Assembly (NCBI GenBank): GCA_964036665.1
Contig: OZ038527.1
Location: 3,596,001 to 3,660,000, forward strand
Reading direction: 5' to 3'
DNA length: 64,000 nt
From: Gordius sp. MW1
Taxonomy: Eukaryota > Nematomorpha > Gordioida > Gordea > Gordiidae
Below are positions 1 through 64,000 of the stretch, in pieces. Position 1 is the first letter of the stretch. The number at the start of each line of letters is the position of its first letter. The notes beneath the pieces were generated by a model that ran no database searches, was not told where the DNA came from, and was given only the letters and a program-made list of their open reading frames with translations. Both the position numbers and the translations under genes were made by a program.

Positions 1-114
1 AAATTTTGTTGAAATTTATTAAAATTATGGCTAAAATTTTGAAAAATGTTCATTTTGCCCTTTTCTAAATCATTTTTGCCCCCCCCTCTAATTCCAATGA
101 TGGCTACGCCCATG
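1..114. repeat. MITE family A (TGGGCGTAGCC ends), partial at window edge
   Basis: Family A is the commonest repeat in the window: about 150 bp, ends TGGGCGTAGCCAGG and its complement TTGGCTACGCCCATG, with G-run and C-run arms either side of an AATTTTAGCCATAATTTTAA core. This copy lacks its left end because the window starts inside it. It ends TGGCTACGCCCATG. Confidence 0.85.
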
Positions 115-1674
115 TATACATAAAAGATGTTGACGTTGTTTATATCATACTTAAAAATTGATTTCCGCAGTTCATTTCTCGACGTGAGAGATGTTCAAAG
201 CATTGAATTAATGAATTTTGGATGCATTCTTAATTTTGCGAAATATCATGCCGTAACTAAATCACCTCAGAAGGCCAAAGATTTTACTTTCTATCACTCA
301 TTTTTCCTGTTCGAAACTCAAATTTACTCCTAATCTAGTACCATTACTTAAGCTTAGGAGGGGTCACTACACCCCCCCCCCCCGCTACCTTCTCAATATT
401 TAAAAAAATCCAAAATTATGGTAGAAAAGATGATAAAGTATGATTTTGTCCTTCCCTTTTCAAGTGCCATTCCATGACAAATCATTACATTATGCATCGG
501 CCATCTTTGAATTGGATATATTTGAGATCTGCAACCGGCATGTTTAAGTTAATCGGCCCGCCCGTTGCAAAAATTTAAAAGCCTTGGCCCGGCCCGAGCC
601 CGTCAAAAAAATAAATGATAGGCCCGGGCCCTTATAATAAATCAATTTTCTTTTTTCGCTAGTGGTTGGTAAAAGTTTGAATATTATAAAAAAATATAGG
701 ATTTTTTATCGTTTATCGGTTATTTTGATAAAGGTAATCATTGCGCCTAAATCGCGTTGCATCAAAGATATAACATTGTCACTTCGTCTCTGGGGATGGT
801 AAATATTTATTGATTTGTCGTATAAACAAATATCGACTAACTTTAGTCGATCAACCACCAAAACTTTTCCCCCTCGTTTTCCCATACTTTATTCACAATG
901 TATTTCCATATCTTTTTAACACAAATTTTTTCTCAGATTGTATTAGTAGTTAGTTTTACTAATTTTTGTTATTTATTTATAAAATTGTGTAAACACCCCT
1001 TACAAGATGGTATTTGGTATTAATTGCGACGCAATTTATGGGCTTACTTTCGGTCGTCCGTCCTGTCCTGTCCATCTTGAATTTATTTTTATAGGAGCAG
1101 AGATCAAGGTTTAAAAAATATTCTGCCCGAACCCGACCCGGTCCGATTTTATACCTTAGCTGTCTGCCCGAACCCTTTTAAGTGCCTGCTCTACCATGCC
1201 GGAATTATTAGAGTTGTTCGAATTGCCCAGCCCTAAATGATGTTTTTATAATTTTTTTTCGAAATTATATTGTAATAATTGTAAAATCCATTTTGTTTTC
1301 CCATTTGTTTGGATAAGAACTAGGATTAACAACTATGATACAATCATATAAAAAAAAGTGACAAAATGATCGAATAGTTACAAAATCTAAAAATATCATT
1401 GACTCTGATTAAAGGATTTAAAAAAATTATATACTTTTCTCTTTTAAATACTTTATCCAGCAAGTCACTGCGCGCGTGTTACACCTGTATTTGCCTCCTG
1501 TCTCGTTTAATTTCTCCAGCAGTCAGTTGCCAGCTAGTTAGTTTTTCGTGGAATTTACTTATAGAAATCGCGATCACATAAATCTCATTGATATTATACG
1601 GTTTAAAATGTCATCAAACTTCGTTCGTTTGTGGTGTTAATACGATGTCATTTTATAGCTTATGCAATTTTGAA
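115..1674. other. Intergenic, no gene seen
   Basis: AT-rich sequence with a CCCGAACCCGACCCGG-like decayed foldback around 540-620 and 1115-1200 and homopolymer runs. Short ORFs show no family motifs. Confidence 0.6.
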
Positions 1675-2290
1675 TTCAATTTTCAAATCGCCACGTTTTC
1701 GGCCGCCCCCCTCAGATTCTCGTAAAATTTGGTGAAATCTTTAGAAACTAATAATTTTAAAAATTTTAGCTCATTCCGGCCACTGCTTTTCGAGTTTTGA
1801 TGGGGAGGTGAATAATAGGTCTTAATTACGACATCGGGTCTTGACGTTAAATTCGTTATTAAAAAAAAATTTCTCTCCTTAATCATAAAATCTTGTTGTA
1901 GTGACAGGTAAGATTATTAAGAAAACCTTTTGGTCGATTGATATAGGACTATTCCATGATAAATCAAAACATTTTCTACCCACCATTTCAGATCGGAATA
2001 ATTTTTGGTGAGGGTGTAGGCCTCATTTATTGGAGTAATTTCTGAGAATTTTGGCCATTTTGGGCCAATACTTTTTAAGTTATGGACGTACAAAAGGGCA
2101 AAACCACGCTCGGAAGCGTTTTATGGATTTTACCATTTTTGTCATCTTTTTTGAAAGTAATTGCGTTATTCACTCAAATTTTGGTGCATTTTGTTCCTAA
2201 AAAATTCTCTATCGAAATAATTTGACCAAAAACCTCAAACTTTGGCCGAAATGTCATTTCTGCCGTTGACTTGTCCCAAACCTTTTAAAA
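1675..2290. repeat. Dispersed repeat pair: GCCACGTTTTCGGCC unit and TTGGGCCAATAC unit
   Basis: 1675-1900 resembles 18255-18460 and 56080-56290 (CGTTTTCGGCCxxCCCCCTC and a TTTTCGAGTT block). 1945-2290 is the reverse complement of 8130-8535 (block GGCCTCATTTATTGGAGTAA). Both are non-coding. Confidence 0.7.
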
Positions 2291-4166
2291 TGTGGAACAA
2301 ATGTTTTTTACCACCTATATATAACAATTTAAATGAAAATGGGAGTTGGGTCGGGCGGCTAACTGGAAATGGTCAAACTAACGCTGCCCTTATATCCTCT
2401 TGAATTTACGCTTTCGACTGCTGTCGCCGCGATTGTTTTAAATTTGAGGGTTTACACTGCTGCCTGCTTATGTTATAATAGTTATTAAGTTGGGATAGTG
2501 TGTGGAATGTTGTTCTTAATTGATACAGCAGCTTTGTTTTCATGCTACGCACTCGAGCGTTGTTCTTCTTTGTCAATCGGGTTTGCTGTAATTTTTGCCC
2601 TAACCTGGGCTTATAAATCAAAACCTCTATCGTATTAGTGTAAGGATGATCGACGTTTTCAATATCATTTCCGTGATTCCTTTTTACTGCATCTCGTCTT
2701 TCTTTTTAATTGCTATGCATCGTTTTTGGTTGTCCGTCCGTCCGATCCAACATGTAATTTTTTATGTACGGGTTTCTAATGACTTTATGCTTCTGTAAAT
2801 AATTTTATTCTTTTTTAAATAAGGAATTATTATTATTATATGTAACTTACTAATCCATCGGCCTAGCCGATTGGGGGCCAGAGTAAGGGGAAACTTAGAG
2901 TAAATTCTTAGTCAGTAGCCTTTGGAGTGACTATCAGAGATTTAATTCGTTGAAATTTTTCCGTCTCAACCTGACCCGGCCTTCTTTTTTGGCTAAATTG
3001 CCCGCTCGAACCCTTCTAAGTGTTCACCCGGCTAAACTTCAATCATTAGAGCTGCCGGGCCCGAAATTTTGATTTTTAGCCCATGAACGTAGCCAGCATT
3101 GGAAGTAGAGGGGGGGGGGCAATTATGATTTAGGGAGGGGCAAAAACAAATTTTTTTAAAATTTTAGCCCTAATTTTAATAGATTTTAACAAATTTTTGG
3201 ATTTACCGTCCCTCCTTGCCCCCTCCCTAGCTACGCCCATCTATAACTCTCTCCCCGACTTGACACTGAATTTAAATGGCCAAAAAAGGAAGCGTTTCAT
3301 TAAATGTGTTTACAAATAAAAATGACGGTTGATTGCACAGCTCCCGTACAACTTTTTACAGATGTCTTATATTAATAAGTAAGCTTGGCTGACGCAAAAA
3401 GGTTCACTTCAAAGCTTTTAAGATTTTTATGTATCGAAGCGTAGATTGGCTACAAAGATGATACATATATTCCTAGGCAAGTCAGGGGGACACTGAGCTT
3501 AGTGAATTCAGCTCTCAAAATAGGTTATATTATTGCGCTCATTTTGCCACACCTACGCTATAATATTAGCTAATACTACCGCGTTAATTTATTGGCAAAT
3601 ATTCCTTTAATGATATAATTCGTTTTTGATCTCATTAATATACAATGCGATCTCTGCGAAAGTAACATTTTTGATATTGCTAAGCAGATTTGGGGACGTG
3701 TACCAAATGGTCGATATATATCTTATTATTATTTTTTTAATATATTACAACATCATTAATAATTCCTTTTTCATTCTGGACACAATATAAGCCGGCAGCG
3801 ATTCTTCTAAATTTTAAATAGTCCGGGTTTAAAATGATTAAAAATTGCACCGGGTTTGGGTTGCTGAGCTTTGTCTATTAATCAACATTCCGTTTATTAG
3901 ATTTGATCTACCAAGCTCTTTTTAAACGAAGGATAATTTCGAAGTTCTTATAAGTTAAAATATTAAGAGTCGTTGAAACGAGTTAATATGTCTATTTTAT
4001 AGTCGTTCCTCATTAAACGAAGATTTCCTATTTTTCCAAATAATCTCTTCATCATTTTTCTTTCTATATACACATCATGATGTCTAGCTCTCGACGTAAA
4101 ACCCCTCCACCTACATGATAGCACTAAGACAGCTCCTCGGTTTGCCGACCCCCTCGCGAGTCTAAC
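2291..4166. other. Region upstream of CK1-gamma; promoter not located
   Basis: Contains a GTTGTCCGTCCGTCCGATCC repeat tip (2730-2750), MITE A and AT-rich DNA. The CK1-gamma transcription start should lie in about 3700-4166 if the first exon is the coding one, but I see no distinctive promoter element. Confidence 0.5.
3082..3240. repeat. MITE family A copy
   Basis: Starts CATGAACGTAGCCAGCATT and ends CTAGCTACGCCCAT, with both G/C-rich arms present. Confidence 0.85.
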
Positions 4167-7100
4167 ATGAAAACCGTGGCGGCAGCCGCTCCCCCAGCTA
4201 TTGGAAATAACAGTGCCCTCCCCTCCCATCACCATAATCAAGGAACCGTTCCCAGTTCTGGTGGTGGCACAGTGCTCATGGTCGGACCAAATTTCCGGGT
4301 CGGCAAGAAGATTGGGTGCGGCAATTTTGGGGAACTGCGGATGGGTAAAAATCTGTACACTAACGAACACGTCGCTATCAAGCTGGAACCGGTCAAATCC
4401 CGGGCACCTCAATTGCATTTAGAATACCGGTTTTACAAGATGCTTTTAGCCGGTAAAGTAGTTTATTTTGAAGAGGTCGCGTTTGTAGTTTAGTGTGTTG
4501 TAAAAAGGGGTGGGTTTTGTTTGGTCGATTTTTGGTTTAACCAAGACTAGCGGTCGACTATGGTCCGTTTTTCAAATTTTTACTAAGCTTAGAGGTCGAC
4601 TAAGAAAATCGGACCAAATAATCGTTGTTAGTCTGCTTACGTTTAGTCGACTATAACCAAAGGCCGACCAAACAAAACCCAACCGTTTTTACAACATTAG
4701 TTTGTAGCTGATAGTTTTGCCAGCGCGTTTCTCGTTAAGTATTTTATTAATTTCGAGCCACAGACTGTTGATGTAATAAACGGGGTTATCAAGAATTATT
4801 GGCTTTACGATATTAGATTAGATATAGATGATCAAATTTTATATATTTTAAACCATGGACACCTCAAAAGTAGCGTTTTAGTAACCGACCTTATCATTGG
4901 CCTAGCCAAGATTAAGGGGGGGGGCAATAATGATTTAGGGAGGGGCAAAATGATCATTATTTGAAATTTAGTCATAATTTTTATAAATTTTCGGAGTTAA
5001 AGGGGGTGGGGCAGCCGCCCATTCCTGCCCCTCCCTTGGCTAAGCCCGTGAACCAACTATGTATAAATATGTAACAGGGAGTCCGCCCGTCGGCGTGCCC
5101 AGCGTATACTACTTCGGCCCGTGCGGTAAGTACAATGCCTTGGTCATGGAACTCCTTGGGCCCAGCTTGGAGGACTTATTCGACGCTTGCGACCGAAAAT
5201 TTAGCCTGAAGACCGTCCTTTGCATAGCCCGACAGCTGCTGACTCGCATGGAATTCGTGCACAGTCGGCGACTCATATATCGCGATGTTAAGCCCGAAAA
5301 CTTCTTAATTGGTCGGGCCGGGAACTCGACCGGGTCGGGTAATAGTACGGACCCACAACCCGGCCAAACTGGGCAACACGGTCACTCGGGCAAAGGTTTG
5401 TTTTATATTAAATATAATTTGCTGAAATTGACATCATTTTCTCGCTTATTACGAGATGTTTTTATCGTATTCTTGAGGTGTTATATTTAGGGTTTGATAA
5501 AGTCCCTTCCTGGGTTAGTGTTAAATATTGCATAAGCCTTCTTAAAGCTAGGCATTTAAGGAGCTCGTGACTTTAAAAAAATACCGTCCTGATTCGAATT
5601 CGACAATAGTTGTGATATCACGATTGAATTTGATCGCAAAATTGGTATAAGTTTGTGCCACAGGGCCGCGATTTTAGCGATACATTAAAAAACTCTCATC
5701 TGACTGATCCAAGAGTCTTGCAAGGTGTTTTTATTCTAACCCAAACCCGAAACTTAAGGAATGTTTTAACTTATCTTATTATTTTATGAGCTAATTATTT
5801 CGATTCTAATCCTACCTCATCCAAATTTCACACCCTTTATCAACAGGTCGGGCTTCATCGCACAAGACTCAGTACCTACATACTAGTGTTGTAAAAACGG
5901 CTGGGCTTTTTTTGTCGACCTTAGTCGAAATTTATAGACCTAAAGCGATCATCATTAGTCTTGGCTTGGTAAAACCAAAGGTGGATCAAACAAAACCCAG
6001 CCGTTTTTACAACACTACTACATACCTTCCATCTAAATCCATGGTTTTACTTAATTATGTCTCCTCAAATTTCACCAGGTTCCGGGGCGGCCGCCCAATC
6101 ATCGGGCCTGGGGAATGGGGAGAAGATCGTTCACATCATCGATTTTGGGTTAGCCAAAGAATACGTGGACGCGGAAAGTGGGAAGCACATACCCTATCGC
6201 GAGCACAAAAGCCTAACCGGTACGGCCCGTTACATGAGCATAAACACGCATTTGGGCAAAGAGCAGAGCCGAAGGGACGACCTAGAAGCCCTTGGTCACA
6301 TGTTCATGTACTTTTTGCGGGGCAGTTTGCCTTGGCAAGGCCTCAAAGCGGACACGCTGAAGGAGAGGTACCAAAAGATAGGGGACACAAAACGGGCCAC
6401 TCCCATTGAAGTGTTGTGCTCGGGTCATCCCGAAGAATTCGCCACGTACTTGAGGTACGTGAGGAGGCTCGACTTTTTCGAAACGCCCGACTACGCCTAC
6501 CTCCGGGGTCTGTTCGAGTGAGTAACCACGTTTTACCTTGCCTTGCTCCGCAATTGCTGTCTTGAGCGTAGCCGGGGGGGGGGGGGGGTAGGGAGGGGCG
6601 GCTGCCCCCCTCTAAATCCAAATTTTGTTAAAAATTATTAAAATAATGGCTTAAAAAAATAATCATTTTGCCCCTCCCTTAGTCATTATTGCCCCCCTCT
6701 AATATGATAGCTGTTAACATTTATTATTATAATTCTATTTCATTGATCCACTAGAATGGATTATTATATCCTTTGTGGCGCTTTTTGGGTCATATACATT
6801 TGAATTATAATGATATTCCGAAAATGCACTTTTTATTTCGTGAGTTCAAGCGTTTAATATAAATCCTTTTGTAGGATACATTTGCGAAGGCCTTGGAACG
6901 TAACTTGTAAATGCTTTATATTTGTTGCTAAGCAACAATTTATGGGTATTTCATTGGAATCTGTATGTAAGAAATAGCAATTACCGTTTAACACATTTTC
7001 TTACCTATGAAGTTGTCCTATTCAAGATGGCCTCCAAAATTTGTTACACTTTAAAAGGTGTCGAGCTGTCTATAGGTCCTAATATTTGTACCCCTAAACT

Positions 7101-10100
7101 AAGCCCCTTCGCCGTTTTATCTAATGCAATCCACTTTCTCATCATAACTGAAATACATGATTTAATATTTTATAAAATACAAAAGTATATATTTTCAATC
7201 ACATCTCACTCATGTTGCAAACGCCGTAATATGCTTAGAAAAAATTGTGCACTTTTTCATGCCACCTGGGATTAGCAGTTCCTTAGTCTATAGTAGTGTT
7301 GTAAAAACGGCTGGATTCTGTTTGGTCTACCTTCGGTTTAACTAAGGCTAAGGGTCAACTCTCGTCTGTTTCTCAAATTTCGACTAAGCCTAGTGGTCGA
7401 CTAAGAAAATTAGACCAAAAAATCTTTTGTCTATTTATCTTTAGGCTACTAAATCTAATGGCCGAAAACAAAACCCAGCCGTTTTTACAGGATAGGCCAA
7501 TAGGTTTTCTTTCTATAGTCAGCTAATCCATTAAACATAATCTTAGTTGACTGCATCGGTTTTAGTATTTTCTTAAATCATGAATTTTAGTGTATAAGTT
7601 TCTTCGTGATTTCTAAAACGGCTTAGCGCCAATGTTTCAAGTCCACTTTATAAGTGATGAGCATCAACATGGAACACTAAAGTCGTTTATTTAACGCAAA
7701 AGTCGCTTTTATTGGTTTCATTTTATTAGACGAACCCATGCTTTCTCCTAATATTAAATTGTTAAAACTCTCAGTTTTTGCCCTAAAAACGTATGATAAA
7801 TGTGTTCGTTTGCGAGAAAAGCAAAAGGATATATTAATTGTATTTTAGTGTGATCGGAATTTGAGATTGAATCTATGGCCAAACTATACTTCACGATTCA
7901 AAATTGTGATGAAAATGTTGAAATATGTTTTAAGACGCTCTTGCCAAGTCAGAGTTTTTTTAAATAGTACTTATTTTCTAAGGTTTTGTATGGCTTAAGT
8001 TACCCTATTATTTACTAAACTTTGGTTTTTTAAATCGCTTTGTATGGATATCATATTACCACCACCTATTGTAGTTTCTCTCTATCTCTCCCTTTTCCTC
8101 ATACGTAAGATTGAAATATGATAATGGGTCATAAAGGAGTGCACATTGTGGAATTGGTGATTTCATGTCTAGGAGAAATATGTTTTTATAATTTTTCACT
8201 AATCTGACCACAAAAAATTAACCACAAAAGCTTGAGGTTTTTTGTTAAATTATTTAGACAGAGAACTTTTTTAGAAACAAAATGCACCCAAAATTCCAGT
8301 GAATACCCAATTACTTCCATAAATATGACAAAAATGGAAAATCCATAAACCGCTCCCTAGCGTGATTTTGGCCCTTTATACGTCCATAACTTAAAAGTAT
8401 TGGCCCAAAATGGTCAAAATTTTCAGAAATTACTCTAATAAATGAGGCCTACACTCTCACCAAAAATTATCCTGATCTGAAATGGTCGGTTGAAAATGTT
8501 TTGATTTGTCATGGAATTATACCTAGTTTTTTCCTTATATCATTGTCATATTCCCGAATTTTCAACAAATCACATTAAAATTTTTCACAAAACTTTTATA
8601 TATCTAAAATAATAACTTTCGAGTTTTCTATTTCTTCCCCCCTCAGTGACCTCTTCGCCCGTAAAGGTTACAAAGATGACGGTATTTTCGATTGGACCGG
8701 TAAACATCCAGCCGTGGCCGGACCCCCTCAAGCCAACCAAATTCCTGTACCCGCCCATCATCATCACCCCTCAGGCACGGGTGGGACCGCTACTGGAATC
8801 ATTAAAGATCCTCTCTCCTCCGCCCCCATAGTTTATAAGAAGGGCTCTCGCGACAAGAAAAGTAAGTTTTTGCGTTTAAAGTAAATTTGTAAAAAGACTT
8901 GTTTGAATTTTGCAAAGTTTTTTTATTTATGTTGTTAAGTTTGTAAACTTTTATTTAATTATGGGTTTACCCGTGCTTTGGTCCGCTTGGATATTTTATC
9001 AGCACATTTAGGCTTTACTTTTTAATAAGGCGGGGAATCCCTAAAATAGTGTTAACCAATTTTATATTGCTCCACCAGAATAAGAACTATAAATTTGACG
9101 CTCTCTGATCGTATATATTGTAGAGCTTTTCTGAAATATAACATACAATTTTGCCTGGTAAAACCTATAAATGGCTATAAAATGTAAACTTATCGACACA
9201 ATTCACACTTAATGAGTTCGTATGTATTGATCATATATTATACGAAATTTTTTTTTTAAAGTAGACTAGTCAAAACAACGTTCCTACGCAATTTATGGGT
9301 TCACTTACGACTATCCTGTCGTGTCCGCACCTTTTTTTTAAAATTTACTATATGCTCCAGCGGCCTCTTATTAAATTGTTATCTGACACTTGGCTCTTGA
9401 CGAATCTGAAGAATAGATTTTTATTCAGATATTCTTTTATGGCTCCACTAATGACGTTTCACAATTGGACATTATCAGCTTATATTAGGTTTTAAACATA
9501 GTTTTAGAGGGTCATGTGTAGCACATTTTTTCAGTTTTTAATTGTGAGTAATCGCAAGGTACAATTTTATCATAGAAAAATGATAAATATATTTAGTTTT
9601 TAATTTTGATGGGTTTGTCTCTTACATATCATTTTGTATTTTAACGTTACCCAAAAAAAACATTTTTTATTTTTCGCACGCATTCAGCTTCGGGCGCAGT
9701 GGTTTCGTCGTGCAAAGACATCGGTCCCAACCACGATTACTATTACAACGATCAACAACAACGCCCGCTCGTGCCTCCGCCCGGCAAGGACGATCGCGCT
9801 GCCACTGCCGCCGTTTCTGCCTATTACAACAACAACGGAGGAGGCGTCAAAAAAGAAGCGGTGGCAGCAGGAGCGTCAAACACCGGCGCTACCCAAGTCG
9901 CCTACAATCCCCTCCTACCCGGCCCCGCGCCCGATACGCTCGCGCCCAAAAATAACGCTGGCCTTCCCACTACCGACCCCAGCGACGTTGAAATAGTTGA
10001 CGAGGTTAAATGTTGCTTCTTCCGACGACGCCGTAGACGCAAGCGTCGCCCGAAACCGACGCCCGCACTCGACGCTCGCGCCGGTGGCTTGGAACTTACC

Positions 10101-10151
10101 CTAAGGCCCACACACCTCGCCGCTACGTCGTCGAGCGTCGGCGTCAAATAA
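4167..10151 (+). CDS. CSNK1G: Casein kinase I gamma, membrane-anchored Ser/Thr kinase (5 exons, complete)
   Basis: Exons are 4167-4452, 5078-5395, 6079-6517, 8647-8861 and 9688-10151; all introns are GT-AG, phases 1,1,2,1 join without a break, and the product is 573 aa. CK1-gamma phosphorylates acidic or primed Ser/Thr sites at the plasma membrane, including Wnt co-receptors (family knowledge). Visible are the glycine loop near residues 49-56, the catalytic lysine in VAIKLEP (K72), YRDVKPENF (D165), [11 protein letters not shown] (DFG 223-225), the CK1 signature [13 protein letters not shown] and the CK1-gamma tail [19 protein letters not shown]. That paired-Cys/polybasic tail is the family's palmitoylation anchor. 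The N-terminus (1-40) is Ala/His/Gly-rich. Compared with about 415-450 aa in vertebrates, extra length lies in a Gly/Asn/Ser-rich insert at about 176-217, between the catalytic loop and DFG, and in a low-complexity linker encoded by exons 4-5. The start is the only ATG leading into the conserved [15 protein letters not shown]; an upstream non-coding exon is possible. Confidence 0.95.
4491..4700. repeat. MITE family B (TAGTGTTGTAAAAACGG ends) in CK1-gamma intron 1
   Basis: About 200 bp with TIRs TGTTGTAAAAACGGCTGGGT (here slightly diverged) and ACCCAACCGTTTTTACAAC. The interior repeats GGTCGACTA/TAGTCGACC. Begins 39 bp after the exon 1 donor. Confidence 0.85.
4897..5050. repeat. MITE family A copy in CK1-gamma intron 1
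   Basis: Starts GGCCTAGCCAAG and ends CTTGGCTAAGCCCGTG. Its right end is 27 bp from the start of CK1-gamma exon 2, so it has moved into the acceptor region. Confidence 0.8.
5884..6018. repeat. MITE family B copy, internally deleted, in CK1-gamma intron 2
   Basis: Starts TAGTGTTGTAAAAACGGCTG and ends CCGTTTTTACAACACTA. At 135 bp it lacks the middle. It ends 61 bp before exon 3. Confidence 0.85.
6566..6712. repeat. MITE family A copy in CK1-gamma intron 3
   Basis: GCGTAGCC then a long G run and GGAGGGGCGGCTGCCCCCCT; the right end is decayed. It begins 49 bp after the exon 3 donor. Confidence 0.75.
7294..7490. repeat. MITE family B copy in CK1-gamma intron 3
   Basis: Starts TAGTGTTGTAAAAACGGCTG and ends AACCCAGCCGTTTTTACAG. 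Confidence 0.85.
8130..8535. repeat. Inverted copy of the 1945-2290 repeat, CK1-gamma intron 3
   Basis: Contains TTACTCTAATAAATGAGGCC and TTTTGGCCCTTTATACGTCC, matching 1945-2290 in reverse complement over about 300 bp. Lies just before exon 4 (8647). Confidence 0.75.
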
Positions 10152-11412
10152 CGCTCTCAGACGACTCTAGTGCCGCGCCTAATTTATATGCAAAGCGCGC
10201 TCGCTCGCCTGTTTGGTAGTTAATGGTGGGTGATGTGTGAAAGTGCCCATAGCGCCTACTACTAGCGTTTGCGCTACTAATGCCACTGCATTTGTGATTT
10301 ACATTCGATTAGATTACTTTAACGGTATATAATTATGCGTATCGAAAGAAGTGAACCGGTAATTTGAGTCAGATTACACGTATCTCGCCTATATTTGTAA
10401 CATAGATTTTTACCCGTCTGCCCTACCCTAACCTGACCCAAAATCTCCCCTAACTCACCTTGTACCGTTGTAATAGTTAACGTGTCGAGAGAAAACCACT
10501 ATTTTACATTTAACCTGATATATACATATATACATTATATAAATGTGTAAACCAAGTGTATTTACTTACGCGTTTAAAGATAGATGTAGCGTTCAAGTTT
10601 TTTTAAAATTTCCTCCGCTTCGAACCTCCACCACACCCCTAGTGTGCACTCGATCCCTTCTCATATAAGCACTATACACTACTCGTATTACTTATCTTTT
10701 TTCGTGTCTGACTTGTTTGTACAAATATTACTGATAATAATTTAGAGATTAACATTTTTAATATTGTTGTTGTCATCTACGATCAGGTTTAATACGTTTT
10801 TTGTTGTTGAAATTTTTAAGTACCTAGGGAGGGGCGGCTGCCCCCTCTTAATCCAAAAATTTGCTGAAATCCCTATAAAATTATGGCTAAAACTTCAAAA
10901 AATGATCGTTTTGCCCCTCACTAATTGATTATTGCCCCCCTCTAATTCCAATGCTGGCTACGCCCATGGTCCCTGGTTTTGGTCAACCAGATTTGTGAAA
11001 CCTTGGTGGCTTTCCTATGAATCTTATGACTCACAAAGATAACAAGAACAATTTATACCTAGTTGAAAGTTAAGCCTTAATATCAATTTGTTAGAATTTT
11101 TAGCCTAATTTTGGCCTAGGTTAAATCTATTTGACGGAAAAGGTTTGAATATTCTTGTCAAGACAGACAATTTTGGCTTTAAAATTGTAACAAGTTTTTT
11201 TTCCATTTTGAATTGTTGTTTTACCATCACGAAAGTGTAAGCTTCTTGCATGTAAACGACAAAAATTCAACTGGCGAATTTAGAATCTGCAAGCGATGCA
11301 CAATAAATTTAGCCTTTCTATGCCTTAAATGGAATGAAAAAATGTGCGATGACGACCTAAATTTAAATGCAGGTATCTAATTTATTCCTTTATCTCACCT
11401 TAAGTTAAGTTT
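10152..11412. other. CK1-gamma 3'UTR and intergenic
   Basis: The first several hundred bases likely include the CK1-gamma 3'UTR. No canonical AATAAA is obvious close to the stop; ATAATAAT-type sequence is at 10730. A family A MITE is at 10823 and the rest is unassigned. Confidence 0.5.
10823..10968. repeat. MITE family A copy downstream of CK1-gamma
   Basis: GGAGGGGCGGCTGCCCCCTC arm, the AAAATTATGGCTAAAA core and the end TGGCTACGCCCATGG; the left tip is eroded. Confidence 0.8.
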
Positions 11413-11564
11413 TTAATTGCTATGCAATTTATGGGCTCACCTTCCATTTTGTTTGTCCGCCTATTCGGCATGCGCACCGAATGTCACGCACCGAACGTGG
11501 ATGTCACGCACCGAGTGTCTTGTTTTGTTTACTTTTAATTTTTGTTAATTTAACCAGTTTTTGG

Positions 11565-11585
11565 GTTCGAATCCCGGGTTTTTTT
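11565..11585 (+). other. tRNA T-arm / pol III B-box-like motif in the composite repeat
   Basis: GGGTTCGAATCCCGGG followed by a T run matches the B-box consensus GGTTCGANTCC exactly, with a 4-bp T-stem and a TTTT terminator. No A-box or acceptor stem is evident upstream, so this is not a tRNA gene. Versions on the minus strand of the right copy (near 27955, 28245 and 28540) read GGGTTAGAATCCCGG. Confidence 0.55.
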
Positions 11586-12290
11586 TGACTATTATGTTTG
11601 TTCCTGTTACTACCATTGCTATTATGACTTTTTGGCCGTCCGTTGGGTGCTGACCAATGAAAAAAATGACCATTGGCCAAAATGTGAATCCAAGTTTATT
11701 TTTTTCGTTTTTTTTTGATTATTATGATTGTTCCTGTTACTACCATTGCTACCTGTTACTACCATTGCTATTATGACTTTTTGGCCGTCCGTTGGCTGCT
11801 GACCAATGAAAAAAATGACCATTGGCCAAAATGTGAATCCAAGTTTATTTTTTCGTTTTTTTTTCTCGCCTATTATGATTGTTCCTGTTACTACCAATGT
11901 TATTATGACTTTTTGGTCGTCCGTTGATTGCTGACCGATGGAAAAAAATGACCATTGGCCAAAATGTTAATCCAAGTTTATTTTTTCGTTTTTTTTCGAC
12001 TATTATGATTGTTCCTGTTACTACCAATGCTATTATGACTTTTTGGCCGTCCGTTGGGTGCTGAACGATGGAAAAAATGACCATTGGCCAAAATGTGAAT
12101 CCAAGTTTATTTTTTCGTTTTTTTTCGACTATTATGATTGTCCTGTTACTACCATTGATAATAAGACTTTTTGGCCGTCCGTTGATTGCTGACCGATGGA
12201 AAAAAATGACCATTGGCCAAAATGTGAATCCAAGTTTATTTTTTCGACTATTATGAATTTATAACCACCTCTACCCTGTCCTGGCTGCTG
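11585..12290 (+). repeat. Minisatellite, unit about 127 bp, about five copies
   Basis: Each unit carries ATTATGATTGTTCCTGTTAC, TTTTTGGCCGTCCGTTGG, GCTGACCAATGAAAAAAATG, then ACCATTGGCCAAAATGTGAA and a T-rich spacer. CATTGG/CCAATG occurs in both orientations within a unit, giving inverted CCAAT motifs. Units differ by small indels and substitutions. ORFs here are repeat artefacts. Confidence 0.88.
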
Positions 12291-13594
12291 ATCAATGAAA
12301 AAAATGCCTTATACCATTTTTGAATATCTATACTATTTTATTTTTAGATATCTTATTAATAAATCTAATTATTATTACATCTTATTTTTAAAAGTCATAT
12401 TTTTTAATATCTAACGCATTTTTATATATTTAAATTTTATTTTCAAAAATTTTTATTATAAGCCACAATAGGAATTATCCCAATTTAATAACATTTTACA
12501 TTAACCAAAAGTAAGTTATTAAATTTTATCATTTTTAGATGTGCGGTCGTAACAGGCAATCCAATTCTCTATTATTATTAAAAAGTTGATTAATTAATTT
12601 TATTATTTCTAATTTCCGCCTGTTGTTATTTTAATTGAAACTATTTTCTAACACTTAAAATTAACCTAATATTTAGGTTTGAAATTGCAGTTGTCATAAT
12701 TGAAAATTACAACTAGATAATCAATATATTATAATTATTATAATATAGCAATTAAAAGGGGAAAGGGGGAAATTATTCCTTCGTCATTTTATATTGATTT
12801 TTTTTTCAATGGTGCTATGCCAAGGTTAAACCCCTACCCCTATCTTCCTCTCTTATCCGCCCACCGCTAGGGGGCGGGAGTGGAGGAGATGAAGATTATT
12901 TCACAATATTGGCAGATTTATATATGGAAGAGAATACCAATAGTTTTATATTAATAGTAGTAGCCAGAATTTAATTTAAGGTTCATCAATTGGCCTGGTT
13001 ATTATTATAACCTCCTCCTTGCCTTTTATATTTTAGCAAATAAATTAATATAAAATTAGTAATACACTAAAGAAAGCCTAACCTAGACGAGGATAATTAT
13101 TGTTATAACTGGAAACATTCTTTACGACAATATGCATTTTAATTGCTATGCAATTATGGGCTCACTTTTTGAATTAATAATAGAATTTTTAAAGTATATT
13201 TGATTATTTTAATGTTCACATTTCATTTTACAAAACAATCCCTTGTTACATGGCCAGCTTCTGCCAAATTAAAAAAATACTATCTTTTTCTTCTTCAAAT
13301 TTTTATCACATGCAAAACATACGTTATAAAACGGCGAGTAAATTTGAGATTTTAAATTTAAATGAATTTTATTTGTTTTTTACAAAAAAGTAGATTTTTA
13401 TGTTGTGTAACTAGCATGGGAGTAGTCAAGGGGGAAACCCTAGCAATTATCCTACCCCCTATAGGCATTCTCGCCTCTTCACACCTTTCTCGCCCATAAA
13501 TTGCATAGCAAATATGCTACATTATATGCTACATTTATACGTAGAATAGATGAGTCGTCCCCTCTTCCCTTCCCCCCCCCCTTCCCTTCTCCCC

Positions 13595-13700
13595 CTTCTC
13601 CGGGGGTCTGGGGGCGGAGTCCCCAGTAGATGGGGGTTTGGGGGCAGAGCAGCAGGGGGTTTGGGGGCGAAGCCCCCAGTTACGCCCGAAGGGCGTATTT
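13595..13700. repeat. GC-rich hairpin cluster, left copy
   Basis: This contains CCGGGGGTCTGGGGGCGGAG, GGGGTTTGGGGGC and GGGGGCGAAGCCCCC units and ends ACGCCCGAAGGGCGTATTT. Fewer units and broken palindromes compared with 25602-25800 indicate either decay here or expansion there. Confidence 0.8.
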
Positions 13701-13800
13701 ATCCAAGGTTCGATCTATGTCCGTTTTTAATATTAACCGTCCCAGCTAGAATTTGTTTAGAAAATGTTTTTAAGTTCTACTCGAATGCATTCTCATTGCC

Positions 13801-13927
13801 GTAGGGGAGGCAAAGAGGGGCTGCCTCCCTCTAAATCCAAATTAAAAGGCTTAATTTCAAAAATTGTTATTTTTCCCCTCCCTAAATCATATTGACTCCC
13901 TCTAAATTCAATGCTTGTTAGGCCCAT
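13801..13927. repeat. MITE family A copy, diverged
   Basis: GAGGGGCTGCCTCCCTCTAA arm and the end CTTGTTAGGCCCATG; older and shorter than the other copies. Confidence 0.7.
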
Positions 13928-14848
13928 GTGGATTTTATACCATTAAACTTTTACAAAACCAAAAAGGACCAAAACAGTGTTAGAATATAAGTGTTTTAAT
14001 CTAAATGCCCCAATCAGTATGAGGCGTCTTTCTAAAAACAAGTAAAATGGAGATACTACATCTAAAAAAACAAACTGTATAATGTGAAGTAAACATTGCC
14101 TATTATTTAATGTGTAACTTTTACGAAGTATTTAAAAATCAATTAACATCTTGATACATTTCATACACGGTATTTAAATACACATGGGGACAAGGAGGAA
14201 GGGGGGGGGGGTAAATAAAACAACGCAATAACGCAAACAAAATGATGTGATAAATATCATATAAATATTCGTTTTTGAGCATCTCGTCTCATAAAACTGG
14301 AATAGCAAAATGTGATCTATAAATGTATCGGTTATACTATGCAGTCGTAATAATAAAATCAATAAGGATGCTGATATGTGAGGCGTATACTGAAGAAATG
14401 TGCATCGGGTTTGTATGGATGGGAAAGGGCTAATAACTTGAACCTCGAATCCATTCGTAAATTTCCGACACCAAAACCGAAACAAATAAACTAACTCAAG
14501 ACACGGATGTGACTCAACGAACTAACAAAATGTAAACAGGCATGATAGCACCATGGGCATAATTTCACGCTGGAAATTTATGTCCTCTAGGTTTGAAAGG
14601 GGTTATATATAATTCGAAGAAAACACCGGAATATCTTTAAAACGCTCTAAAAATTTTAGGATAAACCCACCAATTCGTGAATGCGATGGTTGAACTTAAC
14701 GAAGAGTTCGGAACTCGGAAAACAAAAGTATAGGAAACGGGAGTATTTGATATGATAGAGTAAGAGGCCCCTTTCCCCATCATAGTTTTTCTCTTTGGGA
14801 AAAGACTAAGAATCTTGGATTTGTAACAGGTTAGAGGCAGCAACCCTT
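13928..14848. other. ZIP 3'UTR and intergenic
   Basis: Lies just past the ZIP stop on the minus strand, so its right part is probably 3'UTR. The minus-strand ORF at 14174-14485 shows no recognisable domain. Confidence 0.45.
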
Positions 14849-17800
14849 TTAAAAGGAGATGTCAGAGGCGTATTTAGCTAGGACGCACATCGAGGTTAAG
14901 CCGATCGCTATACCGGTATACTGAATGACTAGAGTAGAGGGTAAGGATCCCGTTTTATTCGCCTTCTCAATCGATTTATTCAGCTCGGGCATCTAGCGCA
15001 TGAATTAAAAATTAAATTAATTGCTACATGCAATTTACGGGCTCGCTTTGCGTTGTCCGTCATCGTCCAGTCCAACATGTAATTTTTGAATAATCGCCGT
15101 GGAACCTTATAAGGGTTTTTAATGGCTGTGGACTTATGTTTCTGTAAAATACTTTTATTTTTTCTTTCGCAAATACATTAGTTTACAGACATTTCTATTA
15201 ATTAATGTTATTGTGTGAAATATAACAAGACGGGGGCCCCAACCGTCCGTCATTTGTGAAAACATACACATAAGGCCCTCCCCGCCCCTTTATAAAGTGT
15301 TGACCAAATAAATAGTGAAAAAAAACTTATAAAATCACGAAGTGATAATAAAGATCATGACCGGTGACTTTCTGGCCCAATATCGCTAACAGTGTATCTA
15401 GTTGATTTCTATCTGAAAAATAAATGTCTCCCAAATTAACAACTTTACTACAACTACTTCGCTAAATTACTAAACTCAATCAACTGCTTGACAGATTAGA
15501 TATTATACTGAGAAATTGTTAGTGATTACGTTCAAAACCAAAACCCGTTTGCCTTCTGGCCATCTTTAAGTTACAAAAACACAAATAACAAAATATAGAA
15601 ACAATCCTAAAGCCTATTTTAACCTGTAAATAACGTCAAGCTGATCTTTCCCGAAGTATATTTAATAGTTTCAGTACTCTTTCTCAAAAACACCCATGAA
15701 ATAAGATTTAAAAAGGAGAGGCTGATAAAATTTTGCGTTTGTAAAGTAGAAGTACCATATCGACGAGTGATATGTAGAGAAACATGCCGGCCGCCAGGGC
15801 GAATATGTAATAGCTGACTTCTTCGTTTTCTCCCAGCAAAATGCCGAAAAACATGCCTATGTAGCAGGTCGAGGCGGACACAAAATTGCAAAGCATCGCC
15901 TTCTTCACAGACATACCAGAGTTGATGAGGATAGCAAAATCGCCTTTAAAATACGATCACATGTCAATAAAGTCAAAGGTTATTACTTTCCTCTAAATCG
16001 TTATAATTCAGCCTAAAAGTGAATTTCTTTAGTTAAGTTTAATTTTAAAAATCTAGTATTGAATTAGATGGGCTTAAAAAGGTCAGAAATCCACTCACTA
16101 ATTTGGGTTATAAGGCAATAAAGCATCAATCACCAAATTAACTGCTAGATAAATGAGTTGAGTAGCTTGGGCTAATAGTAGCTTACCCAGTTCGTGGGGA
16201 AATTCTTCGAATATGACGGCCAATGATATGCTAACACCGGCTAAAATGCTTTGGGAGAAGGCGGCCCCAATGGATAAACCGTCGATGAAATTGTGAAGTC
16301 CATCGCCCAGCAAGATCATGTAAGCCAGGGTTACAACCGTGTTTTGTCCAGCAAAATGTAGGCCCTCTTCGTGACTACAAGTCTTGATCATCTATTAATC
16401 GCGGATAAAATCCCAATAAGTTAAAGTAATAATAAGAGTGGTAATTTGTAAAATTATTTAATAATAGAGCAAAAGCGATTTCTACTTAGTATCTATTTAA
16501 TCGTAGGCTATATCCCCAAAATATAGCAGCAGTACTAGTAGCGATTCGTATAATTATCGCATTATAACGCACGAATTTTTATTTTCAAACGCTAAGTTAC
16601 ACTAAATTCATGAGGCTATTGTCAGTACTAAATAGTTTACAAATCAATATGAAATTTAGAAGAATCGTACGCGCTGTGATTGACAAATTTTGAGGCTTAC
16701 ATTTGGTAGGGTACTAGAAAAAATTGTCGGCAAAGTGCGACATTAAACCTAGAAATCTAAAAAATGGTATTAAAGACTTAATTTTCGAGCGAGAGGGCAT
16801 CAGGAATCTCATTAAGACCCCCACCAGATTCGCTGTAAACTTTCATTTGGGCGTAAGATTCGCTTTTGGCAAAAAAAAATAATTTTGACGAAACAAGTAA
16901 TTTTTTCGAGCTACATAACCCTTAAATATTACTACCCCTCCCACGTCATAAATAATATTTCAACTACAAATTATGACTAAGCCTAGAGTTCGACCAAGAA
17001 AAACAGACCAAAAAATCGTTGGTCTGGTTATGTTTAGTCGACTAAAACCATAGGTCGACCAAACGAAACCGAACCAACACTAGAATCCAACCTCGTCCGG
17101 GGTTATCGTTATGGCTGGGGCATTATCGTCATCCAAATCGTAAGCCATGGGTACCATGGAAACGTGTCTCTTACCGGCAGCCCCGCGAGAATTGCCAAGC
17201 CCGCCGGCGCGGGTTGTTGAATCTTGACTAGCCTTACGCTTGAGCACGGAGGAGCAGGAATGGGCTCTCGCCCTTTTACTGATCTCGTTTTGACCCGATG
17301 ATGACAGTTGGCAAAATTGATTGTCCTCCCCGTTCGAATCTAACGTGTCCTATTGTTCCAATAATAAAAGTATATATTAGGGGGAAATTAAAAAAAATTT
17401 CGGGTCGGGTCCAAATTTTATATTAGAAAATGCTCTGTCTCCGTTTTAATGAGTGACGACAGAAAAATTGAATAGACCATTCCCATGTAATCACTTCACT
17501 CTAGTATCGCAATGGTAATTTTTAGGATCATGGTGTCCATGGGCGTAGCCAGCATTGGAATTAGAGGGGGCAATTGATTTGGGGAGGGGAAAAATGATCA
17601 TTTTTTGAAATTTTAGCCACAATTTTAATAAATTTCAACAAATCTTTGGATTTCCTCTGCCTTGCCGCCTTGGCTACGAACATGATCGTGTCATTGACAA
17701 AAAATTTATAAATGATCACCTCGCCCCCATTCTCTAATAGTGTTTTTTTTTAAATTTTGACTAACTAGGACGCGCTCACCGGTGGCAGGGCACCCCTAAA

Positions 17801-20800
17801 TAAAGAGTTAAAAAGGGCACTTAGTTTTATAGTGCTTTCATCAAACCTTCGGGCTTGTCTTAATATCGAATTCAGAATTAAATCGCGTGAATTTATGGTC
17901 TAAATATCATATTCATTTTCATGGACCACCCTCGATTGTTATCGTTAATTTTTTTATAGTTAAAAAGTTTATACGTTTATTTCAACACTTTCGATTAAAT
18001 CCAAACTTTGCTAATACCTAAAAACTTGATAATCGTACAATATTAAAACTTAAGAAAAACTTTGCATCTTACAAAATCGTTGTTAGTTATGCGTCTGAAA
18101 TGTAAATCTGCTGTGAATTTGTAGTTTAGACACGGCTATGTAATGACCCGTACTACGTTTTTTGCTGCGATGCAAAATCCCATATATTAATACAAGCCCT
18201 AAGAATTACGAACAAAGAAAACTCTAGATAATCGCAATATCAATTATAAAAACGCCTTTTTCGGCCTGTCCCCTCAGATTTTAATGAAAATTGGTGCACA
18301 GTGGAGACTATAAATATTAGCTCATTTGGAATATTACTTTTCGTTGTGGGCCAAAAGGTTAAAAATCGGTCTTTTACGGCAAAGGGTCATGACGCCAAAT
18401 TCGATAACATTTTAAAATTATACACTCCCTAATCATAAAGTCATGTTGAAATGGAAAAGATCTAACTTTATAAACCAATAAAAATACCTAATAGGCCAGC
18501 CACACGTTTAAACACAGTCACTTCATAAATAATACAGCTATGAACTCCGTCGATTTAAGCAAACAAATTACGTTTAAATCATCTTCGGGTTCGGGTGCTA
18601 GGGCATGAGCCGCGAGCTGTGGTCTATTATTGGTGTCTCGAACCATCTCCTTCTCCATTTCCAAAGCACTGAGTTGGGTGAAATTGGTCACCACCAAGTT
18701 ACCATTGCTCGCACCACCCTGTGGTAGGGCTTTGTGTTGTTGATGGTTAGTGACGTTATTACCACAACGGGCCGATCCATTGGGCAAAGACGAAGCCTTG
18801 GCGCGTAAATACGAAAAAACGGCTATAGAGACCTGCACGGGAGACCCGAAACCCGACCCGGACCCCAACATCGTGTCGGGTTTGGGTTTAAAATTTTTAA
18901 AAAAAGTACGGTCGGGTCGTGTTCGTGTAGAAAAAAGGTAACTTTGCAGTTCTCTATCGGCTATACCTTAGTTTTTACTTTGTATTTTAAACAAATAATA
19001 CGAGTCGAGTCTATTATTTGAAGTTGCGGGGCTCTGGCCTAAAACCGCGTTTTAAAATTAGTATTTTTCAACCTAAATTACGAAAATAATTCTCAGGACC
19101 TCTAGCTTAAGATTTCAATCATTTTTAGGGTCGGAAGACACAACTAAAGATAACTAAACTACAAATACAGCACAAACGCGCTTAAAAATAATCCGGGGGA
19201 AAAAACTCGGTTTTTAAAAAGATCAATATTTTTAACTTTAACAGCATAAAACCTTAGCTTTAATACGTAAATTACTCCATTAAGTTTGCTGTATTGCAAT
19301 ATTCAAAATTTTGTTTCGCACAATAAGTACGAGCCCATAATTCTCCCTTAGTTGTTAAACGATTCAATAAATCCCACTTAAACAACGGATTTTTAAATCA
19401 CAAATTCAGTGCCAAAACTAGTCTTTTTTTTGCTCGCCATCTAACCTTAGAGTTTGGTTCGTAAGCATTTTTGGGACCCGAGCCGATGCCACAACACGAA
19501 CCCAAACAGCAGGTCGGCAATAGAAATCGAACGAAAGTTCGCCTTTTTCCCTTCTCCTCTGCGTAATCTTGGCCCGCTTTAAGGGCAAGTCGTTCTTCTT
19601 CTTGAGCCAATTTCGCGGCCTAATACAAACGATAATACAATGTTAAACCAACAAATCTTCAGTGGATTACTACTAGACCGGTGTAGGGTGTCAGCACTGA
19701 GCGTGTTAACACTAAACACCCCTTTTGATGGAAACATGATTAATATCTTTTTCGCAAATAGCTAAATTTGACCTTTATTAAATATAATGTCAGTCAAATT
19801 GGCTATTGACAGCTCATATCTAAAACGGCTGGCCTCTATCATGCTACACCGGACAATACGGATATGTTTTCTTATAAATCACAAGCATATAAATTGCATA
19901 GCAATATAATATATATATTAATAACAAAAATTCACACAGCGATGAAAATATTTATTTTATACTAGTCGGTGTTTTTGATCGCAAATGCTCTTACTGTTTT
20001 GCATTTTTAAAGATACCTGACCTTTACAGAGTCAATTCAATATTTGCCTGGGCGTAGCAAGGGGGGGGGCAGGGAGGGGTGGCTGTTCAAATTTATTAAA
20101 AATTTTGGCTAAAATTCCTAAACTTTTCGCTGCTATTGTAATAAATTTCTGAAATTCTTAGAGCAAAAAATGAAAAAGCTCAAATATCAGTAACACCAAA
20201 AAATCCATATTTTGGGGGATCTATATTATCCGAGATATTTATAAACCGACCCATCTATAATTGTCGCTTATCTTGATCTCTAATCCTCTCCTCCCCTAAA
20301 AACCTAGTTTAAATTACAATAGTCAACCCAATCAAATGAAACAATTTTAAATTATTCCAATTATTTAATATTTGTAATGGTCTTGATGCTATTATGCTTT
20401 TTTAAATGAAAATATATTTTCAAGCGCCGTGCCATAGTGAATGTGTTTATGCCAAAAAAATAGAATTCTTTCCTTACTACCACTCCCTTCCCCGTCAACT
20501 TAACCAAACATCACTCACTATTCACTACTACCCAAATATGGCAATCATTATGCTAAAACAACTTCAGGTAACAAAGAAATCCCCAAAATCGTAAAATTGA
20601 AAAAAAAATTTGTATAGGCACGACAAGACATTTTCGTCGAAAGAGTCTATGTATTGCAATGCGATAAGATAGAAAATCAATTCGATGGAGCCTAGGTGGT
20701 AACAGAAACCAGAAAAGCCCAACCCGCCTGTGGTAAAATTAGACTTTCGGGGGGTGGGCAATTGGGGCTCAGTGAGAATTTTTAATCGTGTATTATTTTC

Positions 20801-23800
20801 TCACTATTTTAGATTATATCATATTTATTAATTGTAGTTCTTATTTAAAAAAATCGAGAATTAAACTTAACAATTAAAATTTTTACAGGTATATAGCAAA
20901 ATTATCAGCTAAAATTAAAAAATCATCATTTCAGGCCGGACAGTTCGGACAACTCTTATGATTCGAGCTCGGTCAGGCGGACACTTAGAAATATTACGCC
21001 GATTCCGGGGAGGGGGGGGGGGAAATTTAGCTAAAAAATTGAACCAGGCCGGGTTCGGGCAGGAAAATTCAAACAAATCTGACCTCTAGGTGGTAGACTT
21101 AAGTGCTGGTCGTATTATGTGAACTGCAGACGTTAAAGCCCTGCATGGGTGACCCGAAACCCGACCCGAACACCACCATTTAAAACGCTTTCGGGTCGGG
21201 TCGGGTTCTGTTTTAAACGCTTTTGGGTCGGGTCGGGTTCGGGTCGGAAAAAGTGACCTTACAGGGCTTAAGCATACGTCGTTACCTTAAATATGCCGCC
21301 AAAAAGGTATATATATAAACTCTACCCCATCCAACACCATATAAATTAGCAAATAATGATGTAGGAAAGAGTAAGACTATAAAAAGGTTGCCACTGCCAA
21401 ACAGATCGAAATCTATTAGGTGAGACAGAGACACGGTTAGGTAACGACTTGACGAGTAAATTGTCACTAATGCGACCTTCGTTTATTAACCACGTATTTT
21501 ATGTTAGTGGGTAAACAATTAGGTGCTTGCTCGATCGAGGTTAAGCATCTTTCAACTCACTACCTAGGACTGTCGTAAAAATGCATCTAAATTTCCACTA
21601 ATATATAAGGGTAAACGTTTATATATGCCGATACGGAATAATTTAAGGGGTTTTAGATTAGTCAAACGGTGAGTAAGTAATGTTGTTCATAGGTGGTAAA
21701 TGGCGTAATAAGCAGTCTTAGTTTGAGACATTTTGTATTATCTTCTATAAGTAGAGAGTGTACGCCAAACAAACCTGTTTTTATTAAGAAGCAAGAAAAC
21801 TGTTTAAAAACGTTAATAATCGTTCCATTAACTTACACAATGATGCGCTACAAAATCAAATGCCTATTTAAAGTTTTAGAGTTGTAAAAACGGCTAAGTT
21901 TTGTTTGGTCGATCTTTGGTTCAACTAAGGCTAATGTAAATTTCATTGTATAAATACGGTGGATTTGGATTGATAGCGTAGGTAGAGGGAAATGGAACGC
22001 AGTATTTCCGACACTTATAGTCCATCTTCAGAAAAAAAAAAAAAAAAAAGGAGAAGATGAAGTCTCAAAAAAAAAAAAAAAAAAAAAAAGTCGACTATGG
22101 TCTGTATTTCAAATTTCGACTAAGCCTAAAGGTCGACTAAGAGAAACAGACCAAAAAACCTTTACTTTGTTTATATTTAGTCTACTAAAACCAAAGGTCG
22201 ACCTGGCCGTTTTTACAACACTAATGCCTATATCTTCTATATTTATCGCATAAGGAACATTAAAACATAAAACAACAATATAAATAAAATTAATGACTCA
22301 AAATATCGTCTGCCTGCATTCTACAAAGACAAAGACAAAGAAAAATCCGCTAGATTTTAGACCGTTATAAGTCTCTCGTCACACTTTATATATTTGTAAT
22401 AGCATAAAAGAGCATAAATAATTTTTATTTGCTTAAAAATGAAGATAAATTTATGAATATATACTCGTCGTTTTTCCAGGAATAATTTTATGAGCCACTC
22501 GGTGACGAGAAAAAGGTAGATGCCCCCAATCACGGTCCCACTTTTTTTGATGTAAGAATGATGCACGTCGTTTTCTAACAGATTGAACGCCTAAGCAAAT
22601 CGACACGAAGCACATTTAATTTTTAAAAATAGCAAAAATTGATGAGTATCAAAAATGAAGTTAAACCAACAGCTCTTAATTGACTCAGACCGGTTAGATA
22701 AATAAAATTGTGTAATTAAACAAAACTTTAATTTATATAAAAAAAGGTATCAAATGCAAAATGTAGCATACCCTCAAACATGATTAATTAAAAATTTTTA
22801 AGGTTTGGGTAACAAACCCAGCGATTTTTAATATAATTTAAACTTTATGGCCATAAGATTGAGCCTTTAACATTATAAAATAGTAAATTTGATAAATAAT
22901 AAAAATGATACTTGAGGTATGAGGTGAAAAACGGCGCTCCCAGAGAGAGAGCCAACGGCTAGACCCATCATAAATTGTAGCATCATTTTAAAATACTTTT
23001 TCTTCATGAAACTCAAAAACAAGGCTCCGGTCAGGGCACAAAAACATATGATCGTGACGAAAAGGATGGCGTAGCCCCACACTATCGAAAATAAATCAAA
23101 TGGGAAAAATTAACCAAAATACCCATTTTTATAATTAAAAATTTATAAATATGTAAATTCAGGTGTAAAAATATCAATCATGAAGAGGTAATATATGTAA
23201 AAACATAATTAATCTCGTTTAAAAGCTACATGTAAATATAATATTAGACATAATCAACTTTAATACAAACAAAATGTTAAGTTCTGACTCTGAGCGCATC
23301 GAAATATCACGTGACCGCATTGTAGAAATCGTTTGGCTTTCTCAAACGCGAATACTACTAGTTTACGATAAAATTCCAAACTCCAAAATATAATAGATGT
23401 ATATTCTCAAAGATGATGGTAATTTAAAACAATACCAAACTAAATTTCTAAAAGAATACTACTAATAAAAAAGTACAATTTACAATATACATACACATTA
23501 AATCGCACTTCCAAAAAACGCATGTAAATAACCTAAAAACTTATTCAGCCCAAAATATTTGGTACGTAAAACGAAAATAATCATAGATTCTGCATCCTGA
23601 TAGCAAAGCAGGTATCGCATGTATAATTTACCTTGTTTAGGGTTAGGTTTTTTATGCACTATAACGTCAGAATTCGGTGCTTTAGGGGGCAGGTTTTGGG
23701 CCAAAGTCAAGCCATCTAGAGCAACGGCCCGCCTAGATTGTTGTCCCGCTTCCCAGGCCTTTATATCTCCGATCAAAGCATCGTAATTATCTCGCCTAAG

Positions 23801-24627
23801 CCGGGCCCTCAGTTCGGCCTCAACCCTTTGGGCTTGAGGGGAGGCGTCGAATGCGGCCAAAATTCGGGTCAAAACTTTAACCATGTAATGAACCACTTTG
23901 TTACCCCCAACTTCGTGCTGTTGCCCATCCTAGAACAAAATAACAATGGGATGGAAGGGAGAACTATTCATAAAAAATGGGGTGGTAAAAATGATATTTT
24001 ATCTTTAAACTTATAGATATATGATATTAATTAAAATATAAAGGCATCAAGATAGACCAGTTGCAAATGGATATGCCAAACAAAAATGGAATTTGGGCTC
24101 GGGCGAGGTCGGAAAAGTTAAAGCCAATCAGCGAGCGGTCATTAGTTAGTCTTTATGTGGTAGCAAAAAAGACGTTTGAACACAATTTTATAAGCCTAAA
24201 TGATTTTTTTATACGAAAGAATTTTAAATCCTTTGCCGACTCTTGGCCAATTTTAGAAGATGATCATATAGATTTTGTATTTAACCAATATGTAATTTTT
24301 TTGCATTACGCTTATATATATGTAACTTTGTTTTCGTGAAAATAAACTTTTTAACCATAAAAAAATCAAATTAAACCTAAATGGGACAGGACAACCAAAA
24401 GTGAGCCCATAAAAAAATAGGAAAACGAGAGTTAAAGAAAAGTTATAGCAAATAGTTTTAACCTTGGCCCCTTCTCCTCCATCTTGCTTATACTCGGCAT
24501 AGGTTTGGGATATGGCGGCTATGATGTTTTTAGCGATCGCACTGTTTCGCTCAGCCTCGACCGGGCTCATTTGAAATGGGATTCCTTTAGTTCCTCCAGG
24601 TCCAGTGCCTTCGGATATTCCATTATT
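14849..24627 (-). CDS. SLC39A8/14-like: ZIP-family divalent metal transporter, SLC39A8/14 type (10 exons seen, 5' end missing or at 33129)
   Basis: Exons 5'->3' on the minus strand are 24627-24463, 23929-23632, 23081-22912, 22590-22465, 19619-19446, 18796-18572, 17349-17092, 16391-16187, 15943-15756 and 14992-14849 (stop TAA). They join in phase to 650 aa. ZIP8/ZIP14 import Zn, Mn and Fe across the plasma membrane (family knowledge). The first two exons encode a hydrophilic, probably extracellular domain. TM1-2 follow from VWGYAILFV to HLIPQ, then TM3 ([11 protein letters not shown]). Exons 5-7 give a roughly 220-residue cytosolic loop with a CC..CC cluster ([14 protein letters not shown]). 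The metal site is clear: DGLHNFIDG in TM4 and EEFPHELGD in TM5, where Glu replaces the first His of the LIV-1 consensus, as in ZIP8/14. The last TMs run [16 protein letters not shown], then MPELN to the C-terminus. The loop is much longer than in vertebrate ZIP14. The donors after exons 1, 5 and 7 are weak (GTTxxx), so the loop model is the least certain part. Confidence 0.9.
16972..17081. repeat. MITE family B half copy in a ZIP intron
   Basis: Contains GACTAAGCCTAGAGTTCGAC and TTTAGTCGACTAAAACC; the left half is missing. It ends about 11 bp from the exon at 17092 and is antisense to it. Confidence 0.7.
17538..17684. repeat. MITE family A copy in a ZIP intron
   Basis: Starts CATGGGCGTAGCCAGCATTG and ends CTTGGCTACGAACATG. 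Lies between the exons at 17349 and 18572. Confidence 0.85.
18255..18460. repeat. Dispersed repeat (CGGCCTGTCCCCTCAG type)
   Basis: Same family as 1675-1900 and 56080-56290, ending in an AATCATAAAGTCATGTTG-like block. Positioned between the ZIP exons at 17349 and 18572. Confidence 0.65.
18835..18915. repeat. Foldback repeat of CCCGACCC/GGGTCGGG, in ZIP intron 5
   Basis: ACCCGAAACCCGACCCGG faces GTACGGTCGGGTCG across a short AT core. Related copies lie at 21140-21255 and, decayed, near 1125. Confidence 0.65.
20048..20130. repeat. MITE family A fragment
   Basis: GGGCGTAGCAAGGGGGGGG and the first arm only; the distal half is missing. Confidence 0.65.
21138..21256. repeat. Foldback MITE of GACCCGAAACCCGACCC ends
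   Basis: Left GGTGACCCGAAACCCGACCC and right GGTCGGGTTCGGGTCGG arms flank two TTTTAAACGCTTT-type blocks. Confidence 0.7.
21877..22223. repeat. MITE family B copy interrupted by a poly-A retroposon
   Basis: Left arm GTTGTAAAAACGGCTAAGTT at 21880 and right arm GGCCGTTTTTACAACACTAA ending 22223 are the two halves of one element. About 155 bp (21935-22089) unrelated to the family sit between. Confidence 0.82.
21935..22089 (+). mobile_element. Short poly-A-tailed retroposon (SINE- or retrocopy-like)
   Basis: The insert begins TGTAAATTTCATTG, carries TATAAATACGGTGG and GATAGCGTAGGTAGAGGG, has two A-rich tracts (22030-22048 and 22069-22089) separated by GGAGAAGATGAAGTC, and ends in the longer A tract. 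A poly-A end inside an otherwise continuous MITE points to retroposition. The source RNA is not recognised, and no A/B boxes are obvious. Confidence 0.55.
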
Positions 24628-24797
24628 CTGCGTGACAAAAACACTTGGAATTTAATAATTCTATCATTCCTAGATACACGTTGCTATACAATTCCTAAGG
24701 GAACCCCTGGTGAGAAAAATGTTTCCTTTCGATAAAAAATCTAAAATACGAGTGGCATAGAAAATGGCGGGGCCCAAGTAACTACAAGGAATATATA

Positions 24798-24964
24798 CAT
24801 GGGCGTAGCCAAAGGGCGGGGGCAGGGAAGGGCGGCTGCCCTTCTCTCAATCCAAAAATTTGTTGAAATTTAATAAAATTATGGCAAAAAATTTAAAAAA
24901 TTACCATTTCGCTCCTCCCTTAATCATTATTGTCCCCCTCTAATTCCAACTGGCTAGGCCCATG
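24798..24964. repeat. MITE family A copy upstream of the first recognised ZIP exon
   Basis: Starts CATGGGCGTAGCCAAAGG and ends TGGCTAGGCCCATG, about 170 bp 5' of exon 24627. Confidence 0.85.
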
Positions 24965-25130
24965 AATTGGGATTACAGAAAGTATTAAAGATTGGTTTAA
25001 AATTGTAATCACCTTACTAAACTTTGATTACACTAACATTAAGAAGGAATTTTTTATCCTTATGAAATTAATTATGCGTTTTAAGCATAAAAGAGTTATA
25101 TTAACAATAATGAACTCAGGCGAGTGGCCA

Positions 25131-25362
25131 GGATTTTCTCAAGGGGGGGGGGACTACAAAAATTTCAAAAACTTCATAGGAGCTAACTCCCGATGATTTG
25201 TCAATAAAGCCAATCCATTTAATCTATTCTTAGACATGGTATTTCTAATGTAAGTTTTTAGCCTCCTCAGCGTTGGGAAGCTATGAAAAAAATTTTCAAA
25301 TTTTTGCCAAGGGGGGGGGGGAATTTCCCGTCCCCCCTCTTTATTTACGCCACTGCATGAAC
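25131..25362. repeat. Foldback-like repeat with G-run arms in the ZIP 5' region
   Basis: GAGTGGCCAGGATTTTCTCA and TTATTTACGCCACTGC ends surround two GGGGGGGGG runs and a less repetitive middle. It resembles family A in style but the ends differ. Confidence 0.5.
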
Positions 25363-25601
25363 TTTAACTAGACGAACATAACTCAATATATTTGAGGAAT
25401 TGAACTAATATTTACTTCGATAAAAATCTGAACTTGTAAAAAAATTAAAATTTGAGTGTGACCAGCTCCGCTTTAGTTTTTTTAAAAGGAATCAAAGAAT
25501 ACTAGGCTTGTGCCAAAAATTTCCTATTTTATTTGCCATATTTTTCAATAAGAAAAGCGAACATATAAAGCACGACAAAATTAAAAATCGTCGTGTTAAA
25601 A

Positions 25602-25800
25602 AATATACGCCCTTCGGGCGTAACTGGGGGCTTCGCCCCCAGACCCCCTTGGGGGCTTCGCCCCCAAACCCCCTGCTGGGGGCTCCGCCCCCAGTCCCCC
25701 GGTGGGGGCTCTGCCCCCAAACCCCCGTTGGGGGCTACGCCCCCAAACCCCCATCTCCTGGGGGCTCCGCCCCCAGACCCCCGGAGAAGGGGGAGAAGGG
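25602..25800. repeat. GC-rich hairpin cluster
   Basis: Serial units of about 27-30 bp each contain GGGGGCTTCGCCCCC or GGGGGCTCCGCCCCC palindromes separated by AACCCCC-type spacers. The cluster starts with ACGCCCTTCGGGCGT. It is very GC-rich in an otherwise AT-rich window. ORFs rich in PPNPRWG are translations of the repeat, not proteins. A shorter, partly decayed version lies inverted at 13595-13700. Confidence 0.85.
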
Positions 25801-26125
25801 AAGAGGGGACGACTCATCTATTCTACGTATAAATATAGCTTATTTGCTATGCAATTTATGGGCGAGAAAGGTGAGAGGGGCTAGAATCCCTATAGGGGGT
25901 AGGATAATTACTAGGGTTTCCCCCTTGGCTAAGACAGCCAACTATGTAATATATTTTTAACCTTATAAAAGTATATATATTTTTTTACTGGGTTAATATA
26001 TTTCATTTAATTAGATTGTGATTTCATAGAAAACCTAAAAAGAAAGTTAAAAAGAAAAAATATATACCCTAATGCATAAATAATTATAAATAAATGAGTT
26101 TAAATATTTTATTTTTACTTTTAAA

Positions 26126-26166
26126 TGTTTTGCCCCCCCCCAATCCAAAACCTGGCTTCGCCCATG
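26126..26166. repeat. MITE family A end fragment inside the right composite repeat
   Basis: CCTGGCTTCGCCCATG preceded by a C run; only one end remains. Confidence 0.55.
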
Positions 26167-26919
26167 TATAGAGATAATAAGCCTAATATCTATCCTTCCC
26201 CCCCTTTCCCTCCGTTAAAACTAAACGCACACACTATCCCCCCTTTCCCTCCGTTAATTTGCCAAAAGCATATAAAAATCAATAATAATAAAAAGGGGTT
26301 GAAGATGATCTCCTCCACTCCCGCCCCCTAATAATACCAACTCAGCGGTGGAAGGGTAAGATAGGGAGGGGTAGGGGTTTAACGTATAATCAATATAAAA
26401 ATAAAATAAATAATATTCAAAAAACAAATTTAAAATAAAAACTTACATTGGACATAAATAGTGAGGTTTTGAATGCTCGAATAGTAAAGGTTAAATTCTT
26501 TTCTAGGTAACGACGGTATACTTGTAAAACTGAAACATGGTAACAACAGATGCGTTATCATTAAAAGGGCGAAATGGACACGACTATATGGTAACTTAAG
26601 TGAACACATGTGACCTTTTCAAAGAGTATAAACAGAAACTTACGAATTGCTATCCTCCCCCCTTTTTTTTAATTATCAGTAAGTTGTTGAAAGGCAATAT
26701 TTTATCTGTTATTTTAGCAATCATTAGAAATAGGAAATAAAGATATTGTGATTTCAATCAAGTAGTTAAAGCTTTTGAATACATAAAAACTAGTTTTATG
26801 AGTTAATTTTGATAACACAAAAACTAAATGTTAATATGTTTGGGAATAATTTGTTATTGATAAGGTTTTTTTAAGTCTAGAAATGGATAAATGTCTGAAA
26901 ACATTAAATTCTTACAAAA

Positions 26920-28550
26920 ATGTTTATTGGTCAGCAGCCAACGGACGGCCAAAAAGGCTTATTATCAATGGTAGGAACAAGAACAATCATTTGTGGCTTA
27001 TAATAAAAATTTTTGAAAATAAAATTTAAATATATAAAAATGCGTTAGATATTAAAAAATATGACTTTTAAAAATAAGATGTAATAATAATTAGATTTAT
27101 TAATAAGATATCTAAAAATAAAATAGTATAGATATTCAAAAATGATATAAGTCATTTTTTTAATTGGTCAGCAGCCAGGACAGGGTAGAGGTGGTTATAA
27201 ATTCATAATAGTCAAAAAAACGAAAAAATAATTTTCGAATCACATTTTGGCCAATGGTCATTTTTTTCATTGGTCAGCAGCCAGGACACGGTAAAAGTGG
27301 ATATAAATTTATAAGAGTCAAAACAAAAAACAAAAAAAAAATTTTCGAATCACATTTTGGCCAATGGTCATTTTTTTTAATTGGTCAGTTCCAACAGATG
27401 GTCTATAAATCAGTGTTAGCGAAAAAAAACGAAAAAAAAAATTTCGATTCACATTTTGGCCAATGGTCAATTTTTTCATTGGTCAGCACCCAACGGACGG
27501 CCAAAACGTCTTATTATCAATGGTAGTAACAGGAACAATCATAATAGTCGAAAAAAAACGAAAAAATAAACTTGGATTCACATTTTGGCCAATGGTCAAT
27601 TTTTTCATTGGTCAGCAGCCAACGGACGGCCAAAACGTCTTATTATCAATGGTAGTAACAGGAACAATCATAATAGTCGAAAAAAACGAAAAAATAAACT
27701 TGGATTCACATTTTGGCCAATGGTCAATTTTTTCATTGGTCAGCAGCCAACGGACGGCCAAAACGTCTTATTATCAATGGTAGTAACAGGAACAATCATA
27801 ATAGTCGGAAAAAAAACGAAAAAATAAACTTGGATTCACATTTTGGCCAATGGTCATTTTTTTCATTGGTCAGCACCCAACGGACGGCCAAAAAGTCATA
27901 ATAGCAATGGTAGTAACAGGGACAATCATAAGAGTTAAAAAAAACTCCGGGATTCTAACCCAAAAACTAGTTAAATTGCATAGCAAATAAAAGTAAACAA
28001 CTTTTATTTCTGTTTATTATATAACATTGGTCAGCAGCCAACGGACGGCCAAAAAGTCATAATAGCAATGGTAGAAACAGGAACAATCATAATAGTCGAA
28101 AAAAAACGAAAAAAATAATTTCGATTCACATTTTGGCCAATGGTCATTTTTTTCATTGGTCAGCAGCCAGCGGACGGCCAAAAATTCTTATTATCAATGA
28201 TAGTAACAAGAACAAACAGGGACAATCATAAGAGTCAAAAAAAACTCCGGGATTCTAACCCAAAAACTAGTTAAATTGCATAGCAATTAAAAGTAAACAA
28301 CTTTTATTTATGTTTATTATATAACATTGGTCAGCAGCCAGCGGACGGCCAAAAAGTCATAATAACAATGGTAGAAACAGGAACAATCATAATAGTCAAA
28401 AAAAACGAAAAAATAATTTCGATTCACATTTTGGCCAATGGTCATTTTTTTCATTGGTCAGCAGCCAGCGGACGGCCAAAAATTCTTATTATCAATGATA
28501 GTAACAAGAACAATCATAAAAGTCAAAAAAAACTCCGGGATTCTAACCCC
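26920..28550 (-). repeat. Minisatellite array, the same unit of about 127 bp in reverse orientation
   Basis: About ten units carry TTTTTCATTGGTCAGCAGCC and AACGGACGGCCAAAA. Four consecutive units (27430-27900) are nearly identical, so expansion or homogenisation is recent. The first units (26930-27400) are more diverged. It is the reverse complement of the 11585-12290 array. Confidence 0.88.
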
Positions 28551-28840
28551 AAAACTAGTTAAATTAACATTAATATTCGAATTCCAAGCGGTTTTAGCAG
28601 TAAACAAGCCGAAGTCATTCGGTGCGTGACATCCACGTTCGGTATCCACGTTCGGTGCGTGACAAAACAAATTGGAAAGTGAGCCCATAAATTGCATAGC
28701 AATTAATATTTAACCACCACAACACATCATTTTCATTACATGCGTAAAATATGCCAATGGATGACCAACGCACATAGCTGGCCAAATTGCTTGAGGCATA
28801 AAAATAATCGTTGCAACGAAAAAAGAAATTATGAAAGGCC

Positions 28841-29144
28841 ATGGGCGTAACCAGGATTTGGGTTGGGGAGGGGGGGGGAGAGAGAAACGTTTAAAACTTC
28901 AATTAGGGGGGGGGGGGGGAACATATTTTTTTAATTTTTAAGGGTTTTTGCATTAAAATTTTTTTTATTTAGGGGGGGGGGATCCCTGGCTACGCCCCTG
29001 TATAAGAGTAGCCAAGGAGAGGTCAAATTTAAAAATTCTTAAAATTTAATATAATTATGGCTTAAATTTCAGAAAAAAATCATTTTGCCCCTCTTTAAGC
29101 ACTATTGCCCCCCCCCTCTAGGGTCAATCCTGGCTACGCCCATG
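28841..29144. repeat. Two adjacent MITE family A copies
   Basis: Copy 1 (28841-29000) starts CATGGGCGTAACCAGG and ends CTGGCTACGCCCCTG. Copy 2 (29009-29144) starts GTAGCCAAGGAG and ends CTGGCTACGCCCATG. They belong to different sub-types (copy 1 has G runs and no ATTATGG core), so they are separate insertions. Confidence 0.8.
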
Positions 29145-30007
29145 CTAAGAACTACACTAAATGTTAATTCCTTTAAAATAAAATCGTCAAATTCATTGAG
29201 ATGGCACTGATCCCCGGGGGTTAAACTATAGCATTATTTGCACTTTCCTGCTACTGACTAAAGTAGCTTAAAGCCCAACATTATTTTCAAAGTGCGTCCT
29301 TTTCTCACAATGACATCGCCTTTTTGTGAATGATAATGTACAATGACAATGCTTTTTTTGAAATAGCTCATAAAACAAAGCCCGCTTAAGGACAAAACCC
29401 ATTGACAGAGCTTTTTCCTACGAGGCCCACCTTTACGCGTAAAGTCTTAAGGCACAATTAAATTACAAAGCATAAAATTCCCCCAAAAGTAACCCAAAAC
29501 CTAATCATTTTCGTGATTTACCATTGTAGTTATTTACACTGAGGTCGAATAAAAAATAAATTTTAAATATTATAATTGAAACAGTTGAAAGTTTTAATTT
29601 TGGTTATTCATTATACCTAGGAATTAAAGAAAAATGGCGATCCCGAATTCGGAAACAAGAATTACTAAATTAGGGTATAAATAAATTCAAAAATGTGTTC
29701 CCATCCATCCCCCATTAAGCTTCGTTATATCCTTCAAATTTTAAAATTCAATCACCGCATTCATCTCAGATAAAATGGGATATGTGATAAGTTGAACAGG
29801 CATATTTATATGCAATAAAATTTAACGTGCATCATTCTACTAAAAACGAGCCGTAGAGTAACCTCCAGCAGTTATACAAACTTATTAACATTTCAAACGA
29901 AACCTATGGTACCTTGATGACGGATACATTGTCGAGCCAGCTGAGAGATCCAGGAAATCCCAATGTTTATTAAAGACTATGTAAAATCACTATCATTAAG
30001 AACACTG

Positions 30008-30111
30008 GCGTAAAAACGGCGGGTTTTGTTAGGTCGACCTTTGGTTTAAGTTTAACTAAGAGTTAGACTCACGGCCGACTTTGGTCTGTTTTTCAAATTT
30101 CGACTAAGGAA
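30008..30111. repeat. MITE family B half copy
   Basis: GTAAAAACGGCGGGTTTTGT start, then GTTTTTCAAATTTCGACTAAG, cut off by the next MITE at 30113. Confidence 0.75.
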
Positions 30112-30112
30112 T

Positions 30113-30365
30113 CGGGGTCAAAATAGCAGAAAAAAAACAGCAGAATTGGTCAGAACTGGTCAGAACAAGATTTTAGATAATCAATATATTAGAATTAAAT
30201 CTCAAATGGGGAGGGAATTTGATGTGCATCTAATCCTAACCCTGACCCTAACCTAAAACGCCGACCTAAAACACTAACCCGAACCTTAACCCTCCTGACC
30301 AATCTTGATCTGACCAGTTCTGACCAATTCTGCTGTTTTTTTTCTGCTATTTTGACCCGGTCCCG
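30113..30365. repeat. MITE with TIRs of about 50 bp and telomere-like interior
   Basis: Left arm GGGTCAAAATAGCAGAAAAA continuing to GAATTGGTCAGAACTGGTCAGA; the right arm is its reverse complement (ending TTTTGACCCGGTCCCG). The interior includes CTAATCCTAACCCTGACCCT. The first 4-5 bases differ between ends. Confidence 0.82.
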
Positions 30366-31017
30366 TTTTTTAGCATGAACTTTCCTCGTGCCTACAAAAA
30401 TAAGATTCAATTGCAACGGGAGTGGTGATATCGAAACTCTGCTGCCCCCCTATGTGGTATTACTAACAGGCTCCACCTCATCCCGATCATTAATTGGTCT
30501 TAACCACTGATTAACAACCCATTCGCACCTCGACAGCGCACTTCAGGTTTGGGACGGCCTCAAAGTTAAATCTTCAAGTCGTTCACCAGGACTACCCAAA
30601 AGGAATAGGTTCCTTAGCTTACATTTCCAACAAAGAAAATCTTCATCTTAATCAAGCGTCGGCCTTTGGCTACGAATGGCACGACTTCTTAGTAAAAACA
30701 CTATAAACTAAAAGATCAGCATTTTCTTAACAATAAATTCACCAAAAGAAGCCATCCATGACATTCCACACTTAACACTCCATTGGTCAGCTGGTTAACC
30801 ATAGTTACACACACGGATGGTAAAGGGGGTCTTAAAGACCCCAAAATCTAAAAAACAGTTATTATAACTTGGTAATTTCCCAACAAAAATCTTAAAACCA
30901 TGTGGACATCATGACGCTTCTCCTTTCACACGTAAATTGATATCACATTTCGTTATTGGAGTTGATGCTTAAACGGTCAAAACCGTTTAATTGCAAAGCC
31001 TTGGGCCTGAATTTTTT

Positions 31018-31304
31018 TTCGCGATTAACCGATATTTCGCGATTAAACGATGGAAATAAAAGTATATGTACATTATATTAAATATTCATTTCTTACGCTT
31101 CGCAATAAAACGATATTTTATACAATTATCTGGTTGATTTAAAGGCTCGAAAGTGTTTGTAAATCTCCGATATTGTAATATTAAGCGATTTGTCAATAAA
31201 CGACGTTTTTGTTAATATTATCGTTAAAAAAAAATGGCGGGTAACTTCGCGATTAAAAGATTTTCGCGATAATCCGATTTGCGATTAAGAAGTTTCGACT
31301 GTAA
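31018..31304. mobile_element. pogo/Tigger-like transposon terminus
   Basis: The right boundary TTAAGAAGTTTCGACTGTA reads TACAGTCGAAACTTCTTAA in reverse, like pogo-type TIRs next to a TA target. GCGATTAA/ATTCGCGATTA motifs repeat through the region. No transposase was recognised and no matching left TIR was found. Confidence 0.45.
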
Positions 31305-32814
31305 TTATGTGCTTTAGAACGGGCCATAAAAAAACTTCGAAATTTTTCAAGGAGGGCGCTTATTGCGGAAAGCCAGCTTTTCTCATTTATTAATGATCGG
31401 CCTCTAAGCTCAAAGGGCGGCAAGAGACCCGATAGCGTTACTATCACACCATAGACTAGCAGTCTAAAGGCATGTTAAAATTTGAAACTGAAATACCACT
31501 CTTCCTACCATGAAGAGCTTTATAGTATATCAGAGGGGGCCCTCATGAATTTGCTAAATCAAACAGCACCCCGACCTTATCTCCCCAGGTGACAGAAGGA
31601 ACGAGAAAAATCCGCAACCCCAAAGATTTTTTATATATTTAAAAGAAAACTTTGGAGATTTTAAATCCGATAATATATATATAGCATAGCAATTAAAACA
31701 ACTTGATAATAGTTCACTATCACTTGTCCATTGATATGCCTCCGAAATATTGACACATTTTTATATATAGTAACCCACTTGACTTGGAAACTAATAAACA
31801 GACCAGCTTTATATAATACCCGTAGATCATTTGATGCTTATCGCATTAAAAATATCATATTTTTATAATAGTTTCCGGTCACGTATTAGCAAATAACACG
31901 AAAATTTGTGCAACTAAAAATATTTCAAAATTTAGCGTTTTTTTCAGAAGAGTTAATTGCATACTTATTGTACTATGGGCAAATAGGTATAACAAGGCGG
32001 ATATCATGTAAGATAATATTAAACGTAATATTTAATTTTAATAATAAAATTATTTGAAGGTAAGTTAATTAATGTGATTAATATCTAACAGGATCTAACC
32101 ATTTCACAGTTAAAATCAAAGAATCAAAAATTTGCAAATCTTTATATCGTTTTAAAGAGCTGGCTATTAAAACTTCCTACCAATATGCAGCAAGAAAATT
32201 ATATTCTGAACTACATGCTGAGAGTTTAAGTAGAGATATTTTTGTGTTTTATAAAATAAGTATGGTTTGAGGCTTAAATTGAAGTAAGTAGACGACTATA
32301 AAAGTGTTGAAACAATAAAACAGGGTAAAAGGGTGAGACGTCAGGTCATTGAAAATATGCCTTGGGTGTTATAAAACCAAGCCATGCCTTTGAATTAAGT
32401 AGCCATTAAATAATAGAATGTAATATAAATAGGATCTTTAAGGGTAGAGTAATAAGTTTTCAAGTTTACTTTTATTCTATAGGCAAAAAGCCTAGAAATA
32501 TAGGGATATTTATGTAAAAATGGCCTGAAGTTATATGACATAGATTAAAATGTTGTCTGTAATGCAAATAAAAGGCAATATAGAAACTAATATATAACTG
32601 AGGTTGATTTTTTATAATATACAATTAATAGATTCAAAATGTAATTTAGCAATCTTTTAATAAGATATTTAAGATACACCCACATCACACAAATCAGAGG
32701 GGGTTAAAAATTTCAAACTAAGTAATTTTAATGAAAGTAAAAAAATTTAAATTTAAGCAAAAATTAAACATCAAATAAGCTTGTTATAAAAAATATATAT
32801 ATAATCACAATTAC

Positions 32815-33129
32815 TTGAGTATTATTCTTCTGCAAATATTTGAATACTATATCAACCACAGAATTTAGATCTCCTGTTAAATTCTGTCCCTTTAATCCGT
32901 CAACAACTGATTCATCTATATTTGAAGCATTTATATTGTTAGATATATATTCAAGTTTTTTGTATGTTTCTCTGCTAATTGTTTCATTTGGTTGATTTAT
33001 ATTATTAACTAGTATTGGATAATGTGGATTAACAAGACTAGATTTGGTTTTATGAAACCAAAACGCGCTAACACTATAAAATGATAAAAATTGGTTAATT
33101 CCGATAAATATAACAATATCGATAGACAT
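32815..33129 (-). CDS. Candidate signal-peptide exon (105 codons), possibly exon 1 of the ZIP gene
   Basis: An ATG at 33129 opens a frame that begins with a hydrophobic, signal-peptide-like stretch (MSIDIVIFIGINQFLSFYSV). A hydrophilic, N-glycosylatable region follows, with NET, NIN and NNT sites. A GTAATT donor after codon 105 ends the exon in phase 0, as the first recognised ZIP exon (24627) requires. Joining them would give a 755-aa protein and an 8.2-kb intron holding the right-hand composite repeat. I see no sequence motif that proves the link. It could be the first exon of another gene or a chance ORF. Confidence 0.4.
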
Positions 33130-33375
33130 ATTATTGAGATGGGGAATGCAACGGAGATATTAAATAAAGTTCATTTAAGGTACATAGACAAAAAATATCC
33201 TTCATTGATCATCTCAGAGTTTCGTACACACTTGGCATAGACTAATAATAACATAGACTGCCGAACTGTTTCTCTTATTAAAATCATATAAAGTAGACAT
33301 CAAGGGGGATACTTCGATTCTTTGCTAATTTATTATTTTAATTCTTAAACTTATAAGTTATAATATATAAATATC

Positions 33376-33582
33376 AGTGGCGTAGCTAGCCTTTTTGCCT
33401 TGGGGGGGGGGGGGGGGGGCTAAGCTCGTCAAACCATGGACGTAGGTAGAGGCGGACAGTAAAAAATTTACTACAAAAACCCTTAAAAATTAAAAAAAAT
33501 TATGTTTTACCCCCTCCTTCCTTATTGAAATTAAAACATTTTTGCTCCCCCCCCCCTAATCCAAAACCTGGATACCCCCATG
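33376..33582. repeat. MITE family A copy plus a neighbouring CAGTGGCGTAG fragment
   Basis: 33376-33420 begins CAGTGGCGTAGCTAGCC followed by a G run. 33435-33582 begins CATGGACGTAGGTAG and ends GATACCCCCATGG. Confidence 0.7.
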
Positions 33583-34504
33583 GTTCAAACGCATTTAAAA
33601 TTTTTTTCCCTCGTAAATGTTGGACAAACTTAAAATTCCGCTACTACTTTGTTTTTTCTAATAACATCACACTAGTATGTCTCAGACCCTCATGTTAGGG
33701 CCTAAAATAAATAAAATCCATTCATAAATAAAACAAAGTGATGTAGTTGAAACAATATAGAAAATTTCACATGGTATAATAAGTTTTTGTATAAATGAAT
33801 TGTAAGGGCACAAAGTGGAACGGGGATATTGACAAGAAATCTTTGTCATTTTAAAAAATAATACAAAATTAAAAAAGCTATACAACAAAGTTTTTATAAA
33901 AATATTTTATTGCCACAACCCCAAAAAATCTTTGCCATATATATAACAAATTTTAATTTGCTATATGCAGTATTAATAGCATTTTAAGGCAGCATTTATA
34001 TCAGGAAAATAATGAGAGCATTTAAGAGCCTTTTTTAAGGGTAGATCCTCAAAAGGCTAATTATAACATAAAACATAAAAATAATTTAATTGTGAAATTA
34101 AAATTCGCAAATGCGGAAATGAGTATTCAAAAGTTATTGTCCCTGATGATAATATAGATTTATTTGCACGAGCCCCTTTACACCACCAAAAATTTAAGAT
34201 GAACCAAATTTAACGGCTAAAATGATCCTTAAAAATATTCTGTCAAAATAATCAAAATTTAATTTAATAATTTAGATAAAATTAGAAATGTGAGATGCAC
34301 ATTGCACAGAACAACTTAGGCTTAGCGTTTGTGTACATTTTGTTGAATCCAATGACACACCAAAAGAAATTTTTTTAGAATTTTTATCGCTTGAAAGTTT
34401 TGATGCGTTAACAATCTTCTATATATATAAAAATGTAACTCCGTTTTCTTTGTCCTCTAATAACTTCTAAAGTTCTCGACCGATTGCCTTTCCCATCGAC
34501 TATG

Positions 34505-35859
34505 CAGCAGGCCTTGATGGTTTCCGCCCCGTTTATTTACAAGACCTGATTAACCTTTAAAACGTGAGCGCTGCATTTTTACTCAACTCTATAACGTCCC
34601 TATGCAATTTAATTGTCAACGGTAATATTCCTACCGAAATAATCCCTATATTGTTCGGCGCTAAACTCATCGTTATCAAAAAACCTGATAATTCGGTAAC
34701 ACCCATTGCTATTGGCAGTGTTTTCCGACGTATTATATCAAAACACATTTGTAAGACAATCAAATCCAGTTTAAGCGACAAGTTAATTCCTCAACAATTA
34801 GGGTTTGAGGTTAAAGGCGGCTGTGAGGCTGCCAGTCACGCTGGGCGGATAAGTCTTCAACAAATTCCCTCCAATCACTGCATGGTTAAATTGGACTTTG
34901 CCAATACATTCAATAATATTCGCCGAGAAACGATAATTAATTCCTTCATTGATGAGTTCCCAAAGTTTGCAAATTACATCAATTTAAGTTACGGTTGCAT
35001 ATCAAAACTAAAGTTTGGGGACTTTTTAATTGAATCGGCAGAAGGTATTCAACAGGGTGACCCTCTAGGTCCACCTTTGTTTTGTCTAGGGATCAAAAAT
35101 TTAACCGAATCTCTCTCAAACCAATGCTCTTTATCATTAAACGTCTGGTACCTAGACGATGCCATCCTATGCGGTCCTCCGGAAGAAATCTCTAAGGCCA
35201 TTCTTTTAATCCGAGATTATGAAGGTATCCTAAACCTGAAATTAAATATCTCTAAATGCGAGATATATCAGTGCCCGGATACAGACTTATTTCCTATTTT
35301 TAAGCCTTTTTTAAAAGTTGAAATGAAGACTTTAACTCATCTAGGCTCACCAATAGGTGGGCAAATCGCCTTAATAGAGTTTTTACATAGGCACCTATCA
35401 ACTCTTTCCTCGAAGACGGAAATTCTTAATACCCTCCCAAAACATCATGCGTTTTATATAATCAAAAATTATTTTAATATCTCAAAAATTCAACACTGCT
35501 TCCGGTCATCATCAGCTTTTTTATTACCCGAGATTTTAAAAAGCTACGATAGCTTCATGAAAAAGACGCTAGAAGCCATCCTTAATATCAAATTCAGCAC
35601 TTCTTCGTGGCTCCAAGCCTCATTACCTACCAAAGCTGGCGGCTTAGGCATACGCCCAGCAACCTCAATTTCTTTAGCAGCTTTTATCTCTTCGTATAAA
35701 TCCGCCCAAGGTTTGATCGACCGAATAATCACAACAAGTGAGAATCCTTCGTTTGTGCAAGCTCTAGATATCTGGTCCGCCAACGTCAATCCAGGGACCC
35801 CTTTCCCCATAACCTCAAGACAAAAGGATTGGGATGAAATGTGTAAATCTTCCCGATGA
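34505..35859 (+). pseudogene. Reverse transcriptase remnant with a 431-codon open frame (YLDD type)
   Basis: The frame 34564-35859 contains GCEAASHAGR, VKLDFANTFNNIRRE (motif A), SAEGIQQGDPLGPPLFCL (motif B), LNVWYLDDAIL (motif C, YLDD), LNISKCEIY and LPTKAGGLGIRPA. These are conserved in a family of metazoan non-LTR-like RT ORFs. Upstream, in the same frame, YAAGLDGFRPVYLQDLINL (from about 34499) is family sequence but is cut by TAA at 34558-34560. No endonuclease or element ends are seen. It looks like a 5'-truncated, mostly preserved copy. Exact clade not assigned. Confidence 0.75.
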
Positions 35860-37123
35860 TTATGCCAGAAGTCTATTGTTAAAGATGTATAAAAGATGAC
35901 TTGCATGCACATTTTTAATTAAAACAACCCTAAAACTTCATCCTTGGCCTTAAAAGTGCACCTTATAAACGAAGTAAAAAGAAGAATATTTGAAGCGTTC
36001 ATCGGCATCATGCTGTTTATGGAGACTATGTTTGGATCTAACAATTTGAGTCGATAATTCATCAAATCAAACTAAAACTTTATTAACTTTTGTGCACCTA
36101 CGTTTATAAGGTTAACGGCGACATAAAATATTTATGCTAAAATATTATTGATGATTACGAATCTAATGTAACAAAGTGTTGAGAGTTGAAAGATTGTGTT
36201 TACGTTTGTGTAATATTTCGATTTCTGTGTTATTTTATAATTCGCGATTCCTAGTGAGACAATATTCGTTTCGTCGTTCGATTGTTCCATTTTTACTACT
36301 GCGTTCTTTGAATAAAGTGTGATTTGCGTAGTAGGTGATGTTATTCTTTTATTGATGAATCCATTCCTCTTCCTTCTTATTCCTTCTAACACAAAGGACA
36401 AAATATATATTTAGAAAAAATTCAATTTTTAAAAGAAGTCAAAATTTAATAAATCTGGTGTAAGGTTGCCAAAAAATCAATAACCTTCGATTAAGTACGA
36501 TGTAAAACCGTAGAAAATATGTTTAACTATGTTTAAAATATTTTACAAGATTGAATATTGAAACTTTGTCAATAATTTGTATTTGCTCCAATGGCAAATA
36601 TGGCCTAATCCACTATTTATAATAGTAGATTAGACTTAAAGTTTAGCCATATAGTTTTGAAAATATAATTTATATAAAGCTGATAAAAAACATAGTAAAT
36701 TGGCAAGCATGTCCCATTGATGGGCTCGTCTATAATGTGGCTTTAAGATTATTGTCCTGCATGGCTATATTACATTTCAATTATTCCATTGGATATAAAA
36801 GATATAAATATTTGCTTTTCAATTTAAGAATATGTATAAACTCTAAGACTATAAATTAAACTTAGTATGAAATTAAAATATGATCCTCCCTGGTGCAGCG
36901 TTTTTATGGGTTAACTTATGAAGCTAGAATTTTTATATAATGAACTAAATGCTTTTTGTTATAACAATCGATAGGTCACAATTTGTTAACAATGATTTAT
37001 TAAATTTAGTAAAACAATGATTTATTAAATTTAGTAAGACTGTTGTAAACACTATAATGTCAAGTTTTTGATTTATTTATTGTATATAGTATATTATCTG
37101 ACAGTAACAACTGTGTTAAAAAC
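35860..37123. other. No gene recognised
   Basis: AT-rich. The minus-strand frame 36401-36132 (89 aa, Ser/Thr/Asn-rich) has no known domain. The promoter of the 126-aa ORF may lie at the right end. Confidence 0.4.
36985..37037. repeat. Short tandem duplication (about 25 bp, two copies)
   Basis: ACAATGATTTATTAAATTTA followed by GTAAx occurs twice in a row, about 90 bp upstream of the 126-aa ORF. Confidence 0.8.
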
Positions 37124-37504
37124 ATGATAACGGTTGAAGAAAATTATCAACCAGAACATACCAAAAGTTTGGGATCTTATGAAGGCCTCGATAGAGTTAA
37201 AAGTGTAGAAACCAAACGCAAGAAACCCATTCAAAGATTCAAAATTACTAAAATCATACAAACTTATATCAAAAAGTTGAAAAAATTTGTATGTAACATT
37301 ATTAGAAACATATATTTATATGCCATCTTGTTAGGAGCTACAACGTGCGTTTTACACATAGTCTTAAATCTAGTAGTTCCCTATTTAATTGGGGTTTTGG
37401 CATCTTGTCTACTAATGTCATCCATTTTCATACTCATCGCACAATCTATTCATGCTCATATTGAGGAACGGAAACTAATGAATCGTTTGCATGCTCTCCA
37501 TTAA
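37124..37504 (+). CDS. Orphan small membrane protein, 126 aa, single exon
   Basis: I do not recognise this protein. ATG 37124 opens a frame with a basic, Lys-rich N-terminal half (about 1-65). Two hydrophobic segments follow: about 67-90 (YLYAILLGATTCVLHIVLNL) and about 92-113 (LIGVLASCLLMSSIFILIAQ). The end is short and charged (HIEERKLMNRLHALH). The bases upstream are AT-rich with TATA-like runs (37079-37100). A possible AATAAA lies near 37709. No neighbour suggests a function. It could be one exon of a larger gene or a chance ORF, but codon usage and the clear topology favour coding. Confidence 0.45.
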   Translation: MITVEENYQPEHTKSLGSYEGLDRVKSVETKRKKPIQRFKITKIIQTYIKKLKKFVCNIIRNIYLYAILLGATTCVLHIVLNLVVPYLIGVLASCLLMSSIFILIAQSIHAHIEERKLMNRLHALH

Positions 37505-38424
37505 AGTTGAAGCCCGATCTTATATTTAATGCCCACTTTCATACCACCATTTTGATTTGAATAAGATTTCTGTTTAAACAAGTCTTATAATTACATAATT
37601 TGAATGTAATATGCAAGTATAAAATGCCTCTTATACGTACGTACATATTATAATGCTATTTAATCTAAAAATACATAAAAGCAGTATGCTTAGTGTTTAT
37701 TTTTTACATAAAATAAATACACGAATCGATACTGTACTCGATAAATAAATATTTAATGGCAAAGTTAGTTAGAATTGGAAGGTAATTATTTGGAATATAA
37801 ATTTGATTATAATGATTTTTGCCATAAATTAAAATACGTGAACCTTAAGCATAATAATCTTGCTTTTAGCGTTGGTTTTACAACGTTTTAATATGTGCAA
37901 CTAATTATCAATTCTGGGAATAATAAAATTATCATTAAAAGTCACTCGCACTTTGTGGGTTATTATAACGCTATAGTAAACATGCAATAAACACTATGAG
38001 CTATATTTGATGATGATCAATGGACCTAAACGTTTGCCATAACTATGTCAAGGTCTACTTTGAAGCTTTAGCTAGGGTTAATAAAGGGTCTCAATTTGCT
38101 CAACTAAGTAACTATAAGCGAACTTATAATTTTCTAAGTCTATTTATAGTTGACAGACACAGTGAATTTGATACAAATGTTACAATTTGCTAGAACAATA
38201 AAATTTACTTTCTACACTTGAATTTTATTTATAGTTTTTTTAGTCTGCACTTTCCATAAAAAGTGTTATCTTTATGAATTAATTTATATCGTTATAGATG
38301 CCGTATCCCGCTAAATCTTTAAAAGTTTGTGTACTAAAGTTTTTCAAAAAATATAAAAGTTTGTCATTTGGATTTTTTAAAACCTTTTTTATTTTTTTTT
38401 ATTAAAACAGGACAAATTTTTTTT
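37505..38424. other. No gene recognised
   Basis: AT-rich sequence after the orphan ORF with AATAAA-like sites near 37709; otherwise no repeats or coding signals seen. Confidence 0.45.
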
Positions 38425-38540
38425 TAAAAAGTCGAGACGAGATCGAGGTTTTTTAGACCGAGACGAGATCGAGATTTTCATAATCGGTCCCGAGACGAGA
38501 TTTTGTTTTCGAGACCGAGACGAGATCGAAACACTACATC
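38425..38540. repeat. GAGACGAGATCGA-type degenerate repeat
   Basis: Four or more imperfect units of CGAGACGAGATCGAGxTTTT between 38430 and 38535. No protein reading; likely a MITE tip or simple repeat. Confidence 0.55.
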
Positions 38541-39017
38541 TACCGCCCGTGCAATGCGAATACATTAAAGTTACCGGCTAACTCACAACAAAGGCGGTTA
38601 AGGAATTCAGTTATGGACACAATGGGAATAACAAGCTAGAATGTGAGCACGTCGAGGGAAAAAATTATCCAGGTTATACATACAAATGCTTAAATACACA
38701 TCGTCTACTTACAAGAAACGACTTGAAATGGAATTAAAGATGAAGAGTTAGAAAAGGGTTACAAGCTATTCTAAAGTGGGTCACTAAATCGTAGAAACGG
38801 GGTCAATATCGTGACAAATGCAGCTTTAAGGACAAGTGGTGGAAATCAAACTATGTCCAAGGAGGCCTATTATGCGTTGTAGGCTGGTATGCTCCCCAAA
38901 TTGGGTGTATAAAAACACATATTTTTTGTATTCATTGGAAAAGGAAATATAAGAAATACGTCAGGAAGAAAAGCTAATTATTGGAATGGACTTTGCCCAC
39001 GTGGGAAAGGATCGTTT

Positions 39018-39742
39018 TAGGGCTGCACCGATAAAGGTATCGGTATCGGTACCGATATCACGATTTTTTAACGATATCGGTATCGGTTATTAATCGTACC
39101 GATACCGATACTTGAAACTTTTTTTACAAATATTATATTTGTTAGAGCTCTATATCTATATACTTTTTAAATTAAATTTTAATTAATTGCTCTTAAATCT
39201 TATTTATTTTTTCATTGATTCATTCATTCAAATTTCTACCGCCACTTATTTATATTACTATGTAAGTTAGTTCGTATTTACAATTTACAATATAATGTAT
39301 TTAGGTCTAAAAGTAAAAGCAAGTCATTAATTTGGAATTATTTTATAATTGATGAGAACTCAGCGTCAGCACATATTGCAGCCTGTACAATTGATAACTG
39401 CAATAAAAAAGTTTTACATTAGAATATTGGGCAACAAATAGTTCTGATTTGCCAATATTAGCAACACTGGCCACAAAATATCTGTCCGCCACATCTATCC
39501 CTTCTGAATTTATTTTTAGTATAACTGGTGATATTGATAATCCACATAGAAGATCTCTTCTACCTGAGACTATCGAAAAATTACTATTTATGAAAAAAAA
39601 ATTGGAATATTTTAAATAAAGCTTTATAAATATTAACTAACAAGTCTAATTTTTATAAGATGTAAAATATCGGTATCGGTATATTTATTTAAATATCGGT
39701 AGTATCGGTATCGGTTGAAAATTTTATATCGGTGCAGCCCTA
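39018..39742 (+). mobile_element. hAT-type DNA transposon remnant with TIRs and a hATC domain fragment
   Basis: Inverted ends TAGGGCTGCACCGATA and TATCGGTGCAGCCCTA bound 725 bp. The subterminal regions are rich in GGTATCGGTA repeats on both sides, probably transposase-binding sites. Inside, 39419-39619 encodes a 66-codon frame resembling the hAT C-terminal dimerisation domain (LEYWA...LATLATKYLSATSIPSE...LLPETIEKLLF). The rest of the transposase is gone. A clean 8-bp duplication was not found at the borders. Confidence 0.78.
39419..39619 (+). pseudogene. hAT transposase C-terminal (hATC dimerisation) fragment
   Basis: The 66 residues fit the hATC pattern LExW, LAxxYLSxxATSxPSE, then RRSLLPETIEKLLF before a stop. 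In intact transposases this segment mediates dimerisation. The zinc finger, RNase-H-like core and catalytic residues are absent, so it is a non-functional relic. Confidence 0.75.
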
Positions 39743-40754
39743 CTTCGTATATAAACAAAATTGAGGGGGCCATAGACTTGGCCTGAAAAACAACACATGT
39801 ATCTCATATATACGGCATGTTAATCTTTAGAACTCTTTTTAAAAGCGTGAAGATCCTATTGTGAATTTTGGAAGTGGAAGCATTTTAGTCCAGTTGACTT
39901 TTATGATGTATTAATGAATGACTTTAAAATAATGCTAGGAGAAGAAATCGTCAGAAAACATCGTCCTATTGTATAAACCGCATAAAGAAGAAAGGTTTAT
40001 AAACTTTAAAATAGATATTAAATTGGTAAGGGATTCCTTGACGAACAATAAATACCATCATGAAACCTTTACATTCTTGCGTGCCATGTAGTTTGAACGT
40101 AAAGTAGACGATGGTTGAGAGCTAACTGAGGACAAAACAAAGAGGCCATTCAAGTTCTGGGACAAATCAAAGGAGGCAAAGCTTGAATAGGGAAGTTATG
40201 GTGGTGAAATAAAACGGTAGGGATTTTATCCGATGATTTTTAATCAGAGGGTAGCAAAAATCTAAAGAAGTCGGAGGATTATCAGAATATATGGAGGCAT
40301 TCTTCTTCTTGTGACAATTAAGTATTTATAGGATTACCTACCAAATACCAATTATTCAAAAAATAATTGGCTTAATAATCGCTCCAGATTTTGTTAATTA
40401 AAACCATTATGACTCTGCTTGTTAGTCATATAAGTTTCCAGGCCGAACCTGTGCCAAATTTTCTGATCACAAATTTAATTTTATTAAATTTAAAATTCAA
40501 ATCTGTAACCAATGTGTATAATAAATTGGGATATAGGCTAAATCACGAAAACGCAGAATCCCGAAAATACGATAATGCTATTGATAGGATTTTCAAATTT
40601 TCATATGTTTCTTAGTTTTAAAGTTTTATCACATCCCCGATAATATTACGTCATTTCAATCCATTAAATAAAGAGCTAGATTTGAGTGCAACTTTTAAAA
40701 TTTACTTATGTATGAATTAATTTGTAAAATTTATACAATAAAACATTTAGTACA

Positions 40755-41016
40755 CTAATGTTTAAAATTATTACAAGCAAACATAAATATAGTCTTAATT
40801 GCAGATATTAAATTTTTCAATATCTACAAACATATTAATGCAGTATTGATCATTGCTCTATGTTAATTTGTCTTAATATTTTATAAGACATTTGATTCAA
40901 TAATATATTCAAGGTAGTATCTATCTCAAAATTTTTAAAAGGGCTCTAACAAACATAAATTTAGACTTGTAAATTTTTCAATATCTACAAACATTTTAAT
41001 GCAATCTTAATAGAGT
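40755..41016. repeat. Diverged tandem duplication
   Basis: AATTTTTCAATATCTACAAA with flanking CAAACATAAAT occurs at about 40780-40845 and 40950-41005. Confidence 0.6.
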
Positions 41017-41040
41017 TTATTGATGTGTTGTCCAAATTTT

Positions 41041-41693
41041 CTAACAAAAAGGGAGTTCCATTCTCCAGATAGTGACAGTCTAGGGGCAATATTGTTTCAT
41101 CAATAGTTCTTGGAATTTTTGGTCTATTTTTATGCAATGTTCTCCTTATTGTTTGTTTCATTGACTTTAAAGGTGGATATTGACATTATATCCTCCACTA
41201 CTTCACGTCTTTGGTAAAGTACATTATCTTATACCTAATAGGATTAATTGATTCCCTGATTTTAAATATGTTAGGATTACCGATATTGATTCTAAAGGAT
41301 TATTAGTTGTGGCATCCTTTAAGTTATACTTTGTCACTAAATATTGATACTCATCAGTTTCAGGTTCATGGTTGTAATTATTTCTTAATTTAGCCATATA
41401 ATTACAATATATGAAATTGCAAGGGCATTTTGAATTTCTGCATCTATAATAGGTTGTAATCTGATTAGTTTTGTCAACGACATATAGATAATCATTGAGC
41501 ATCAAGATTGTTTTTGCTTTTGGGATGGCAAAAATATTACATCTAAATTAATTGAGGGGTTATACTAATTAAAACTAAACAAATTTTCTTTGTGAATTTT
41601 CAGCTGGTGCAAGGGTTGGTTGATCATCACCCTGTGTAGGGGTCTTCTCATTAGCATCTAGTAAGCAACTCTCAGTACTACCTCCACTTGAAC
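41041..41693 (-). pseudogene. FLYWCH zinc-finger gene fragment, probably MULE-derived
   Basis: The frame 41505-41224 and its upstream extension encode LMLNDYLYVVDKTNQITTYY, then RCRNSKCPCNFIYC and NYNHEPETDEYQY. These match a FLYWCH-type zinc finger (C-x5-C, later H-x-H-like NHEP). Downstream, after frameshifts, SMKQTIRRTLHKNRPKIPR and PLDCHYLENGTPFLL match the segment that follows FLYWCH in Mutator-like transposon proteins. A possible preceding exon, 41693-about 41581, encodes an acidic Ser/Gly-rich stretch (GSSGGSTESCLLDANEKTP). The frameshifts suggest a decayed element; a domesticated FLYWCH gene with extra introns is the alternative. Confidence 0.55.
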
Positions 41694-42286
41694 CTAAAAT
41701 TTTTTACATTTTTTAAGAATAATTTATAGAATGTTGTTACTTTGTTGGCCCATTATAATTGTAAAGATATTTTCAACAAGTTTGGTATTTGTTTCAGTGA
41801 AAATATTTAGTTTTTCATTTGACGCTAAAATTTTATGAATAAAGCTATATTATGTTACTTTGAATACAATTTTTAGAATGCTCAGTTGTGATTGTGACTA
41901 TGCAATTATTATTCTTCAGTATAGCCTTTCTTGGGCAATGACTTATAGTACATTGCCTGCACTTGTAATACACCTGTCCAAGTTCTCCCTATCTAATTTT
42001 GATATAATCAAAGTCTTTAAGGGTCAAAATCATGTTTTTTATATTGGATTTATAAAACTCTCAAAATAATTTTAATATATTTAAATAACTAAGTTTACTT
42101 ATATTTTCTTTAATATCTTGATTTGTTCTCTCAACCAAAAATTTGGAAAAAGCTTGATTATAGGATTGGATATTTTTTACAATATGTAATTGGCGCCAAG
42201 TGTAGCATTGAAATTAGGGATTATGCGCTTTCGGGATTGTGCCTACCTAGGAACTAAATAAACTTATAGACAACGTGCAGGCGAAG

Positions 42287-42540
42287 GTATGTATGTATGT
42301 ATGTATGTATGTATGTATGTATGTATGTATGTATGTATGTATGTATGTATGTATGTATGTATGTATGTATGTATGTATGTATGTATGTATGTATGTATGT
42401 ATGTATGTATGTATGTATGTATGTATGTATGTATGTATGTATGTATGTATGTATGTATGTATGTATGTATGTATGTATGTATGTATGTATGTATGTATGT
42501 ATGTATGTATGTATGTATGTATGTATGTATGTATGTATGA
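42287..42540. repeat. (TATG)n microsatellite, about 63 units, the 3' tail of the LINE
   Basis: A 254-bp tract of perfect GTAT/ATGT repeats starts directly at the target-site duplication and ends where the LINE 3'UTR begins. It reads as (CATA)n in LINE orientation. Position and purity fit a simple-repeat LINE tail that has expanded, not an independent microsatellite. Confidence 0.9.
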
Positions 42541-42745
42541 TTGCCGCGAAGACGCCCAAGAGCTTAGTAAGTGCAATCTAAGGTTGGGCTCCTTCTCACG
42601 CCAAATGGCGCATAAGGCCACGTTGGTGACAACGTGTGTAATGTACCTGTAACAAATTTGATTAATATGCAGTGTAATTATGGCATGTTAATATGTAATA
42701 CCCAACTGCATGAGAATTAAAGAGAACTTTGTAGGTGAGCATTTA

Positions 42746-44282
42746 TTACGAATGGGATATACGCGCCCTTGTAGTTGAAAGACTAGATAGTTGGTTCTTT
42801 GAGAACTCTATCCATAATTTCCTATCCTGCATTATTGTCAACATTGAATCCCAGTCCTGACCTAATAGTTGAATTTCTCGAAAAGTCTTGTGAAGCCAGC
42901 TGCCGTTGCATTTCAAGCCCCTTAGTGAAGGAGGATACCAGAACAGTGAAGACATGCAATAGTTTGTACCTTTTCTTCGGACCTGATGTGCTAAAAAATT
43001 CCACTTCCTTGTTAACAAAATATTTTTAACTGGAGGGATCTTACAACGCATCCACAGATTTTCGTTTGTTATCGTTGCTGGGTAAAAAATTCGACATACA
43101 ATTCGTAGCATTTTGTTGATGTTAACTTGGAGTTTTTTTATGTCGGGGGCACGCAACGACCAAGATTCACACCCATAAAGAAGTGTTGGTAGAATCATAA
43201 CTTTAAAGATCCTCAGGCGGGTGTTAAGGACCAGTTGGCGCGAGCGCCAGATTGCCGAACAAGAATAAAATTTTACAAGGGTTCGTCGGAGCTTTAATTC
43301 CATGTCTCCGTCGGCATAAGTATCCTCTGTTAGTTCTACTCCCAGATATCTTACTCTATTGGATGCTTGTATTGGGTTATTTTCAATAATCAACTCCTCT
43401 TCTGATTGATTATTTTTTACGAGCATAGAGCACTTACCAGCATTTATAAACAACCCTGCTTGTTTCGCCTGATTAGTAAATCTATCAACCATCAATTGAG
43501 CCTGTGATACAGAGGAAGCGATAAGGCATATATCATCCGCGAAAAGTAGTGAAGATATGTTGATACCGTTTACATTGATGCCTTCATAGCCAAGTATGGA
43601 CCGCTTTACAATCAAGTCCATCGCTATTATAAAAAGAAGAGGGGACAATGGACAGCCCTGTCTAACTCCCACTGTCACCGGAATCGGGTCTGATTTGTGT
43701 TGTAGATGCGTTACTATTACTTTCATATCTTGGTAGATCAGGAAGATCATAAGGATCAATTTCTTGGGAATTCCCAATAAACATAGCGACTCCCATATGT
43801 AAAGATGGGAAAGGAAGTCGAACGCTTTCGAAATGTCTAGGAAGACCAAAACCAAAGGGTCCCCACTGGAGCGCGACACATCTATCATATTCCTCAAAGT
43901 GATGATGTGTTCCGTTGTGGTCCGGCATTTCCTGAATCCTGCTTGATTATGTTTGAGGATGCCCTCAACCTCGTTATATATTCTGTCGTAGATTATTTTT
44001 ATGAATATTTTGGACTCAAGATTTATAATTGTGATTCCCCTATTGTTAGGATCAGATGGGTCTCCTTTCTTAAAAAGTTTGATAAGGCGCCCTCGTGACC
44101 AGGATTCTGGTGCCTCTTCTTTCGCCCAAATTTTACAAAAGAGTAGATGTAGCATAGTACCAGAGACGTATGGATCCGCGCTCAGTGCCTCTGAGGTGAG
44201 TCCAATCAGGTCAGCCGCTTTATGGGGTTTAAGTAATTTAATTGCTCTTTTGATTTCTAAAACGATGGTGGGTCAGTTGATA
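42746..44282 (-). CDS. LINE reverse transcriptase, C-terminal part of polyprotein
   Basis: The frame is open from about 44282 (IVLEIKRAIKLLKPHKAADL, typical of the region before RT motif 1), overlapping the endonuclease frame, although its first ATG is at 44155. RT motifs: LIKLFKKGDPSDPNNRGIT, LDISKAFDF (first catalytic Asp), VRQGCPLSPLLF, LLFADDICLIA (the FADD pair) and YLGVEL. The thumb-like C-terminal part has LPTLLYGCESWSL. No internal stop interrupts 469 codons, and the catalytic aspartates are present. The TAA is followed by about 200 bp of 3'UTR and the TATG tail. Confidence 0.87.
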
Positions 44283-45726
44283 CTGGGAGTGCCGGAGGTC
44301 CTTTAAAATTTACTATAAATTCTCTGAAAATGTCCAATACCGGCACTTTGAATTGGGGTGACAAGATTGATCTAAAGTATAGCTCCCATGTTTTGGTTTG
44401 CACCAAGGAATCATTAGACTCACTAACTGTTTTTATGTTGTAGTATGCCCTTTTTGTAAACGAGCTACGATTCAGGCTTTTTATTATGTTGAATAATTGG
44501 TGAGTATTATTTGAGCGGGCCGCGGCCTCTGCCTCGCTGGTTCTCAAGTTAATATAAGCCATTTTATCTTGTCTTATGCTTGACTTGATACGTTTGCTGA
44601 GGGCCGACAGGCATGAGGATTTGTAGGGGAAATTTTTATCATCGAAAAAAAGTTGATTTCTTGTCCTCAGTAGCCCCAGCGTTTGTTGTGAGAACCAAGT
44701 TTTTGTCTTCATTCGATTCTGGCCCTTGGGGGCATTAGCAAATATAGCTGATATTTTCAGACTCAACTCATTAATGGGTAAAGCGGAAAAATTTGTATTT
44801 CTAAATTTGGAGCGTAGATATTCCCTGAATTCGATTGTACCTGATAAACCTTGTGGCCTTATCGTTGGATTATTGCGCAATGATGGTATTCGTAAGGTGG
44901 CTGACTTCACTACCAGCTCAGCAGCTATAGCGCTGTGATCCGCCTTTTCAATTATTGTATCTTGTATAACACGAAAGTTTTTGACAGTTTTATAATGCCG
45001 TGATCTGCACAGCAGGTGATCTATTTGGCTTATTTGGGGACTATTCCTTCTTCTAAATGTAGCCAACTGATCTGTCGGAAGCTCGGAAAAAGTAGAGGCA
45101 ATACGCCACTTCAACCCTCTACACCATTTTTTTAGAAAAATCCCGTTTCTATTGTTTGTGCCTAAAGAGTTAGGGCCTACCAAGCCAGGGTCATCACGGT
45201 CAGTGTACTTAACACAAGAGTTGAAGTCGCCAATGATAACAGGCAATGATCTGCGCTTTAAAGTCTTGATCTTTCCTGAAAGTAGAGTGAAGAAGTCTTT
45301 TAATATTTGAAGTTTATATGACGATGTGGGGACATAGACGTTTATCACTGAGAGAGTACGTGACCCAAATGTGACATTGAGGATGAGGATTCTGTCGTTA
45401 ACCCAATCAATGCTCGAGATTGAGAGACGTTTATTTATAATCGTGGACACTCCTGTGGTTGGGTTCTCGCCGAAGCCCGTATGGTATATTGTGTAGTCTG
45501 AGTAGGCACTATCGACTCTGGAGAGGGGGATCCGAGTTTGTTGTAAACACAGAACATCCAATTTATATTTCCTAGCGAATGTTATCATACATTGTTGATA
45601 TCCTTTCACCATTAAGGTATTAACGTTTAATGATGCGATTTTTATCCGCATGATTGTTTGTATTTTGTCCAGGATATTCTTATGAATGCTCTTCCAATGA
45701 TATGATTCGGGGGAGGGATTTAGCAT
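44257..45726 (-). CDS. LINE endonuclease (APE/EEP) domain and linker, N-terminal part of polyprotein
   Basis: The 489-aa frame starts at ATG 45726. It holds EEP nuclease blocks in order: IASLNVNTL (about 30), LDVLCLQQTR (56-65), VINVYVPTSSYK, VIIGDFNSCV, SQIDHLLC and KADHSAI. Family members cut target DNA for first-strand priming. The catalytic Glu of the usual LQETR is Gln here (Q63), which would be expected to cripple cutting. The frame ends at TAG 44257 in the middle of the linker that should lead into the RT, so this is a frameshift and not a natural C-terminus. Confidence 0.85.
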   Translation of the reverse strand: MLNPSPESYHWKSIHKNILDKIQTIMRIKIASLNVNTLMVKGYQQCMITFARKYKLDVLCLQQTRIPLSRVDSAYSDYTIYHTGFGENPTTGVSTIINKRLSISSIDWVNDRILILNVTFGSRTLSVINVYVPTSSYKLQILKDFFTLLSGKIKTLKRRSLPVIIGDFNSCVKYTDRDDPGLVGPNSLGTNNRNGIFLKKWCRGLKWRIASTFSELPTDQLATFRRRNSPQISQIDHLLCRSRHYKTVKNFRVIQDTIIEKADHSAIAAELVVKSATLRIPSLRNNPTIRPQGLSGTIEFREYLRSKFRNTNFSALPINELSLKISAIFANAPKGQNRMKTKTWFSQQTLGLLRTRNQLFFDDKNFPYKSSCLSALSKRIKSSIRQDKMAYINLRTSEAEAAARSNNTHQLFNIIKSLNRSSFTKRAYYNIKTVSESNDSLVQTKTWELYFRSILSPQFKVPVLDIFREFIVNFKGPPALPVSTDPPSF

Positions 45727-45910
45727 TTGTTTAACTATGAATAATGAAAATTAGAGATCTAGTATCGAAGTCAAAAAGCGCGCGCGTGCTATTTATCCTT
45801 TTATCGATGCTTATAAGAGTGGAAATATAAGCTAAAATAGTGTAATATACGAGTAAAAGCAGACGAAATTTCCTAACTTAGGGGAAAAGCAGACGATCCA
45901 GGCGAAGGTA

Positions 45911-45965
45911 AGGGACGTAAAAGTTTAAAGCTTGTAACTAATTGTCAGTATCTGTCAGTAGTTTA
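45911..45965 (+). promoter_or_regulatory. Probable remaining KHDC4 5'UTR / core promoter next to the LINE
   Basis: These 55 bases separate the LINE's flanking duplication from the KHDC4 ATG. No TATA box is seen. The sequence reads like a short 5'UTR (GTAAGGGACG... GTCAGTAGTTTA before ATGG). Core promoter and transcription start must lie here, or inside the LINE, or upstream of it with the LINE now transcribed or spliced out. This is inferred from position only. Confidence 0.4.
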
Positions 45966-48900
45966 ATGGCCAACGTCGATAAAGAAAAATTTAGTGCAGC
46001 CGCACTAGCGGCAACTCGAATTAATGCCATCTTGATGGCTAAAGGAAAATCCAATAATTTAATTACAAATGTAACATAATATTAATTTGTAAAATTAGTT
46101 ATTTTAGGAACAAAATTTTGACGAAACTTTTATTAATCATAATAATGATGAGTTATCTTATCATATTGATATTGAGTTTATAGATCCAATTATTAAAAAG
46201 ATTATTACTCAAAACGAAATAATATTTGAAGTTTGTCTGTCTATCTATTTTACTTATTATAATATTAATAGATTGAAAAAAATAATTCTGTTACAATTAA
46301 ATTACAGAAGCAAAATACACTTGAAAGGTAAATTCATAATATTTTGATAATTGCTAACATATGAATAATTTAGTGATGAAAAAGATTTTTCATATATTAG
46401 TCAAATTTTTGTAGTTTCACGAAACAAAGATAAACTTATCAGTATTGTAAATTTGTTCAATACTTATAAAATTTTAGATGCTGTAAAAAAACTAAATTCA
46501 ATCATAACATATATTACTAATCAAATTCAACATGGAAGTCTTTCACAAAATAAAGTCAGAAGTCATCTGCCAAACCCACAAGTCTTACACTTTCAGATAA
46601 GCAATTTGGGTACAATGGGGAAACAAATCAGTTATCAATATCCTTTGGTAAAATTTTTAAAAATTATAAATCGTTTTTGCCACTAATTCAAGATATTTTC
46701 TTAGACTTTTTTAAATTAGGTTGAAATTATTATTTTCTCTCATGTTTATAACACAAGTTTGATATGAGATTCTTTTTTTGCTAAATCTATATATTTTCCT
46801 TAAATTTAGGGTCACTATATACAGGAAAAAGTTTTTGTTGGGTTGGACCAAGTAAATGACTCCACATTCCCCCTCAAGGATAATTTACAAGGACCAAATG
46901 TAATACCACATCAAAAAACATTATCAAATATTTATCAATGTGTGTGCTCATTGATTAACTAACCTGAACATACAATTGTTTTACTAGTATCAATTCAAGT
47001 TTTTTGTTTTAATAAGATTGGTTATTTATCAATATATATTTGAACAATCAAACAATCCAAACAAAATAAAACAATCGAACAAAAGGATAGAACTAAAATA
47101 CAAAACAAATTGATAGTCTCGTTTGGAATAATATAAATACAATATTCATATATACATGGGCGTAGCCAGGTTTTGGATGAGGGGGGGGGGGGGTGAAACG
47201 TTCAAAAGTTCAATTAGGGGTTGGGGGGGGGCATAACATAAAAGTTTTAAGGCTTTTTGCATTGAAAAAAATTTGTTTTTGCCATTTAAAGGGGGGGCGG
47301 CTGCCCCCCCTTGGCTACGCCCATGCATATATATATATAACATAAATCACAAATATTAACAATAAATAGTTTAATGTTAATTTTGTTAATGTTAGAGTTG
47401 TTATTTGGACCATATTAGAAAGCAAACAGGTGCAACTATATCAATACGTGGCAAAGGCTCTGGTTTTCTGGAACCCGCTTCAGGCAAAGAAGCCTGGGAA
47501 CCTTTGCACATTCATATTATGTAATTTTCTGCATAAAGATTTAAGCCTAAAATAATTTTTGCTATAGGTCTAATACCAAAGAGGGTGTGGAAGCAGCAAA
47601 AAAATTGGCACAAAATCTGATAGATACAGTAATTTATTGCACGTATATGTATCATATAAAATATATTTATAAGAGACTTGGGGGACTTATAGTTTTTTAT
47701 TATTGAACATAAAGGCAAATATTGATTGATGTTTGTTTTATAATTTGTTTAGTCGTCAATTACATTTTAATTTTCCACGTTTAGATGGTTGTTGATTTAA
47801 CCCATTAAAGATGTTATATAAGAGACTTAAGGAACCTATACTTTTTAATTATTTAATATTAAAGCATAAATATTGATTGATATTTGTTTTTATAAATTAA
47901 TTTAGTCTGCAATTACATTTTAATTTTCCTTATTTAGATAATTATTGATTTAACCCATTAGAACTAAGCATCAAATTTATCATAGGACACCATATTTAGT
48001 CTAAAAACTTGCATACTTTAAGACCATACAATATTATCAGATTTATTTTTAGTCTTAATATTATACATTATAAACTAATTTTTTTAGTTTGCTAATTAAT
48101 TGGTTTCCTTTTTTTAGAACATGGGACTTTAAAAAAATAGTGTCCAGTCTTAATGGATTATTGATTAAACCAACTTAAACTATTTGTAATGTAGTTGTAA
48201 TTTTGCATTAGAATAGATTTGTATGTTATTGCTGTTAATTTAAATGTTTGTATTGTTTTAAATCACTAGTCTAAATGTTAAAACTAAATTATTTAAAAAC
48301 GTTTTTGGTCCTAAGGTTCACACAAAATACACAATTCACCAACAAACTCCACCACCTTATGCCATGCCAGCTCAACCAACTAATTTTACCAACCCATATA
48401 TGATGAATATGAATCAAATGCCTTTCTTCAACTTCCCCAATATGTTACCACCCTTTCCTCCTATGGCTAATATGTTCTCCATTCCACCCCCACCACCACC
48501 CAATTCAGGTTATACTTATTTAAATTTTGTTTAAAAAATATACGAAATTATTTAATAAAAACTCTTAACACCATTTTAATAATACAACTTTACCAAATGT
48601 TAATATACTTACATAGGATCAATAAAAGCAAATTAAATTTTTACATATGCACCTTATTTGATGTTTTAAAATGAAAAAATCTATATTATAATATTCATAC
48701 CATGAGTTTAATAAATACATATAATATTATGTTTGTATCTAAAACTCGAGAATGTTGCAATTATTTGAACGTGTCTTAATTGGTTTTTTGTTATTTTTAA
48801 AACTAAATATATGGATTATTGACTTATCATTTTTGTACAACTTCATCCAACATCGTATATATTTCTATAATCCATTTTTAGTTAATAATTTTACTCTCAG

Positions 48901-50312
48901 ACCTGAGGCGGACATGGGTAGAGTGATTAATAACAGCAACGACCTTCCATCAAAATCAAAGTTTAGAGCTGTGCCATTTGCCTACGACAATACAAGTAAC
49001 CCATCCTCCCAAATTCCAATAGCTTATCCACTCCCTAATACAAGTTATTCCACCATGTACCCATTGCCTGTTCAAATTAAATCACCCAATACCCATGGTA
49101 ACTATATTTTAATTTATTTTTTCTTGATTTTCGTTATTAGTTTTATTGATTAAAATTATCATGTTTATATTACTGTAATGATAAAGATAAATACGATTAT
49201 GGAACTGATTCACATGTTAATGAATCTAAAAAAGAGATTGATACAGAAGATAAGTTTTGGGGAACTTCTAAGAAAATTGAGGCTGAAAATGAAGAGGAAC
49301 ACTTTGCATTAGAAGTATATTTAATTTATTTTTTTGAACCTTTGGTTTAATAATAATTAAACCTAACCTTTTTTCACTTGTTATCATATTTTATTTTATC
49401 AATTTAGAAAAAAAGTTCAGAAAATACAACACTACCAAACTCTCATCATGTTTCATCTATACAGAGCAACCACAAGTTTTTTTGCATTAATTGACTTTCA
49501 TCATCATCAATTATTTTTACAGTAGGCCCAAGGTTGGTGATGACTTTAATTTTAAAATTCCCCAATCAATTCCTTCCTTATCCAAAACGACGAAACGCAA
49601 ACGAGTCAATGTCGTTGAGAAAGGTATATGCCACTGATAGACTAAAAAATATAATAGAATGACATGCGCGTAGTCAAAATTGGAATTAGAAGGGGGCAAT
49701 AATGGTTTAGGGGGGGGGCAAAGCGATCATTTTTGGAAATTTTAGCCATTAATAAATTTTAACAATTTGGATTTAGAGGGGGGCAGCCGCCCCTCCCTTC
49801 CCCCTCTCTTGGCTACGCCAATTTAGATTGGCGAACAGTTAAATTCTGCATTAAAATTTATAGAGTAACTCAGGCCCCTATTTTGGATAAGGCCCTATAA
49901 ATATGCGCATTTGTGCGGTGAAATTGTAAAAGTTAGGAAAAAAAGAATAAAATCAGTACATAATGGATTATTTTTTGAACTATTCAACGAAATGAATGGC
50001 ATTAAGTTTGTTGCAATATTCTTTAAACATGTGGCCAGCATTTTTACTTGATACTTACCAGCTGTTTCTTAGTCTATTGTACTATTCCATTTATATGTAC
50101 ACTAAATGTTTCTCATAATTTTTAGACGTTAAGGCTTCGAAAACAGAAAGCGTCGAAAAGTCTCAACCACCAGTACAACCTTTATTTCCCGGTCTGACTG
50201 GTAAATAATACTTTGAAGTTCGATGATTTTTATAACCTTTACATGTTGTGTTTACATTGATAATCGCTTATTTATAGATTATGGGTCTGAAAGTGATTCA
50301 AATGGAGAATAA
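45966..50312 (+). CDS. KHDC4: KH domain-containing protein 4 (KHDC4/BLOM7) homologue, 14 exons, complete
   Basis: Exons are 45966-46070, 46108-46230, 46272-46327, 46374-46647, 46810-46899, 47396-47520, 47568-47628, 48316-48508, 48882-49097, 49187-49314, 49408-49475, 49523-49623, 50126-50200 and 50278-50312. Total coding length is 1650 nt (549 aa) with phase kept at all 13 junctions. KHDC4 is a nuclear RNA-binding protein that helps splice-site selection with the Prp19/U5 machinery (family knowledge). Recognisable blocks are the N-terminal [18 protein letters not shown], the KH-like core [49 protein letters not shown] and [19 protein letters not shown] Pro/Asn/Met-rich middle, a basic KTTKRKR stretch (likely NLS) and an acidic C-terminus [14 protein letters not shown] follow. 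The vertebrate protein has a similar GL-Y-DSSDEE end. Many introns are only about 35-45 nt. An AATAAA lies 49 nt past the stop (50361). The 5' side abuts a LINE insertion. Confidence 0.92.
47155..47325. repeat. MITE family A copy in KHDC4 intron 5
   Basis: Starts CATGGGCGTAGCCAGG and ends TTGGCTACGCCCATG; both ends are near perfect, 70 bp from the next exon. Confidence 0.88.
47667..47963. repeat. Tandem duplication of about 148 bp in KHDC4 intron 7
   Basis: TATAAGAGACTTGGGGGACT at 47668 and TATAAGAGACTTAAGGAACC at 47817 start two copies that both end TTGATTTAACCCATTA. They differ at many sites, so the duplication is old. Confidence 0.75.
49663..49820. repeat. MITE family A copy in KHDC4 intron 12
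   Basis: Starts CATGCGCGTAGTC and ends TTGGCTACGCCA, just 40 bp after the exon 12 donor. Confidence 0.82.
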
Positions 50313-53300
50313 TTTTGCCATGAGAATGTGATATATATATATATATGATTGTTAGAAATGAATAAAATATTTTTGCACATTTCTTTGCTCTATTACCATT
50401 ATTTTTACTTAAAGGGCCAAGTATTATAATTTTGGTAAATTGTTATAAAAATGTCTATGCTTGATTTTTATTAGTGGTACGTGATTTATATATAAAAAAT
50501 TGAAAGATTTTGAACTTTTGTGGTATCTCACAAATTATAGTTTCATGATTTTAATTACGTTAACCTTAACCCTTTTGAAGTAAACATGAAAGGGAGATAG
50601 TTTAAAGAGAGACACACATCGCGGGCTACCGCATAAGCGGAGGCGGCTAGATTTCTCAAATTATCGCTTATTTTAATTATTCCATTAACATCTGTTCCCC
50701 TCAACCTTGCCCCTAGCTACATGTACTTTTTGTTTTTTTGTAAAAATCAGTTGCCAAAAACTATGCTAATTTTAAAACTCCTTGTACGAATAAGTATTGT
50801 AAAGTGCCAAAGCCCTTGTGCAAATAAATTGTGGTAAATTATAAAACATTTGGCGAACAGTTGTAAATTATTGCCAATTGTACCATTAAATATATAATTT
50901 TTCTGATAGAAAATTTTTTATTATCCTTTCATCAACACATTACAAACAAAATCACTGTCAAGTGCATATATTAAGTCAAAAGAAAAGGCTCTAATAATAT
51001 TAATATTAAATGAATTATCTATTTTATGAGACTTAGGTGGTAGCCGGCGAGCTCACAAATAGATTTCAAGATATTTGTACTTAATACACAAACAACAACA
51101 CGCACTTAATTCCTAGTGTTGAAGAGAGGAGGCGCCCTCAAGTCTGGTGTAATTTGTCAATGTAAAAGGTAGGGATAATTAATTTTGTATATAATTTAAA
51201 AAGTAAAAGTGTTAGGATAAAAAAAATGTAAATACATTCCTCTCCCCTATATCTACGTATTAAATCTATTAAATAAAATTTTTACCCACTAATTTGCAAG
51301 TTATTGACGTTTGAAAAACGCTAAAATCGCGTTTTTGGCAACTTTGACAGCGAATATCTAAAAAACTTGACGTATAGGGAAAAAATTAAAGACACATTTG
51401 TGTTCACCGTGAAAAACTCTACCAGAATCTGCAAACAGTTTGCCGGTTGATTTTACAAGTCCATTTTTTGTTGACCAGTGTAATCATTAATGCCCTAGGG
51501 TGAATTTGGCAAGATTGTTTTCGGCGAGTTGATAAGGCACTAATTAAGTCGTGAGCACCAACAATTTTCCATTAGTGGAGAGAAAACGTCACCCCTCTTG
51601 GGAGTTTATTTGGAAGTCAAAAAGTGTTAAAAGTTCAATTATAAAATCCCACCAAACGATCGCACGAAGAAACGGAATGGGCTACGAAAAATTCATTCAT
51701 GAAACGGACTTTATGCATAGCCCAAAGGTGCAAATTTATTAACCAGCCATCGGAAATAATTTATGAACCTATTTAGGGGCTCGGGTAGCCGCCTATAGCT
51801 TCACTCTTAAAGAATCTAAGTGATCAATGGCTGTTATACCAATTTATTTTAGGAATGCGGGATATAAATAGCCAGGCATGGGTGCTGGTCGTCGACATAG
51901 AATTGAGTGACCATTCCCCCTTCTCAAAGACCCCAGCCCGAAGATGTAAAAAGGGTAACCTTTTTAGGTTATAGGTCTAACAACGAGGGTATAAGTATTA
52001 TCACGGATAAAGCCCAAATTTGAATTGAGTGGAAAATTGTGGTTGACGTTTTGATCGCAAAGTTTATCAAATTTAATCCTAAACCTTATAACCAGGCGCG
52101 GGGGCGGAAAGCGGACTTTTCTATCCCCTTGACCAAAATTTGAAATTTTTTTTGATTAATAATTAGATTAAATGGGTTAAAATATCATAGTTTGGTTGCA
52201 TAAAGGATTTCGAGACACTTATAAAAGCCTGGAAACATAATATATACATTCAATTTTTCGAATTTAATTTTCGACTAAAAGCTTGCACCTCACCATTATA
52301 ATTTTCAACCATTGATTGTAAATTATGAAAAACTTGTTTTTTTTTTATCTAAACACCGTTCATTTAGCTGTACTAAAAAATGTCAAGTAAAATTTTGCTT
52401 ATTAGCAACATGAGAATTCTTTCAGATCAAACTCACACAATTTTGCTTTGATTCCTCCTTATTTTCCCTAAATGATATATTTTCTCTCAGTTGAATAACT
52501 TGCATAAGGTCCATGTCCTTTTTTAAGGTATAAAAGCGAGAGTAAATGCTCTGATTAATGAAGAGAAGAGATTTTTCCAAAGCTGGTTAGACAGCGCCTT
52601 GAAGTTTCGCATATATTGTATGCGAAGTTTATTTTTGTTACATTATAAATCAAAGTGTCGAATTTTTTTTTGAATTTTTCCTCCCCCTTGAGAAATCCTG
52701 GCTATGCTCCTGCTTATAACTGATACAATAATTGACGAAAAAAAGGTCCGAACAAATGCAGTCACTCTTGCCCCAGGGCTTTGAGTAATATCATAAGAAG
52801 ATCTGCGATTGTAGGGTTTAAAAAAAGTGAAAGAAATAGTTCGAGGACAAACCATAATTTAATTCACAAGCTTTGATTTATACGTTAGACCATAACAAGA
52901 AAAGTGAAAAACAATAATAACCTCAGCTAACTAGATGGACACTCAGGGTGTCAAGCTTTATCGCACGCAAATCCTTACGTTGTTGTTTTCGCAGGCAATT
53001 GGTATTATCTGTTTATTATTAGTTTAGACTTTAGAGGGTAAATATGGCTACCCGCATAACCATTGTTAAAATTTATTTTAAAATGTAGATTAATGTAAAA
53101 TATAAAGACGGGATAATTTTATAAAGAGATTTAGAAATTTATCTTATAATTCGCTTAATTTTTAGTACATATTACCACACGGGGTACAAATATAATTGTA
53201 AGATCTCAAGGCTGAATAAATTTGACAGAAAGCCAAAATTTATTATAATCAGTAAGATTGTTGGGAGTTAAGGGAAGTATATTATAGACTTATAGGATCT

Positions 53301-53364
53301 AACAAAAGCTAAATAAACTCTATAAACGATTGAATATAATAAGCGATTAACTAAAGTTGTTAAA
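50313..53364. other. Intergenic between KHDC4 and SLC7A
   Basis: The first 70 bases are KHDC4 3'UTR with AATAAA at 50361. The remainder is AT-rich with no repeats of the families above and no gene recognised; a 63-aa frame at 51551-51742 has no motif. Confidence 0.5.
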
Positions 53365-53542
53365 TTGCTAACTTTCTTCAACTCAAGCTATCATCTGCTC
53401 GAGTTTCTGCTCGGCCCTCGAGCATTTTTATATGCTACTGTTCTGCCTAGTGCACCGAACAGCGAGCACATATTGTGCTAACGCCCATATTAAGCAACTC
53501 GGTGTGCGTGCTCGCGTCTTAAGTTTGAAGAAAGTTAGCATT
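53365..53542. repeat. Inverted repeat just upstream of the SLC7A start codon
   Basis: TTGCTAACTTTCTTCAACTC at the left and AAGTTTGAAGAAAGTTAGCA at the right are near-complementary arms around about 130 bp. The middle is GC-richer and holds smaller hairpins (GCTCGAG...CTCGAGC). It ends 75 bp from ATG 53617, so it lies in the promoter or 5'UTR. Confidence 0.7.
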
Positions 53543-53616
53543 TCAACTCTACGATTAACACATGCACGTATCTAATCAACCTTAACCCGCAAGTTTCAAA
53601 ATTTTGAATTTGTACT

Positions 53617-56600
53617 ATGACGAAACAAGTTAAGTTAGAAAAGAACTTGGGATTAATCAACGGAATAAGTATCATCATCAATGGGATTATTGGTTCCGGG
53701 ATATTTATTTCTCCGGCAGAAGTTGCTAAGAAAACGCAAAGTGTTGGAATATCTCTTTTAATATGGACCATGTCTGGAATATTTTCTTTGATTGGTGCCC
53801 ATTGCTTTACCGAGCTAGGAACTATGATTACAAAATCTGGTGCCGATTATGCTTATATTCTTGTTGCATTTGGCCCAATTTTAGCTTTTTTGAGGCTTTG
53901 GGTAGATGCTATCATAGTGAGGCCAGCTTCACAAGCAATAGTTGCATTGGTTTTTGCTGAAAATATTTTAAAGCCATTATATGGAACTTGTGAACCCTTA
54001 AAATATCAAACTAAATTATTAGCTTTAGTCCTAATTTGTAAGAATATATTCACAAGTCTTGATTTATTTACATTATTTAGTATTTTTGACATTTCTTAAT
54101 TGTTGGAGTGTTAAAGCTTCTGCTAGATTGCAAGATATTCTAACGTATGCAAAATTGTTATCCTTTGCAATAATTATTCTGTCTGGAATTGTTGCCCTTT
54201 TTCAAGGTAATGCATTTTTTGTTATGTTTATTAAATTACAAACCTTTAATTGATTTATATTCATCTTATAATAAATAATTAGAAAATTTTATTGTAAAAT
54301 ATATATAATAAAGCACTACAAGTGTATAATTTATTACAATATATTAGAAATATATTTCTAGCAGACTTTTTGGTTCTTCCAAATAATTGCTTTGTTGCCT
54401 AAAACTTAAATGATTTAAATATTGTGATTCTTTTTTAAATAGTATTCATTTGAATTATTGCATTTAATCAAAATTGCTAATTATTTTATATTTGTTTAAT
54501 GACTATCAATTTGAATAAGACATTTTTAATTTAAAATATTGGCATTCAACTCAGTTTTAAGTCATAAATTCATATTTTTGTCACCTTTTTATGCCCAAAA
54601 ATGTTTAACTACCATTTTTTTTGATCATTTTAGCCCCACTGGATTAAGCAAGGCTATCTAAAATAAGGTTTATTGAGATTAACAAATATTTACTTTGCAC
54701 CCTCTCACATGTGTAGCTTAACACTCTTGGTCAAAATAGCTGAAAGAAACCCCAATTAATTTTGATTAAAAAGCAAAAATTGTTCAATATACTTGTTTTA
54801 CCTCCATTAGACCTATTTTAAATAACAGTGATAGATGTCAAATTTAAATATGTAAGGCCTACTGGGGAAGATTTATGTCCTCGAAATGACTTTAATTTGT
54901 ATCCAAAATAATGTAGTGAAAGTTTTTTTGGATAAAAAAAGCCATTACATAACAATCCACTATGTTCCGAGGACGAGTGTGTCTGTTTATGTTTAGTCGA
55001 CTAAAACCAAAGATCGACCAAACAAATTCCAGTCGTTTTTACAACACTACGTAGTACTATTCGAGAGGGTTTATGAATTCATTAAAGACCGTTTTTACTA
55101 TAATACAATTTACTACTACCTTGCTTCATTAGAAACCTCATAAGTATATGTTTGTAAAGGTTTGATCCTTTCTTATAATAAAATTAATTGTTCATTTAAT
55201 ACTAATATAAAGTGAGGGCGTTATTCATAGGTTAGGCTCAAATTGATTGCTGTCTAACGGGATAAATGTACATTTATTTGAACACATGTGCGCCAACCTT
55301 TTGAAGTTTTATATACGTTTCCTTCTATATTGAAGCTCAATTATTTGGCTTGGCAAATCATTTGTGAACAACGTACAAATATTTCGCAAGATATGGTTTA
55401 ATTATATCATTAAAATTTTGCAATGTTCATTGTATTTAGGACATACGGAAAATTTTAAAAACCCCTTCGAAGGCAGTATCACAAACCCGTTCGTTATAGC
55501 TTCATCCTTTTACTTCTCCCTCTTCTCATACAACGGCTGGTAAGTCCTTTTCCCTCAATCCATTTATAATAAATTACCCAGAGTTTTGGCCTCTGGCCGG
55601 GGTCAGATAAAATAGAAGTAAACAACGGTCATCATTAATGTTTAAGGATTTATTTAGCCAGTTTCGCAATTATCCGATATATAGCAACAACTTAGGCAAA
55701 TTGGCAAAAGAAATTATGTATAAAATCGGTTGGGCTCGTTAATAATGGATATTGGGCTCGAGTGAGGTCAATTAAAGTCAACCAGCGGTCATTAGCGAAT
55801 GTATTTGCCGAAGCAAAATGCATAAGTCCACAGCCAGTAAAAACCCGTATAAGTTTCCATGACAATTATTAAAAAATTACAAGTTGGACAGGACGGATGG
55901 ACGGACAACCAAAAGTGAGTCTATAAATTGCATAGCAATTAATAGATTGCAATTAATAGATTGCTATACAATTTATGGCTTAAAAATGTCTAGGGGCAAA
56001 TTCATTAATTGTCACAATTAAGTCACACAATTAAAGGCTCGACTTTATAAATCAAATGGGACAATCCATGTCAAATTGCCACGTTTTCGGCCGACCCCCT
56101 CAGATTTTTATAAAATTTGGTGGGAATGTTAAAACTAGTAAAATGATTAATTTCCGAAAATTTTAGCTCATTTGGGCCACTACTTTTCGAGTTGTGGACC
56201 TCATAGGTCGAAAATCGTCCTTAAAAGCGGTTCGTGACGCTATACTTAATAAAATTTATAGGTTATTGGCCCCCAAATCTGGAATGTCCCAAATCTATTA
56301 ATTGATGCAATTTTTGGGCTCGCTTTTGGTTGTCCGTCAGTCCTATCCAACTTGTAATTTTTCAACAATTGCTGTAAAAACTTTTAGGGGTTATGACTGT
56401 GAACTTATGCTTTTGTAAAAGTCTTTTATATTGCTTTCGCATATAGACTAGCTGATGACCGCTGGTTGGCCTTAATTTTTTCGCCCGAGCCCAAATTCCA
56501 TGATTGTTTTTGTGCCCGATTAATAATTATTATTACCCATATATAATTTTTTTTTGGCAACTTTACATTATATTGATTGCTTTGTACCTTTACGCCACTC

Positions 56601-59600
56601 CTCTATGGAAAAATAGTTCTGTCCAGTTCATCGTTACGCTACCTTCGCTCCCCCAGCTAATTAATGTTGATGTTTACCCGTATTATCGACCAGTTTCTGA
56701 GTGTTTTAATTTATGGATGTGAATTTTACTAAACGTTCTTCTTATAAGGTTCTTTCAGAAAAAGCTAACAATATTTAAATTTGACATACCGGTTAAAATC
56801 CTTTTAATTGTCGCATGTTAAATGGTCCTTGCTTTCAACTACAGCAATTGTAAATGGAAACCGTAGGCTCAACTTTTTAAAAATAACGATGGGTGATATG
56901 CATGCGTAGCCAGGGGAAGGCAGGGAGGGTGGCTGCCCCCTCGAAATCCAAAAATATGTTGAAAATGGCCAAATTTAAAAAATGATCATTTTGCCCCTCC
57001 CTAAATTATTATTGCCCCCCCTCTAATTCCAATGCTGGCTACGCCCATGGTGATGTGGTGCTTAAATGCCCATTTTGTTAATGTCATTTTGGCTCGTCTG
57101 ATCGGCTAAGGTCTAAACCCAGTAACATGCGGTTGATTAAAAGATAAATAACAAATTTTTTAACCAGCATAAACTTTTGAATTAGCATTATAATGTTGCT
57201 TTACTCAAAAACTTTAGTCGATCCTGATGATTATATATGTAAAACCATTTTAATTAAGTATGTATAATATCCAGTTATTCACTACTAGTTGCATGTTAAT
57301 GCCAAGGATTTTTGTTGTTGATTAACCTGACTCAACACATTTATATGGGGTTTTTAGGGGGATTTTTTATATCCTTAGCTCTTTTATAACATGAAATGTC
57401 AAGTCGTCCCCTCGGGGTCAATTTCTTAATTTTTGGCGTTATTTATAACGCGCACGATTTTGTTTCGAGCGGGTCCCGGGGGTGAAAGAGTGCATTAATT
57501 AATTCAAAATGTTTTGAGCTTTTACATGCTAATTTGAAATGTTTGTTCTCTATAGCTGATTTACGTGACGATTTTTTAAAAACATGACATAAGCGACTTT
57601 GTAGCATCAAGGACATTGCTTCAATTTCAAATTTTAAAACTCTTTTTGTGCTTTGTTTTAACAAATAAACATTTATTGTAAATTACTGTCTTGTGGATAG
57701 CTCACAATTAAAATGTTTGATGTGATTTAAAGATTTTTGACTTAGTTATTTTATAATTGATAGATCAATTGATAAATGTTTGGATTCACTCACTTGCAGG
57801 ATGATTTTAGATAAACTAGGTTATAATTAAGCCAATTATTTAATTATAAAATACCGAGCAAAAAATATTTCAACATTTATATCATATAGGACTTACCTCA
57901 ACATGGTAGTAGAGGAGTTGAAAGATCCTTACAAGTACAATTTTGCTTTCCCAATATTAATTCTATAGTTTTTTGCGAAGTTAAATCCAAATGTTGAATA
58001 TTTTCCCTAAATGTAATTATTAACCTTAAAAGATTATTAATTTAATGAATATATAGAAATTTACCGAGATCAGTTTGGATTTCCTTAGTTATGGTCACTC
58101 TCATCTACGTTCTGATCAATGTCGCATATTTTACCGTCATCAAACCTTCAGATTTAATGAACACGAATGCCATTGCCATAGTAAGTTAAAAATTTTTTTA
58201 GAAGTAATCATTGTCTGATAATTTCTCGATTCGAAAAAGCAGACGATTTAAGTATTATTTTGTGTAAAAATAATTTTGTTTGCGAATTTAATACACGTTT
58301 TTATCAATCTAATTAATTTACTATTGATTTGTAAAATAAAACTCGTAGTATAATTAAAATGGTTTAGTTTTAAGTACTTTGCTTAAAAATTTATAAAATA
58401 TAAATTAAACGCCAAACAACAAAATTTATACCAAAAATGGAGTATATTGGTAAAGATCTTTATTCTTTAATAACATTACTCGAATCTCTCATAAATTTTA
58501 TTTATTTCCTCTATCAACAGCTTTTTGCTCAAAGACTCTATGGTAGGTTTTATTGGGTCGCTCCTATCTTCATCGCCTTATCCTGTTTTGGGACCGTCAA
58601 TAGTATCCTTTTTACCTCATCGAGGTATCAATCTCCTCTAATATCAGCGCCATTTCAAAATGATCTGCCTTTGCAGATTCGTAATTTGTGGGGCTATCTT
58701 TAAATTGGTTGTGAGAACTATAAGTTATACCTCATGCAATTTACTCGTTTATATTTCTGTTGTGTTTTTATTCTGATATGAATTAAAATTTGAGATATAT
58801 ATGTAACTCGTTGTGAAATGGATGTTATGCTTTCAAAATAATAGTTTTGAAACGGCATCAGAGTGCCATATAAATTGTAGAAGTTAATCATGCATTGTAT
58901 TTTACTACATCTTTATCTATGGGGTAAATGAGAAATGATAATGTAGGTATTAAAAATTTGTTATTAAAGTACACAATTCGTATATTATTGGTTTTTATCA
59001 ATTTACCATTATATTTTTAGACTTTATTTAATATTGTCCTATGTTGAGGACTAAATTATTTTGATAAATCATATTTTGGGTTTGTAATTTGAATTAATTT
59101 TGTGTTAGATTATACTACGTTGGTGCGAGAGAGCATCAAATGCCTAAATGTTTGACGATGATTAATATCCAGCATCTCACCCCCATTCCAGCCGTTTTAT
59201 TTACGGTATTTACACGTGAAAGCTGAAAAATCAAATCATTTCTTTTTGTAAATTGTCGAGATTATTGATAATACATTTAAATTATATTTACTAGATATAA
59301 TGTCTAATTAATTGGTTTAAGGTTATATATTAAGTTAAAGTATTTATCAATATGCCAATACTTTTAATTGGAGCCCAGTTCCTTAAAGCTGGCGTTTATT
59401 ATGTATGAAAAATTTCTTAAATTTTGATATCATGCTTTTTAGCACCTAAATATATGTATCTCTTCTTTAGTCAGTTGTGAAATTATCGACTATAATGTTA
59501 ATGTCATTTTATCGCAATATCCTTTACATATTTTGTTAAGCGTCAACTTAAGATTGCCTACGGACCAAACTTATAGATTAAAGCAGCCTCCAATGAGCAA

Positions 59601-61314
59601 TATAAACACCCCATCTAAGAGGATCTGTTTTTTCGCCGATTTTTTTTAACTCGTTTTTGTATATCTCACTTGTAGCGTAGTAGAAATGGCTGAGTTTTGT
59701 TTGGTCGACTAAAACCGAAAGTCGACCAAGCAGCACCCAGTCGTTTTGCCAACACTACTACATATGTATTACTTTAGTTGATAGTATTTTACAAAAATAT
59801 TTTTCTATTACTCAAAAATATTTCTCACTGTGAACCTTATTTTGAGACATTTTATTCCCGTACAGGCTTTACTCTCGATCATATACTTGAGTTGGGAGAG
59901 TGTGGGGCTCCTCATTACCTACGTTAGTTTCGCCAATTGGTTAGCCATAGGAGGTGCCGTCGTAGCTTTACTCTATCTCCGCAAAAAATATCCCAACGCC
60001 CCCCGGCCCATTAAAGTACGCACTGCTACACTACCTACTGTTTACACGTACTCTTAGGACTTTTTAATATGTGTAAATTTTAAATAAAACTACCAAAAAT
60101 CAAGGAGTTATCTATGAAAAAGTTGGCGAATTTTAATATCTCATTGTTAGTCTTCTTTTAGAAAATAGCATGCGACTATATTAACGGTTTTATATAATTG
60201 AAATATATATGTTTTTTTCATGATTACATTTTTTGCATTGTTTAGAGCTATTTTATTAAATTATTGTTTCCGTTATATTATTGTAGAGTAATGTATTTAC
60301 TATTTTTGGTAGACTTCTTTCTCATATAGATTTATGAGTTGAATACACTAAGTATGTATTGAAATGAACGCTTGATCTTAAATCTTAAACATTTAAAGAT
60401 TGAAATTGCTATATATATTTTGTAAATTCACTAGCGTTTGATAATTGTTTAAAATGTATACAAATCTCAGTACTTTTTAATTTTAATTGTATTTTGTAAC
60501 AGGTTAACTTGATTTGGCCCATACTCTACATCATTTTGACCATTTTCCTGATCGTAATGCCGATATACGACGATTTCCTCAATACAGGTAATTAATTATT
60601 ATATTTTGCAACATATCTTTTACGATTGTTTATTTTAAACACTATAAGATTTGATTTTAAGAACTTAAAGTACTAAGGATAATTAATATGTGGTGATTTT
60701 TATCGATTAGATTATTTTTTCAATTTAAATAGGACTTTTAACACTTTATCCTGTAGTTAATTTATCAGAAAATCACCATGGAAATTTTAAATTCCAATAC
60801 TCAATCCATGGCTCTAAGCCAGCTCATTAATCTCATATATTTTAGTGTAGCATACAAAATTATCTGGAAATAAACCTCTATTAGTGGTAAACAAAAATAT
60901 ATAATGGCAAATTTTCTTTTTTTTAAATCAAAATAGATATAATAAATGTTATTAATTTGTACTAGCTTTCGGCGCCTTAATCATTCTACTGGGACTACCT
61001 ATCTACTTCTTATTTTGCTATTGGCAAAACAAGCCGGCCTTTTTCAATCGAGCCATCGGTACAAGACATTTGCAAATTAATTTAATTTCATAATGTGTAA
61101 CCTATATGATCACCACAAAACTACGGAATTTACTTATAAATAATATTTATTTTTTATTTTTATAATTGAAATAGAGAAATTTAACAACTTCGTCCAAAAA
61201 CTAATTCTATGCATCCCAGAAGAAATTGTGCCAGAAGCGATGGAAAATCAATTAGAAACTTATGAGAAAGAAGATCCTACGGGCTTCAGAGATTTAAAAG
61301 CTGGATTCGAATAA
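53617..61314 (+). CDS. SLC7A (LAT-type): SLC7A-family (LAT / y+LAT light chain) amino-acid transporter, 11 exons, complete
   Basis: Exons are 53617-54037, 54081-54206, 55440-55539, 57890-57934, 58057-58180, 58521-58624, 59109-59205, 59866-60015, 60503-60587, 60966-61058 and 61175-61314. Total is 1485 nt, 494 aa, the usual LAT length. The product is a 12-TM amino-acid exchanger at the plasma membrane that pairs with the 4F2hc/CD98 heavy chain. Evidence: the TM1 unwound motif GSGIF (residues 26-30) with LGLINGISIIING before it; Cys125 in YGTCEP, where LATs carry the disulphide to the heavy chain; NCWSVKASARLQD; SLFSYNGWTYLNMVVEEL; LPRSVWISLVMVTLIYVL; ALSCFGTVNSI; RLYYVGAREHQMP; and LTPIPAVLF. 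Exon 1 carries four family blocks and opens with a short basic N-terminus, so ATG 53617 is well supported. An AATAAA overlaps the stop codon (61310-61315). LAT1/2-like versus y+LAT-like cannot be decided from motifs alone. Confidence 0.95.
54985..55049. repeat. MITE family B right-end fragment in SLC7A intron 2
   Basis: TTTAGTCGACTAAAACCAAA to GTCGTTTTTACAACACTAC only. Confidence 0.75.
55875..56460. repeat. Repeats with GCTATGCAATTTATGGGCTC ends in SLC7A intron 3
   Basis: Palindromic tips AATTGCATAGCAATTAA near 55925 and CGCTTTTGGTTGTCCGTC near 56318 also occur near 2715, 11420, 15025, 28685 and 31685. The tip is therefore shared with the composite repeat. Confidence 0.6.
56080..56290. repeat. 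Dispersed repeat (CGGCCGACCCCCTCAG type) in SLC7A intron 3
   Basis: Shares GCCACGTTTTCGGCC, TCAGATTTTTATAAAATTTG and TTTTCGAGTT with the copies at 1675 and 18255. Confidence 0.65.
56901..57049. repeat. MITE family A copy in SLC7A intron 3
   Basis: Starts CATGCGTAGCCAGG and ends TGGCTACGCCCATGG. Confidence 0.85.
59675..59760. repeat. MITE family B minimal copy in SLC7A intron 7
   Basis: Both ends kept (GTAGTAGAAATGGCTGAGTT and CAGTCGTTTTGCCAACACTA) with almost no interior, in 86 bp. Ends 105 bp from exon 8. Confidence 0.75.
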
Positions 61315-61908
61315 AAAAATTCCACATTTTTTACCCGCATTCGATATATTTTTGCTCATATCAATCATGCAACCACGTTAATTTTAGTATATATTTTTGT
61401 AAAATTGGACTTTTTTAACCTTAAAAGAGTAAAAACACGCTATTTTTGTTATTTATATACTCATTTCGCCAACCTTGAATTATACTGGTACAAACCTTTT
61501 TATAGATCAAAATATGTTTGAAATTGTTATATCTCAAAATTATTACATATTTTTATCCTATAGCTAATCGTTATTGTTGAAACATTCCGGCGATCGTTAT
61601 ATTATTAAATATATTTTCGATAATTTATAAAGGAATAGCATAAAATGGTTTTTTGGTTAATTGTATGTTTTATATGAAACTTATTTTTACAATAAGGACC
61701 AAGACCATAGATTAATATTTATCAAAATTTTGCCTTTATATTTTAATTGTCTTAGTTAACTTTTTGTTCTATGATATCATGAAGGAGGTCGTAATTTGAT
61801 TGATGACGAGTTTAAATTTTTTTGTGTATAGATCAATGTAACTTAATCCCAAAAAATTTTCCAATAACTTAAGTTTTCTAATAATTTTAAATTTTGCGAC
61901 CGGCTGCA

Positions 61909-62052
61909 CATGGGCGTAGCCACGAGGTGGCAAAGAGGGGCGGCTGCCCCCTCTAAATCCAAAAATTCTTCAAATTTTAATATAATTATCTCCCAAATTG
62001 CTATAAATATTATTACCCCCCCCCCTCTAAATCCAATCCTGGCTACGCCCAT
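61909..62052. repeat. MITE family A copy downstream of SLC7A
   Basis: Starts CATGGGCGTAGCCACG and ends CTGGCTACGCCCAT. A second, oppositely oriented copy follows 65 bp later. Confidence 0.85.
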
Positions 62053-62116
62053 TGCGGCTGCACATTATTTTTTACTATAAAATCAATTATATTTAATGGA
62101 ACTATATACTGTCAAT

Positions 62117-62265
62117 CATGGGCATAGCCAGCATTGGGATTAGAGGGGGGCAAAATGATAATTTTTTAAAATTTTAGCCATAATTTTAAATTTCAACAAA
62201 TTTTTGCATTTAGAGGGGGGCAACCGCCCCTCCCTGTCTCCCCCTTGGCTACGCATACGCCCATG
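62117..62265. repeat. MITE family A copy, opposite orientation
   Basis: Starts CATGGGCATAGCCAGCATTG and ends TTGGCTACGCATACGCCCAT, with a short insertion near the right tip. Confidence 0.85.
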
Positions 62266-62672
62266 CTGTCAATTCATTGGAAATATAATTGTAGTTTATA
62301 AGTAGGGAGATTAAGTTGGTAAAATGATAAGAGGAGAATAGGACTCAATATTACGAGCTGCAGAAGCCCATCTTCGGGAAATAAAGGAGAGTGGAGATGA
62401 AATCACACTAAAATAAACCCTGTAAATGGGATTTTGCAGCCCAATTTTCCGTTAACAATTATATTTGTCTTGTGTTTGTAGCATAAACAAACATTTTGTT
62501 CTCGTTATTATGAAACTTTTTGCTTATGTGGGTTGGCGGTTTCGCATATTTAATCAAAACTTACCGGCTCAAGGACTACGTAGAGTGCCCAAGCCCATGT
62601 CATATGTTTCTCATGGTAAAATCTGTACCATTAAATCCACCGTTTTGAATTTGGCAATCTTTTATAGCTTTC

Positions 62673-62856
62673 CATGGGCGTAGCCAGGTTTGGATTTTTT
62701 TTTTGGGGGGGGGGGGGCAAAACGTTTAAAAGTTTAATTAGAGGGGGGCAAAACATAATTTTTTTTAATTTTTCAAAGTTTTTGCATTGAAATTTTTTTT
62801 CTCTCGTAATTTGGGGGGGGGGAGGCAGTCGCCCCACCCCCCTGGCTACGCCCATG
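62673..62856. repeat. MITE family A copy (G-run sub-type)
   Basis: Starts CATGGGCGTAGCCAGG and ends CTGGCTACGCCCATG, with long T and G runs inside; same sub-type as 28841 and 47155. Confidence 0.85.
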
Positions 62857-63240
62857 TATCTTTCTGCAGTGTCCTCAATTGTTCAGACAAAAATGGTGGA
62901 TCTACCTTCCTCAGTGATTAATAAATAAGAACAAATGTTATCAAATGATTATTTAATACATGCAGATGGAACTAAATTGCCTTAACATCACATCACCTCA
63001 CTATTTTTATGAATTGTGTAATGATATGTATTTTAAAATGCTGATTATAATGTTTAAATAGTTCAAAAGTTTTTGATTGCGTTTTAAAATCACTTTATTT
63101 TATTAAAATCACAATACCCTATATAACCCTTCCTTATTTGTGCACATTTAAAAATGGCGGAATAAACGGTACACTTATTTAATGTTGATGAGCAGTCTAT
63201 GGTTCAGCTACGCCCATACACCTCAGCTATTTTGCTGCAT

Positions 63241-63392
63241 CATGGACGTAGCCAGGGAGGGGCGGCTGCCCCCCTCTAAATTCAAAATTACTTAAAAATT
63301 AATATGATTATAGCTAAAACTTAAAAATATTATTATTTCCACTCCCTAAATCATTATTGTCCCCCTACAATTCTAACCCTAGCTACACCGAT
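63241..63392. repeat. MITE family A copy
   Basis: Starts CATGGACGTAGCCAGGGA and ends CTAGCTACACCGATG. Confidence 0.8.
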
Positions 63393-64000
63393 GCTATGGA
63401 AGAACTAGCTAATAAGCGGCTAAATTTTAAAAAAGTCATGAAATGATCTTATCTTCACCTTTGATAGATAATCCCTTTGAAGTGGGGAGATAATTAATTA
63501 ATCATTTTTTAATATAAATTTATGAGACTTGCGGTGCCACATTGTGGTCCCTGGATTAAATTGTAAAATAAAATGGGGTTTTTTGCCTTAAAAATGCTTA
63601 ATTTTTTTATAAACAAGTCCACCATCTTTATAATCTCAAAGATGGCCTAAGATTGTCAAACTATAATATAGGCATTTTTAAATAAACTCATATGGTTAAA
63701 AACTTGATTTTCATTAATAAAGTGTTAAAAAATAAAATTTTCTACTTTTATTATCCCCCTTATAATTATGTCTCTGACTACAAAATAAATTCTTATAAAA
63801 TTTTTATCAAAGTGTTAATTATTACTAATGTTCTTTTGGTCCGAATCTATCTAGTTCGGTGTTAATAAAAACATTTTCGTTATTCTTATCAAACCAGATA
63901 ATCTGTGTCTTCCAATTCCTATCTACATTACATATAAGTATAATTATGGTAATGTATTGATACGAAAAGATTTGAAAAGAAAAATTAATAATTGAGCATA

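Follow-up and report, generated by a model that had tools for sequence, protein, structure and literature searches.

In canine merle, as set out in the relevant sections of PMC7349775, a reversed SINE in PMEL places its target-site duplication at the splice acceptor, and the length of its tail controls splicing. Introners and other transposon-derived introns, according to the portions of PMC9860276 that deal with them, are transposons that are spliced out and whose 5' splice site comes from the duplication. Sections of PMC2887409 describe LINEs with an AP endonuclease and a microsatellite tail, RTE-type elements among them, as leaving 10- and 20-bp duplications and carrying frequent frameshifts, and RTE elements in Lepidoptera as seeding microsatellites through their tails.

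The window considered here, the whole 64-kb stretch of Gordius sp. MW1 DNA that was analyzed, holds a LINE just before the start codon of the conserved gene KHDC4; the top-ranked literature matches contained no published LINE at this gene. From the sequence we give roughly even chances to the proposal that the LINE struck the first exon-intron border of KHDC4, duplicated the splice donor and is now removed as a 3.66-kb leader intron. A LINE situated 55 bp before the ATG of a conserved gene need not take over its promoter, as the duplication copies a candidate donor. If that donor is used, the retrotransposon would have been neutralized at the moment of insertion, leaving an unstable tetranucleotide array beside a splice site.

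A 5'-truncated LINE beside the KHDC4 start codon

The gene starting at 45966 is KHDC4, as an earlier note had named it: its KH domain, assembled by eye from pieces of exons, matches human KIAA0907 (2yqr, E 5.5e-19) and PF22675 (E 4.4e-17). The ATG itself was read by eye as the true start codon. The element beside it is a target-primed insertion with a target-site duplication, antisense to the gene (Table 1). The 12-bp duplication, CAGGCGAAGGTA, is exact and has no third copy on the plus strand of the 64 kb, so that the perfect flanking repeat reported earlier was confirmed, as was the antisense placement with the LINE 5' end toward the gene. The distance of 56 bp to the start codon given in the same note is right in placing the LINE just before the ATG; measured, the ATG lies 55 bp past the right duplication and 67 bp past the LINE body. 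When an empty site was sought with the joined flanks, the best 40 of 169 candidates comprised the two halves of the window and otherwise copies of the transposon on the left, with no empty allele among them.

Table 1. Positions of the LINE insertion, the splice signals and the neighboring features within the window (a slash marks the candidate exon-intron border).
Feature	Position	Strand	Remarks
Older TIR DNA transposon, perhaps MULE-like	40528-42255	.	9-bp duplication at 40519-40527 and 42256-42264, imperfect (7 of 9)
Left copy of the 12-bp target-site duplication	42278-42289	+	Donor-like AAG/GTA; with the tail, AAG/GTATGT at 42284-42292
LINE 3' tail	42287-42539	-	(TACA)n on the element strand, (GTAT)63 on the plus strand; 100% perfect; first bases overlap the duplication
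Candidate leader intron of the present gene (3662 nt), which includes the entire LINE	42287-45948	+	Inferred from the duplication and the donor sites
LINE body, 5'-truncated	42540-45898	-	
LINE ORF part 2, reverse transcriptase	42746-44155	-	ORF list and profile match
LINE ORF part 1, AP-type endonuclease region	44257-45726	-	ORF list; profile match just below cut-off
Right copy of the duplication	45899-45910	+	Donor-like AAG/GTAAGG at 45905-45913
Candidate 41-nt 5'-leader intron	45908-45948	+	GTAAGG ... TAACTAAT ... TTGTCAG; intron-size range from CCT7
KHDC4 first coding exon from ATG	45966-46067	+	34 codons; exon end by eye

The LINE ends 3' in a 253-bp perfect GTAT array of 63 units, preceded by a 206-nt 3'UTR, and its coding frame is broken into two open pieces. 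The reverse transcriptase matches PF00078 (E 4.5e-29) and, among solved structures, LINE-1 ORF2p (E 4e-31), its solved relatives being of the LINE-1 and R2 types. The endonuclease part, upstream of the reverse transcriptase, matches PF03372 with E 2.8e-5 and 24.4 bits, just below the cut-off of 24.5. Window copy and siblings together exhibit duplications of variable length, a 3' tail and frequent 5' truncation. The element may belong to the RTE clade.

Siblings were sought in the same genome (211.8 Mb, 12 contigs), where scoring of the best 40 among 460 candidates yielded 44 matches. As side observations on this assembly, the COX1 gene of contig 12 gives a sensible protein if AGA is translated as Ser and TGA as Trp, and TTAGGG repeats stand at four of the five contig ends examined. 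Nine near-full-length siblings (L002-L010) are 98-99% identical. Compared pairwise, the three longest siblings, retrieved as the wider pieces L023-L025, share a further 877-911 bp of 5' leader, and for one of them, L002, an exact duplication of 16 bp lies some 1.2 kb past the 5' end of the window copy. L004, bounded by its own 14-bp duplication, stops between the window copy and the longest siblings. The window copy is thus 5'-truncated in the ordinary way. The earlier description of the LINE as full-length thus fails on three counts: some 0.9 kb more leader in siblings, the duplication of L002 lying farther out, and the broken frame. Exact duplications of 13-20 bp flank nine siblings (L002, L004, L005, L007-L011 and L067), while the other siblings examined gave none that was convincing. 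A single open frame of 971 or 988 codons is present in eight of the nine copies L012-L020 and in one of the ten copies L001-L010.

Judged by its substitutions, the window copy is not new. Of 3291 positions compared, 21 (0.64%) bear a substitution private to it, and eight siblings (L003, whose 3' end is disrupted, being set aside) have 11-22. It has therefore remained in place next to a conserved gene. A second subfamily, which shares about 91% identity with the window copy, is much younger: identity among its nine copies is 99.94-100% across the aligned span, and eight of them keep one 971-codon frame.

Tail length varies widely among the 54 family 3' ends examined, the window included. At least two TACA units occur at the expected place in 48, with tails of 9-37 nt in 44 and long runs of at least 249 nt in four: 249 nt in the window, at least 393 in L082, at least 729 in L085 and at least 353 in L091. 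Two full TACA units in a row are missing from four ends (L003, L058, L059 and L063), and two further ends (L086 and L087), in which such a run occurs only farther out, were left out of the tail count. The tail of the window LINE abuts the left donor.

A duplicated donor-like site and a candidate leader intron

On the gene strand the duplication reads CAGGCGAAG/GTA, a donor-like sequence. Against the animal 5' splice site consensus MAG/GTRAGT, the left copy (AAG/GTATGT) and the right copy (AAG/GTAAGG) each match at eight of nine positions. The plus strand of the 64 kb holds 16 sites scoring 8 of 9 or better, two of them the duplication donors; from the other 14, the probability of a donor core in a given 12-mer is about 0.0015 and that of a site within 60 nt about 0.013, the test being post hoc and its comparison limited to a single gene, CCT7. 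The two copies differ in what they contribute. The right donor is native sequence and is the main evidence for the donor reading. The last three bases of the left donor, by comparison, are LINE tail, and because each of the 45 tailed junctions scored reaches 6-8 of 9 in antisense through the tail alone (8 in two, the window and L060), the left donor carries little weight.

The sibling insertions bear on whether the LINE favors such targets. Among nine other sibling duplications, that of L009 holds an 8-of-9 donor and the rest score at most 6, so a match of this quality can occur where no exon is known. The 3' junction of L060 has the same AGGCGAAGGTA beside the tail, in the same orientation as the window target; a duplication was sought there and none was found. 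By eye the sibling duplications are otherwise unlike one another. The L060 and L009 sequences fit both a preference for targets of this kind and the lack of one. As a target motif, AGGCGAAGGTAAG, which is AGGCGAAGGTA extended by AG, was discarded, as it occurs only three times in the whole genome and is no common site.

A 41-nt candidate intron follows the right donor, with the branch-like TAACTAAT inside it and its end 17 nt ahead of the KHDC4 ATG. Its acceptor side is weak in pyrimidines and contains competing AGs, such that the intron could end at 45948, 45958 or 45961. Intron size was compared with CCT7 (L051), which was read exon by exon and whose joined protein aligns gap-free with residues 2-524 of T-complex protein 1 subunit eta. 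Its eleven introns measure 41, 38, 42, 150, 35, 38, 38, 132, 173, 152 and 209 nt, one of the 41-nt size directly following the ATG codon. As six of the eleven fall within 35-42 nt, an intron of 41 nt would be normal in this genome. The CCT7 donors score 5-8 of 9, against 8 for the native right donor.

With a duplicated target that is a consensus 5' splice site, the LINE may sit at a leader-intron border and be removed. The course of events would have been as follows. The LINE RNA would have been reverse-transcribed by target-primed reverse transcription at CAGGCGAAG/GTA, the border between a short non-coding first exon and the 41-nt leader intron of KHDC4. The 12-bp duplication would then have copied the 5' splice site, with the antisense, 5'-truncated LINE coming to lie between the copies. 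The upstream copy would have stayed joined to the old first exon and the promoter side, and the downstream copy would have kept the old branch point and acceptor beside it. If the upstream donor is spliced to the old acceptor, the entire LINE would be excised and the mature mRNA left unchanged. Owing to its antisense orientation, the end signals of the LINE do not act on KHDC4. The insertion with its duplication, truncation and orientation is observed, as are the donor consensus and the intron sizes of one other gene; use of the donor, the starting point of transcription and a KHDC4 promoter independent of the LINE are our inferences.

The DNA upstream of the LINE weighs on the place of this first exon. 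An older transposon ends 22 bp before the LINE duplication, and all native DNA between the duplications of the two elements amounts to the 13 bp of TATAGACAACGTG. Exon 1 would therefore be tiny or start inside the older transposon, which counts against excision of the LINE as a leader intron. With both elements inserted, KHDC4 has been cut twice from its former upstream DNA. A TATA-like AATAAACTTATA, seen by eye just before the LINE, could serve as a core promoter. The older transposon has imperfect TIRs and a possible 9-bp duplication matching at seven of nine positions. Its matches start at about 40527 (best 40 of 4121 candidates scored), and its right end reads GGAACC or GGAACT in nine of the ten other copies read. 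A FLYWCH-like piece, below cut-off, suggests that it is MULE-like. As for the content of the first exon, a coding exon upstream of the donor was considered and rejected: read by eye, the 22 native bases contain no ATG, and stop codons lie nearby.

The sequence between LINE and gene could also be self-sufficient. KHDC4 may start within the native 55-67 bp before its ATG, or its RNA may be SL trans-spliced, leaving the LINE neutral and the donor match coincidental. A short leader is enough in many animals, the AGs ending at 45948, 45958 and 45961 are possible acceptors, and donor-like matches recur at the 14 other plus-strand sites and in the L009 duplication; trans-splicing to an AG near the ATG is a possible alternative to a leader intron. 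The rarity of a donor match in a 12-bp target (p about 0.0015), here with a suitably spaced AG and a branch-like site, argues against a coincidence, and we consider this reading rather unlikely, though of appreciable probability.

The earlier note had proposed that an insertion this near the ATG must carry, replace or displace the core promoter or 5'UTR. The insertion is indeed close to the ATG; the "must" does not follow. As the same note suggested, KHDC4 transcripts could now begin within the 5' part of the LINE, read antisense, and such RNAs could still use AAG/GTAAGG and the 41-nt intron. The 5' end of the LINE faces the gene, TATAAG strings occur at 45812 and 45826, and the native upstream sequence is nearly gone, with a second transposon in its place. 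A LINE promoter is, however, expected in the leader, about 0.9 kb of which is missing from the window copy. TATA-like strings are frequent in AT-rich DNA, and we have no positive evidence that the LINE drives KHDC4; we hold this origin of the transcript to be improbable. The insertion might also damage KHDC4, the locus being a null allele or one of low expression, which may be polymorphic, or the long tail perturbing splicing in the manner of merle, where tail length controls splicing (PMC7349775, in the sections on the tail). The 249-nt tail speaks for this, since 44 of the 48 tailed copies have tails of 9-37 nt; the copy, however, is not new and with its 21 private substitutions has endured next to a conserved gene, and we consider damage very improbable.

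Family insertions near gene starts

The position of the window copy was compared with the flanks of other family members; a first look through the genome gave some 340 candidates for the 3' end of this LINE. Leaving out three of the 54 ends whose tail fills the fetched piece (L082, L085 and L091) and the duplicate L087, 50 distinct 3' flanks were readable, and three of them lie 31-81 nt before a start codon, the gene starts being recognized and the distances measured by eye. The genes are a beta-1,4-galactosyltransferase-like gene (58 nt, L014; its start exon has no Pfam match and its downstream exons do), CERT1 (81 nt, L017) and HYPK (31 nt, L067). An LRAT-like gene beside L063 (PF04970 below cut-off), with its start roughly 200 nt away, was left out of the count. 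At an assumed 20,000 genes 0.24 such flanks are expected (P about 0.002; 0.006 at 30,000 genes). L017 apparently lies within the tail repeat of a sister LINE, and without it P = 0.024. In the sister family none of 20 flanks, drawn from the 41 matches listed, lies near a gene start. We take the counts as a lead only, suggestive of a possible bias of the LINE family toward promoter-proximal sites.

A bolder extension is that the family prefers open DNA at gene starts, that its antisense (GTAT)n tail constitutes an array of donor-like GTATGT sites, that antisense insertions close to promoters tend to become leader introns and that tail length, from 9 to more than 700 nt, tunes host splicing; this we consider a long shot. 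The family is a testable case for LINE insertion near gene starts. What happened at KHDC4, though neat, is nothing unusual in kind.

Comparison with described elements

The window LINE resembles the RTE-type elements treated in the pertinent sections of PMC2887409 in its combination of a candidate AP endonuclease and a reverse transcriptase, simple-repeat 3' end, duplications, frameshifts and tails that seed microsatellites. It differs in its 3'UTR, 206 nt long as opposed to 14 bp for one element in that source, and tail runs in its family reach at least 729 nt.

With the merle SINE, as far as the sections of PMC7349775 on the insertion go, the KHDC4 LINE shares the reverse orientation of a non-LTR element at an exon-intron border (a candidate border here) and a duplication carrying a splice site with an unstable tail beside it. 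The merle insertion involves an acceptor and a change in the protein, whereas that at KHDC4 involves a candidate donor in an untranslated leader and has no known phenotype.

The likeness to introners, as those portions of PMC9860276 present them, lies in a transposon that is spliced out and in a 5' splice site supplied by the duplication, both of them candidates here. Of the features that mark introners, the LINE family shows a donor consensus in the window duplication and an 8-of-9 match in one of nine sibling duplications (L009). Introners, in contrast, are families that insert repeatedly in this way, while at KHDC4 there is one insertion, at a border that seemingly existed beforehand.

Transposons at the KHDC4 leader and at other gene starts

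The LINE is accompanied by an older DNA transposon with TIRs, perhaps MULE-like, whose right end lies so near the LINE's target-site duplication (see table) that the KHDC4 leader region has been struck by two transposons. Elsewhere in the genome, siblings of the LINE lie 31 nt upstream of the HYPK start codon (L067, C1:2046976-2048437), 58 nt upstream of that of a B4GALT-like gene (L014, C7:12653047) and 81 nt upstream of that of CERT1 (L017, C3:24114456). At the 3' junction of L060, a further copy (C6:3183340), the target adjoining the tail has AGGCGAAGGTA in common with the KHDC4 target in equal orientation; a duplication was looked for at the 5' end of this copy and was not found.

A young LINE subfamily

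Copies L012-L020 form a subfamily with approximately 91% identity to the window LINE, while identity from copy to copy reaches 99.94-100%. Given this near-uniformity, together with the open frame kept in eight of the nine copies, the subfamily is probably active at present. The TACA tail measures 9-37 nt in the majority of LINE copies, and is at least 393, 729 and 353 nt long in L082, L085 and L091, respectively.

Other features of the window and genome

Further features of the window, with the older transposon
Feature	Position	Remark
TIR DNA transposon, older	40528-42255	right end 22 bp upstream of LINE duplication
Tandem arrays, unit ~128-129 bp	11752-12246 and 27420-27945	opposite strands
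Second reverse transcriptase ORF, 431 codons	34564-35859	PF00078, E 1.2e-16
Short inverted repeat that includes G runs, around TGGGCGTAGCCA / TGGCTACGCCCA	47142-47338	within KHDC4

Units resembling those of the tandem arrays, as judged by eye, occur in flanking sequence of the LINE copy L010, and an end similar to that of the inverted repeat recurs at 49802-49822. Nuclear contigs C1, C3, C4, C5 and C8 carry COX1-like stretches, one almost entire and those on C4 present repeatedly, which look like mitochondrial insertions. The CCT7 gene has an intron directly after its start codon; six of its introns span 35-42 nt and five span 132-209 nt.
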